A DNA stretch of 45,295 nt. It comes from Deltaproteobacteria bacterium. Its GTDB lineage: Bacteria > Desulfobacterota > Syntrophorhabdia > Syntrophorhabdales > Syntrophorhabdaceae. Positions 1 through 45,295 of this stretch are shown in pieces. Position numbers and translations under genes: made by a program. The stretch covers positions 1 through 45,295 of the forward strand of contig JAKPCK010000152.1 in NCBI GenBank assembly GCA_029553295.1. The letters are read 5' to 3'. The notes below the pieces were generated by a model. It had not been told where the DNA came from. It worked only from the letters and a program-made list of their open reading frames with translations, and did not search any database. The first letter of the stretch is position 1. The number at the start of each line of letters is the position of its first letter.

Positions 1-144
1 AGCTTTTCTACACTTCTTGCCCACCTGGGGACAAGATGTAGAAACAGATGCAGGGTTGCATCAGATGAAAAGTCTCCTGCCTTTTACCTTCTTACTGAAC
101 CAACACCTGTTCAAAAGATGGCTCTACAATTACTAAAACTATAG
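1..144 (+). pseudogene. C-terminal fragment of an IS1634-like transposase
   Basis: Frame 1 is open from the window edge for 47 codons and stops with TAG at 142-144. The tail contains FYLLTEPTPVQKMALQLL, which resembles the conserved end of IS1634-family DDE transposases (a short 'LT-P-T-P-xQ-xxA-xxLL' pattern). Only the end is visible, so I cannot tell whether the element is intact beyond the window. It lies at the distal end of the cassette array and may have inserted into, and cut off, a further cassette. The assignment rests on a short motif recalled from the family; an ordinary chance frame of this length cannot be excluded. Confidence 0.5.
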
Positions 145-278
145 TCAATATCGGGAAATTGATATTTATTGTTTTGTGTATAATATCAATGGGATAGAGT
201 TAATTTGGGGGAGGAATTTCGGTTTAAAGAATCGTTGGATCAATTTGATAAACGCAACGAGGAGAATTACCCCGATGC
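145..278. other. Short non-coding stretch between transposase tail and first attC
   Basis: No convincing gene is seen here. Read leftward from the attC at 279-350, this would be the start of the next cassette, but no start codon with a ribosome site and a long frame is present. The AT-rich part near 150-195 may contain the end of the insertion element; I could not define its terminal repeat without the other end. Confidence 0.3.
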
Positions 279-350
279 CACTAACGGCCAAGCTCACCAG
301 CCGCTATGGAGCGCAGCGAAACAGCGGTCAGGTGCAGAGGTTTGTTAGGT
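279..350 (-). repeat. Integron attC site 1
   Basis: A 72-base imperfect palindrome. On the minus strand it begins with ACCTAAC (344-350, matching the R'' consensus RYYYAAC) and ends with GTTAGTG (279-285, near the R' consensus GTTRRRY). The inner arms (CTGCACCTGACCGCT and its near complement AGCGGCTGGTGAG) pair with an unpaired extra base, as is usual for attC. It is about 63/72 identical by eye to the site at 6003-6074. Its orientation fits cassettes running leftward from the integrase. Confidence 0.8.
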
Positions 351-383
351 CATTTTTATATATCGCCAATTGAATATGACAGC

Positions 384-3300
384 CTATTTTTTCCTTATCT
401 CCTTAATGTACAATATCTTAATCCCCATCGGTAGCTTGGCTTCAACTCTATCACCTGCACGAGCACCCAAAAGGGCCTGCGCAATCGGTGTTCTGAAGTT
501 AATTGTTCCCCAATCAGGATTTGAGCTACCACATGTAATCATTACTTGTCGCTCTGAATCAGGGTTCTCATCGGATACATATACTATAGTATCACCTATT
601 TCAGCATATTCAGTTTTCGTTGCAGGTTCACCAATTGATTCACTAACCTTGCCTTCAAAATCTAATGCGAGTTTATTGTCTTCTGGTGCCAGTTTCTCAA
701 AATCCGAATTTTTCTCGTCTGGCGCTGATTTTTGTCCTCGCCTCGGTTGAATACCTCTCTCTTCAAGTATTAACCAAAGCTTCGAAAGCGCAGCATCCTT
801 ATCTGCGTAGAAAGCAGATTCTCGAACACGAAAAAACTCCCAGCCGCATCGTTCTAATTGTCGCTGGCGCTGCATATCCTCCTCGTAGCTTTCAAACCCA
901 TGCCATTGATCACCATCGCATTCAACTGCCAAGCGTGCATGGCCTCCTTCAACCACCAAGTCGATTCTTTTCCCAGCAACCGCAAACTGTGGAGTGACAA
1001 CAAATCCTTTTCTTAACAATTCCAGAGCAACATCTACCTCAAACCAACTTTCAAATGGAGTTGGCGATCTCACAACCTGACGATTATCCTGCTTAGCTCG
1101 GCGCTCAAGTTCATTCATATCGACCCCTGCTACTTGCTGAGGCTTCGAGTTCAAAAAAAATTCCAGCAGTCTTCGCCGTAGATCTTTTTCACTCAAATCC
1201 TCTAACTGAACCGAATAAAACAGCCACATCTGATCCCTAGCACGACTTGCAGCGACATTGAATCGTCTTTCATCCGCCGCTTTGGTAAGCGGACCAATTC
1301 TTTCATTGGTAGCAGCGACCATAGAAAGAAATATCACATCACGCTCATCGCCCTGGAAACTGTACGGATTTCCGCAAATAAGCCGCCGCTGCTCCATTTC
1401 TTCAGCTCCCAGTCGCTCCAGTAGTAAACTTTCAATGAGTCCCGCCTGTGCGTCACCTTGTAGCGCAATGGCCCCCATAGTCTTTTTCGCATAGCGGTCA
1501 TCAGAGCACAGTTCAATAATCTTTTCCACGATAGCTTGGGCCTCCGGGCGGTTGATTGCTCGATTATTACTACCCTCACGGTAGCCACCTTCCACAAAGA
1601 CGGGTTGAAGTGGAGGCAGTCGATCAGGACCATATTGTCGTAGTGGAATCAACGGCGTATCGGTATAGCAGAGATCGTTACTGAACCGGATAATCTCAGG
1701 CATACAGCGAAAGTGCTCACGCAGAGTGATTCGCCGAGTTCCATAGCGAAGCTTTCCGTGATCGAACAGGCTGCTCTCGACATCGAATGACGATTTGAAG
1801 CGGAAATCGTGGAGGAGTTCCTGCATCAGTCGATGGACGGCATCGCGGGGCAAACCCACGGCCTCCGGGCTGATCTGCTTGTCGTCACCAACAATCAATA
1901 TCTTCTTGCCAAGATAGAACAGAGGAAGTGCTTCCACACCGCATTGTGATGCCTCGTCAACAATGATGACATCGAACATTCCCGGGGCTGGGTCCACCGT
2001 GTCCCAGACCCGATGGAGCGGCATGACCCATGCCGGAACCGCCTCCCGACATTGATTGAGATGCTGTTGGGCATCCCGCCTGTGGCGTGGTGCATGTTTT
2101 CCTGTCCCTTTACCAAGTCGCTGCATGGACTGCTGCCAAGCTTCCATGTGGCGTCGATGATCTTCCTTGAGTCGGGAAAAGCAAAACGACCAGGCATGAA
2201 TCGAAGCAAGCTTCGAAATAGTCGAGTTGATTTCGTCTTCAATTTGTTTCGCGCGTTTAGTGAGGGCAGGGAAATCTTCTTTCCGAATATATTCTTCAAT
2301 CCAATATCGAGCTTGCGCCCAACGCCACGCATCTCCGATATGTTGAAGGCGTTCGTCCCAATATGGCTTGTGGCAAGTTCGCTTCAATTCATCTGTGAGA
2401 TTTGGCAGTAGGTTGTTCAATTCTGAAAGATACTCATCTACCTTTTGAAGACGCTGACGATGTTCCTTTAGCTCCTGAATCTGGCTCAATGCATTTGCGA
2501 ATCCATCCAAATTACGGTCACGAATAGCGTTCAGCAATTTGCGTGTCACGGAATGGGCTTTGCTGTTGGTGGCGATGGACGATATTGGAGACTCAATGCT
2601 TTGAATTTTTTCGGCGGCAAGCCGCTTCTGACGCCGGGCCTGTGCAAGTTGGCAAGAGGCGATTAACTTTTTAACCTGCAATTCATCAGCCCAGTTGGGT
2701 TCACTTATAGCGGAGTAGTGCCTTATGGCCTCCCGGCATTTCTCAATGAGATTTTCAAGCAACAATACCTCTTCAAGAGCGTTGCACATTGATTTAAGTG
2801 CTGTCAGTTGCAAAACATATGGTCCTGGCACCTTCTCAGCCCGTCCTGCCCAGAACCCCCAAGCCTTTTCAAACTCGATTCGAACATACAACGTATCGCA
2901 GAGAAGAGAGAAGTGTTCGACAGTAGAGCAAGGATGCCCGCCGATCCGCACAGTCTTGATTAAATAAATGCGTTCTTTCACCGTTTTGGGCCGGAAGAGC
3001 CACCAGCCCAGTTTCCCACCATACTCCATGTGCTCTTTTAACTTGCGGGCGTCTTCATATAGCGTCCTGATATTAGTAGTATCCGCAATTTCCATGCTAT
3101 TGTTGTCTGCGGTTTCAACGATGGGTTCAACTGATGTGATCACATGCTTCGTTACACTAACAAGTTCTAGCCAAAGGGCTGAGTTTCCGCACAAGACATC
3201 TCGAAGTGCATCAACCATCCAGGAATATGGTGACGACGTCAATCTTCTTCGTGCGTCAAAAAAATGGGAAAGAGCGGTGCGTATCTCTTCGATAACCTCG

Positions 3301-5165
3301 GGATTGTTTTTTGACAATAGGTCGGCGATTCGTTCATCAGCCCCCTTTTTTGCACAATGTTCTTCTTCATTCGCCTTCTCTTCATCCTGAATAAGTTTGG
3401 CAAAGTTCTCGGTAGATGGTACTTCTTCCGGCCATAGAAATTGTAATTCCTTGCGTTTTTCGTGTGTGAAATAGCGAAGGTCATTAAGAAAGCACCCTAA
3501 CTTGGCCACATCTATCGGGCAAGTTTTGTTTAGTGGTACCTTGTCGGTGAACCAATCATATTTCGCTCTGTCGCGGTTGACGGCTTCTGCGATTCGAGCT
3601 GCAGTGCCTCTATACGCACCGTCCGCAATGGGACGTGTATGGGTTTCGGACTCCCGAATATCGCGGAGTCGCCGATTAACCTTGGCTTGCTCCTCTCGCA
3701 GATTTCGGAGGCGTTCTTCTAGTTCCATCCGCTCTTGTGTGGCGCGCTCTTCGTTCCACTCATCATTCTTGCGGAGTATGCCACCAACGCTGGCTTCCAG
3801 AGAGCGACGTTCCTCGAGATCGCTACCAAGGAGGTTGATGCAGAGAGGACGTAATTCGGTTGGGATTAGGCCTTCAAGAACCTGCAAAGCACGCGGTGTT
3901 TTGGCTGTAATGAGGGTTCGATGTCCCGTGGCAAGCAGATGGGAAATCAGATTTGCGATGGTGTGAGACTTTCCCGTGCCTGGCGGCCCCTGCACAAGGA
4001 CACCGCTCGCTAATCGAATCTTGTCCACGATACGGCGTTGCTCTTCATTTGACGGCTTTGGAAAGAAGACCTCTTCATCGAATGTCGCGGTTTGTTCTTC
4101 CGGTCCATCACCGGATTCGCGATCAACTTTGTCGCCGATTTCGGCAAGATCCGCGAATTCATAAGGGATGTAATCACCCTTTTCGATCCGCTCTTTGATT
4201 CGTTTCAGGGTTTCTGTAAGACCCTTTAAAGAACGCTTTCGCAGGATTAACGCGGGGGCATATTCGACGACTGGTTTTTCTGAAGCACGGATATCTCCCT
4301 TCTGCAGAGTCTCGACATATTCGCCCTGGGGATTGATAGAATGAACCAAGGCTTGGAGCACTCCTTCAATGCAGTCTTTGTCCCAAGGATCATCTCCGGA
4401 ATCAGCCAATGAAGCCTTCGCGGTTTCCTCAGCGCGTATTGGTTGCTCCTCCACATCCAACATGTCTAGTTCAGGCCGGAGCTTTGCCCCTTCCGGGTGA
4501 GATCGGACGGTGAATTTCCCCAATCGCGCCTCAAACTCAAGCACAGCGTCAGCAACAATTAGGTGTCGACGAACACGTTGGCCAGAAGGCGTCTGCCAGG
4601 TAAGTAGTCCTAAACCGAGAATGAGTTCGTATTCCTCGCCAAGCCGGAGTTGTTCATAGTGGATGGCGAAGAGTTTGGAATATACTTTGTGCACGCTTTC
4701 CCAAACGTTATGATCTTCGACCCAGGGGAACCATCGTGCTTCGATATATCGGTCCCAGGCCTTTTGTATTGCAGGAAAATCTTCCAGATGTTCTGTTATT
4801 GAAATATATTCCGATTGTTCAGTTCCCTCCCGCCATTCAGGATTCTTGATCTTCTTGATTCTCTCGGGCAAAAGTTGTGGCAAGTCATTCTTGTTTCTCA
4901 GGGGTGATTTGTCGATCCAGCCTTCACATTGATCCGGTATAGTTGGCAAATCTGGCTCTCGTCGAGTCTGAATTTCAATCCAGATATCAGAATCATAGTC
5001 CTCGTCTCTGCCCCATGCTTGCGTGAAACAGCCCTTTTGCTGTGGAATATCAGAGAGCCAAAGAATTTTATCGTAGTCGTTGATCTCCCGCACCAGCTTG
5101 GTTCGTAAGGAAGCAAGCCGTATAAGATAGTCGACCAGATGAAAAGCTTTTTGTCTATCTGTCAT
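384..5165 (-). CDS. SF1 (UPF1-like) helicase fused to a Vsr-like nuclease and a GreA/GreB C-terminal domain
   Basis: A very large protein (1,593 residues from ATG at 5165). Residue numbers here count from an in-frame TTG at 5186, seven residues earlier. Motif I GPPGTGKS lies near 400, the DEAD-like box DEASQ near 1075 followed by GDDKQI, then EHFRCMPEI, FQGDERDVI and NVAASRARDQ (motif VI) near 1312: the COG1112/AAA_11-AAA_12 helicase set. A MTES_1575-type, Vsr-like nuclease domain follows (about 1380-1490) with RIDLVV and VECDGDQWH. The last 75 residues (IGDTIVYV, TPIAQALLGARAGDRVE) look like the FKBP-like C-terminal domain of GreA/GreB. Neither start has a good Shine-Dalgarno sequence; I prefer the ATG because MTDRQKAFHLVDYL looks like a natural N-terminus. 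It overlaps the truncated peptidase upstream by 11 bases. Such helicase-nuclease fusions are common in phage-defence islands, so a nucleic-acid defence role is likely but inferred. Confidence 0.85.
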   Translation of the reverse strand: MTDRQKAFHLVDYLIRLASLRTKLVREINDYDKILWLSDIPQQKGCFTQAWGRDEDYDSDIWIEIQTRREPDLPTIPDQCEGWIDKSPLRNKNDLPQLLPERIKKIKNPEWREGTEQSEYISITEHLEDFPAIQKAWDRYIEARWFPWVEDHNVWESVHKVYSKLFAIHYEQLRLGEEYELILGLGLLTWQTPSGQRVRRHLIVADAVLEFEARLGKFTVRSHPEGAKLRPELDMLDVEEQPIRAEETAKASLADSGDDPWDKDCIEGVLQALVHSINPQGEYVETLQKGDIRASEKPVVEYAPALILRKRSLKGLTETLKRIKERIEKGDYIPYEFADLAEIGDKVDRESGDGPEEQTATFDEEVFFPKPSNEEQRRIVDKIRLASGVLVQGPPGTGKSHTIANLISHLLATGHRTLITAKTPRALQVLEGLIPTELRPLCINLLGSDLEERRSLEASVGGILRKNDEWNEERATQERMELEERLRNLREEQAKVNRRLRDIRESETHTRPIADGAYRGTAARIAEAVNRDRAKYDWFTDKVPLNKTCPIDVAKLGCFLNDLRYFTHEKRKELQFLWPEEVPSTENFAKLIQDEEKANEEEHCAKKGADERIADLLSKNNPEVIEEIRTALSHFFDARRRLTSSPYSWMVDALRDVLCGNSALWLELVSVTKHVITSVEPIVETADNNSMEIADTTNIRTLYEDARKLKEHMEYGGKLGWWLFRPKTVKERIYLIKTVRIGGHPCSTVEHFSLLCDTLYVRIEFEKAWGFWAGRAEKVPGPYVLQLTALKSMCNALEEVLLLENLIEKCREAIRHYSAISEPNWADELQVKKLIASCQLAQARRQKRLAAEKIQSIESPISSIATNSKAHSVTRKLLNAIRDRNLDGFANALSQIQELKEHRQRLQKVDEYLSELNNLLPNLTDELKRTCHKPYWDERLQHIGDAWRWAQARYWIEEYIRKEDFPALTKRAKQIEDEINSTISKLASIHAWSFCFSRLKEDHRRHMEAWQQSMQRLGKGTGKHAPRHRRDAQQHLNQCREAVPAWVMPLHRVWDTVDPAPGMFDVIIVDEASQCGVEALPLFYLGKKILIVGDDKQISPEAVGLPRDAVHRLMQELLHDFRFKSSFDVESSLFDHGKLRYGTRRITLREHFRCMPEIIRFSNDLCYTDTPLIPLRQYGPDRLPPLQPVFVEGGYREGSNNRAINRPEAQAIVEKIIELCSDDRYAKKTMGAIALQGDAQAGLIESLLLERLGAEEMEQRRLICGNPYSFQGDERDVIFLSMVAATNERIGPLTKAADERRFNVAASRARDQMWLFYSVQLEDLSEKDLRRRLLEFFLNSKPQQVAGVDMNELERRAKQDNRQVVRSPTPFESWFEVDVALELLRKGFVVTPQFAVAGKRIDLVVEGGHARLAVECDGDQWHGFESYEEDMQRQRQLERCGWEFFRVRESAFYADKDAALSKLWLILEERGIQPRRGQKSAPDEKNSDFEKLAPEDNKLALDFEGKVSESIGEPATKTEYAEIGDTIVYVSDENPDSERQVMITCGSSNPDWGTINFRTPIAQALLGARAGDRVEAKLPMGIKILYIKEIRKK

Positions 5166-5868
5166 ATTTTTCAGAATATTGTCCAAATTGTTCTTTATCT
5201 TCTTGGTTATTTAGCCCTAACGGCTTGAGCTTCATTTGCGCCGCGCCCGGCACCGCCGCCGCAATGCCTTGCTCTTGCGATTCGAGATAGGCTCGCAATG
5301 TATTCGCCGCATCCTCCGCCACGGGCTCGACCAGAAAGGTTCGACACAGATCCACCGTATAGCCACGTGCAATCGGTGCGAGATGCACCTGAACCACGTC
5401 TCCGGGCGCTATCTCCTTCGTTGAGGCCGGTCCGTGCGCCATGGCAGAACGCCATCCTGACGCTACATAGGTCGCCGATACGACCCGGGCGCCAGGCAGG
5501 ATATGAGATGTGAATATCTCATAAAGCGCTTCATCGAAAAAGTTCTTTTCAACCGCAATGGTCGCTTGTTCCAGTTCAAGTTCGCTTAGCACATCGCGAA
5601 AGCCATGGAATAGCTCCTCCTCACTGCGAAAGGCTCGAATCTCGTTAGCAGCGGAAGCTTTACGAACGCTCGCCAAATCGCACTCCGGCACCGCGACGAT
5701 GCATTGCAACTTGCGGGTGAGCAGCGCCAGGGCACAGGGCCGCTCGTCGCCGGTCAGATAGGCGAGATTGGTTGGCTTCATCAGGAACAAAGCGTCGATG
5801 CCTTCTTGCTCCATCAGAGCCACGGCGCGTTTCCAGCGAAACAGGTAGTCGAATGTTTCATCGCTCAT
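5155..5868 (-). pseudogene. M24 (aminopeptidase P/creatinase-like) peptidase, 3'-truncated
   Basis: 237 residues starting at ATG 5868, preceded by GGAGGG. The N-terminal creatinase-type domain is complete (WKRAVALMEQEGIDALFLMKPTNLAYLTGDERP), and the start of the pita-bread catalytic domain is present: AHGPAS, I-PGDVVQVHL, GYTVDLCRT (the Asp is the first metal ligand). The protein then ends about 130-150 residues early in an unrelated tail, so the remaining metal ligands (Asp, His, Glu, Glu) are lost and peptidase activity is not expected. The gene is strikingly GC-rich compared with the helicase next to it, which suggests a different source. The break near 5225 is where the helicase upstream region was joined. 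It could still be translated and couple translation into the helicase gene. Confidence 0.7.
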
Positions 5869-5995
5869 GATACAACCCTCCTTTTGGTAGTTGGTAGCGG
5901 GTGAATCGCACCGCGTATTGCCCGCCATCACGGGTACCGAATACGTCTCGATCAGCTCGGTGATTGTGGCGATGTATCTCAATGACTTGGTTCAT
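5858..5995 (-). CDS. 45-residue hypothetical protein at the start of the large cassette
   Basis: Starts at ATG 5995 with GGAGG eight or so bases upstream, immediately after the attC2 R' box (6003-6009), which is the normal position for the first gene of a cassette. It runs MNQVIEIHRHNHRADRDVF and on, and ends at TGA 5858-5860, overlapping the M24 start by about 11 bases, so the two are probably translationally coupled. I do not recognise the family. It has many charged and His/Arg residues and no membrane segment. It might be a small real protein, or the front of a gene that was later joined to the M24 fragment. Confidence 0.4.
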   Translation of the reverse strand: MNQVIEIHRHNHRADRDVFGTRDGGQYAVRFTRYQLPKGGLYHER

Positions 5996-6002
5996 CACGG
6001 CC

Positions 6003-6074
6003 TCCTAACTGCCAAGCTCACCTGCCGCTATGGAGCGCAGCGGAACAGCGGTCAGGTGCAGCGCCTTGTTAGGC
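6003..6074 (-). repeat. Integron attC site 2
   Basis: On the minus strand it starts with GCCTAAC (6068-6074, perfect RYYYAAC) and ends with GTTAGGA (6003-6009, close to GTTRRRY). The internal arms CTGCACCTGACCGCT and AGCGGCAGGTGAG pair with one extrahelical base, and CGCTCCATAGCG lies at the centre. The stop codon of the glutamine amidotransferase gene (6069-6071) sits inside the R'' box, as is common for cassette genes. Nearly the same sequence as the site at 279-350. Confidence 0.88.
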
Positions 6075-6830
6075 ACCATAAACACACTGCCCATCCTTGA
6101 AAACACGCATGTAGCCTGGCGTTAGATTATTCCACTTTTCGTCCGTCAAAGGGCGTGTCGCAATCACAAAACCTCTCTGATCTCGCCTCTTTTCCTCAGC
6201 CAAATCAACCTCCCAATCCTCATCCCTTAGAGATACCTTACTAAATGGGGCAGTTCGCTCAGTCATGCAAAGACCGTTATAGCCATCTCTGTCGCGGTAA
6301 CTGTAAAGATGTTCCCCTTCTGAAAAAAGAATATTCATGGTGCCATATTTGTTGAATTCTTGAAAAACAGCCTCAATCTTATCAAACTCTGTGAAGGTGA
6401 TTTTTTCGTTAGACAATACCGTGAGTAAAGCACAGAGCAGATATTCGGAATCCGTTTGACCTACAGGGTGAAACTTCAATAAAGACTCTGCCATAACCGG
6501 GTCCAGGGTGCCGTTGTGGGCAAGTGCTACTTCACGGGAACGAAAAACACGTATAAAAGGATGGGTATTTTGAAGGGTATGTTTTCCTCGACTTGCATAA
6601 CGCACATGGCCAATAAATATCTTGCTCTCAAACAGTTCGTAATCCCTAAGAAATGTGGCCAGTTTACTGCTGGAAGACTTAATTGGTTCCTTAAATACTT
6701 GACAGGCTCGTCCGTCAAATCTGGCTATTCCCCATCCGTGCGGGTTATGTTCACCGCGATGACGGAACCCTCTGAAAGAGAGCGAGCACCGAACAGGCTT
6801 ATTAAAATTGAGGCCAAGCAACTCACACAA
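6069..6830 (-). CDS. Class II glutamine amidotransferase (YafJ-like)
   Basis: 253 residues. The start is TTG at 6828-6830, which places Cys at position 2, the N-terminal nucleophile needed by this Ntn-hydrolase family once Met is removed; AAGGAGGAGG lies upstream. Motifs seen include RHRGEHNPHGWGIA, IGHVRYASRG, TLQNTHPF, ALAHNGTLD and TDSEYLL, the usual glutaminase-pocket residues of stand-alone YafJ/EgtC-type proteins. There is no synthetase domain, so the acceptor of the ammonia (or of a gamma-glutamyl amide hydrolysis reaction) is unknown. It is a single-gene integron cassette, from the attC at 6853-6909 to that at 6003-6074, and the gene fills almost the whole cassette. Confidence 0.85.
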   Translation of the reverse strand: MCELLGLNFNKPVRCSLSFRGFRHRGEHNPHGWGIARFDGRACQVFKEPIKSSSSKLATFLRDYELFESKIFIGHVRYASRGKHTLQNTHPFIRVFRSREVALAHNGTLDPVMAESLLKFHPVGQTDSEYLLCALLTVLSNEKITFTEFDKIEAVFQEFNKYGTMNILFSEGEHLYSYRDRDGYNGLCMTERTAPFSKVSLRDEDWEVDLAEEKRRDQRGFVIATRPLTDEKWNNLTPGYMRVFKDGQCVYGA

Positions 6831-6852
6831 ATGCTCTATCCTCCTCCTTGCT

Positions 6853-6909
6853 GTCTAACGCCAACATCACCGGGAGCGGTATGCGATCCGGTGCATGTAT
6901 TTGTTGGCA
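6853..6909 (-). repeat. Integron attC site 3
   Basis: A 57-base imperfect palindrome between the toxin and amidotransferase genes. On the minus strand it begins TGCCAAC (6903-6909, degenerate R'') and ends GTTAGAC (6853-6859, a perfect GTTRRRY R'). The arms CATGCACCGG and CCGGTGATG pair with an unpaired G. Its internal sequence is unlike the other two sites, which is normal for attC. Confidence 0.72.
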
Positions 6910-6912
6910 GGT

Positions 6913-7248
6913 TTACAATTGCAAACCCGTAAGTCTTCTTAGAAGAATGTCTTCAATGTTCTGTCGAGAATCCAGCACTGACAGGACGTAGACTCTATTC
7001 TCATAAACCCTGTATACGATCCGCCAAGGCGTAATGATCAGTTCACGGTAATGTGTAATTCCCTGTTCCAGAAGCTCAGGAACTATACGACCTCTATCAG
7101 GGAAAGATCGGAGGTCTGATGCTTTTTCTTTAATTCTTTTGAATATCTCGTAGGCTTTATGAGGATTGTCATCGGCGATGTACTGAACGATTGCAATAAG
7201 ATCATTCTCCGAGGTTTCAGACCACCGCACGTCATAAAGTTTTTTCAT
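6913..7248 (-). CDS. RelE/ParE-family toxin
   Basis: 111 residues, MKKLYDVRWSETSENDLIAI, with the family core IVQYIADDNPHKA and the C-terminal block YRELIITPWRIVYRVYENR. RelE/ParE toxins are small cytoplasmic proteins that either cut mRNA at the ribosome or poison gyrase; the sequence alone does not tell me which. The start overlaps the antitoxin stop (ATGA at 7245-7248), so the pair is translationally coupled. It is the first cassette next to the integrase, and its 3' end lies directly before the attC at 6853-6909. Toxin-antitoxin cassettes are known to stabilise sedentary integron arrays. Confidence 0.88.
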   Translation of the reverse strand: MKKLYDVRWSETSENDLIAIVQYIADDNPHKAYEIFKRIKEKASDLRSFPDRGRIVPELLEQGITHYRELIITPWRIVYRVYENRVYVLSVLDSRQNIEDILLRRLTGLQL

Positions 7249-7526
7249 TTCATCTTTTCTTTTAGAATGGCCTCAATGTTTGCAAATACATCTTCCTGGG
7301 GCTTTGTTTTTCCCCGCCTCACGTCTTCTTCACCCTGTGAAAGGAGCTTCAAAATCCCTATAGCATTTCTCATATTCTCGTAGCTTAGAGGGTCCTGGAG
7401 CACAGCCCTGGGTTCCCCATTTTGGGTGATGATTACGGGACGATGGGTTTCGTTTATTTGTTTCAACAAATCAGGAGCCTTTGATTTTAGATAAGTAATA
7501 GGTTTAATGTCCTTCGAAATATTCAT
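7245..7526 (-). CDS. Phd/YefM-family antitoxin
   Basis: 93 residues. The N-terminal half (ITYLKSKAPDLLKQINETHRPVIITQNGEPRAVL) is the Phd/YefM DNA-binding fold. The charged C-terminal half (GEEDVRRGKTKPQEDVFANIEAILKEKMK) would wrap the toxin. It starts at ATG 7526 with a strong ribosome site (GGAGGTGATGGT) and lies under a good promoter of its own (7548-7575), so it does not need the integron Pc promoter. It probably represses this promoter together with the toxin; no clear operator palindrome was identified. Confidence 0.88.
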   Translation of the reverse strand: MNISKDIKPITYLKSKAPDLLKQINETHRPVIITQNGEPRAVLQDPLSYENMRNAIGILKLLSQGEEDVRRGKTKPQEDVFANIEAILKEKMK

Positions 7527-7547
7527 ACCATCACCTCCGGTCTATAT

Positions 7548-7575
7548 ATGATACCACATAAAGACTGGTTGTCAA
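7548..7575 (-). promoter_or_regulatory. Sigma-70 promoter of the toxin-antitoxin cassette
   Basis: Minus strand: TTGACA at 7570-7575, a 16-base spacer, and TATCAT at 7548-7553, followed by a ribosome site and the antitoxin ATG at 7526. Confidence 0.7.
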
Positions 7576-7686
7576 CTTATTTTTTGTTTTTTGCTGCCAA
7601 CATTATTTTTTATGTCGCATACGTCTTTTTGTTATGATTTTAGGGGAGATTGGAGGTTAAGTCAACATAAATCTTAAACCTATGAT

Positions 7687-7693
7687 GTTTAAC
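7687..7693 (-). other. Candidate attI recombination core
   Basis: Minus-strand GTTAAAC fits GTTRRRY exactly. It lies 72 bases before the integrase start, between integrase and first cassette, where attI belongs. This is a seven-base match in AT-rich DNA, so it is a suggestion only; GTTGGCA at 7595-7601 is a poorer alternative. Confidence 0.3.
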
Positions 7694-7745
7694 CTACTGA
7701 AAAATCAGGAAATTAATTTTCTGTTTAATATTATATCGCATGCTG

Positions 7746-7751
7746 TATAAT
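7746..7751 (+). promoter_or_regulatory. Candidate -10 box of the integrase gene
   Basis: TATAAT lies 13 bases before the integrase ATG (7765). No good -35 element is seen at the right distance and no LexA-type box is evident. There is no Shine-Dalgarno sequence. Confidence 0.35.
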
Positions 7752-7764
7752 TTATGAATTAATT

Positions 7765-8911
7765 ATGTTAGATGCGTTTAAACAGTTTTTGAGCACAAAA
7801 GAAAGACTCCCTGAGAAGAATCTCCACTATTATGTCAAATGGGTTTCTGATTGCTATCGCTATTTCGACAAACCAGAGACCGAGTTGTTGACTAACGATC
7901 AAAATTCTAAATTCCTCAATCATTTAGCCAAAAAGCACGAGGACTGGCAGGTTCAGCAGGCAGATAGGGCATTGAGATTATATGGTTATTTTCTCACCCG
8001 TATAAAGAGAAATGCAGACGGGAGTTCAGGAGATATGCCAGATAATTGGAAAAAAATCGAGGAAAAAACGCGGGAAGCCCTAAGGCTTCGCCACAGATCA
8101 TACAGCACTGAAAAAACCTATATATTATGGCTCCGCCAGTTTCAGGGATTTATTAATGGGAAGCAGCCTCTATATTCAGAGGGCAAGGATATTCAGGATT
8201 TTCTAAGCTATCTTGCTGTTGTGAAAAAGGTTTCTGCCTCAACCCAGAATCAGGTGCTCAATGCTATTGTTTTTTCTATCGTTATGTATTGGATAAAGAT
8301 ATCTAAGGCGAAATCAGCGCAGTAAGGGCAAGACAAAATCGGAGGCCGCCTGTTGTTTTGACGGTAAATGAAATAGAAAAGATATTTTCAGAGATGTCCG
8401 GTGTCAACGAGTTAATGGCGAGGCTCATTTATGGATGCGGCTTAAGATTGCAGGAGTGTTTGCAGCTAAGGATAAAGGATGTTGACTTCGAGCAGAGTCT
8501 TGTTATTATTCATTCAGGCAAAGGCGACAAAGATAGACGAACTATGCTGCCTGAAGCTGTAAGAGAAGAACTTATTAAACATATCAATGAAATCAGAGTT
8601 ATCTATGAAAAGATAGAAATGCAAGGTTAAATGGCATTCAACTGCCCGGAGCATTAGAGAGGAAGTATCCGAATGCCGGCAAGGAATGGAGATGGTTTTG
8701 GTTATTTCCATCGCAATCGCTTTCGATGGATCCTCGATCTGATGTTATAAGGCGTCATCATGTTTATCATGATGTACTACAGAGAGCATTTAGGAATGCT
8801 GTCATAAAAGCAGGGATAACAAAACAGGCTTCTGTTCATACATTGAGGCACAGTTTTGCCGCGCACCTGCTTGAAGATGGATATGACATCAGAACTATTC
8901 AGGAATTGTTA
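7765..8911 (+). pseudogene. intI: Integron integrase (IntI-type tyrosine recombinase), inactivated
   Basis: Three consecutive reading frames together resemble IntI. Part one (7765 to about 8270) holds the SAM-like domain with LRLRHRSYSTEKTYILWLRQF and SASTQNQVLNAIVF. A one-base loss in the T-run near 8270 shifts the frame, and the restored frame meets TAA right after YRYVLDKDI. Part two (to about 8612) contains the catalytic Arg box LIYGCGLRLQECLQLRIKDVDFEQ. A second one-base loss near 8612 shifts to part three, with [18 protein letters not shown], the extra patch unique to integron integrases, and [25 protein letters not shown]. Similarity then stops at 8911; the expected GH...Y ending with the catalytic Tyr is absent. 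Transcription is away from the cassettes, as usual. The enzyme cannot be functional, so cassettes can no longer be moved by it. Confidence 0.93.
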
Positions 8912-9049
8912 GTAAGGACTTGGGCCTGTGGCTTCTGGAAAAGTTATAAAATCATAAAGACTGTTCTCATCTTCAAAGGTCTCAATTTTATTACCCTTTG
9001 ACCCCAAAATATGCTATATTGCTATTCAAAAAATAGTTAAGGTGGTCAG
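8912..9049. other. Gap between integrase remnant and thi4
   Basis: The integrase frame stays open to 9001 but without similarity. TTGACC at 8998-9003 could be a -35 box, but no good -10 box follows at a normal distance. No TPP riboswitch core was found. A ribosome site (AAGGTGG) precedes the thi4 ATG. Confidence 0.4.
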
Positions 9050-9823
9050 ATGATAGATGAGAGGATAGTTACAAAGGCGATTATTGAGAGGTTTTCAGAG
9101 AAACTCATATCGAACCTTGAGCTTGATGTGGCTGTGTGCGGTGCAGGACCTTCAGGCCTTGTGGCAGCATATTTTCTTGCCAAGGCAGGTTTAAAGGTAG
9201 CTGTCTTTGAGAGAAAGCTCTCCATAGGCGGTGGTATGTGGGGCGGTGGTATGATGTTTAATGAGATAGTGGTCCAGGAGGAAAGCAAACACATACTGGA
9301 TATGTTGAACATCAAGACAACCCCTTATATCCCGGGTTATTACACTGTCGACTCTGTGGAGGCGGTATCAGGGATATGCTTCAATGCAGTAAAGGCAGGG
9401 GCAAAGATATTTAACCTAATAAGCATAGAGGACCTTGTAGTGAGACAGGATAAGGTTGCCGGGGTGGTCATCAACTGGACAGCTGTAGAGATGGCCGGAC
9501 TCCATGTAGACCCTTTAACGATTATGTCAAGATGTGTTGTTGACTCAACAGGTCACCCCATAGAGGTTGTAAGGGTCCTGGAGAAAAAGATGGATATAAG
9601 ACTCAACACACCCACTGGAAAGATAGAGGGTGAAAAATCCATGTGGGCCGATGTGGCAGAGACAAAGACCCTGGAGAATACAAAAGAGGTTTTTCCCGGT
9701 CTATTTGTGGCAGGCATGAGCGCAAATGCGACCTTTGGCTCATACAGGATGGGTCCTATCTTTGGCGGTATGCTCCTGTCCGGGAAAAAGGTCTCTGAGC
9801 TCATTATAGAAAAGTTAAGATGA
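9050..9823 (+). CDS. thi4: Sulfide-dependent ADP-thiazole synthase Thi4
   Basis: 257 residues, a normal length for archaeal/bacterial Thi4. It makes the thiazole half of thiamine from NAD and glycine. The Rossmann motif [29 protein letters not shown] (26-54), [14 protein letters not shown], and the C-terminal [25 protein letters not shown] are present. The position equal to the sulfur-donating Cys205 of yeast Thi4 is His152 (GLHVDPLT), which marks the non-suicidal class that takes sulfide from solution and suits a sulfidic, anoxic cell. ATG 9050 follows AAGGTGG. The stop overlaps the next start by four bases (ATGA), so thi4, thiDN and thiC form an operon. Confidence 0.93.
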
Positions 9824-11148
9824 AGAAGATACTTACCATAGCAGGGTTTGACCCTTCAAACGGTGCAGGGATTACAAAGGATATAGAGATATTTCAGTCA
9901 AGGGGCATACATGGTATCTCAGCGCCTACCTGTATAGTAAATCAGGACCCCGATGGTGTATCCGGGGTCTACCCTATACCTGTTGAGGAGTTCTCGGAGA
10001 TGCTTCAGGTTGCAAAACGTATGGGCATAGATGCCATTAAGATCGGTGTGCTTTTCAATGAGGACTATGTAAAGACTGTTGCCTCCTTTATAAAATCCTA
10101 CAATAGACAAATCCCTATTGTCCTCGATACTGTTTTTTCATCTAAAAACAGAAAAGAACTCCTTACAAAAAAAGGCATAGAGGCATTGAAGGAAACCCTC
10201 TTGCCCCTTGTAACTGTTGTGACACCAAATATAGATGAGGCAGCTACCCTAACAGGTATAGATATTCAAGACACAGGGTCCATGGAGGGGGCAGCAAAAG
10301 CCATATATGGCCTTGGGCCAAAATCTGTAGTTGTCAAGGGCGGACATATAGAGGGTCAACCTGTTGATCTGCTTTTTGATGGAAAAGAGGCAACAGCCTA
10401 TACAAGAATGAGGTTAGATAAGGAGATCCACGGGACAGGCTGTGTGTTCTCATCGCTTTTAACATCCTATCTCTGCCTTGGATACCCTATTCAAGAGGCG
10501 TTTTATGGGTCTGAATCACAGCTCAACGGGCTCCTAAATGGTAGCTACAGGATTACCCCTACAGGTTACCACTACATCTCCTCTGGTATCTTAGATTCTT
10601 ATGATAGAGACAGGTGGGAGGTAATACAGATTCTCAGACAGGCTGCCATGCTCATTGAGATGATGAACCCCATAGAGTTTGTGCCTGCTGTCCAGATGAA
10701 TATGGGGTTTGCATTGGAGAATGCAATGGCTATAGGAGATGTGGCTGCCTTTCCCGGGAGGATATCTGTCCACAATGAGAGGATATACATTAAAGGTGAG
10801 CCCTGTTTTGGCTCTTCAAGCCATGTAGCCCGCCTTATACTGGGTATGATGAGACGCTTTCCCTTTTTAAGGTCCTGTGCCAACCTAAGGTTTGATAAGG
10901 CTACAATAGAGAAGGCAAAAAAAACAGGCATGTCTGTTGTGTTTTTTGATAGAAAGAAAGAGCCGGAGGCACTTAAGGAGATAGAGGGCAAAAGCCTGGA
11001 CTTTCTATCAGAGCATGCCCTATCAGGGATAGACAGGCCACCGGATATTATATATGATGAGGGGGACATGGGAAAAGAGCCTATGATAAGGCTTTTTGGT
11101 AAAACACCCCTTGAAGTTATTAAAAAGATGGAGATGATAAGACCATGA
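9820..11148 (+). CDS. thiDN: Bifunctional HMP-phosphate kinase / thiamine-phosphate synthase (ThiD-ThiN)
   Basis: 442 residues. Residues 1-260 are Thi[38 protein letters not shown] and the anion hole HGTGCVFSS, for phosphorylating HMP and HMP-P. Residues about 270-435 are ThiN ([44 protein letters not shown]), which joins HMP-PP and thiazole phosphate and replaces ThiE. The ThiD-ThiN fusion is typical of archaea and some anaerobic bacteria. It is coupled at both ends by ATGA overlaps to thi4 and thiC. Confidence 0.92.
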
Positions 11149-12431
11149 AAAACCAGATAATAGAGGCACGTAAAGGCAAGGTAACAGATGCCATGCTACA
11201 GGTGGCAAGGGATGAGGATATAGATATAAACATCCTGTGTGGCTATGTAGCAGAGGGGAAGGTTGCCATACTTGCCAATAACAGACATAAAAGCTTCACC
11301 CCTAAGGGCGTAGGAAAGGGGATGCGTGTAAAGGTAAATGCCAACCTCGGGACATCACCAGAAAAATCAGACATAAAAACAGAGCTTGAAAAACTGGAGA
11401 TGGCAAAAAAGGCAGGGGCTGATGCAGTGATGGACTTAAGCACTGGCGGGGATTTAGATAGCATAAGAAGGGAGATAATAGCCCATGCAGGTATACCTCT
11501 GGGGACAGTGCCCATATACCAGGCAGCAGTGCAGACCGTAAAAAAGAAAAAGACCATTACAAAGATGGACCCTGATGAGCTCTTTGATGTTATAGAAAAA
11601 CATGGACAGGATGGAGTGGATTTCATAACAGTCCATTGTGGTGTAACACAGAGGTCACTGGAGAGATTAAAACAGCAGGGGAGGACCACCGGGATTGTAA
11701 GCAGGGGAGGCGCATTCCTTGCCGAATGGATAATAGTCAACAAAAAAGAAAACCCTCTATATGAACATTATGATAGGCTCCTTAAGATTGCAAAGAAATA
11801 TGACATGACCCTAAGCCTCGGTGATGGCCTGAGGCCAGGCTGTATAGCCGATGCAACAGACAGGGGTCAGATAGAGGAGCTCATAATCCTCGGTGAGCTA
11901 TGTTCTGAGGCAATAAAAAATGGTGTCCAAGTTATGATAGAGGGCCCGGGTCATGTGCCCATCAATCAGATAGAGACAAACATTGTCTTACAGAAGAGGC
12001 TATGCAACGATGCACCCTTTTATGTCTTGGGTCCCATTGTCACAGATATTGCCCCTGGTTATGACCACATAACATCTGCCATAGGCGGCGCCCTTGCTGC
12101 CTATTATGGTGCTGATTTTCTCTGTTATGTTACACCATCAGAGCATCTTGGTCTGCCAGACCCACAGGACGTGAGAGACGGTGTTATAGTGACGAGGATT
12201 GCAGCACATGCAGCGGATATTGCAAGGGGCAACAGGAATGCCTTAAAGATGGATGAGGCCATGTCCACATATAGAAAGGCCCTGGACTGGGAGGGACAGA
12301 TAAGGTGCGCCATAGACCCGGACAAGATAACAGACTTTAGGAAAGGCCGGGAACTCCACAATGACGTATGCAGCATGTGCGGGGAATACTGCTCTATGAA
12401 GCTCGTAAAGGACTATTTCAAAAAGAGATAA
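11145..12431 (+). CDS. thiC: Phosphomethylpyrimidine synthase ThiC
   Basis: 428 residues, the short form without the N-terminal extension of enterobacterial ThiC. This radical SAM enzyme turns aminoimidazole ribotide into HMP-P. The core is well kept: VNANLGTSP, DAVMDLSTGGDLDSIRR, GTVPIYQA, VDFITVHCGV, SRGGAFLAEWI, SLGDGLRPGC, MIEGPGHVPI, APGYDHITSAIGGA. The cluster cysteines near the C-terminus read CSMCGEYC (409, 412, 416), with one residue less between the last two than in the classic form. It completes the pyrimidine branch in the same operon as thi4 and thiDN. Confidence 0.95.
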   Translation: MKNQIIEARKGKVTDAMLQVARDEDIDINILCGYVAEGKVAILANNRHKSFTPKGVGKGMRVKVNANLGTSPEKSDIKTELEKLEMAKKAGADAVMDLSTGGDLDSIRREIIAHAGIPLGTVPIYQAAVQTVKKKKTITKMDPDELFDVIEKHGQDGVDFITVHCGVTQRSLERLKQQGRTTGIVSRGGAFLAEWIIVNKKENPLYEHYDRLLKIAKKYDMTLSLGDGLRPGCIADATDRGQIEELIILGELCSEAIKNGVQVMIEGPGHVPINQIETNIVLQKRLCNDAPFYVLGPIVTDIAPGYDHITSAIGGALAAYYGADFLCYVTPSEHLGLPDPQDVRDGVIVTRIAAHAADIARGNRNALKMDEAMSTYRKALDWEGQIRCAIDPDKITDFRKGRELHNDVCSMCGEYCSMKLVKDYFKKR

Positions 12432-12445
12432 TAAACATTCATGTA

Positions 12446-13666
12446 ATGAAAAACCCCCTTTCCTGGCAACTGACAATCCATACGGTTACATCCCTCACAA
12501 GCCAGATAAAACGCCTCATCAATAATCAGTTCAGGGATATTTTAGTAGAGGGCGAGATATCCAACTTCAAGCTATATCCATCAGGACATGTCTATTTTAC
12601 CCTAAAGGATGACCAGTCTATAATAAAGGCGGTTATGTTCAATTTTTACGGGAGATACCCTGATGATATGTTCAGAGACGGTGTATCTGTCATATGTAAA
12701 GGCAGGGTAGATGTTTATGAAAAAAGGGGTGAATACAGGCTCATTGTGGATGCCCTTGAGGTAAGGGGCGTAGGTCTCCTTCAGCTTAAATTCCAGATGC
12801 TAAAAGAGAAGCTTCTGAAAGAAGGCATATTCGATGCAGGAAAAAAGAAGACCCTGCCCCTTCTTCCACAGAGGATCGGGATTATAACCTCCCCTGCAGG
12901 GGCAGCAATAAGGGATATGTTAAAGATAATATTCCAGAGATACCCCAATATGTCTGTTATTATCTATCCTGTAAAGGTTCAGGGTGATGATGCATGTTAT
13001 GAGATAGCAAAGGCCATAGAATACCTCAATATGACGAGGGAGGTGGATGTAATCATCCTTGGTCGAGGGGGTGGCTCCCTGGAGGACTTGGCACCCTTCA
13101 ATGAGGAGGTGGTGGCAAGGGCAATATTTGCATCACTTATACCTGTTGTATCCGGTGTGGGTCATGAGATAGACTTTACCATAGCAGACTTTGCCGCTGA
13201 TGTGAGGGCACCTACGCCAACTGCAGCAGCAGGCATTGCTGTACCTGATAAAAGAGAACTATGTGATTTGATAGACCAGATGCGGGAGGATCTTATCCAG
13301 TCCATGATAGATATACTGGAGAGGAAGAGGTTTTCTCTATATCAGTCTATGATGGAATTAAAAGATAGGCGGGATTTTATCGTCTCATACAGGATGTATC
13401 TCGATGAGCTCGTGAACAATATGTTTCACAACCTCTCTGTGTATATGTTGAATAAAAGACAGGCATTTCAGGGGCTTGTCCAGAGGCTATACGACCTGAA
13501 CCCTGACAATATCCTCAAAAGGGGATATAGCATTGCCCAGAAAGTAAAGACAAAAGAGGTCATATACGATAACAGACAGGTATCCCAGGGCGAGGATATC
13601 TCTTTGAGGTTATACAGGGGTGTTTTAGGCTGTGAGGTAAAAGAGATTATAAATAGAGAGACCTAA
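12446..13666 (+). CDS. xseA: Exodeoxyribonuclease VII large subunit
   Basis: 406 residues from ATG 12446; an upstream in-frame start at 12368 would overlap thiC and is unlikely. It has an N-terminal OB fold (about 10-110: LVEGEISNFKLYPSGHVYFTLKDD, VICKGRVDVYEKRGEYRLIV) and the catalytic domain RIGIITSPAGAAIRDML, VIILGRGGGSLEDLAPFNEE, VVSGVGHEIDFTIADFAADVRAPTPTAAA. The helical C-terminus ends with NPDNILKRGYSI. The enzyme degrades single-stranded DNA in repair. The small subunit gene xseB, often next to it, is not seen here. Confidence 0.95.
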   Translation: MKNPLSWQLTIHTVTSLTSQIKRLINNQFRDILVEGEISNFKLYPSGHVYFTLKDDQSIIKAVMFNFYGRYPDDMFRDGVSVICKGRVDVYEKRGEYRLIVDALEVRGVGLLQLKFQMLKEKLLKEGIFDAGKKKTLPLLPQRIGIITSPAGAAIRDMLKIIFQRYPNMSVIIYPVKVQGDDACYEIAKAIEYLNMTREVDVIILGRGGGSLEDLAPFNEEVVARAIFASLIPVVSGVGHEIDFTIADFAADVRAPTPTAAAGIAVPDKRELCDLIDQMREDLIQSMIDILERKRFSLYQSMMELKDRRDFIVSYRMYLDELVNNMFHNLSVYMLNKRQAFQGLVQRLYDLNPDNILKRGYSIAQKVKTKEVIYDNRQVSQGEDISLRLYRGVLGCEVKEIINRET

Positions 13667-13674
13667 TTTTATTC

Positions 13675-13702
13675 TTGAATCTTCAATATAAACTGTTATA
13701 AT
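13675..13702 (+). promoter_or_regulatory. Promoter of ruvX-mltG (leaderless type)
   Basis: TTGAAT (13675-13680), 16-base spacer, TATAAT (13697-13702). The ruvX ATG follows at 13715 with no Shine-Dalgarno sequence, so the leader would be only about six bases. Confidence 0.6.
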
Positions 13703-13714
13703 ACAAAGACATAA

Positions 13715-14131
13715 ATGCGTATCCTGTGTCTTGATGTCGGTGATAAAAAGATAGGCATGTCTTTATCTGACCCTACCATGTCTATTGCCCAGGGTCTGAA
13801 GGTCTACAGAAGGGTATCGCTAAAAGAAGATATCAAAGAGCTAAAAAAGGTAATGGATGAATACGATGTCAGTGAGCTTGTAGTGGGGTTGCCAAAAGAC
13901 CTCAATGGCTCCATAGGGAAAAGGGCGCAAGGGGTCATTGATTTTGTGGATGCCATAAAGACAAATACATCCATCCCTGTTGTCCTCTGGGACGAGAGGT
14001 TTAGCACAAATGAGGCGCACAGGGTCTTTGATATGGCATCGGTTAGACATATGAAGCGAAAGCCATTAATTGATATGATGGCAGCCCAGATAATACTCCA
14101 GGGGTATCTTGATGCAAAAAGGTCAAAATAG
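13715..14131 (+). CDS. ruvX: RuvX/YqgF family Holliday junction resolvase-like protein
   Basis: 138 residues, the normal length. RNase H-like fold: CLDVGDKKIGMSLSDP at the start, LVVGLPKDLNGSIGKRAQ, DERFSTNEAHR and a C-terminal Asp in IDMMAAQIIL, which are the acidic catalytic positions. The family works in pre-16S rRNA 5'-end maturation and has been proposed to resolve Holliday junctions. It overlaps mltG by 20 bases, a pairing often seen in bacteria. Confidence 0.92.
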   Translation: MRILCLDVGDKKIGMSLSDPTMSIAQGLKVYRRVSLKEDIKELKKVMDEYDVSELVVGLPKDLNGSIGKRAQGVIDFVDAIKTNTSIPVVLWDERFSTNEAHRVFDMASVRHMKRKPLIDMMAAQIILQGYLDAKRSK

Positions 14132-15119
14132 ATTTATCATTGCCATATCCATTGTCTTTTTTTTAATAACCCAGACAATAATAATGGCCAGTGTGCCAAA
14201 TCACCTGGAGAGGCAGAAGGTCAATATAGTTATAGCTAACGGGACGAGCCTTAATGGTATATCAGAGATACTAAAGCAGAATGGGGTTATAAGCTCCAGA
14301 TATCTTTTTCTTTTATGTTCTATGCTCTACGGGGGCAGGCTCATTGCTGGTGAATATGAGCTGTCAAGGGATATGTCCACCATAGAGGTGGTGAGGAAGA
14401 TGGGCAATGGCGAGAGAAAGATATATGTATTGAGGGTTATAGAGGGGCATAATATATACAATATTGCTGAAAGTATAGATAAGGCCGGTATAATGAAGGC
14501 AGATGAGTTCCTGAAGATAGCAAAAGACCCTGAATTTCTCATTTCTCTGGGCATCAAGGCAGATACCATTGAGGGCTATCTTAGTCCTGAGACATATTTT
14601 TACAGCAGGGAGATAGAGCCGGAGAGGTTTATCGGCATAATCGCAAAAAAGACACTAAATCTATTCGAGAGAGAGGATATAAAAAACAGGATGACGGAGA
14701 TGGGTCTTGATGTCCACAGTACCCTTACTATAGCCTCCATGATAGAAAAAGAGGCGAGATTGAAGGATGAAAAGCCCCTTATATCCGCCGTGTTCCATAA
14801 TAGATTGAAAAGGGGTATGTCCCTTGACTGTGACCCCACCATTATCTACGGGACCGGGAGATTCGCTACACCCATTACAAAAAAGGATATCACAACATAC
14901 ACACCTTATAACACATACAGATTCAAGGGGCTGCCAAGAGGCCCCATATGTAGTCCTGACTATGCCTCTATAAAGGCAGCATTAAATCCGGCACAGGTTG
15001 ACTACCTCTACTTTGTATCAAAAAATGATGGAACCCATGTCTTTTCCAAGGACATGAGAGAACATAACCGCTTTGTTTATTTGTATCAGCGAGCAAAAAA
15101 ACAAAAAAACCATTTGTGA
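14112..15119 (+). CDS. mltG: Endolytic murein transglycosylase MltG
   Basis: 335 residues from ATG 14112, with one membrane helix near the N-terminus (FIIAISIVFFLITQTIIMA) and the rest in the periplasm. The YceG domain is recognised by SSRYLFLLCSMLYGGRLIAGEYEL, EGYLSPETYFY, IASMIEKEARLKDEKPLISAVFHNRL (catalytic Glu in MIEKEA), MSLDCDPTIIYG, YNTYRFKGLPRGPICSPDYASIKAALNP and DYLYFVSKNDGTHVFSKDMREHN. It cleaves nascent glycan strands and sets their length. Starts inside ruvX and likely shares its promoter. Confidence 0.94.
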   Translation: MQKGQNRFIIAISIVFFLITQTIIMASVPNHLERQKVNIVIANGTSLNGISEILKQNGVISSRYLFLLCSMLYGGRLIAGEYELSRDMSTIEVVRKMGNGERKIYVLRVIEGHNIYNIAESIDKAGIMKADEFLKIAKDPEFLISLGIKADTIEGYLSPETYFYSREIEPERFIGIIAKKTLNLFEREDIKNRMTEMGLDVHSTLTIASMIEKEARLKDEKPLISAVFHNRLKRGMSLDCDPTIIYGTGRFATPITKKDITTYTPYNTYRFKGLPRGPICSPDYASIKAALNPAQVDYLYFVSKNDGTHVFSKDMREHNRFVYLYQRAKKQKNHL

Positions 15120-15130
15120 AGGAGGGATTT

Positions 15131-16312
15131 ATGGCAAAAGATGTTGCAGTGATTGGTGTGGGCCAGAGCAATTTTGTAAGGGGATACGAAGGCTCCATCA
15201 GGGAATTGGCTTTTGAGGCATTCAGAGAGGCCATGCAGGATGCAGGCATAACCAATAAGGATGTAGATGCATCTGTATTCTGTTCAGCCCCTGAATACGA
15301 CAAACAGAGGTCACCTGCTGGGGTGCTTGCAGAGTATCTGGGATTAATCCCCCAGCCTACGTTTTATGTAGAGACAGTCTGCTCCTCAAGCAGTACCGGG
15401 GTAAAGGTTGCATACAGCATGATTAAAAGCGGGTTACATGATGTGGTTGTTGTCCTCGGTTTTCAGAAGATGTCAGAGATTACATCCGCTGAATCACAGG
15501 AGAGGATGGGACGTGGTGCAGATATCCAGTGGGAGGCACCCTTTGGAACCATGATGCCTGCATACTATGCCCTTTATGCCCAGGCATATATGGCAAAAAA
15601 TGGTCTTACCCATGATGACCTGATGAACGTGAGGATAAAATCAGGCACCTACGGTCAGATTAATGAGAGGGCTGTCTACAGAAAGGGTGTAAAGGCATCT
15701 GATTTTGACCCGAATAACCCTGATGCAAGGATGGCTGCACCTGTAGCATGGCCGCTCAGGGTTGGTGATGCCTGTGCCAATGCAGACGGGAGTTCATGTA
15801 TAATACTTGCCAATGCAGAGAAGGCAAAGGCATTCTCAAAGAAGCCTGTATGGATACTAGGTATAGGCGCTGCATCTGAAGCAGTGAACATGGCATCAAG
15901 ACCGGATTTCTCCAAGGGTCTGAGCGTAGGTTATAAGGCAGCAGAGCAGGCATACAAGATGGCAGGCATTAAACCCAGCGATGTAAAGGTTGCCGAGGTC
16001 CACGACTGCTTCACTATAGCAGAGATTATGGCATATGAAGGCCTTGGTTTTGCACCTATGGGTGAAGGTAAACAGCTTATCAGGGAAAAGGCAACATACA
16101 AAGAAGGCAGGATACCTGTTAATGTGGATGGCGGTCTTTTATCTAAAGGTCACCCCATCGGCGCAACAGGTGGTTCACAGATAAGGACAATAGTCTTACA
16201 GCTCCGCGGAGAGGCAGGTCCAATGCAGGTGCCCGGTGAGCCTGATATCGGTCTTGTCCACAATGTGGGTGGTGTTGGACTCTATGGAAATGTAACTATA
16301 TTCGGGAGGTGA
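15131..16312 (+). CDS. Thiolase-family acyl-CoA acetyltransferase (archaeal/SCP-x type)
   Basis: 393 residues from ATG 15131, chosen because GGAGGG lies at 15121-15126. It has the thiolase nucleophile Cys84 in VETVCSSSSTG, HDCFTIAE, and GHPIGATGGSQ. The last Cys-containing loop of classic thiolases is replaced by HNVGGVGLYG, as in the archaeal acetoacetyl-CoA thiolase/SCP-x group. These enzymes work together with a DUF35 protein, which is the next gene three bases downstream. The substrate could be acetoacetyl-CoA or a longer acyl-CoA. Confidence 0.88.
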   Translation: MAKDVAVIGVGQSNFVRGYEGSIRELAFEAFREAMQDAGITNKDVDASVFCSAPEYDKQRSPAGVLAEYLGLIPQPTFYVETVCSSSSTGVKVAYSMIKSGLHDVVVVLGFQKMSEITSAESQERMGRGADIQWEAPFGTMMPAYYALYAQAYMAKNGLTHDDLMNVRIKSGTYGQINERAVYRKGVKASDFDPNNPDARMAAPVAWPLRVGDACANADGSSCIILANAEKAKAFSKKPVWILGIGAASEAVNMASRPDFSKGLSVGYKAAEQAYKMAGIKPSDVKVAEVHDCFTIAEIMAYEGLGFAPMGEGKQLIREKATYKEGRIPVNVDGGLLSKGHPIGATGGSQIRTIVLQLRGEAGPMQVPGEPDIGLVHNVGGVGLYGNVTIFGR

Positions 16313-16315
16313 AAT

Positions 16316-16729
16316 ATGGGTTTTGAGAAATTCGGTAGAAAAAGCTTTACAGGGATGACTAAGACAGCAAAATTTGTTGACCTTCTTGCAGAAGGAAAGA
16401 TAGAGGGGACTGTATGTAAACAGTGCGGTGCCAAGTATTTTCCACCAAGGGCAGACTGTGCTGCATGCCTTTCAAAGGATATGGACTGGTTTGAGATGCC
16501 CAAAAAGGGTAAACTCGAGACATACACAATAGCATACTATGCACCTTATGGGTTTGAGAAGGACTGCCCCTACACAATGGGTGTAGTAGAGTATGACGGC
16601 GGCCTGAAGCTCTTTGCCAGGCTTTCCGGTGACCTGAAGCCAGAGGATATAAAGGTGGGGATGGATGTATCCATCAGACCCATTAAATATGAAGACGGTC
16701 AGCTGTCCTTTGAGATAACAAAGGCCTGA
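16316..16729 (+). CDS. DUF35 zinc-ribbon/OB-fold protein, thiolase partner
   Basis: 137 residues. A rubredoxin-like zinc ribbon with Cys34, Cys37, Cys48 and Cys51 (TVCKQCGAKYFPPRADCAACL) is followed by an OB fold (LETYTIAYYAPYGFEKDCPYTMGVVEYDGGLKLFARL). In archaea this family bridges thiolase and HMG-CoA synthase and passes the unstable acetoacetyl-CoA along; here no HMG-CoA synthase is nearby, so it probably serves as an acyl-CoA-binding subunit of the thiolase before it. Ends just ahead of a strong terminator. Confidence 0.9.
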   Translation: MGFEKFGRKSFTGMTKTAKFVDLLAEGKIEGTVCKQCGAKYFPPRADCAACLSKDMDWFEMPKKGKLETYTIAYYAPYGFEKDCPYTMGVVEYDGGLKLFARLSGDLKPEDIKVGMDVSIRPIKYEDGQLSFEITKA

Positions 16730-16746
16730 AAACAGGATAAAAAATT

Positions 16747-16778
16747 AAGGGCTGCCTTCAGGCAGCCCTTTTGTTTGT
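16747..16778. terminator. Bidirectional rho-independent terminator
   Basis: Perfect 10-base stem AAGGGCTGCC / GGCAGCCCTT (16747-16756 and 16761-16770) with a TTCA loop. A T-rich tail follows on the plus strand and an A/T-rich tract on the other side. It lies between the convergent DUF35 and receiver genes. Confidence 0.9.
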
Positions 16779-17153
16779 TCAGGTTTTTTCCGACAATAGC
16801 ATCTTTATAGTTGGGATGAGCTCTGTGTGCATGGCCTTCTTTGGGACATATGCACTTGCACCGGCAAGGGTGGCATCTTTTTTGTAGACCTCATCTTCAT
16901 GTATGGAGAGTATTGCCACACGGGCACATGGATCCATATTCTTTATCTGCTTTGTTGCCTCAATACCATTTATGCCGGGCAGGCTTATATCCATTATCAC
17001 AATACTGGGTAATATATCCCTTGCCACAGCAACAGCCTCTTCACCGGTTTTTGCACTAACAATCCTGTAATCGGGAAATATGGAACATAGCCAGTCTTTA
17101 AGGGATTTTCTTACAAAGTCATGGTCTTCTACGATGAGGATGTTATGCCCCAA
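16779..17153 (-). CDS. Stand-alone response regulator receiver protein
   Basis: 124 residues, only a receiver domain: acidic pair Glu9/Asp10 (ILIVEDHD), phosphoacceptor Asp55 (IVIMDISLPGINGIEATKQI), Thr/Ser at AILSIHED and Lys in AYVPKKAM. The receiver resembles those of NarL/FixJ regulators but has no DNA-binding domain, so it would act through protein contact or as a phosphate sink. It is 320 bases downstream of the kinase/NarL-regulator genes in the same direction and may be a second partner of that kinase. Confidence 0.88.
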   Translation of the reverse strand: MGHNILIVEDHDFVRKSLKDWLCSIFPDYRIVSAKTGEEAVAVARDILPSIVIMDISLPGINGIEATKQIKNMDPCARVAILSIHEDEVYKKDATLAGASAYVPKKAMHTELIPTIKMLLSEKT

Positions 17154-17474
17154 AAGATGCTCCTTTTATAGAGGAAAGGCGAGACGTTTAAATCCTACTT
17201 TTTTAAGAAGGGGGGTTAGGTGGGGGTAAGATATGGCGTCTCGCCCGGTGAGTATTGACATATTCAGGTGCATCTTCATGTGATAAATTTAGCAATCTCC
17301 TTATTTTTTGTATGTAAGGAGTTTTTGAATTTTTTTGTAAGGATTGTTTGATAAAATCTGTAATATCAAAGGCATTAGATTTGGGGTATCTTTGATTTAT
17401 ACCGCAAGGCCTGTATCATAACAAACCAATATGCAAAATCAAAATAGGTCTCAAGGATGTGCCCAGGGGCAAAA
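17154..17474. other. Intergenic region with a long-arm inverted repeat
   Basis: No gene is seen. GGCGAGACG (17178-17186) and CGTCTCGCC (17237-17245) form a perfect 9-base inverted repeat enclosing about 50 bases, with an inner part (ACTTTTTTAAGAAGGGGGG) that can also fold back. It looks like a REP/MITE-type remnant or a small structured RNA. The AT-rich part 17280-17400 probably carries the promoter of the receiver gene, but no box pair stood out. Confidence 0.5.
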
Positions 17475-18146
17475 TCAATCTACCGTTGTTATGCCGTGTC
17501 TTATGGCAAACTTAACAAGACCTGTTATATCGTTTATATTGAGCTTCTGCATAATCCTGCTCCTATATGTCTCCACTGTCTTGGGTGAGATAAAAATCTT
17601 ATTGGCAATCTCAGAGCTTGACTTGCCCTCCACTACGAGTTTGAGTATCTCCATCTCCCTCGGGCTTAGCTGTGACAGGATGCTGTCCTTATCCCTTGTC
17701 CTCCTCTGTCTGAAATAATCATCTATGACCTGTTCAGAGATTTTTTTGCTGAGATATCGTCTACCTGAGGCCACTGTTATCACAGCATTTATTATCTCTG
17801 TTGCCGCTGACTCTTTTAATATATAGCCTGTTGCACCTGCCTCTATGGACCTGTGGACATACTCTGGTGATGAGTGCATGGATAGTATAATAATGCTTGT
17901 GTATGGTGATACCTCTGTTATCTGTCTTGTAGCCTCTATCCCATCCAGTTCCGGCATGGCAATATCCATGATAACTACATCTGGTTTGATATTCTTAACC
18001 TGCCTGACAGCCTCCCTTCCATTGTCAGCATCACCGATCACCACAATGTTCTCTCTGGACTCAATAAGGAGTTTAAGCCCTTCTCTCAGGACAGCATGGT
18101 CATCGGCGATGAATACAGTAATCTTATCTGATTCTCTCTTTGGCAT
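17475..18146 (-). CDS. NarL/LuxR-family response regulator
   Basis: 223 residues from ATG 18146; a GTG two codons earlier sits inside the ribosome site AAAAGGTGACC and is unlikely. Receiver domain with Asp15/Asp16 (FIADDHAVLREGL), phosphoacceptor Asp61 (VVIMDIAMPELDGIEATRQI) and Lys in GYILKESA. The C-terminal LuxR helix-turn-helix reads LSPREMEILKLVVEGKSSSEIANKIFISPKTVETYRSRI. It is directly downstream of the kinase gene and is its obvious partner. Target genes are not known; the aldolase operon it belongs to is a fair guess. Confidence 0.93.
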   Translation of the reverse strand: MPKRESDKITVFIADDHAVLREGLKLLIESRENIVVIGDADNGREAVRQVKNIKPDVVIMDIAMPELDGIEATRQITEVSPYTSIIILSMHSSPEYVHRSIEAGATGYILKESAATEIINAVITVASGRRYLSKKISEQVIDDYFRQRRTRDKDSILSQLSPREMEILKLVVEGKSSSEIANKIFISPKTVETYRSRIMQKLNINDITGLVKFAIRHGITTVD

Positions 18147-18187
18147 GGTCACCTTTTATTCGTTATATCATCTACACAGAATCATTA

Positions 18188-19930
18188 TTAAACAGGGACA
18201 TCCACTATAATCTTTGTCCCTTTTCCCTTCTGAGATTCAATGCGTATATTACCTTTTATAGATATTGCCCTCTCCCTCATTGTGGTCAAACCCCACTTTA
18301 TTCTTTTTTCCTTAAAACCCTCACGATTTATGGCCTGTTTTATCCCCTTGTTGTGGTGGGCTACCTCTTCCATGTCAAAGCCTGTGCCATTATCCTCTAT
18401 GGAGAGATGGAGTATACTGTTTTTAACATAGAGTCTGATTAAGACCTCTGTTGCCCTTGAGTGTTTTGCTATGTTGGTCAGCGCCTCCTGGGATATTCTA
18501 AAAAGCGCATTCTCAACAGACACGCTGGGCCTCTCAGCCGGGTCATCCCCATCCACAGCAACAGCTATCCCTGTCCTTGTGCTATACAACCTCCCGTACC
18601 ATCTAAGACCGGCTAAAAGCCCGTAGTCATCAAGGACAGAAGGCCTAAGGTCGCTCATGACATCACGGATCTTCTCTGTTGTCTGTTCCAGGATGATTAG
18701 TGAATCCTTTAAACGAGACATGACAGTATCCGGGGCATCCTGCAATTGAGAGGCAATAATGTTCAGATTTATACTTAAGGCAGTTAAGTTCTGACCAACA
18801 CTATCGTGGAGCTCCTGGGATATCCTCCTCCTCTCGGTCTCCTCTATCTCCACAAGCCTTGTTGATAGTGCCCTGAGCTGCTCTTGCTGTTCCAGTAGCT
18901 CTCTTTCTGCCTTTTTTCGCATGGTAATATTCTTTGCTGTACCTTCATAGTAGGCTACCTTACCTTTTTCATCACGGACAACATGGGCATTAATAGATAT
19001 CCAGATGGTCGAGCCATCCCTGTGATACTGACTTGCCTCAAAACCCTTTACATAACCCTGTGACTCTATGAGCCTTTTAAACCTTACCCTGTCCTCAGGA
19101 TTTACATAGTGTTGTTGTATGTCTTTTACAGTATTTATCATCTCTTCCGGGGATTCAAAGCCATACATGCTGGCAAGGGCAGGGTTTACCAATAGATAAC
19201 GGCCTTCAGGGGTTGTCTGAAATATCCCCTCCGAGATATTCTCAAATATATTTCTATACCTCTCTTCACTCTTCTGGAGTGCATATTCTGCCTGTTTTCT
19301 GTCTGTCTCATCGGTGTAGACAGTAACTATCTCCCCAGATGGAAGTCTGTATAGATAGTTATCCCGCCAGCCCTCTATACGCTCATCACTATATAGCCCT
19401 ATAGGGTGGTGTTCTGGTATCCCTGTTCTGTATACCTTCTTTAATACCTCTACAAGACCGAATCGGTGGATACCAGGGAAGACATGGTCAACCCTCTTAC
19501 CTATTACCTCTTCACCCTTTACCTTTTCAATGGTCTCTGCACCTCTGTTTAAGTCTTTTATGATAAATGTCTCTCCATTATCCTGGGTCTCATAGATGAT
19601 AACGCCTATCTTCATATTATTTAAGAGCTCCCTGTATCGCTCTTCACATGCCGTTAGTTCCTTTTCTACCTCCATACAGGTATGTTTTTTCTTTTCTTTT
19701 GATGCCTTGGACAAAAGGGAGGTAAATATCTTGTTGTCTGTTATTACAATACCGTCAGAATCTTTGTGTAGGTTCTGGAGGCCATCTTTTATATCCTCGA
19801 CAACTATAAGTCTTGCGTCAGGAAGACCATTTTTTATAAGAGACCTGATAGCGGTTAAGTCCCTATTTTTTTGTCCTGTAATCAATACAACCCCATGTTT
19901 TTGCTGAACAGTTTTCTTCATAAAAATCAT
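18188..19930 (-). CDS. Cytoplasmic PAS-domain sensor histidine kinase (NarX/DegS-type)
   Basis: 580 residues without membrane segments. It has an N-terminal 80-residue region like a degenerate receiver, two PAS domains (about 95-210 and 222-340, the second ending with the PAC signature GKVAYYEGTAKNITMRKKAE), a coiled linker, a HisKA_3 dimerisation helix with His375 (RRRISQELHDSVGQNLTALS), and the ATPase domain (ISQEALTNIAKHSRA, DNGTGF, KWGLTTMRERA). The HisKA_3 group partners NarL-type regulators, matching the next gene. The start overlaps the dehydrogenase end region (3-base gap), so the kinase is co-transcribed with metabolic genes. It likely senses an internal redox or metabolite cue through its PAS domains. 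Confidence 0.93.
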   Translation of the reverse strand: MIFMKKTVQQKHGVVLITGQKNRDLTAIRSLIKNGLPDARLIVVEDIKDGLQNLHKDSDGIVITDNKIFTSLLSKASKEKKKHTCMEVEKELTACEERYRELLNNMKIGVIIYETQDNGETFIIKDLNRGAETIEKVKGEEVIGKRVDHVFPGIHRFGLVEVLKKVYRTGIPEHHPIGLYSDERIEGWRDNYLYRLPSGEIVTVYTDETDRKQAEYALQKSEERYRNIFENISEGIFQTTPEGRYLLVNPALASMYGFESPEEMINTVKDIQQHYVNPEDRVRFKRLIESQGYVKGFEASQYHRDGSTIWISINAHVVRDEKGKVAYYEGTAKNITMRKKAERELLEQQEQLRALSTRLVEIEETERRRISQELHDSVGQNLTALSINLNIIASQLQDAPDTVMSRLKDSLIILEQTTEKIRDVMSDLRPSVLDDYGLLAGLRWYGRLYSTRTGIAVAVDGDDPAERPSVSVENALFRISQEALTNIAKHSRATEVLIRLYVKNSILHLSIEDNGTGFDMEEVAHHNKGIKQAINREGFKEKRIKWGLTTMRERAISIKGNIRIESQKGKGTKIIVDVPV

Positions 19931-19933
19931 CCA

Positions 19934-20962
19934 TTATTCAAAGGGCATTATGATGACCTTAAGGCAATCTTCCCCTCTTGCAACAATATCAAACCCCATG
20001 CCAATGTCCTTAAGACTAAGCCTGTGGGTAATCAGGTCTGTGACAGTGATTATCTTTTTTTCTATAAGACTAAGGGCCTTTATATTATCCATAGGTGCAG
20101 CACCATAACAGGTCTTTATAGTTACATCGTTTCTCCAGAATGGGCTCAGGTCTATCTCCACCATATCCCCTGGGTTGGGGACAGCAAAAAAGAGTATTGT
20201 CCCGCCTCTCTCCACAAGTTTTAGGGACTGCTGTGCTGCTGATAGGGAGCCAGCACAGACTATTACCTTGTCTGCAAGCCTGCCATTATTCTTTGTCCTC
20301 AAGGTGCCCTCTATATCCTCTCGGGCATGTAGGGCATCCCCTACGCCTAATCTCCTTGCTGCCTCAAGCCTGTAACCATCTATGTCTGTTGCAAAAATCT
20401 TGCCTGCACCGTGGCTAAGGCACATTTTAATCATCAGTAATCCTGCAATACCGCATCCAAGGACTATAACCGTATCACCCTCTTTTAGGTCTATGGCATC
20501 TATGCCCCTCACTACAGTCCCCAGAGGCTCTACAAACGACCCCTCTTCATAGGATACAGTATCGGGCAAAACAAGTGTCCCTGTCTCAACGCTTTTCCCG
20601 GATACCCTAAGGTATTCAGAAAAGCCGCCGTGGGTAAAATTATTCTTTGTCTGGAAGAAATGGCAGGCTGTTTCGTGTCCACGCTGGCAAAAGTAACACT
20701 GGCCGCAGGGGACATGGTGTGTGGTAAAGACCCTGTCTCCTTTCTTGAATTGTTTTACACTGTTACCTACATCTACTACCTCCCCGGCTACCTCGTGGCC
20801 TAAAACAAGGGGTGCCTTTTTTATACGATACCACTCAAGGACATCGCTGCCGCATATACCACTTGCCATGACCTTTATAAGTATATCATGGGGGCCTACC
20901 TCTGGAACAGGCATCTCCTCCAGTTCCACCCTTTTGTTATTATAATACATCCCTACCAGCAT
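19934..20962 (-). CDS. Zinc-dependent alcohol dehydrogenase (sorbitol/threonine dehydrogenase type)
   Basis: 342 residues, MDR fold. Catalytic zinc ligands are in GICGSDV and GHEVAGEV (Cys, His, Glu). The structural zinc lobe is CGQCYFCQRGHETAC. The nucleotide fold is VIVLGCGIAGLLMIKMCLSHGAGKIFATDIDGYRLEAARRLG; Asp after the second strand favours NAD. It oxidises a secondary alcohol or polyol, but the substrate is unknown. It is four bases downstream of the aldolase gene and likely acts on the same pathway. Confidence 0.9.
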   Translation of the reverse strand: MLVGMYYNNKRVELEEMPVPEVGPHDILIKVMASGICGSDVLEWYRIKKAPLVLGHEVAGEVVDVGNSVKQFKKGDRVFTTHHVPCGQCYFCQRGHETACHFFQTKNNFTHGGFSEYLRVSGKSVETGTLVLPDTVSYEEGSFVEPLGTVVRGIDAIDLKEGDTVIVLGCGIAGLLMIKMCLSHGAGKIFATDIDGYRLEAARRLGVGDALHAREDIEGTLRTKNNGRLADKVIVCAGSLSAAQQSLKLVERGGTILFFAVPNPGDMVEIDLSPFWRNDVTIKTCYGAAPMDNIKALSLIEKKIITVTDLITHRLSLKDIGMGFDIVARGEDCLKVIIMPFE

Positions 20963-20965
20963 CTA

Positions 20966-21871
20966 TCAGGTTTTCCTCTTCTTGTTCCCCTCTAACCTGT
21001 TTTTCTCTTCCAGGAAAAACTCAAAGGCAGCCTCTGGCTTTTCTCTATCGTGGACAATCTTCCTTATCGCCTTTATCATGGCAACAGGGGAATCAGACTG
21101 GAATATGTTGCGGCCCATATCCACACCTGCTGCCCCATCCTGGATGGCACGGTAGGCCATGGTAAGGGCATCCTTTTCCGGGAGTTTCTTGCCGCCAGCA
21201 ATAACTATAGGAACCGGGCATGATGCAGTAACAGTATCAAAGTCTTTTTCCGTATAATATGTCTTTACATAGGTCACACCGAGCTCAGCAAGTATCCTTG
21301 AGGCAAGGCGCATATACTTTGCATCCCTTCCCATATCCTTACCCACTGCTGTTACACCAAGGACAGGTATACCGTAGCGGTTTCCCATATCCACAAGTCT
21401 TGTCATGTTATGGACAGATTTGGTCTCGAATTGACCGCCTATAAAGACCTGGACAGCCATGGCAGCTACATTTAGGCGTATTGCCTCATCTATATCTATG
21501 GCAATCTCCTCATTGGAGAGTTCGTTTAAGACACTGGGTCCCCCGCTTGCCCTTAAGACTATCCCTTTATCAAAGGTAGGCGGTATTATAGCCCTCAATA
21601 TCCCACGGGTCAGCATAAGTGTGTCTGCATATGGCAGAAGGGGCAGGATTGTTACATCTACACGTTCAAGGCCTGTTGTAGGTCCCTGAAAATATCCATG
21701 GTCAATGGCGAGCATTACGGTCTTACCTGTTTTTGGATTAAATATCTTGGACAGACGGTTTTTCATGCCCCAGTCCAGATTATTACAGCCCTTCAGGAAA
21801 AAAGGTCTGTTCTTTACAGGGATATCCGTGTAAAACTGTTTTTCCCTTTCTGATTCATCTACCTCTGGCAT
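20966..21871 (-). CDS. DhnA/LsrF-type class I aldolase family protein
   Basis: 301 residues from ATG 21871, chosen for the ribosome site AAAGGAG; an ATG 87 bases earlier adds an unlikely tail. TIM-barrel with [54 protein letters not shown] (Schiff-base Lys) and [43 protein letters not shown]. The family includes archaeal fructose-bisphosphate aldolase, ADH synthase and LsrF. The phosphate-binding end fits LsrF best, but there is no lsr operon here. First gene of an operon with a dehydrogenase and a two-component system. Confidence 0.87.
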
Positions 21872-22283
21872 AATTTCTCCTTTCTTTTTAAGAGGTTTTA
21901 AACCTATCCCTTTCCTGGGATATGGTTTTAATAATCCAATAAAATTCAATCCTGCCAAGGCAGGAGCAAAAAGCCTAATAGACAGAATGTAGACTATAGA
22001 CTACAGACTTTTTTAATTTATAATCTCACAGCTTACTAAAACGAAGTTGATTTATAACTTCATTAAATACCTTATACGGGTATTGCAATAAAAAGTACGG
22101 CAAAAGCATGGCAGTTACAGTTTGTTGTATTTTACATCAAATCAAATAAAAGTAGTTAACCACCCTGCATAAGAATAATAACAGACATATTGAAAAACGT
22201 CAACGCATAAAAGACGCAGCATTGATAGTGGTTAAGGATACAGGATGTGAACACAATTTGTATATCTTGTGAATAAAAAAAGG
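21872..22283. other. Intergenic region upstream of the aldolase operon
   Basis: 412 bases, AT-rich, no gene. CCTGCCAAGGCAGG (21951-21964) is a near-perfect 14-base dyad some 80 bases before the aldolase start, which could be an operator or a small hairpin. A second dyad, GAAGTTGATTTATAACTTC, lies near 22043-22061. A short near-repeat (TAGACTATAGACTACAGAC) is seen near 21990-22010. The promoter is probably here, but no clear box pair was found. Confidence 0.45.
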
Positions 22284-23453
22284 TCACATAAAAACCATGG
22301 AAATCACAGCCCCTGCAAGGACAATGTAGATAATGTCAATCTTTTTAAAGAGGGCAAAAATAGCACCGGCGCATAGGAGGGCCTTAATAGCATTCCATGA
22401 GACGGCAAACGCAAACTTAAATGTAACAAACAGGAGGAGTCCAACAAAAGAGGCAAATATGCCTTTTGTAGCATTTTGAAAGACCACAGAACCCTTGAGC
22501 CTGTTGAATATATCTCCGCCAAGGATAAGGAGTGTAAAGGATGGGATAAATATGGCCAGGGTGGCAATGGATGCACCAGCTAAACCATTGGTGAGAAACC
22601 CCACAAATGTAGCCGTGATAATAATAGGGCCCGGTGTTACCTGACCCAGTGCTATACCATCCATAAAGGTCTTGCTATCTATCCAGCCCCTGGCATGAAC
22701 CACCTCCTGGAGCATAAGGGGAAGCGATGCAAAACCACCGCCAAAGGCAAATAAATCGATCTTCAACATGAGCAGTGCAAGCTCAAAGAGCCTTTTATTT
22801 ACTGCGAATAGTATTATGACACCCAGGGCAGTAAAGGCAACAGGGAAGAGAAAAAGATACACAGACCTGTTTCTATTTCCATTTTCTTTTGCAGATGCGG
22901 GATTTTTTTGTGCCTTATATATAGCCATGCCTACCAAGGCTGCACCTATTATGACAAGAAAGGGGCTTATACCAGCCCAGAAGGCACCAGCAGATAAAAG
23001 GGCTATAATGATATCCCCATATCCCTTCATGGTATCCCTTCCGAATATGTATGTTGCATTGGCTACAATAGCCACCACTATAACCTGTAGACCATTAAAG
23101 AGGGATGTAACCAAAGGTAGACCACCATAGATGGTATATAGCCAGCTCAAAAAGAGCATAAAGGCAAAGGCAGGCAGACCAAAACCAGAAAAGGTAGCAA
23201 TAGCCCCTGGCAGCCCCCTTTTTACAAGGCCCACATACCCGGCCATCTGCATGGCAGTAGCCCCTGGAATTGATTGGCATAGTGCAACACCGTTTTTGAA
23301 TTCATCCTGGCTTAACCACATATATTTTTTTACCGACATCTCCCTGATATATGCCACCATGGTCGGTCCGCCAAAGGCTGTTGCCCCGAGCCTAAGAAAA
23401 GACAGAAATAGTTTTGAGAGGGATACCTCTTTTTTTTCTTCTTTGTTTTTCAT
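22284..23453 (-). CDS. chrA: Chromate transporter family protein ChrA (two-domain form)
   Basis: 389 residues, about 10-12 membrane helices, with the two homologous halves of long-chain CHR proteins: GATAFGGPTMVAYIREM with GVALCQSIPGATAMQMAGYVG in the first, FAFGGGFASLPLM with GIALGQVTPGPIIITATFVGF in the second. It exports chromate by proton antiport in known members; in an anaerobe the true substrate may differ. ATG 23453 has no Shine-Dalgarno sequence; a -10-like TAGAAT lies nine bases upstream. It is 70 bases downstream of dctM and may also be read through from the TRAP genes. Confidence 0.9.
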   Translation of the reverse strand: MKNKEEKKEVSLSKLFLSFLRLGATAFGGPTMVAYIREMSVKKYMWLSQDEFKNGVALCQSIPGATAMQMAGYVGLVKRGLPGAIATFSGFGLPAFAFMLFLSWLYTIYGGLPLVTSLFNGLQVIVVAIVANATYIFGRDTMKGYGDIIIALLSAGAFWAGISPFLVIIGAALVGMAIYKAQKNPASAKENGNRNRSVYLFLFPVAFTALGVIILFAVNKRLFELALLMLKIDLFAFGGGFASLPLMLQEVVHARGWIDSKTFMDGIALGQVTPGPIIITATFVGFLTNGLAGASIATLAIFIPSFTLLILGGDIFNRLKGSVVFQNATKGIFASFVGLLLFVTFKFAFAVSWNAIKALLCAGAIFALFKKIDIIYIVLAGAVISMVFM

Positions 23454-23462
23454 GGAATATGT

Positions 23463-23468
23463 ATTCTA
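23463..23468 (-). promoter_or_regulatory. Candidate -10 box of chrA
   Basis: Minus strand TAGAAT, nine bases before the ATG; the -35 position is poor (GTGCAA at 17 bases). Noted because other genes here show the same short spacing. Confidence 0.3.
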
Positions 23469-23523
23469 CAATCTTTTAAGGGCCTTTGCACTATACTACA
23501 AAGACCTCTGCTGCCCCATATTT

Positions 23524-24807
23524 TCACCTTTTAAGAAATATCTCAGGCAATATAAGGGAGAGCTTAGGGACATATGTGAGGACAAGGAGGCAACCTATAA
23601 ATATGGCAATATAGGGCAATATTGCCCTACCTATCTCCACCAGGGAGCGTCTCATGATAGCCATTGAGACAAAGAGATTCAGGCCAAAAGGTGGTGTAAG
23701 GAATCCGCATTCGATATTTATAATCATTATAATCCCAAAGTGGATATAGTTTATATCGTATCTCGATAGGGTCTCTACGAGGACAGGGGATATGACAATG
23801 ACAGCAGTAACAATATCCATAAGCCCGCCTATTATGAGTAATATACCGTTTATTGCCAGCAGGAATAGCCATCTGCTTTCTATATTTTTTATTATTATCT
23901 CTGCAAGCTTTACAGGTATCTGTTCCACTGTCAAAAGCCATATAAAGGTCATGGCGCATGAGAGTATAAACAGGAGACAGCCTGAGAGTATTGCCGAATC
24001 CCTGCATATATTCAATAGCCTGCCTATCTTTAGCTCTTTATATATGAATATCTCTACAAATAGGGCATATACCACAGACACTGCTGCTGCCTCAGTAGGG
24101 GTAAACACGCCGCCGTATATCCCCCCCAGGACAATAAGGGGCAGTATCAATGCCCAGAGACCGTCTTTTATAATCTTTATACCCTCTTTGAATGTGTAGC
24201 CACCTTTTGAATACCAGCCGTGTCTTTTTGCCATAACATAAGAATATGTCATGAGACTGAGCCCGATAAAGATGCCCGGCAAGAATCCTGCCATGAATAT
24301 CTCTGCCACAGATACATTCATGACAAGGGCATATAGTATCATTGGTATGCTCGGGGGGATGAGGATGCCCAGGGAGCCCGATGATGTGAGGAGGCCTATA
24401 GAGAATCGTTCTCCGTATCCCTCCTTTATCAATGCAGGCATCATTATACTCCCAATGGCAATAACCGTGGCCGGGGAAGAGCCGGATATGGCTGCAAAAA
24501 ACATACATGCCATAACAGATGCCAGGGCGAGCCCACCTGTGAACCTGCCCACAAATAACTTCATTATATTCACAAGCCTCTCGGATATGGCGCCCTCGGC
24601 CATTATATTCCCGGCAAGGATAAAAAAAGGGACACCGAGGAGTATAAAGTTATCCAGTCCATTAAAAAGTTGCTGGATAAGGGATGTCAGGGGTGTATGG
24701 GCTACAAAAAATAGGTATATGGCAGTTGTTGTTACAAGGGCAATGGATATGGGTACGCTCAATGTTAGGAGGACAAAGAAGCATATAAAGATGAGGGTGA
24801 GGTTCAC
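23524..24807 (-). CDS. dctM: TRAP transporter large permease DctM
   Basis: 427 residues, about 12 membrane helices. Signature stretches: LLGVPFFILAGNIMAEGAISERLV, MFFAAISGSSPATVIAIGSIMMPALIKEGY, LGILIPPSIPMILYALVMNVSVAEIF, GVFTPTEAAAVSVVYALFVE and CGFLTPPFGLNLFVSMAI. It starts with GTG at 24807, behind AGGAGG, and overlaps the dctQ stop by four bases. It carries the sodium- or proton-coupled import of the organic acid delivered by DctP. Confidence 0.95.
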   Translation of the reverse strand: MNLTLIFICFFVLLTLSVPISIALVTTTAIYLFFVAHTPLTSLIQQLFNGLDNFILLGVPFFILAGNIMAEGAISERLVNIMKLFVGRFTGGLALASVMACMFFAAISGSSPATVIAIGSIMMPALIKEGYGERFSIGLLTSSGSLGILIPPSIPMILYALVMNVSVAEIFMAGFLPGIFIGLSLMTYSYVMAKRHGWYSKGGYTFKEGIKIIKDGLWALILPLIVLGGIYGGVFTPTEAAAVSVVYALFVEIFIYKELKIGRLLNICRDSAILSGCLLFILSCAMTFIWLLTVEQIPVKLAEIIIKNIESRWLFLLAINGILLIIGGLMDIVTAVIVISPVLVETLSRYDINYIHFGIIMIINIECGFLTPPFGLNLFVSMAIMRRSLVEIGRAILPYIAIFIGCLLVLTYVPKLSLILPEIFLKR

Positions 24808-25319
24808 CGTGCCTCCTTTTTGCGGACCTTTTCGTATGGCTCATTTCTTAAAAATCTCCTGAAGTGTTTCCATGACAGGGCAAAGAACCTGAAAGACATG
24901 GTCAGGGAGAAAAGGGGTATGGAGATATAGGGGATATACATGGGCATCTGCATTGCCGGGCTTTTCACACCGAATTTTATAACAGACTGTATGTGCATTA
25001 TGCCATAGTAGATAAAAAGCAGCACAGCAAGACCTGATATGAGGTATGCTAAGGTCTTCAGGGCGTGGCTTATCCTGTCCGGCATGTATTCTGTAAGGGC
25101 CTCCATGGAGAAATGGGTGCCGTATTTAACACCTATAGATGCACATAGATATGTTGTAAAGATTATCATATAGTTGGCAAGCTCCTGGAACCAGGAAAAG
25201 GAATAAGATACAGTATATCTCAGCATTGTCTCAAAGAAGGTAAGGATAGCAAGACCTAAAAGTGTAATACCTGCTGTCCACTCCTCCAGTTTATTGATTT
25301 TTTTTATAAGGTTATCCAT
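24804..25319 (-). CDS. dctQ: TRAP transporter small permease DctQ
   Basis: 171 residues with four membrane helices; WFQELANYMIIFTTYLCASIGVKYGTHFSMEALTEYMP is the typical DctQ centre. It starts at ATG 25319. No clear ribosome site precedes it: the sequence before the ATG is the arm of the dctP-dctQ hairpin. It overlaps dctM by four bases. Confidence 0.92.
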   Translation of the reverse strand: MDNLIKKINKLEEWTAGITLLGLAILTFFETMLRYTVSYSFSWFQELANYMIIFTTYLCASIGVKYGTHFSMEALTEYMPDRISHALKTLAYLISGLAVLLFIYYGIMHIQSVIKFGVKSPAMQMPMYIPYISIPLFSLTMSFRFFALSWKHFRRFLRNEPYEKVRKKEAR

Positions 25320-25327
25320 GAGATATG

Positions 25328-25354
25328 AAAAAGGGGTCTTAATGACCCCTTTTT
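25328..25354 (-). terminator. Hairpin between dctP and dctQ (attenuating terminator)
   Basis: Perfect 11-base stem AAAAAGGGGTC / GACCCCTTTTT (25328-25338, 25344-25354) around a five-base loop, with a run of T on the minus-strand exit. It lies only 7 bases after the dctP stop and 8 before the dctQ start. It should stop part of the transcription, giving more binding protein than permease, as is common in such operons. Confidence 0.8.
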
Positions 25355-25361
25355 GTTTGGT

Positions 25362-26372
25362 CTATTTCTTCTTGGAATAGTAGTCTATCTTTTTCATGTA
25401 GAAATTATACCATTCTGCACCGAATACCCCTTTATATTTCTCGAGGACTGGCTTTACAGCATTCCTGAAGGCCTTGAGTTCGTTTTCTGTGAGTATTACC
25501 ACATCCACCTTCTGTGCCTTTGCCTTATCAAGGGCCTCTACTCTGTTTTTGGCGTTTTCCTCACGGTTTACCTTGACCTGTACATCTGCTGCCTCACGGA
25601 ATATCTTCTGTTGCTCCGGTGTCAGAGAGTTCCAGAACTTCTTGTTAACTATAACAGGGCACTCTGTGAGTATGTGGTTTGTTATGGTGGCAAACTTGTT
25701 TACCTCTGTGAATTTCATCATGATAGAGGTATATATGGGGTTGTCCTGACCGTCAATGACCTTCTGCTGTAGCGCATTATATATCTCCGGGAATGGAAGG
25801 GGTGTGGGGTTTGCACCCAGTGCCTTGAATGTGTCGATAAATACAGGGCTTTCAATAACCCTTATCTTTAAACCCTTCAAGTCCTCAGGTTTACGTATCG
25901 GTCTTTTTGAGTTTGTGATGTCCCTGAACTCATTTTCTGTATACCCAATAAAAATGAAACCCTTTTCATCACAGAACTTTGCAAACCTCTCCCTAACCTC
26001 TTTATCATCGAGGACCTTATATGCCACCTCCCTGTTAGGGTATATAAATGGAAGCTCTATTATGCCCATCTGGGGGACAAAGTTAGAGAGGACACCTGAG
26101 GTAACCGCTGTCATGTGAAGTGTCCCTGACTGGACCTGCTCTGTCATGGAACGCTCACCACCTAACTGGCCAAGCGGGAATACCTGCACCTCTATCTCAC
26201 CCTTTGTCTTTTCTGTCACGTATTTGGCAAATGCAACAGCAGCCTTGTGCTGGGGATGGACAGGAGGCCCCACATGGCCATATTTGACAATGACCTTGGC
26301 CTCGGCAAGGACAAAAAAGGATGCCATAAAGGCAAGCACAACGAACCCGATAAAAATAGCTCTTTTCATCAT
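25362..26372 (-). CDS. dctP: TRAP transporter substrate-binding protein DctP
   Basis: 336 residues. A signal peptide (MMKRAIFIGFVVLAFMASFFVLAEA) is followed by the mature periplasmic domain. DctP signatures include GHVGPPVHPQHKAAVAFAKYV, GEIEVQVFPLGQLGGERSMTEQVQSGTLHM, the Arg of KGLKIRVIESPVFIDTFKALGANPTPLPFPEIYNALQQKVIDGQDNP that binds the carboxylate, and NHILTECPVIVNKKFW. It binds an organic acid; C4-dicarboxylates or aromatic or branched acids are all possible. GGGGGA precedes ATG 26372. Confidence 0.95.
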   Translation of the reverse strand: MMKRAIFIGFVVLAFMASFFVLAEAKVIVKYGHVGPPVHPQHKAAVAFAKYVTEKTKGEIEVQVFPLGQLGGERSMTEQVQSGTLHMTAVTSGVLSNFVPQMGIIELPFIYPNREVAYKVLDDKEVRERFAKFCDEKGFIFIGYTENEFRDITNSKRPIRKPEDLKGLKIRVIESPVFIDTFKALGANPTPLPFPEIYNALQQKVIDGQDNPIYTSIMMKFTEVNKFATITNHILTECPVIVNKKFWNSLTPEQQKIFREAADVQVKVNREENAKNRVEALDKAKAQKVDVVILTENELKAFRNAVKPVLEKYKGVFGAEWYNFYMKKIDYYSKKK

Positions 26373-26404
26373 CTGTTCCCCCTTTGTTTTTTATTATTTT
26401 TTAA

Positions 26405-26432
26405 GTTTTATACAAAAAATCACCTATGTCAA
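26405..26432 (-). promoter_or_regulatory. Promoter of dctP
   Basis: Minus strand TTGACA (26427-26432), then GTATAAAAC with TAAAAC at 26405-26410 (16-base spacer). It is followed by a T/A-rich leader and the ribosome site GGGGGA. Confidence 0.5.
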
Positions 26433-26451
26433 TAAAAAATCTTGTTTTCCA

Positions 26452-26480
26452 TTGACTAATCCACATATATCTAATAAGAT
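26452..26480 (+). promoter_or_regulatory. Promoter of the TM-helix gene (leaderless type)
   Basis: TTGACT (26452-26457), 17-base spacer, TAAGAT (26475-26480). The ATG at 26488 is seven bases downstream, at the expected transcription start, and no Shine-Dalgarno sequence is present. Confidence 0.55.
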
Positions 26481-26487
26481 TTTTATT

Positions 26488-27207
26488 ATGATTGAATTCT
26501 TAAGGGACCTTTTCTTAGACCTCTACGAGAATTTTACAGACATCTTTCTCAATATAATTGTCATGATTATTGTCATGATAGGTGGCTTTATAATAAGTTG
26601 GTTCATAAAAAAGCTCTTGGCAAAGCTGTTGATGATATTCAAATTCGACAGGTGGGCAGAGGATGCAGGGATTGTCAACTTCCTCAAAAAAGGAGGGGTT
26701 ACAACGCTGCCATCCATGATTATAGGCAAGATAGCCTTCTGGCTTTTTATAGTCGTATTCTTCTCATTCGGCCTTAATTTTATAGGTATAAGTCAGTTCA
26801 GCGAATATGCATCAAGGATATCCGCAGCCCTACCCAGCATTATTGTGTCCCTTTTGATTGTGGTGATGGGGATTATATTCAGTAACTTTCTCAGCAGGCT
26901 AATCTACATGGCCTGTGAGAACGCAAACATTAAATATGGGGACTTAATATCCAAGAGCATAAGGATATTCCTCATCATCATCACCTTTGGCATAGTCTTT
27001 GAGTATATCGGGATAGGAAACACCATCATAAACATTAGTTTTCTTATTATTTTCGGCGGTATTATATTGACCCTTTCCCTTGCCCTTGGCATAGGCCTAA
27101 GCAACGTCGTGGGGGACTTGATAAAGGACAGGGTGAAACTCAAATGGGAAAAAAGACATAAACCAGAGGGTTCAAATATGGAGGAGGAAACCAGAAAACC
27201 ACTCTAA
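26488..27207 (+). CDS. Small mechanosensitive-channel-like membrane protein with TM-helix repeats
   Basis: 239 residues from ATG 26488. Longer versions reaching back to 26146 run through the promoter and the dctP start, so this start is preferred. It has five or so hydrophobic helices. The blocks FDRWAEDAGIVNFLKKGGVTTLPSMIIGKIAFWLFIVVFFSFGLNFIGI and FSNFLSRLIYMACENANIKYGDLISKSIRIFLIIITFGIVFEYIGIG are two copies of the 'conserved TM helix' found in MscS-related proteins. It lacks the MscS beta domain. The last 36 bases overlap the convergent hydrolase gene. Confidence 0.75.
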   Translation: MIEFLRDLFLDLYENFTDIFLNIIVMIIVMIGGFIISWFIKKLLAKLLMIFKFDRWAEDAGIVNFLKKGGVTTLPSMIIGKIAFWLFIVVFFSFGLNFIGISQFSEYASRISAALPSIIVSLLIVVMGIIFSNFLSRLIYMACENANIKYGDLISKSIRIFLIIITFGIVFEYIGIGNTIINISFLIIFGGIILTLSLALGIGLSNVVGDLIKDRVKLKWEKRHKPEGSNMEEETRKPL

Positions 27208-27885
27208 TGCAAGGTCAATAGCCCTCTGTCTATGGTCTGGGTGGGATAGAATATGATCCCCCCCTTTTATAATCTCAAGCCTCTTTGGTTCCTTGATGCT
27301 GTTAAAGATAGTTATGCCCTCATGATAAGGGACAACCTCGTCCATATCACCGTGTATACCCAGGGCATGGGAGACGTTCTTTGCCTCGGCAAGGATATCA
27401 TACCTTGAAAAATCATCAAAGATGTCATCGCTGAATCTTATATCAGATATGGTATTTCCTTTTTCCCTCTTAAGTGTATAAGGTGTTGCCCAGAAGGAAA
27501 GACACCTTATTTTTTTGTCCCTTGAGGCCTTTATCAGGCCTGTGACACCCCCGAAACTGCTGCCCAGAATACCAATTCTCTCCGGGTCTATCAGCCTGTG
27601 TCCTGAGATGTATGCCGTGACACAGTCGAGGTTCTCTATCCTTATGGTAAGGGTTGTGTCCTCAATCCTCCCTGTGCTTTCTCCACAGCCATGGTAATCA
27701 AATCTGCATGTGGCGATTCCGGCCTCCCTGAAGACCTCTGAGACAGCAATATATTTAGAACTCTCTTTAGAACTGACAAGCCCATGGGATAGTATGACAC
27801 AGGGGTATTTTCCCTCTTTATCAGGGGTTATAATGACCCCCTTTATTCTATTATACTGTGATTGAAGCTCGAAGACCTCTGTCAT
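27172..27885 (-). CDS. Alpha/beta hydrolase (serine esterase/acylaminoacyl-like)
   Basis: 237 residues. Nucleophile elbow GILGSSFGG, oxyanion-side motif SHGLVSSKESSKY, a GxxDxHGCGES block, the acid in HGDMDEVVPYHEG and catalytic His in GGDHILSHPDHR. It is cytoplasmic, with no signal peptide. The natural ester or peptide is unknown. The start overlaps the exonuclease stop by four bases, so it is the last gene of the lptF-lptG-exonuclease-hydrolase set. Confidence 0.87.
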   Translation of the reverse strand: MTEVFELQSQYNRIKGVIITPDKEGKYPCVILSHGLVSSKESSKYIAVSEVFREAGIATCRFDYHGCGESTGRIEDTTLTIRIENLDCVTAYISGHRLIDPERIGILGSSFGGVTGLIKASRDKKIRCLSFWATPYTLKREKGNTISDIRFSDDIFDDFSRYDILAEAKNVSHALGIHGDMDEVVPYHEGITIFNSIKEPKRLEIIKGGDHILSHPDHRQRAIDLALEWFSGFLLHI

Positions 27886-28364
27886 GGCATCATTCCTCCA
27901 TATCTGTCAAGCAGTATCTGTTCCAGGGGGATAAGATTCAGGACATCCTCCCTGTTGTATTCCAGAAGTAGATTAAGGGCATCAATTCTACCTTTTTTTA
28001 CGTATATCTCCCAGAGGGTCATGGCATTATAGCCGTTTATACCCTCTGTCTTTCTCTTTATCCCGAACATCTTTTCCAGTTCCTTGAGACCCCCTTTAAT
28101 ACCCAGCCTCCTTTTAATCTTCAAGAGGTCAATGGACTTATGGGTAGATTTAAGGTCAAGGTCAAGGCACTTTTTAATCTGAGGCAGGTCAAAGTAGTCG
28201 CCATTGAAGGTTACAATGGTATCGGCGATGTTTATGATGCTTGAGAGGTTGTCTGCTGTTATGCTGCTCCCCTTTAACTGCATAAAACCATAGACATCTG
28301 TATAGACACCTATCACGCATATATTGCCTCTTTTGTCTGTTTCAATATCAAGATAAGCCTTCAT
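27882..28364 (-). CDS. DEDD-type ribonuclease H-like exonuclease (YprB family)
   Basis: 160 residues. Exonuclease motifs: Asp6 and Glu8 in YLDIETD, TFNGDYFDLPQI for the second Asp, and EYNREDVLNL for the last. This is the 3'-5' exonuclease-like domain seen at the end of YprB proteins, here without other domains. It probably processes RNA or DNA ends; the substrate is not known. Lies 22 bases after lptG. Confidence 0.83.
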   Translation of the reverse strand: MKAYLDIETDKRGNICVIGVYTDVYGFMQLKGSSITADNLSSIINIADTIVTFNGDYFDLPQIKKCLDLDLKSTHKSIDLLKIKRRLGIKGGLKELEKMFGIKRKTEGINGYNAMTLWEIYVKKGRIDALNLLLEYNREDVLNLIPLEQILLDRYGGMMP

Positions 28365-28385
28365 TATTATCCTTTCTTTAATTTT

Positions 28386-29465
28386 TTATGTCCTGAGCGT
28401 TACAATACCAATTATGCCAAGGGAAAAAAAGAAGATATTTGCAAACCAGGCAGCAAAGATGGGTGGGAATATTTCAGAGTATCCAAATGAAAGGGATATG
28501 GAGTGAAAAAACCAGTAGAGTATACCCACAGAGATGCCTGTAAATATCCCCTTTGATATGTGTTTTGTCTTTGCATACCTGAGGCCTACGGAAAAGGCAG
28601 CGAAGACCATGATAAGATTTATAAAGGGGAAAGATACCTTATTGTAGAGGTCCACAAGGTAACGCCTTACATCATGACCATCCCTCCTCATCTTTTTTAT
28701 GTATTTTGATAGTTCACCATAGCCCATATCCTCTGGATTCCTCTCTGTTGCCTTGAATATCGCAGGGTTTTCCTTGATAATATCCTTCATCTCGCTGAAG
28801 GTCTTCTTCTCTATGATGGTATCCTTGTCAAAGCTCCTCTCTATAACATTAAAGAATGTCCATGAGCCATTATCCCAGATTCCTTTTTTTGCATCGAGCC
28901 TTTTTTTGATTGAATAATCGTCAGACAGCTCAATCACTGTGAGACCATTGATTATATCCCTTTTTGGGTCATAAGAGTCTATGTTATTTATAACATTGCC
29001 CCTTTTGAACCATATCCTGTCGTTTTTAAAAAAGACATAGGGCTCTTCTTTTTTTATTTTTACCCTGTATATATAGTCTGATGCAGAGGATGTAAAGGGT
29101 TTAATCCATTCTGAAAGCCCGAAGGAGAAGAGAACAAGGGCTAATGAAAGGGCAGCAAAGGGTATCATCATGGAAAGGGTGCTTATACCTGATGTCCTCA
29201 AAGTAATAATCTCGTTGTTTCTTATCATGAGTATAAGCTGTATGAGCATGGATATGAGGAATGCAAGGGGCAGAATAAGGTTTATATAATAAGGTGTCCT
29301 CAGGATGAGATAAACAATACTGTTTATAAAATTGCCCATAGAGGCAGTAAATATATCCATGTGCTCGAAAAACTCTATGGTTACAAAGACTACAATCCCT
29401 GCAATCTCTGTGATGACCAGGTATCTTAATACATGGGTAATGAGGTATCTATTTAGTCTTTTCAA
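28386..29465 (-). CDS. lptG: LPS export permease LptG
   Basis: 359 residues, six membrane helices (three at each end) around a periplasmic jellyroll domain (about 130-270). N-terminal YLITHVLRYLVITEIAGIVVFVTIEFFEHMD and C-terminal FPFINLIMVFAAFSVGLRYAKTKHISKGIFTGISVGILYWFFHSISLSFGY are typical of YjgQ. With LptF and the ATPase LptB it pulls lipopolysaccharide out of the inner membrane. The start overlaps the lptF end by 17 bases. Confidence 0.9.
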   Translation of the reverse strand: MKRLNRYLITHVLRYLVITEIAGIVVFVTIEFFEHMDIFTASMGNFINSIVYLILRTPYYINLILPLAFLISMLIQLILMIRNNEIITLRTSGISTLSMMIPFAALSLALVLFSFGLSEWIKPFTSSASDYIYRVKIKKEEPYVFFKNDRIWFKRGNVINNIDSYDPKRDIINGLTVIELSDDYSIKKRLDAKKGIWDNGSWTFFNVIERSFDKDTIIEKKTFSEMKDIIKENPAIFKATERNPEDMGYGELSKYIKKMRRDGHDVRRYLVDLYNKVSFPFINLIMVFAAFSVGLRYAKTKHISKGIFTGISVGILYWFFHSISLSFGYSEIFPPIFAAWFANIFFFSLGIIGIVTLRT

Positions 29466-30627
29466 TATATCCCTTCCATCTGTGTCTTATCTTCTCTGAT
29501 ATGGTGGTATATTCCTCAAAATTTAGGTTTCTAAGAAAGCCGAGGCCTATGAGGATAACAACGATATTGGGCATAAATGATGTTATAAAGGCTGGCACGC
29601 CCAATGTCTTGCCCATATTCTCTGTAAATGCCATCAGCACATAGTACAGGATAAACAAAAGCAGGCTATACAATATGCCTGAAAACTTACCCTCCACCCT
29701 CCTTCTTATACCCAGAGGGACAGCAAGGAACATAAAGGAAATGGAAGAAAGGGGTATGGAGAACTTTTTAAATATCTCAAGCATTATGTCGTATCTGTCA
29801 AGGGCACTGGCGTTTATCATGGCCTTTTTCAGTTCCTTTGTGTCCATCTCATAGGGTCTTTTCCTCAGAGGGACATTCTGGGGGACATTCTTCTCAAGGT
29901 TCATGGAAAATGTGTATTGTTTAAAATAGAGGTTCCTGTATATATCTTTCTTTTTCTCCCATCTATGGAGGTTGCCATCCTCAAGCAAGAAGTTCAAATC
30001 AAGGGTTACAGGGTCCAGGTGTATAATACCCCTGTTTGCAGAGATCATCTGCTTTATGTCCCTATCCCTGTCATCGGACACGAGTATCCCGCTCAACCGC
30101 TTATTATCCTTATCCACTTTGTCTATGTATATGACAACCCCGGGTATATTGTCGTTAAAAATACCCTCCCTGTCTTCTATGGTGATACCTTTTTTTACTA
30201 CATTTATAAGTGTCTGTCTGAAGAGATTGCCGCTATTGGGCAGGAGTATAACTGTATTCAAGACCCCCAGAAAGGATATTAAAAACCCTATCAAGACTAC
30301 AGGTATAAAGAGATACTTGAGGTTTATGCCGCTTGCCTTCAGCGCCAGGACCTCATTCTCTGTGGAGAGCCTGCCCAGGACAACTATTGTAGACAGTAAA
30401 AAAGACATGGGCAGGGTAAAGGTTAGATATGGGGGGGAAGAGTATACGATGAGCAGCAAAATATCCTTTATCTCAACGCCTTTGTTAATGATTAAATCAG
30501 TGAGCTGTCCTATCCTGCTTATAACCATGATAAAAGTTAAGACAAAGATGGAGAGGAGGAGTATCTGGACTATCTCTTTAAATACATAGAGATATATCTT
30601 CTTGTTTAGATATGCCAACAAATTCAT
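29449..30627 (-). CDS. lptF: LPS export permease LptF
   Basis: 392 residues, YjgP family: IYLYVFKEIVQILLLSIFVLTFIMVISRIGQLTDLIINKGVEIKDIL, PMSFLLSTIVVLGRLSTENEVLALKASGI, and C-terminal FSIPLSSISFMFLAVPLGI. A periplasmic domain of roughly 150 residues separates the two three-helix bundles. ATG 30627 lies at the expected transcription start of its promoter, with no ribosome site. First gene of the operon lptF-lptG-exonuclease-hydrolase; its presence shows an LPS-bearing outer membrane. Confidence 0.92.
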   Translation of the reverse strand: MNLLAYLNKKIYLYVFKEIVQILLLSIFVLTFIMVISRIGQLTDLIINKGVEIKDILLLIVYSSPPYLTFTLPMSFLLSTIVVLGRLSTENEVLALKASGINLKYLFIPVVLIGFLISFLGVLNTVILLPNSGNLFRQTLINVVKKGITIEDREGIFNDNIPGVVIYIDKVDKDNKRLSGILVSDDRDRDIKQMISANRGIIHLDPVTLDLNFLLEDGNLHRWEKKKDIYRNLYFKQYTFSMNLEKNVPQNVPLRKRPYEMDTKELKKAMINASALDRYDIMLEIFKKFSIPLSSISFMFLAVPLGIRRRVEGKFSGILYSLLLFILYYVLMAFTENMGKTLGVPAFITSFMPNIVVILIGLGFLRNLNFEEYTTISEKIRHRWKGYIEKTK

Positions 30628-30634
30628 TGGAAAA

Positions 30635-30663
30635 ATTTAACATCTATCCATAAGCTATGTCAA
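30635..30663 (-). promoter_or_regulatory. Promoter of lptF (leaderless type)
   Basis: Minus strand TTGACA (30658-30663), 17-base spacer, TTAAAT (30635-30640). The ATG starts at 30627, seven bases on. Confidence 0.65.
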
Positions 30664-30706
30664 ATAGAGACCTCTAATCCCATATGTTGAAAACAGTATA
30701 TAATAT

Positions 30707-30735
30707 TTGAGTATTTTTCCATAATCCTGTATCCT
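30707..30735 (+). promoter_or_regulatory. Candidate promoter of uvrB
   Basis: TTGAGT (30707-30712), 17-base spacer, TATCCT (30730-30735), about 20 bases before the ATG; AGGAA serves as ribosome site. A TATAAT at 30699-30704 has no matching -35 box. No LexA box was recognised. Confidence 0.4.
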
Positions 30736-30754
30736 TTTTCTCGGATAGGAATCC

Positions 30755-32749
30755 ATGCCTATGAAGAGGTTTAGACTAATAAGCGATTATAGGCCTTCAG
30801 GTGACCAGCCTGATGCCATTGCAAGGATTGCCGAGAACATAAAAAAAGGTGTTAAGCACCAGGTCCTTTTAGGTGTTACAGGTTCAGGTAAGACATTCAC
30901 CATGGCCAATGTAATAGAGCGTGTCCAGAAGACGACCCTTATCATCTCCCATAACAAGACCCTGGCTGCCCAGTTGTTTACAGAATTCAAGACACTGTTC
31001 CCTGAAAACGAGGTCCATTTTTTTGTAAGCTACTATGATTACTATCAGCCAGAGGCATATATACCATCCACAGATACATACATAGAAAAGGACTCATCCA
31101 TAAACGAGGAGATCGATAAACTGAGGCTTCTTGCCACAAATGCCCTTTTTGAGAGGGAGGACACCATTATTGTGGCAAGTGTATCTTGCATATATGGATT
31201 GGGTTCCCCGGAGGCATACTATGGTATGCTTATAAGACTGGAGAGGGGCATGGAGCTTACAAGGCAGGACCTCATGGAGATGCTCATCCAGGGACAGTAT
31301 GAGAGGAATGACATAGATTTCTATAGGGGAAGATTCAGGGTGAGGGGTCCCCATATTGACATCTTCCCTGCCTATGAGGAGGAGAGGGCATTCAGGGTAT
31401 CCATAGAGGATGACAGGATTGAGTCTCTCTATATCATAGACCCTTTAACAGGTCTGGTGATGGAGGAGCTACGACAATGCACCATCTTTCCCACATCCCA
31501 CTATGTCATGCCCAGGCAGACCCTTGAGATGGCCATAGAGTCCATAAGACATGAATTGAAAGAGCATCTGTCAGTGCTTAGAGCTCAGGGCAAGCTCCTC
31601 GAGGCACAGAGGCTTGAGATGAGGACAAAATATGATATAGAGATGATGGAGGAGATAGGCTACTGCCAGGGCATAGAAAACTATTCAAGACACCTGACAG
31701 GGAGAAGACCAGGTGAGCCACCCCCGACACTCATGGATTATCTACCGAAGGATGCACTTATAATAATAGACGAAAGCCATGTAACCATACCCCAGCTTAA
31801 TGGCATGTATAGGGGTGACCGCTCGAGGAAACAGACCCTTGTGGAGTTCGGCTTCAGACTCCCCTCTGCCCTTGACAATAGACCTCTTACCTTCGATGAA
31901 TTCAGGCAGAGGACAAACCAAATCCTCTATGTCTCAGCAACCCCAGCAAGATATGAACTGGAGCAGTCAAAAGGTTGTATAATAGAACAGATAATAAGGC
32001 CTACAGGACTCATGGACCCCGAGATAGAGGTCAGACCTGCAAAAAACCAGCTCGAATCTCTCCTTGAAGAGGTGAAGTCCGTAATAGAGAGGGGCGAGAG
32101 GGCACTTGTCACCACCTTAACCAAGAGGTTTGCCGAGGACCTGACAGATTACCTCCTCGACAGAGGTATAAAGGCAAAATACCTCCACTCTGACATAGAT
32201 ACCCTTGAACGTGTGGCCATTGTCAGGGATTTGAGGATAGGGAAATTCCATGTCCTTGTAGGTGTGAACCTTTTGAGAGAGGGGCTTGACCTGCCCGAGG
32301 TCTCCCTTGTGGCCATCCTCGATGCAGATAAAGAGGGTTTCCTCCGCTCTGAGACCTCGCTGATACAGACCTGCGGGAGGGCAGCAAGGAATATAAACGG
32401 TAGGGTAATCATGTTTGCAGATACAGTTACGGCATCCATGGACAAGGCCATATCCGAGACAGTAAGACGTAGAAGAATCCAGCTCGAATATAACAGAACA
32501 CATGGGATAACCCCGGAGGGTATAAAAAAAGATGTGGTAGACATACTCTCATCCATATACGAAAGGGACTATTATACAGTCCCTGTCCATGAGTTTGAGG
32601 AGAAGGGTATAGAGCCCAAAAAGTTGTCAAAGATGCTTAAAAAGCTCAGGAAAGAGATAAACGAGGCGGCAAAGAGATGGGATTTTGAGAAGGCTGCCCA
32701 GCTTAGGGACCGCCTTCTAAAACTCGAAAAGATGGAGATTAAGCTATGA
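30755..32749 (+). CDS. uvrB: Excinuclease ABC subunit B
   Basis: 664 residues, full length. Walker [17 protein letters not shown], the beta-hairpin [80 protein letters not shown] and QTCGRAARN are all present. The C-terminal UVR motif ([21 protein letters not shown]) binds UvrC. It loads onto damaged DNA in nucleotide excision repair. Overlaps the aminotransferase by four bases. Confidence 0.98.
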
Positions 32750-33933
32750 ACAATAAACCTCCCTACAGTAAAGACAACAGGATAACAGACAGGGCAGAGA
32801 AGATAGCCCCCTTTTATGTCATGGAGCTTTTGGAGAAGGCAAAGGCAATGGAGGCAAAAGGAGAGGATATCGTCCACATGGAGGTAGGCGAACCGGATTT
32901 CCCAACACCGGAGCTGGTGAAAAAAGAGGCGATAAGGGCAATAGAAGAAAACCACACATTTTATACCCATAGCCTCGGTATAACAGAACTCAGGGAGCGT
33001 ATAGCAGAACATTATCTTGCAACAGAGGGTATTAATATATCCCCTGAGAGGATTGTTATTACCAATGGCACATCAGGAGGGTTTCTCATGCTTTTTTCCG
33101 CCCTTCTTGAAAGCAAAAAGATACTTGCCCTCTCTGACCCTGGGTATCCCTGCTACAGGAATTTTGGTTATCTTACCGGGACAGATATAGCCCTCATACC
33201 TGTAAGCCACGAGACAAGGTTCCAACTAACTGCAGAACATATAAAGGGGCTTAAGACCCCCCCTGACCTTATAGTCATCTCCAACCCGTCAAACCCCACC
33301 GGGACAGTATATGAAGAACAGACCATTAAAGACCTCTACAATGCTGTCTCTGAGAAAGGCGGGATAGTCATCGTTGATGAGATATACTCAGGATTGAGCT
33401 ACATAGGGAGGATACGGTCTGCTGCCTCTATCTCTGATGAGATAATTATTGTGAATGGGTTTTCCAAGACCTATGCCATGACAGGCTGGAGACTGGGCTG
33501 GATGGTTATACCGAGGTGGCTTGTAAGACCTGTGCAGAAGATCGCCCAGAATGTATTCATATCCCCGCCGTCTGTATCCCAGTATGCAGCCTTAAAGGCA
33601 TTCGAGGCCAGCCATGACCTGGAGGTGATGAGACAGACATATAGGCAAAGAAGGGATTTTATGATGTCAGAGCTCAAAGATATGGGCTTTCATATACCTG
33701 TTACCCCGGAAGGTGCATTCTACATCTATGCAGGTATTAAAAAATGGGGGATAGACAGTATGGAGTTTGTGGGGAGGGTACTGGAGGAGGCAAAGGTGGC
33801 AGTTACCCCGGGCTATGATTTCGGCACATACAGGGCAGGGGAGCACATACGTTTTTCCTATGCCAACAGCCTTGAAAGGCTTAAAGAGGGCTGCAGGAGA
33901 CTTAAATTGTGGCTTGATAGCAGATGCCAATGA
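32746..33933 (+). CDS. PLP-dependent class I/II aminotransferase
   Basis: 395 residues, fold type [56 protein letters not shown] and the Schiff-base Lys241 in [16 protein letters not shown], then HIRFSYANS. It belongs to the aspartate/aromatic aminotransferase group (I-gamma); the amino donor cannot be told by eye. It is translationally coupled to uvrB and to the regulator that follows (10-base overlap). Confidence 0.92.
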
Positions 33934-34271
33934 AAAGACCAAGAAAGACAATAAAAACGCCAGTGTCTCCTGATGAGAGACACGATACCATAAGAAAGGA
34001 CATAATCTCCCTCCTTGAGGAATACACCCTCTCTGCAAGGGAGATATCCCGTTACATAAAGATACAGGAAAAAGATGTGGCCTCCCATTTAGAGCACATA
34101 AGAAAGACCCTGAATAAGGGAGGGGATAGGCTCATAATAGAATCAGCAAGGTGCGAGACATGCAATTTTGTCTTTAAAAAAAGAGATAGGCTCACAAACC
34201 CGGCCAGATGCCCTTTATGTAGAGGTAGACTCATTAGTCCCATGCTGTTTTCCATAGAGAAAAAGGGGTAA
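33924..34271 (+). CDS. HTH plus zinc-ribbon predicted transcriptional regulator (COG3357-like)
   Basis: 115 residues. A winged-helix part (about 20-75: IRKDIISLLEEYTLSAREISRYIKIQEKDVASHLEHIRKTL) is joined to a zinc ribbon with Cys77, Cys80, Cys96 and Cys99 (CETCNFVF, CPLCRG). The family is common in archaea and in some anaerobic bacteria; targets are unknown. It overlaps the end of the aminotransferase gene by ten bases. Confidence 0.85.
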   Translation: MPMKRPRKTIKTPVSPDERHDTIRKDIISLLEEYTLSAREISRYIKIQEKDVASHLEHIRKTLNKGGDRLIIESARCETCNFVFKKRDRLTNPARCPLCRGRLISPMLFSIEKKG

Positions 34272-34399
34272 AGATATTCTTTGCTTTTAATTTTTCCTGT
34301 TTAGGGTTAAACTAATTCTGTGGCACATCCATGAGAAACCTATGGATAAATAGCTGGTTTTTAATGGCTATAAAAATTAATAGTTCAGGAGAATAGGAT

Positions 34400-35053
34400 A
34401 TGACAACGACAAGATGGAAGATTGACTGCGTTATATACGACTGTGACGGCGTGCTTTTTGATTCCCTTGATGCAAACAGGAGACTCTATAACTATATAGC
34501 CACATCCATGGGGAGGGGGGAGCTCTCAGAGGATGAGATAAAATACTGTCATACCCATACTGTCTTTGAATCACTGAAGTTTATGTTTAAGGAACCAGAG
34601 ATGGAGAAGAAGGCAGTAGAGTTTCTAAAAAACCATGTGGAGCTCAAGGACTATATCGTCTATCTCAAGATGGAGCCCAATCTTCTCACTGCGCTGGATA
34701 TGTTGAAATCAAGGGGTATTTTAAGGGCTATAAGCACAAACAGGACCACATCCATGAAACATATAATGGAGAGGTATAATCTTTGGCCCTATTTTGATAT
34801 GGTGGTTACTGCCCTGGATGTGGCAAACCCAAAACCACACCCTGAATCAGTGGAGAAGATCCTTGCAGGTTTTGATATTAAAAGAGAGAATGTCATCTTT
34901 ATAGGTGACTCAGAGGTGGACAGGCAGACTGCTGTCTCTGCCGGGGTTAGATTTATAGCCTATAAGAATAAAGACCTTACCTGTGATGGCTTTATAGATG
35001 ACCATCTCTCTCTGATGGATCTTCTTTCAGACGGGGATACTCGCCAGGTATAG
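34400..35053 (+). CDS. HAD-family phosphatase (phosphoglycolate phosphatase-like)
   Basis: 217 residues. Motif I YDCDGVLFDS (Asp14, Asp16), motif II AISTNRT, motif III Lys in NPKPHPES, motif IV FIGDSEVDRQTA. The helical cap sits between 20 and 85. It resembles Gph/PpaX phosphatases; the substrate is unknown. AGGAG precedes the ATG. Its last 62 bases overlap the convergent pssA gene. Confidence 0.88.
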   Translation: MTTTRWKIDCVIYDCDGVLFDSLDANRRLYNYIATSMGRGELSEDEIKYCHTHTVFESLKFMFKEPEMEKKAVEFLKNHVELKDYIVYLKMEPNLLTALDMLKSRGILRAISTNRTTSMKHIMERYNLWPYFDMVVTALDVANPKPHPESVEKILAGFDIKRENVIFIGDSEVDRQTAVSAGVRFIAYKNKDLTCDGFIDDHLSLMDLLSDGDTRQV

Positions 35054-35774
35054 ACTTTTTCCTGTTTATAAGGCTGTTTATCAAGGTAAACACAGGGCCT
35101 GACAGGAGATACATGGTGGCAAGCACAAAGAGGGTCACCTTTGGTTCTATAAAGATGATAACAAGAAGCAGGATAACGGCAAGGGTGGAGCGGAATGGTT
35201 TGCCTTTGAAGAATGCCATATCCTTAAAACTGTAATACCTTACGTCGCTTACCATTAAAAATGCCAGTATATACACCAGTATAGGCATGACTATGGTCTT
35301 CAGCTCGCTTTTATATCCAAGCCATGAATAGAAAAGGACACTCCCTGCTATTATTATGGCTGCTGCAGGTATGGGTAGTCCGAGAAAGTGTTTTTTCTGG
35401 ACATTGTCTACCTGGATGTTGAAACGGGCAAGCCTCAGTGCACCACAGGCAACATAGAGAAATGCTGCAAGCCAGCCAAACCTACCGTAACCCTTAAGTG
35501 CCCATATATAAACAAGGAGCCCAGGGGCAACACCAAAGGCAACGAGGTCGCACAGAGAGTCGTATTCCACACCAAAGCGGCTACTTAACCCGGTCATCCT
35601 TGCTACCCTGCCATCGAGCATATCGAATATCCCTGATATGAATATGGCTATGCTTGCATATATGAATTTGCGGTCTATAGTGGAGATAATGGAATAGAAA
35701 CCGGATAGCAGACTTATAGAGGTCAATAGATTGGGCAGTATATATATGCCCTTGCCTTTTTTCTTTCTCATCAT
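34992..35774 (-). CDS. pssA: CDP-diacylglycerol-serine O-phosphatidyltransferase
   Basis: 260 residues, about eight membrane helices. The CDP-alcohol phosphatidyltransferase signature DGRVARMTGLSSRFGVEYDSLCD (DGxxAR...G...D...D) lies near residue 53. It makes phosphatidylserine from CDP-diacylglycerol and serine; the product is the substrate of the neighbouring decarboxylase. The start overlaps the psd end by four bases. Last gene of the ydcH-ilv-psd-pssA operon. Confidence 0.94.
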   Translation of the reverse strand: MMRKKKGKGIYILPNLLTSISLLSGFYSIISTIDRKFIYASIAIFISGIFDMLDGRVARMTGLSSRFGVEYDSLCDLVAFGVAPGLLVYIWALKGYGRFGWLAAFLYVACGALRLARFNIQVDNVQKKHFLGLPIPAAAIIIAGSVLFYSWLGYKSELKTIVMPILVYILAFLMVSDVRYYSFKDMAFFKGKPFRSTLAVILLLVIIFIEPKVTLFVLATMYLLSGPVFTLINSLINRKKSIPGEYPRLKEDPSERDGHL

Positions 35775-36430
35775 GTCCCCCTTTTTGCTATCATTGTCAT
35801 GCCTGCCTTTGTCCTACTATCTAATGATACCATAGTTTTATAGTTTTGTGGAAAATAAATATCCACCCTTGAGCCAAATGCAATGATACCAATGGGTTCA
35901 CCTTTTTTTACATGGTCGCCCTCTTTTACATATGATGTAATCCTGCGGGCAAGAAAACCTGCTATCTGGACAACGAGTATCCTTTCGTCGTTGTTTTCTA
36001 TGAGGATATAGTTCCTCTCATTATCCTTGTCTATGTCCTTTTTAAATGCAAGGGCAAACTCACCGTCTCTGTGTAAAACCCTTTTTATTACACCGTTACA
36101 TGGCGCCCTATTTACATGGACATCTGTGAGGGACATAAAGATACTCACCCTTGTTGTCCTCTGTTTCAGGAATTCTTCCTCTTCCATCTCCCTTATATCC
36201 ATAACCCTGCCATCAGCAGGAGATATAAGCTCATCCTGATTATCATAGGCAGGTGACCTTTTTGGGTTTCTAAAGAAATATAGACAGAAGAGGAAGAAAA
36301 TAAAGACTATGTATGGGACAACAGGTATCTTAAAGAGAAACAGGGCAATAGAGAAGGCAAGGGAGATGGCCATAAATGCCAGCCCCTCCCTTGCAAATGG
36401 AAAACCCCTCAACCCTTTCTCCCTATCCAT
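35771..36430 (-). CDS. psd: Phosphatidylserine decarboxylase, archaeal-type proenzyme
   Basis: 219 residues, the short form with two N-terminal membrane helices (20-55). [21 protein letters not shown] and the self-cleavage site GSRVD (Gly186-Ser187), where Ser becomes the pyruvoyl group. It forms phosphatidylethanolamine. It overlaps ilvC by 22 bases and pssA by four; the ilv-psd-pssA order is known from Geobacter-type genomes. Confidence 0.94.
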
Positions 36431-37407
36431 TTCATCATTGATCTCAATTCTTTACCAACCTTTTCAATGAGGTGTTCGCTGTCCATCCTTTTTATGGCAT
36501 TATATACAGGCCTGCCTGCCATGTTCTCCAGTATCCATTCCCTTGCAAACTCACCTGTCTGTATCTCATCGAGGATCTGCCTCATCTCCTCCCTTGTATC
36601 CTCGTTGATTATCCTCCTGCCCCTTGTCATGTCACCGTATTCTGCTGTATCACTTATAGAATAACGCATATAGGATATGCCACCCTCATACATTAGGTCT
36701 ACGATGAGTTTGAGCTCGTGGAGACACTCAAAATATGCAATCTCCGGCTGATAACCTGCCTCGACAAGGGTATCAAAACCAGCCCTCACAAGCTCTGATG
36801 CACCCCCGCAGAGGACTGCCTGTTCGCCAAAGAGGTCTGTCTCTGTCTCCTCGGCAAAGGTTGTCTCTATAACCCCTGCCCTTGTGGCACCTATACCTTT
36901 TGCATAGGCAAGCGCCTTCTTCATTGCCTTCTTTGTAAAGTCCTGATAAACTGCAACGAGAGACGGAACCCCTGCCCCAGATACAAACTCCCTCCTTACA
37001 AGGTGACCCGGCCCTTTTGGTGCTATCATTATAACGTCCACATATGGCGGCGGGACAATCTGACCGTAGTGTATGTTGAAACCATGGGAGAATACAAGGG
37101 TATCTCCTTTTTTCAGGTTTTTCTCTATCTCTGTGGAATAAAGCTTTGCCTGGACATTATCCTGGGCAAGGATCTGTATTATGCTTGCCTCTTTCGAGGC
37201 CTTCTCTGCACTGACAGGTTTGAACCCATGCTCTATGGCAAGCTTATAGTTAGGTGTGCCCTCAAGCTCTGCCACAATGACATCCACACCACTGTCTCTT
37301 AGATTCTGGGCCTGTGCATGACCCTGGCTGCCGTATCCTATAATAGCAACCTTTACACCCTTGAGTATCCCTAAATCAGCATCCTTATCATAGTAGATCT
37401 TAGCCAT
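36409..37407 (-). CDS. ilvC: Ketol-acid reductoisomerase
   Basis: 332 residues, class I. NADPH site [57 protein letters not shown], the catalytic [24 protein letters not shown] and the knotted C-terminal domain with [20 protein letters not shown]. Second common step of valine and isoleucine synthesis. It overlaps ilvN by eight bases. Confidence 0.97.
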
Positions 37408-37924
37408 CTTCTCCTCCCTTTGATTGTTTTTCTCTTATCTTTATTACTTTTTCTCCCCTTGCTATGGCTACAGGCCCTGTCCTGACAAGCTCTTTTATGC
37501 CTATAGGTTTTAAAAGCTCGAGAAAGGCCTTTATCTTGTCTTCATCGCCTGTGATGAGGAGGGTGTATGTCTTGGGTGAGACATCTATTATCTTCCCCCT
37601 GAATATCTCTACCATCCTCAAGACCTCTTCGCGTTTCTTTTCCTCGGCATTTACCTTTACAAGGACCATCTCCCTGGAGACATAGTCCATCTCCCTGAAG
37701 TCTGTAACCTTTATGACATTTATCAGTTTGTTGAGTTGCTTTAGAATCTGCTCGATTATCGTGTCATTGCCTGATGTAACAATGGTCATAGTAGATATGG
37801 TAGGGTCAAGGGTCTCGGCAACACACAGGCTTTCGATGTTGAAGCCCCTGCCGCTGAATAACCCTGCAACCCTTGAAAGGACACCAAACTCATTTTCCAC
37901 AAGCACAGAGATTATATGTCTCAA
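37400..37924 (-). CDS. ilvN: Acetolactate synthase small subunit
   Basis: 174 residues. N-terminal ACT domain ([49 protein letters not shown]) and the C-terminal ALS_ss_C domain ([52 protein letters not shown]). It gives feedback inhibition by valine to IlvB. Lies nine bases after ilvB. Confidence 0.96.
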
Positions 37925-37933
37925 CTTACCCTC

Positions 37934-39628
37934 CTAAACAAGTAACATATCTCTTAAGGCAGCCCCTGCAGGTACCATGGGATAGACGCCCTCCTCAGGG
38001 TCAACATGGACATCGATAAATGTTGGCCTCTTATTGGCAAATGCCTCTTTCAATATCCTGTCTACATCTTCCTCTTTTTCTATCCTGTATCCCACTGCAT
38101 TGTATGCCTGGGCAAGCTTAACAAAATCAGGGGCATAATTCATGTGTGTCCATGTGTATCTCTTTCCGTAGAATAGTTCCTGCCACTGTCTTACCATACC
38201 GAGGAAACCATTATTCAGTATCACGACCTTTACCGGGAGATTGAACTGGACTGCTGTTGCCAGTTCCTGTATATTCATCTGTATGCTCCCATCCCCTGCA
38301 ATGTCTATGACAAGCCTGTCAGGGAAAGCCACCTGGGCACCTATTGCTGCAGGGAAACCATAGCCCATAGTCCCGAGCCCCCCTGAAGTGAGGATTGTCC
38401 TTGGTTTATGGAACTTATAGAACTGGGCTGTCCACATCTGGTTCTGACCCACCTCAGTGGATATAATGGCATCGCCTTTTGTAAGGGCATATATCCTCTC
38501 TATGACATACTGGGGTTTGAGCTTGCCGTTTTTTGCATATGTCAGGGGATAATCCTTTTTCCAGCTCTCTATCTGGCCGAGCCAGTCCTTTATCCCCTCC
38601 TTGTAATCCTTAAGGGAGTCCTTTTCAGCATCAATAAACTCCAGCATCTTCTTGATGACATTTTTAGAGTCCCCAACTATGGGTATATAGACCTTTATGC
38701 TCTTGCTGATGGATGTGGGGTCAATATCTACGTGTATTATCTGGGCATGGGGTGCAAACTCCTCTGTGTTCCCTGTTGCCCTGTCATCAAACCTTGCACC
38801 GATGGCAATTATGGCATCGGAGTGGGTGATGGCCATATTGGCAGCATATGTGCCGTGCATACCCAGCATCCCGAGAAACTGTCTGTGGTTGCCGGGAAAG
38901 CCCCCAAGACCCATAAGTGTATTTGTAACAGGCAGGGATAGCTTTTCTGCAAGCTTTATCAACTCCTGGGAAGCCCCTGATGATATTATCCCGCCCCCTG
39001 TGAATAGTATTGGCCTTTTAGATGATAGGATAAGCTTTACAGCCCTTTTTATCTGTCCTGCATGGCCTATATAGGTGGGCTGGTAGCTCCTTATAAATAC
39101 CTTTTCCGGGTATTTAAAGTCACAGGACTGGGCAGAGACATCCTTGGGTATATCTACAAGGACAGGCCCGGGTCTCCCTGACTTTGCTATGTAGAAGGCC
39201 TCTTTTATGATTCTTGCCAGGTCCTTTACATCCTTGACAAGGTAGTTGTGTTTTGTGCATGGTCTTGTTATGCCCACAATGTCTGCCTCCTGAAAGGCAT
39301 CGTTGCCTATGAGCATGGTAGTGACCTGGCATGTAAACACAACTATGGGTATTGAATCCATATATGCTGTTGCAATCCCTGTTACCGTGTTTGTTGCGCC
39401 TGGACCGGATGTTACAAGGCAGACACCTACCTTGCCAGTTGCCCTTGCATATCCGTCAGATGCATGGACAGCACCCTGTTCGTGCCTTACAACAATCTGT
39501 CTGATTTCAGGTGATTGGCTTAAGGCATCTGTGATATTAAGTGTTGCACCCCCGGGATAACAGAATATGGTGTCAACACCCTCCATCTTCAAAGACTCTA
39601 CAAAGATCTGTGAACCTGTCTTTTTCAA
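37934..39628 (-). CDS. ilvB: Acetolactate synthase large subunit
   Basis: 564 residues. ThDP enzyme with [85 protein letters not shown] and the ThDP/Mg motif [31 protein letters not shown]. It condenses pyruvate to acetolactate. Its start overlaps the ydcH stop by four bases. Confidence 0.97.
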
Positions 39629-39834
39629 CCCTTCTCCCCTTTTTTTATTTCTTCTTTAGCCCTTTCCATGATGTCCTTGTAAAAGAGCTTCTTTTTTTTG
39701 AGTACCTTAATCTCCAGCTCCTCTTCCTCTGTTAGATATGGTTTTTTAAGGAGCATCTGTAGCCTTCTGTCAAGAGAGGTGTGCTTGCTTTTGGCATTTC
39801 TATATACAGCCTCTTTTGATTCGCCCTCTCCCAT
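39625..39834 (-). CDS. YdcH/DUF465-family small protein
   Basis: 69 residues, very rich in Lys and Glu: [43 protein letters not shown]. This matches the DUF465 pattern (H-xxLD-xx ... EE-xE-xxLKKxKLxxKDxI). Likely a short helical hairpin; the function is not known. It leads the ilvBNC-psd-pssA operon, with a strong promoter only 15 bases ahead of its ATG and no ribosome site. Confidence 0.75.
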
Positions 39835-39849
39835 AACAGTTAAGATGTA

Positions 39850-39878
39850 ATGGTATAAAAAATAATCAAAAATGTCAA
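39850..39878 (-). promoter_or_regulatory. Promoter of the ydcH-ilvBNC-psd-pssA operon
   Basis: Minus strand TTGACA (39873-39878), 17-base spacer, TACCAT (39850-39855). The leader would be only about nine bases, leaving no room for an attenuator or T-box. Confidence 0.65.
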
Positions 39879-39969
39879 ATATTCTGTATATATAATTACG
39901 AAGGGTCTGGAGATAGCCCCAGATTATAGTTTATAAGGTCTTTTCAGGGTCTCTCAAGGATAATTTACT

Positions 39970-39998
39970 TTTCCATTGGGGCATCAATGGTGTAGAAT
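39970..39998 (+). promoter_or_regulatory. Promoter of hemB
   Basis: TTTCCA (39970-39975), 17-base spacer, TAGAAT (39993-39998); the hemB ATG at 40029 has the ribosome site AAGGGAGG. Confidence 0.5.
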
Positions 39999-40028
39999 AT
40001 GGAGATGAATATTGTTAAGGGAGGTTGT

Positions 40029-41015
40029 ATGAGATACCCTGAATATAGGCCCAGGAGGCTCAGGAAGAATGAAAAGCTAAGGGGCATGATACAGGAGACA
40101 GAATTGTCTGTCCGTCACCTTGTATACCCCATGTTTGTCAAGGAGATGACTGAGAAGAAAGTCCCTGTCCCATCCATGCCTGATGTATATCAATTCTCCA
40201 TAGAAGGGCTCTTGAAAGAGATAGAAGAGGTTGTGGACCTGGGCATACCTGCCATACTCCTTTTCGGTATACCAGCACAAAAGGACGAGACTGGCACAGG
40301 CGCCTATGCAGAGAAGGGCATTGTCCAGGAGGCCACAAGAAGGATAAAAAAGCTATTCGGTGAAGATATACTTGTTATAACAGATGTATGTATGTGCGAA
40401 TACACGAGCCATGGACACTGTGGCATCATAAGGGATGGTTATGTGGACAATGACGAGACAATAAAACGCCTTGCAGAGATAGCCCTCTCCCATATAAAGG
40501 CAGGGGCAGACATGGTCGCCCCTTCAGACATGATGGATGGCAGGGTGAGGTTTATCAGGCAGATGCTCGACATAAACAGTTATTACAACATCCCCATTAT
40601 GAGCTATGCAGCCAAATATGCATCATGCCTATACAACCCCTTCAGAGACGCTGCAGAGTCAGCCCCCCAGTTTGGTGACAGGAGGTCCTACCAGATGGAT
40701 GTCCCAAACCAAAAGGAGGCGCTGAGGGAGATAGGCCTTGACATAGATGAAGGTGCAGACATAATCATGGTAAAACCTGCACTTTTCTTCCTCGATATTA
40801 TTGCCTTGGCAAAGGATAGATTCAACATCCCCATTGCCGCATACTCTGTAAGCGGTGAGTATGCAATGATAAAACACACATCTGCCAAGGGTTATATTGA
40901 CTATAAAAGGGCTGTCGTGGAGCTTGCAACAGGTATTAAAAGGGCAGGTGCAGATATTATAATCACATACTTTGCAAAGGACCTGGCATCATGGCTCAAA
41001 GAGAATTCCCTCTGA
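40029..41015 (+). CDS. hemB: Delta-aminolevulinic acid dehydratase (porphobilinogen synthase)
   Basis: 328 residues from ATG 40029, preceded by AAGGGAGG; an ATG 30 bases earlier lies against the -10 box. Zinc ligands Cys121, Cys123 and Cys131 (DVCMCEYTSHGHC) mark the zinc-dependent class. Catalytic lysines are Lys196 (MSYAAKYAS) and Lys249 (IIMVKPALFFLD). It joins two aminolevulinate molecules to porphobilinogen. The 3' end overlaps the next gene by 25 bases. Confidence 0.97.
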   Translation: MRYPEYRPRRLRKNEKLRGMIQETELSVRHLVYPMFVKEMTEKKVPVPSMPDVYQFSIEGLLKEIEEVVDLGIPAILLFGIPAQKDETGTGAYAEKGIVQEATRRIKKLFGEDILVITDVCMCEYTSHGHCGIIRDGYVDNDETIKRLAEIALSHIKAGADMVAPSDMMDGRVRFIRQMLDINSYYNIPIMSYAAKYASCLYNPFRDAAESAPQFGDRRSYQMDVPNQKEALREIGLDIDEGADIIMVKPALFFLDIIALAKDRFNIPIAAYSVSGEYAMIKHTSAKGYIDYKRAVVELATGIKRAGADIIITYFAKDLASWLKENSL

Positions 41016-41998
41016 GGATGGTTGCATGGGAGCTCACCCGTAACTGCAATCTCAACTGTATCCACTGCAGGGCAGCAGCATCACAGGGGCCACACAAAGG
41101 TGAGCTTGACACCTCTGAATGCAAGAAGATATTCGATGATATTGCCTCTTTCTCATCCCCAACCATAATCCTAACAGGCGGTGAACCTTTATTAAGGGAC
41201 GATATCTTTGAGATTATAGATTACGGGTCTGCAAAGGGCTTAAGGCTTGTTATGGCTATAAACGGGACCCTGCTGGACAGGGAAAAGGCCCTGAGGCTGA
41301 AACAGGCAGGGATAAGGCGCATAAGCATAAGCCTTGACGGAAAGGACAAGGAAAAACATGACAGATTCAGGGGGGTGGAGGGCTCATTTGATGCTGTAAT
41401 GCATGCATCATCCATACTTACAGAGGTCGGTCTTGATTTCCAGATAAATACAACGGTTACAGGGCTTAATGCCTATGACTTGGAGGAGATAAAGGGCCTT
41501 GTAAAAAACATAGGTGCCTCTGCATGGCATGTGTTTATGCTGGTCCCTGTAGGCAGGGGCGAAGGGTTCAAGGGAAAGGAGCTGGGTGCAGAGGAATATG
41601 AGAGATGTCTTGAATGGCTTTACAGTATCGAGGAGAGAAAAGAACTGGAGATAAAGGTGACATGCGCCCCTCACTATTACAGGATAGTCAAGGAGAGAGG
41701 CGGTGTCCCTGCAAGCGCAGGGTGTCTCGCAGGAAAGAGCTTTATGTTCATATCCCACAGGGGTATAGCCCAACCATGCGGTTATCTTGAGATACCATCT
41801 GGCAATGTGATGGAGGAAGGGGTTAAAAGGGTATGGGAGGACTCCCACATATTTAAACAATTGAGGGATTTGAGGGCATACAAAGGCAAGTGCAGCAGGT
41901 GCAGATATTTAAGTATATGCGGTGGATGCAGGGCAAGGGCATATGAGACAGCTGGCGATTTCCTCCACGAAGAACCCTATTGCTCCTATAAGACCTGA
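40991..41998 (+). CDS. Radical SAM protein of the AhbC/AhbD/NirJ heme-synthesis family
   Basis: 335 residues. Cluster motif ELTRNCNLNCIHCRAAA (Cys19, Cys23, Cys26), ILTGGEPLLRDDIFEI, SISLDGKDKEKHDRFRG, and a C-terminal cysteine set for a second cluster (CSRCRYLSICGGCRARAYE). This is the family of AhbC/AhbD, the last steps of siroheme-dependent heme synthesis, and NirJ of heme d1. The overlap with hemB supports a tetrapyrrole role; AhbD is my first choice, but AhbC or NirJ-like is possible. Confidence 0.87.
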   Translation: MAQREFPLRMVAWELTRNCNLNCIHCRAAASQGPHKGELDTSECKKIFDDIASFSSPTIILTGGEPLLRDDIFEIIDYGSAKGLRLVMAINGTLLDREKALRLKQAGIRRISISLDGKDKEKHDRFRGVEGSFDAVMHASSILTEVGLDFQINTTVTGLNAYDLEEIKGLVKNIGASAWHVFMLVPVGRGEGFKGKELGAEEYERCLEWLYSIEERKELEIKVTCAPHYYRIVKERGGVPASAGCLAGKSFMFISHRGIAQPCGYLEIPSGNVMEEGVKRVWEDSHIFKQLRDLRAYKGKCSRCRYLSICGGCRARAYETAGDFLHEEPYCSYKT

Positions 41999-42030
41999 GA
42001 GAAAACAATACAAGACCTTGGAGGCATATA

Positions 42031-44529
42031 CTATATAGAGGAGGGGTCATATTCCTCTCGACGCATTACCGTATCATACAGACCAATACCTTCTCCTTCG
42101 CGTCGATTGATACCGGTATAGACCAGGCTGGGGTCTTCATACCGCTTGAACTTGTACACAGCGTCGTTCATGAGAGCACTGTTGAACACACCCAGACTGA
42201 CGAGGAGTTCAAAGTCTTTCACCGTCAACCCCGTTACTTTCTTGAACAAGCCGGGTTCCAGTTGCGTGATCACATCCCGAAGGGTTCTTTCCCGGTAGTC
42301 TGTCAAATACATAAAGATGGGAACGCGGGTGGCGAATTTGATGAGTTTCTCCTGTATTTGTTTTCGCTTGCTCTTGAACTCTTTTTCTTCCTCGGTCAGT
42401 TCACGTTTTTCTTTGGTGGTAAGCTCTCTGTCGTTAGCTTCTTTCTTGAGCTTTTTCACAGCTTCGGATTTATTGATAATGGTCTCGATGTCCTGATTGA
42501 GGTTGCGGAACCCTTCGATGCTCATCAGCGCCTGCATCGCCTGTTCATTGCTCATCAGCCGCCGCAAGGTGTCGTTGTCCACGTTCACCAGCAGAGCGCT
42601 CTCCCAGCGGCGGGCCAGCAGCGTTGCGGTGGTGCCGCTCATAGCCATGTCGAGAACACCGGCGGCGTCGATCTGTTTCATGGAACTGCCGTCATAGGCT
42701 AGCACCGGCAGGAAATGGATGAATTCCTCCACCTTCTTTTCCGGGTCATCCTCGTTGACATTCAAGCGGCAACTGTAATCGGCGATCTGCCGCAAGGCCC
42801 GATCCGGCGCAAAGTCGAAGACGTAGCACTCTTCTTTTAAAATCAGCTCCTCATTGGGCGAGGTCCCATCGGGGTTCTTGATCGTCCACGGATTCTGCAC
42901 GCGAAATGCGGCCTGGAAATATGTCTCCGGGCTGGAAGAATTCCGTAACATAAAGATGCCTGTCCAGGGCCGCACCGTAACCCCGGTCGTTAGCTTGCCG
43001 CAGGTCAAGGTGATGGTTTTGGTCTTCAGGGGATCGCCCATTGCCTCCAAAACCGGCGGCAGCGCATGGACCCCAATGCCTGCCGCGGCGCCTGCGGCTA
43101 CTATGACTTTGTAATCGTGGTAAAACTTGTTTTGCCTCTTGGCCAAGAGATTTCGCATGGCATAACAGGAAGCAACGCTCGGCAGAAACCACAGGGTATG
43201 CGAAAGCACACCCAAGAGCCGCACATCCGAATAGGGCAGCGGCGGCCTCTGCGCTCCCATCCTTAAATTGTCCAAACTTGTGGGGAGGTCGGCGCCGCGA
43301 ATCAGATCCAGCCATTTCTGAACCTCATCTTCATACTTGAAACGTGCCTGATCACCTACCCCCTCTGCCGAGAAGAATACATTCAGGTCGAATTCGTTGA
43401 ACTCTCCCTTCATGGCCACTTCTCGAATGGCATCCGGCAGTTGATATGTCATGAGCACCATGCGCGGCAGGGCGGCGTAGGGATTATTCGCGCCACGCCA
43501 CTCTTCCTTGGCTTTTTGTTCATCTGAATATGTCCAGTTGTAAATCTGCTCTTCGATGAACTCGCCTGTGGCAATGGCTCGGAAGGGGGTGCCGGAAAGG
43601 TACAGATAATGGTCAGAGGTAATGGGCAGAATATCCTCGTCAAAGTAGTCAATGGCTTCACCTTCAGCTGCTTTTCTTTCCTCTTCGTCCTCTGCTTCAA
43701 AAAGGTCCTTTGCCTTTTCCCGCCAGGCGCCGAAGTGGTATTCATCGAAGATCACACAGTCCCAGTTTGTGGTGTGGACCCATTCGTTTTTGGTTTTGAT
43801 GCCGCCGGTGCTCGGGTTACGGCCCAGATAATCCTGAAATGAGCCGAAGCAGACGATGGGCTTCTGCTTGTCCGCATCTTCATAGCTCAGCCCGCCTGGC
43901 TTTATGAACTGCCATCCCCGAAAGTCCACATGGCAGCGCAAATCCTCTTCCCAAGCGCTTTGCACTGCCGGCTTGAAGGTGAGCACCAGTACCTTTTTCC
44001 AGCCCATGAGTCTGGCCAGTTGATAAGCGGCAAAGGTCTTTCCGAAGCGCATCTTGCAGTTCCACAGGAAATGGGGCGTCTTATCGTTTTCTCGGCGGTA
44101 GTTCTTGAAGTAGGCAATGGTCTTTTCCACCGCGGCCTCCTGCTCCGGCCGCATTTTGAAATTAAGCGAACGCTGCTCCTCAAAGAGCTGCCCTTCCCGG
44201 ACGGCGTTAATGGCAGACTTTACCTGCTCCACCGTACAGCGGAACCACTCCCCACCAGCCTGCTGGATGCCGTTGATACGCAGCATCTGGTGCACGTCAT
44301 GGTCGGTAAAGACCGTGCCATCACTTCGAATGGCTGTCTCTTCTAAAACGATGCGGTAGGGCAGTTCCCCCGGCCTGAGCGTCTGATACTGCTGCGCCAC
44401 CCGCTCCTGCACGCTCTTGGTGGTGTAGCCGATTTTGAGCAGTCCCGCATACTGAGGATGGGTATCCTCGTAGGCGTAGATTTTTGGTTCGACCCCGGGG
44501 CGGGGAGGAAAGAATTCTTGATTAATCAT
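42031..44529 (-). CDS. GIY-YIG (T5orf172-type) nuclease fused to a DEAD-like helicase
   Basis: 832 residues. Residues 16-100 are a T5orf172/MUG113-type GIY-YIG domain (YAYEDTHPQYAGLLKIGYTTKSVQERVAQQY, with GGEWFR at 92-97 holding the likely catalytic Glu). An SF2 helicase follows: motif I NCKMRFGKT (157-165), motif II FDEYH (261-265), SGTPFRA, then LTCGKLTTGVTVRPW and the arginine-containing AAFRVQNPW. The tail (about 640-832) has a coiled, charged part (KEKRELTEEEKEFKSKRKQI). This fits a restriction-like helicase-nuclease of defence islands. It overlaps the DUF1016 gene by eight bases. Base use is more GC-rich than in the core genes, which suggests transfer. Confidence 0.87.
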   Translation of the reverse strand: MINQEFFPPRPGVEPKIYAYEDTHPQYAGLLKIGYTTKSVQERVAQQYQTLRPGELPYRIVLEETAIRSDGTVFTDHDVHQMLRINGIQQAGGEWFRCTVEQVKSAINAVREGQLFEEQRSLNFKMRPEQEAAVEKTIAYFKNYRRENDKTPHFLWNCKMRFGKTFAAYQLARLMGWKKVLVLTFKPAVQSAWEEDLRCHVDFRGWQFIKPGGLSYEDADKQKPIVCFGSFQDYLGRNPSTGGIKTKNEWVHTTNWDCVIFDEYHFGAWREKAKDLFEAEDEEERKAAEGEAIDYFDEDILPITSDHYLYLSGTPFRAIATGEFIEEQIYNWTYSDEQKAKEEWRGANNPYAALPRMVLMTYQLPDAIREVAMKGEFNEFDLNVFFSAEGVGDQARFKYEDEVQKWLDLIRGADLPTSLDNLRMGAQRPPLPYSDVRLLGVLSHTLWFLPSVASCYAMRNLLAKRQNKFYHDYKVIVAAGAAAGIGVHALPPVLEAMGDPLKTKTITLTCGKLTTGVTVRPWTGIFMLRNSSSPETYFQAAFRVQNPWTIKNPDGTSPNEELILKEECYVFDFAPDRALRQIADYSCRLNVNEDDPEKKVEEFIHFLPVLAYDGSSMKQIDAAGVLDMAMSGTTATLLARRWESALLVNVDNDTLRRLMSNEQAMQALMSIEGFRNLNQDIETIINKSEAVKKLKKEANDRELTTKEKRELTEEEKEFKSKRKQIQEKLIKFATRVPIFMYLTDYRERTLRDVITQLEPGLFKKVTGLTVKDFELLVSLGVFNSALMNDAVYKFKRYEDPSLVYTGINRREGEGIGLYDTVMRREEYDPSSI

Positions 44530-45295
44530 CGGATAAAAGCCTCTCCAGTTCTTTTTGCAATTGCTTTTTATCAGGCAAATAGAGTTGATATTTACTCACA
44601 AAGAGTTGATTGGTGATGTTATGGGTAGCATATTCTACCAGAATATGATCTTTGTATGCCCCCAGAACGATGCCAATGGGCGGGTTATCGCCCTCAACAT
44701 TTTCTTCTTTGGCAAAATAGTTCAGATACATGTTCATCTGCCCGATGTCTGTATGATCAATCTCGCCACGCTTGAGGTCAATGAGCACAAAGCACTTAAG
44801 GATGCGGTGGTAAAAAACCAAATCCACATAAAAATGCCGGTTGGCCAGAGAAATTTTGTATTGCCTGCCCACAAAGGCAAACCCCTTCCCCAATTCCAGT
44901 AAGAATAACTCCAGGTTTTGAATAAGCCTCTGTTCCAGTTCACCTTCCAAATATTGTTCCTTTGGTTGAATCCCAAGAAACTCAAATACATATGGGTCTT
45001 TAATTAAATCCTCGGCTTTCTCCACCTCACTGCCCTTTTGAGCAATCTCCATTATACCAGTTTTATCTTTGCTTAATGCCAGACGGTGAAAGAGCATGCT
45101 CTTCATTTGACGCTTCAGCTCACGCACACTCCAGTTTTCTTTTTCACATTGTCGGGTATAGAAACTGATTTCGAGCTCGCTGTCGGCTTTGATAATTTCG
45201 ACGTAATGACTCCAGCTCAATTGTCCAGACAGTGTCTGGATTTTTGGAAACTTGAGATAAAATTGCCTAATCTGGAAAAGATTGGAGCGGCTGAA
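44522..45295 (-). CDS. DUF1016/YhcG-family PDDEXK nuclease, N-terminus beyond the window
   Basis: The frame stays open to the window edge, and the 25 codons upstream of a possible TTG at 45220 (FSRSNLFQIRQFYLKFPKIQ) match the N-terminal DUF1016 domain, so the gene begins outside the window. Seen are SWSHYVEIIKADSELEISFYTRQCEKENWSVRELKRQM and the C-terminal nuclease core: FVGRQYKISLANRHFYVDLVFYHRILKCFVLIDLKRGEI (Asp, then Asp-x-Lys as the PD-(D/E)xK variant), GQMNMYLNYF, PIGIVLG. The family is often found next to restriction-modification genes. It precedes and overlaps the GIY-YIG/helicase gene, so the two probably work together. Confidence 0.9.
   Translation of the reverse strand, partial: FSRSNLFQIRQFYLKFPKIQTLSGQLSWSHYVEIIKADSELEISFYTRQCEKENWSVRELKRQMKSMLFHRLALSKDKTGIMEIAQKGSEVEKAEDLIKDPYVFEFLGIQPKEQYLEGELEQRLIQNLELFLLELGKGFAFVGRQYKISLANRHFYVDLVFYHRILKCFVLIDLKRGEIDHTDIGQMNMYLNYFAKEENVEGDNPPIGIVLGAYKDHILVEYATHNITNQLFVSKYQLYLPDKKQLQKELERLLSDD

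Follow-up and report, generated by a model that had tools for sequence, protein, structure and literature searches.

A decayed peptidase remnant probably fused to a giant helicase-nuclease cassette in an inactive chromosomal integron, and attC-flanked relatives of the helicase in about seven phyla

The stretch of DNA analysed here (the window, 45,295 nucleotides) is an entire contig, C124, of a Deltaproteobacteria genome of 2.25 Mb that is 96.8% complete in 157 contigs and is probably a metagenome assembly. The window carries an integron array oriented along the minus strand. Starting from an integrase (intI) pseudogene on the plus strand (7765-8911), the array consists of a yefM-parE cassette, an attC site (6853-6909), a GATase_4 cassette, a second attC site (6003-6074), a composite unit holding a large helicase gene, a third attC site (279-350) and a repeat end. 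The features are as follows.

7765 to 8911, plus strand: intI pseudogene, with frame shifts near 8270 and 8610 and an in-frame TAA; the C-terminus with the catalytic Tyr is absent
6913 to 7526, minus strand: yefM-parE, first cassette, with a Phd/YefM antitoxin (7245-7526) and a ParE toxin (6913-7248), by Pfam
6853 to 6909, minus strand: attC of the yefM-parE cassette (covariance model R1, E 2.7e-8, the site being in the R1 training set; independent model R2, E 0.003)
6069 to 6830, minus strand: GATase_4, second cassette, a class-II glutamine amidotransferase (Pfam, E 2.9e-78)
6003 to 6074, minus strand: attC1, upstream boundary of the composite unit, with G^TT at 6009 (R2, E 6.6e-21)
5858 to 5995, minus strand: 45-aa ORF overlapping the start of the M24 gene, read from the sequence
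5222 to 5868, minus strand: M24 peptidase fragment, Creatinase_N plus part of Peptidase_M24 by Pfam, with ATG at 5868
5215 to 5221, minus strand: lone R' box GTTAGGG, the inferred start of the helicase cassette, with G at 5221 and a spacing to the ORF as in sister cassettes
384 to 5186, minus strand: SF1 helicase-nuclease of 1,600 aa, AAA_11/AAA_12, REase_MTES_1575 and a C-terminal GreA_GreB domain, by Pfam, motifs and fold match
279 to 350, minus strand: attC2, attC of the helicase cassette, with G^TT at 285 (R2, E 2.4e-17)
1 to 236, no strand assigned: repeat end, with copies 95-97% identical at the contig ends G000:C106 and G000:C6

The structure is a small chromosomal integron that is now inactive. 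The intact intI gene of a functional integron is lacking, and no second IntI was found in the genome at E≤1e-15. The repeat at positions 1-236, probably an insertion sequence whose transposase is not seen, interrupts the array 48 nt beyond the recombination point of attC2, and the contig terminates there. The thi operon adjoining the integron is syntenic in two genomes of the same genus, neither of which has an integron at that place. A few additional attC sites lie on other contigs of the same genome. One such contig (G000:C112; locus L096, 1800-2622) carries a short cassette cluster that lacks an integrase, with two attC sites behind small ORFs. At the opposite end of the window is a G+C-rich (55-58%) gene pair (42031-45220, minus strand) that looks like another acquired defence locus. 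One member of the pair is an 832-aa helicase-like protein with a PADLOC type IIG match and an N-terminal region that by eye is T5orf172/GIY-YIG-like; the other is a PDC-S02/PD-DExK nuclease-like protein.

The two attC sites that enclose the helicase gene are 91% identical over 69 nt, and the R2 covariance model that recognises them was trained solely on attC sites from other genomes. An earlier, sequence-only reading of this DNA had proposed a unit between the R' boxes of two nearly identical attC sites, and the recombination points do fall exactly at G6009 and G285, giving a unit of 5,724 nt. Its account of the contents, a small ORF, a truncated peptidase and a 4.8-kb helicase gene, likewise holds, these being the 45-aa ORF, the M24 fragment and an intact ORF of 1,600 aa. 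Absent from that reading were the attC site at 6853-6909, closer to intI, and a third R' box (G at 5221). This box, in the context CAAGCC-GTTAGGG, precedes the helicase ORF by 35 nt, at the very point where similarity to M24 peptidases stops, and separates an M24 remnant of 788 nt from a helicase unit of 4,936 nt. The frequency of GTTAGG in the window is 0.14 per kb per strand, so that its chance expectation within a 60-nt stretch is about 1%. The box fits the R' consensus G^TTRRRY at six of seven positions, with a final G instead of Y, and the R' boxes of attC1 (GTTAGGA) and attC2 (GTTAGTG) depart from the consensus likewise. The helicase unit has the two ends of a cassette, an R' box at its start (GTTAGGG, G at 5221) and an attC site at its 3' end, attC2 beginning 34 nt past the helicase stop codon in the orientation of the gene. 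Between 5868 and 5186, the M24 and helicase interval, only the R' box and no recognisable attC was found, leaving M24 without an attC of its own. A search of plasmids returned no close DNA match to attC2.

The window protein is an SF1 helicase-nuclease of the REase_MTES_1575 group. The Pfam scores for the AAA_11/AAA_12 motor and the MTES_1575 nuclease (55.7, 59 and 95.9 bits) all exceed the curated cut-offs, as does the score of the C-terminal GreA_GreB domain. The Walker A motif GPPGTGKS (K406) and the DEAS box (D1077, E1078) are conserved, as are the nuclease residues D1409, E1422-C-D1424 and H. Among solved structures, Sen1, Upf1 and Dna2 come nearest. A fold search with the N-terminal ~370-378 residues gave no significant match. 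For the C-terminus, modelled at a mean pLDDT of 76, the fold matches were GreA/Gfh1/Rnk, with E as low as 3e-7, and at a weaker level (E 4e-3) the catalytic domain of the homing endonuclease I-Bth0305I.

REase_MTES_1575 proteins have been described as combining an SF1 helicase, a Vsr-type REase and winged helices (PMC3710099). The window protein resembles them in having an SF1 helicase followed by a Vsr-type nuclease, and most of its relatives also have the wHTH/DUF3320-like tail; unlike them, the window copy has no HEPN or transglutaminase domain in Pfam, and a GreA domain replaces the winged-helix tail (PMC3710099). As the winged-helix/DUF3320-like tail of most relatives occupies the position of the GreA-type tail in the window copy, the tail has been exchanged within the helicase family. 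GreA-type domains dock on RNA polymerase, and a recruitment role for this tail, possibly through binding of RNA polymerase, is therefore plausible. The dN/dS ratio is about 0.18 between the window copy and its relative L018 and about 0.12 between cassettes, and dS is only about 0.8 between copies from different phyla. The last two values point to a fairly recent transfer and to a protein maintained by selection, which, judged from these substitution ratios, is purifying.

A scan at one genome per species yielded 51 relatives of the helicase, 27 of them close (46-80% identity). In 10 of the 27 close relatives (L021, L022, L025, L027, L028, L029, L038, L042, L043 and L045), an attC site comes immediately after the stop codon of the helicase. 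By their record titles, the attC-bearing relatives come from Acidobacteria, Lysobacterales, Brocadiaceae and other Planctomycetota, Nitrospirae, Limisphaerales, Lentisphaerae and Chlorobaculum, about seven phyla in all. The TAA stop lies inside the R'' box GCCTAAC in most of them, and the R' box of the sister cassettes (GTTAGGC) lies a few tens of nucleotides ahead of the start codon. Stand-alone helicase cassettes measure 4,948 nt (L022), 4,951 nt (L043) and 4,952 nt (L042), next to 4,936 nt for the helicase part of the window. The L022 locus is a full integron with an intact 353-aa IntI and nine attC matches, and the helicase is there an independent unit, alone between two attC sites. The earlier reading had named as a check the same helicase gene with its own attC in related genomes. 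Such a gene, with its own attC, exists in other phyla, and its occurrence alone as a cassette across phyla identifies the helicase as a self-contained giant cassette. The attC sites of L027 and L028 have degenerate R' boxes, so not every sister attC should be taken as active.

Closer to the host, the helicase is found in 18 of 395 genomes of the window's phylum at E≤1e-60, and no full-length match occurs among 40 mostly close relatives. One copy from the same phylum (L117) is 79% identical to the window protein over the last 305 residues and has the same GreA tail. Its contig ends inside the gene, and an attC-like site just after its stop was recognised by eye and is unscored by the model. Identity between the window helicase and plasmid relatives is below 60%. 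In the tree, the window helicase groups with non-cassette, partly BREX-linked copies at 99/100, with the bootstrap unsettled; the cassette copies consequently need not descend from a single event, and the window copy may represent either an independent capture or a former cassette that returned to the chromosome. In locus L020, where the helicase relative has no attC, the C-terminal fragment of an integron integrase (13055-13642, minus strand) is found shortly downstream of that relative.

In alignment, the M24 fragment shares 71% identity with an M24 peptidase encoded by a plasmid of Cupriavidus. About 65 internal residues are deleted in frame and everything after ..IAAAVPGAAQM is absent, which makes the fragment a decayed remnant. 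The GC-rich M24 gene, which the earlier reading proposed to look for in intact form in related genomes, does occur intact on Cupriavidus plasmids, but not in the form of a cassette, and no attC was detected near the plasmid copies. No M24 relative was found among 98 related genomes at E≤1e-20, and neither M24 nor the 45-aa ORF occurs in the loci of the helicase relatives. M24 with its own attC was found in no genome, so the case for a former M24 cassette rests on its position behind attC1, which suggests that it was once one.

The occurrence of the helicase alone with its own attC, at 4,948-4,952 nt elsewhere, implies that the unit in the window consists of two pieces that no working attC separates. 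The heading of the earlier reading, a single 5.7-kb cassette, therefore gives way to a composite with an R' box at 5221, while the explanation offered beneath it, fusion of two cassettes upon loss of an attC, fits best. We assign a probability of roughly 0.8 to the interpretation that the unit is a decayed M24 remnant (788 nt) fused to a complete helicase cassette (4,936 nt), the product of which would be a DNA-targeting anti-phage effector. Movement of all 5.7 kb as one cassette, with joint acquisition of M24 and the helicase, is very improbable. Both do lie between two functional-looking attC sites, and in the present array IntI could excise them only jointly. However, M24 is truncated, internally deleted and next to no helicase relative, whereas the helicase alone is a cassette elsewhere, with the length of the helicase part here. 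The helicase-M24 junction, which in genomes without attC sites would argue against movement as a cassette, was seen nowhere else. An artefact of metagenome assembly or binning deserves even less credence. The 157 contigs, the probable metagenomic origin and the ending of the window in a repeat would allow for one, but an R' box marks the exact position of the junction, the helicase reading frame is uninterrupted and strongly conserved, and the thi operon next to the integron keeps its synteny in the two same-genus genomes.

The fusion of the M24 remnant to the helicase cassette would have involved loss of the attC between them, and it could have come about by two routes. A deletion could have run from inside M24 into the attC of M24, leaving the R' box behind. 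In the other route, IntI would have used a secondary G^TT inside M24 as the insertion point of the helicase cassette, in place of attC loss, with the 3' part of M24 lost later. We regard this intragenic insertion as a tentative possibility. A precedent exists in L115 and L120, from two genomes of one family, where a helicase cassette apparently sits inside an integrase gene, beginning at GTTAGG in an intI truncated after residue 110 (8235-8520 in L115 and 3057-2780, minus strand, in L120). These junctions resemble that of the window, with a truncated gene joined to a G^TTAGG-helicase unit. The L043 cassette is another that stands alone in a chromosome, and no attC was detected upstream of it. 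Against such an insertion, the displaced 3' part of M24 was found neither in the sequence beyond attC2 (237-284) nor elsewhere in the genome. The attC right arm CTCAAGCCGTTAGGG on a close M24 homologue is a sequence that would speak against intragenic insertion.

The genes adjacent to several helicase relatives point to a role in defence. The closest relative of the window helicase (L018, 812-5254) is followed directly by PglZ, and another (L024, 7980-12830) is flanked by BrxHII and PglZ in a BREX locus of type III, where PglXI and BrxA are present too. In L019, L036, L073 and L074 (the loci include two IMG/VR contigs), a helicase relative sits beside phage head-morphogenesis genes, and an excisionase-like HTH gene lies upstream of it in L019, L073 and L074. 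BREX loci are known to hold additional nuclease effectors as embedded back-ups (PMC12839542). The L024 relative, placed between brxHII and pglZ, and the L018 relative, immediately ahead of pglZ, resemble these effectors. The window copy differs from them in standing alone in an integron, and an inspection by eye, rather than by profile, noticed no BREX gene, including the core genes PglZ and BrxC, in the window ORF lists. PADLOC gave partial matches of the window helicase to PDC-S37, MkoC (Mokosh) and Hhe (205, 138 and 103 bits), with which it has an SF1 helicase core in common; its nuclease region is also matched in PDC-S37 and Hhe. Coverage of all three profiles is partial, however, and the window has neither a Mokosh partner gene nor the full-length MkoA or MkoC match that would accompany one in a Mokosh system. 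No description of PDC-S37 was found in the literature searched.

The association of relatives with BREX loci and prophages favours the earlier suggestion of a captured defence gene, and from it, together with the intact helicase and nuclease motifs and the purifying selection, we infer that the helicase-nuclease is probably an anti-phage defence gene. In such a role, the SF1 (Upf1/Dna2-like) motor would move along invading nucleic acid and the Vsr/EDxHD-type nuclease would cut it, while the exchangeable C-terminal tail would set the site of recruitment, through a winged helix in most relatives and through a GreA-type domain here that may bind RNA polymerase. It is rather unlikely that the protein is instead a housekeeping repair or RNA helicase, captured by chance and without a role in defence. 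Such a function would fit with Sen1, Upf1 and Dna2 as the nearest structures and with a GreA-type tail that could link the helicase to transcription. It is harder to reconcile with the patchy distribution within the phylum (18 of 395 genomes) and among the 40 mostly close relatives, with carriage of the gene by integrons, prophages and BREX loci, and with the low dS between copies in different phyla.

Phage-defence cassettes are established in Vibrio and in mobile integrons (Darracq 2025, Getz 2025, Kieffer 2025; cited in PMC12444791 and PMC12409362). The present case resembles theirs in presenting probable anti-phage cargo as attC-flanked cassettes in sedentary integrons, and differs in consisting of one 4.8-kb gene, known from sequence, that spans about seven phyla outside Vibrio. 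What is new relative to the known defence cassettes is this size and phylum breadth. No description of the helicase cassette was found in the literature covered by our search, which left most subscription journals outside.

Cassette coding sequences have a median length of 362 bp in sedentary integrons and of 575 bp in mobile ones, and assays of excision by IntI have gone no further than about 3 kb, a length at which it can drop more than tenfold (PMC5371416). The longest cassette in one resistance-cassette database is 1,860 bp (PMC3087341). Cassettes of ~4.95 kb with near-constant length in several phyla suggest that integrons move far larger genes than is usually assumed, large effectors among them. 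Integron surveys have defined attC clusters by gaps of less than 4 kb (PMC9668308), a limit that 4.95-kb cassettes exceed, and such cassettes may therefore be systematically lost from surveys. We would give even odds to the broader proposal that a single-gene anti-phage helicase-nuclease of ~5 kb travels between phyla as a giant cassette, resides also in BREX loci and prophages and swaps its tails, and that surveys with an attC gap below 4 kb break it up or miss it. The fused form in the window illustrates how the units of an array can be welded together once an attC is lost and the integrase is dead. Should the role in defence hold true, a single family of proteins would form a link between integrons, prophages and BREX islands.

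Follow-up and report, generated by a model that had tools for sequence, protein, structure and literature searches.

What could a protein do that carries a superfamily 1 (SF1) helicase, a Vsr-like nuclease and the C-terminal domain of the Gre factors on one chain, and in what setting is its gene found? This question was raised by a 45,295-nucleotide stretch of contig JAKPCK010000152.1 (assembly GCA_029553295.1), from a deltaproteobacterium of the family Syntrophorhabdaceae, which we refer to as the window. The gene is a single intact minus-strand open reading frame (ORF) that encodes 1593 amino acids, with an ATG at 5165 and a stop codon at 384-386 (Table 1); a TTG at 5186 would be an alternative start, giving a product of 1600 amino acids. 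Pfam placed the SF1 helicase (AAA_11, E 1e-14; AAA_12, E 6e-16), the nuclease (MTES_1575, E 1.6e-27) and the GreA/GreB C-terminal domain (E 4.8e-8, 33.3 bits against a cut-off of 26.9) in this one frame, which bears out the fusion described in an earlier sequence-only reading of the DNA. The combination is far beyond chance, and the genome of the window holds one copy of the gene. Two other accounts of the region were rejected: the plus strand of 384-5165 contains many stops, the gene lying on the opposite strand, and a fusion by frameshift or misassembly does not fit the single open frame and the identical joint in ten relatives. The solved helicases nearest in sequence are Sen1, UPF1, SMUBP-2 and Dna2, which place the motor in the UPF1-like branch. 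Between Walker A and motif II (DEAS, residues 1070-1073, shortly ahead of AAA_12) there is a long insert. In a nine-row alignment, the helicase motif residues and nuclease residues E1376, D1402, E1415 and D1417 were invariant; therefore, both enzymes look active.

Table 1. Features of the helicase-nuclease-Gre gene and its surroundings in the window; the three attC sites also served to build the attC model, and their E values are not independent of it.
Feature	Position	Strand	Basis
Helicase-nuclease-Gre gene	387..5165	-	ORF + Pfam
SF1 helicase RecA1 part: AAA_11, residues 372-523; Walker A 393-400	3597..4052	-	Pfam, alignment
SF1 helicase C-terminal part: AAA_12, residues 1130-1316	1218..1778	-	Pfam, alignment
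MTES_1575 / Vsr-like nuclease, residues 1375-1464	774..1043	-	Pfam, alignment
Nuclease-to-tail linker, residues 1465-1521	603..773	-	C-terminus reading, AlphaFold2 model
GreA/GreB C-terminal (FKBP-like) domain, residues 1522-1591, exchangeable tail	393..602	-	Pfam, AlphaFold2, Foldseek
attC site directly after the helicase-nuclease-Gre gene, about 34 nt past its stop	279..350	-	69-bp direct repeat; attC model E 3e-16
Truncated M24/creatinase-family ORF, within the helicase cassette interval	5155..5982	-	ORF annotation
attC site of the preceding cassette	6003..6074	-	Repeat + attC model
Class II glutamine amidotransferase (GATase_4) cassette gene	6069..6830	-	ORF annotation
Third, shorter attC site	6853..6909	-	attC model E 1e-8
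ParE toxin cassette gene	6913..7248	-	ORF annotation
Phd/YefM antitoxin cassette gene	7245..7526	-	ORF annotation
Decayed integron-integrase-like tyrosine recombinase, three frames (7765-8325, 8358-8630, 8726-9001)	7765..9001	+	

The identity of the tail is not a matter of one Pfam match. A profile of ten tails matched the PDB sequences of E. coli GreA (1grj, E 1e-5) and GreB (2p4v, E 0.006). When an AlphaFold2 model of the tail (mean pLDDT 80.7, pTM 0.64, from a 10-row alignment) was searched with Foldseek, the top matches were GreA, Gfh1, a GreA/B homologue, GreB and Rnk (E 2.4e-7 to 7.5e-4, probability 1.00), and VIA Z ran from 12.7 to 8.1 for this group. HelD followed the Gre group (Foldseek E 0.014, VIA Z 7.7), and FKBPs stood behind the Gre matches at a VIA Z of about 7. 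The tail is thus a Gre-factor, FKBP-like C-terminal domain by both family and fold, as the sequence-only reading had supposed when it proposed structure prediction as a check. A chance Gre match was rejected in view of the independent profile, the fold and the recurrence of the domain in relatives. No Gre N-terminal family, such as would represent the coiled coil with acidic tip of GreA, appeared among the best 25 Pfam families, and the nuclease and linker precede the tail instead. Therefore, judging from its sequence, the tail could dock on RNA polymerase (RNAP) but could not trigger transcript cleavage.

The Gre-family motifs TPIA.A and P.G are conserved across phyla in these tails, and TPIA, which aligns with the SP motif of GreA, is present in all ten Gre-tail rows. 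In the Mycobacterium tuberculosis Gre factor (MtbGre), the S127E change abolishes RNAP binding, according to PMC3132773; from the mutagenic primer printed there, we read S127 as the serine of the TPIA-equivalent motif. A second report states that the S121P change in E. coli GreA lost RNAP binding (PMC7527559), and the window protein has Asn at the site of this serine, which counts against docking. Pairwise dN/dS of the Gre tails was 0.14-0.50 in the 17 unsaturated pairs out of 45, which shows, at the level of substitution rates, that purifying selection acts on the Gre tail. A separate canonical GreA, a single one, is encoded on contig C100 of the same genome. Recruitment to RNAP is the most natural reading of the Gre tail.

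How constant is the tail within the family? We defined close relatives as distinct loci, given here by their L numbers, whose core shares 55% identity or more with that of the window, and 32 of them had a readable C-terminus. Eleven carry a Gre tail (the window, L003, L010, L015, L017, L019, L020, L055, L057, L063 and L072), 17 a winged-helix tail (L004, L006, L007, L008, L009, L011, L012, L013, L014, L018, L025, L026, L027, L029, L073 and, in broken frames, L005 and L022) and four neither (L002, L016, L021 and L054). L010 and L072 were both counted although their cores are identical, L053 was left out as it shares a contig with L008, and L024, L065 and L067 are fragments that end before the tail and lie outside the 32. 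A tail-less reading of L005 and L022 was rejected, the winged-helix tail being present in another frame. Two distant relatives, L035 and L069, also have a C-terminal Gre domain above the Pfam cut-off, on cores only about 30-34% identical. The second tail type, scanned in L006, matched no Pfam family; its AlphaFold2 model (pLDDT 89.1) resembles cullin WHB, PadR and Z-alpha (best Foldseek E 0.007), and it is predicted to be a winged helix. Since the outgroup L023 (46% identical) also has a winged-helix tail, this tail is probably the older state. As side observations, the Bacillaceae loci L030-L034, L042, L044 and L045 have a different C-terminal domain at the tail site, with a PAWFT-like motif at the end and, in L030, which was scanned, no Pfam family above cut-off; DUF3320-like tails occur in other relatives.

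On a core-only tree of 32 rows, of which 10 with Gre and 15 with winged-helix tails were scored, the tail changes eight times or more, a number that recombination inside the core, as in the mosaic of L003 and L072, can inflate, and a single Gre clade was rejected (p-AU 2.9e-37). The 25 rows of this count omit L063 (308 aa), L005 (labelled 'none' at that stage), L022 (partial), the four loci with neither tail and the three fragments; the trees are 'quick' trees, and in a second tree the tail labels were set by script patterns and are coarse, some distant rows being labelled 'oth'. The exchange is clearest between L003 (Gre) and L073 (winged helix), which are 91% identical in DNA over L003 156-4734, have no DNA similarity through the tail and resume 74% identity from 5165 onward; the identity of their proteins per 100-residue block is 74-99% over the core but falls to 12-15% in the final two. 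L003 and L072, both Gre-tailed, are near identical at their ends and 56-89% identical in much of the middle. These comparisons show, at the level of aligned DNA and protein, that the tail is a swappable module on one core, and it looks like an exchangeable aiming part.

FKBP-like folds double as general protein-binding domains, and the tail might accordingly serve general protein or self-interaction with no binding to RNAP; the FKBPs are its structural neighbours at the Z given above, and the sister proteins manage without a Gre tail. We consider this improbable, since Gre, Gfh1 and Rnk rank above the FKBPs by both Foldseek E value and Z, the TPIA.A and P.G motifs are kept across phyla, and Gre, not an FKBP family, is what Pfam and NCBIfam report.

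The setting of the gene in the window is that of an integron. Two copies of a 69-bp repeat, at 281-349 and 6005-6073, are 91% identical and attC-shaped, and attC sites bound the helicase-nuclease-Gre gene. The genes between the sites (ParE/Phd, the amidotransferase, the truncated M24 ORF and the helicase-nuclease) share one direction. Of the adjacent integrase, decayed in three frames, the first piece matches TIGR02249 (58 bits over 70 aa) and is 48% identical over 84 aa to the integrase of L006, the second matches Phage_integrase, and the third was assigned from position and sequence alone. Together, the flanking sites and the integrase remnant show the gene, on the evidence of the DNA itself, to be an integron cassette. 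Near the 3' end of the M24 ORF, directly upstream of the helicase gene, lies an R'-like CGTTAGGG (about 5214-5221), which suggests that an attC once stood there. At this junction (about 5213-5221), two cassettes may have fused, and the ORF would have been stripped of its 3' half and of most of its attC. The neighbouring cassettes of the window hold a toxin-antitoxin pair and an amidotransferase and no recognised defence system, which counts against a defence role. Elsewhere in the genome, attC-like sites at C112:2552-2621 and C135:2745-2801 may be additional members of the cassette array. A possible second defence gene (42031-44529, minus strand) lies at the opposite end of the window and encodes an 832-aa protein with T5orf172 and ResIII helicase domains.

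Relatives of the gene were found in similar and in other mobile settings. An attC covariance model was built from nine sites (three from the window, four from L006 and two from L013) and applied to the window plus 72 loci; it replaced an earlier scan by pattern and fold, rejected because it found one of the three window sites and gave 0.6 chance matches per shuffled window. An attC lies just after the gene, at E 0.0015 or better, in the window, L005, L006, L009, L011, L012, L013, L022, L026, L027 and L029, and L063 has a weak match (E 0.0048) about 35 nt past the stop, resembling the window. Nine of these 12 loci were not used in building the model, and only the window and L063 among the 12 have a Gre tail. 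In L006, an attC array and an integron integrase that is intact (465.9 bits, above the cut-off of 265) accompany the gene, whose TAA stop codon lies inside the attC core site (12816-12821). By coordinates, the stop also falls within the attC start in the winged-helix-tailed L009, L011, L012, L013, L026, L027 and L029; thus, the winged-helix tail ends flush with the recombination site. The Gre-tailed L074 (genome G150) has an integron-integrase remnant immediately upstream. L076 (G101:C1, 6811-11602), on a 2-Mb contig, is a Gre-tailed copy split into three reading frames and, to judge by these, is decaying.

Phages carry the gene as well. On the IMG/VR viral contig of L072, the gene (5971-10764, plus strand) is surrounded by phage head, portal and neck genes of the opposite orientation and has an excisionase-like gene upstream. 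L003, on a Synergistaceae metagenome-assembled genome (MAG) contig, is colinear with L072 over 5.8 kb at 85% DNA identity, and its copy is therefore probably phage-borne too. IMG/VR viral contigs yielded four loci, one of them Gre-tailed; the 441 plasmid records, all below 60% identity, and the five phage records, all weak matches, are remote relatives. A type I methyltransferase gene follows the distant relative L035, and an HsdR-N-like ORF lies near L017; no recognisable defence neighbour was found for L019, L020 and L015 in ORF lists read by eye. In the phylum of the window, 19/395 genomes (its own included), in 19 genera, have a relative at E 1e-50 or better; the one listed genome of the same genus has none, nor have 11 of the 12 other same-family genomes listed. 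Close relatives are labelled Desulfomicrobiaceae, Synergistaceae, Thermodesulfovibrio, Acidobacteria, Planctomycetota, Stenoxybacter, Chlorobaculum, Limisphaerales and an archaeon; many of these records are MAGs, and an individual label could stem from a binning error. This patchy spread is the pattern of a mobile gene.

The best scores of the window protein against defence models were 205 bits with PDC-S37, 138 with MkoC and 103 with Hhe. PDC-S37 (PADLOC PDLC05009), a candidate single-gene system, was the best match and spans the helicase and nuclease; its 204.8 bits come from a model given without a cut-off that covers the protein in part (best stretch 709-1358 of 1550). PDC-S37 was likewise the best match, again in part, for each of three relatives, and no description of PDC-S37 by name was found in the open-licence literature. 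The anti-phage proteins ProA and Hhe gave significant partial matches over the helicase and nuclease, at 203.5 bits for NCBIfam ProA (NF058533) and 128.4 bits for NCBIfam Hhe, which fall far short of the equivalog cut-offs of 1500 and 2000; DUF4011, considered for the comparison with Hhe, was not among the best 25 Pfam families of the window protein. We know of no Gre tail in Hhe or ProA. Anti-phage genes are reportedly carried as integron cassettes (Darracq 2025, Kieffer 2025), and the window gene is cassette-borne likewise.

The core resembles CnuH of the CoCoNuT type III-B systems, which are predicted to act on RNA. CnuH is described in PMC11090510 as a UPF1-like SF1 helicase that has a large insert behind Walker A and to which a Vsr-like nuclease is fused; the window protein has the same three features. 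CnuH lies in an operon with McrB/McrC-type CnuB and CnuC, whereas the window gene is a cassette of its own, and the winged helix-turn-helix domain of III-B CnuH is N-terminal, in contrast to the C-terminal winged-helix or Gre domain here. The one visible flank holds the M24 fragment, GATase_4, ParE and Phd, and no McrBC; the contig ends 386 bases past the other end of the gene. For the tail, PMC8195603 describes predicted immune effectors, the TPR-GreA/B-C-PIN conflict proteins, in which Gre-C is proposed to engage virus-hijacked RNAP; unlike the window protein, they have a PIN nuclease, no SF1 helicase and Gre-C between TPR and PIN. In HelD (PMC7749165), an N-terminal region resembles GreA/B, and this Gre-like domain brings a UvrD-like motor to the RNAP secondary channel. 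However, HelD is described there as an RNAP recycling factor with an N-terminal Gre-like part that has a coiled coil, and without a nuclease, whereas the Gre domain of the window protein is C-terminal, its motor is UPF1-like and a nuclease is present. No paper describing the helicase-nuclease-Gre fusion was found in the open-licence literature, although one may exist. Each half has a precedent; an interchangeable Gre or winged-helix tail joined to one integron-carried core did not appear in that literature.

Overall, with HelD and the Gre-C conflict proteins as precedents and with the matches to defence models, our preferred reading of the Gre form is a helicase-nuclease directed against viruses, which its tail takes to transcription complexes. 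We infer the defence role, the binding to RNAP, the substrate and the order of events in the following putative mechanism. The protein would be a mobile, stand-alone, single-gene antiviral effector. By analogy with helicase-nuclease defence proteins, its UPF1-like SF1 motor would travel along nucleic acid and feed or license the fused Vsr-like nuclease. The Gre tail would dock on the beta' rim helices, where the RNAP secondary channel opens, so that the docked enzyme is delivered to transcribing, backtracked or stalled complexes and could attack a heavily transcribed invader through its transcript, R-loop or template. In sister proteins, the predicted winged-helix tail may deliver the same core via nucleic acid instead. 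The tail would then serve to target or license the enzyme, as an exchangeable module that recombination shuffles and that travels in integron cassettes and phages. That the mobile gene is an antiviral weapon is probable; that this one gene encodes a mobile antiviral helicase-nuclease and that the Gre form is brought to transcription complexes is a tentative proposal, to which we give nearly an even chance. The full picture of a transcription-targeted immune helicase-nuclease, which destroys an invader's DNA or transcript because it is transcribed, has an interchangeable aim (Gre or winged helix) and owes the spread of its core across many phyla to integrons and phages, is possible and clearly short of an even chance.

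The sequence-only reading had proposed an effector recruited to transcription complexes, and the survey of the architecture that it called for found the Gre tail in 10 further close and two distant relatives. The proposal holds in part: the Gre-C fold, the mobile setting, the invariant TPIA and the purifying selection agree with it, but with 17/32 close relatives bearing another tail and 4/32 none, docking is not essential to the core, and recruitment to RNAP cannot define the family. The same reading had set defence against a housekeeping role, and the integron, phage and restriction loci, together with the patchy presence, favour defence.

Phages often modify or inhibit host RNAP. The Gre-C tail might therefore act as a decoy or sensor, with the loss or gain of contact with RNAP activating the helicase-nuclease; patchy, mobile and reshuffled tails would suit such arms-race sensing as well as delivery, and the tail lacks the catalytic coiled coil. 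We regard such guarding as unlikely: no observation separates it from delivery, and the winged-helix tail lacks an evident host partner that it could guard. It is rather more doubtful that the protein is a weapon between elements, with which integrons or phages exclude competing phages or plasmids without serving the host, as the antisense gene among the head genes of L072 and the flanking region common to L003 and L073 might suggest; most close relatives lie off viral contigs, with only the four loci in IMG/VR, and this use would be compatible with the antiviral reading and differ in whom it serves. A host enzyme for transcription-coupled repair or R-loop clearing, working in the manner of Mfd, UvrD or Sen1 and not in defence, would suit a Sen1/UPF1-like motor joined to an RNAP-docking fold and a nuclease type that takes its name from a repair enzyme, but is very unlikely given the patchiness down to genus and family, the copies in integrons, phage structural regions and restriction loci, and the related models, which are defence models.

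The antiviral reading, with delivery through RNAP, thus remains the one that we prefer. If it is true, bacteria would have here an immune enzyme that finds its target by way of the transcription machinery, and a swapped tail on a near-identical body would set the aim. L003 and L073 provide a clean natural experiment, with 91%-identical core DNA and wholly different tails; therefore, the part that decides the target is directly testable. At about 4.8 kb, the gene enlarges the range of defence-like cargo moved by integrons, and it links integron, phage and restriction-locus copies as one family.
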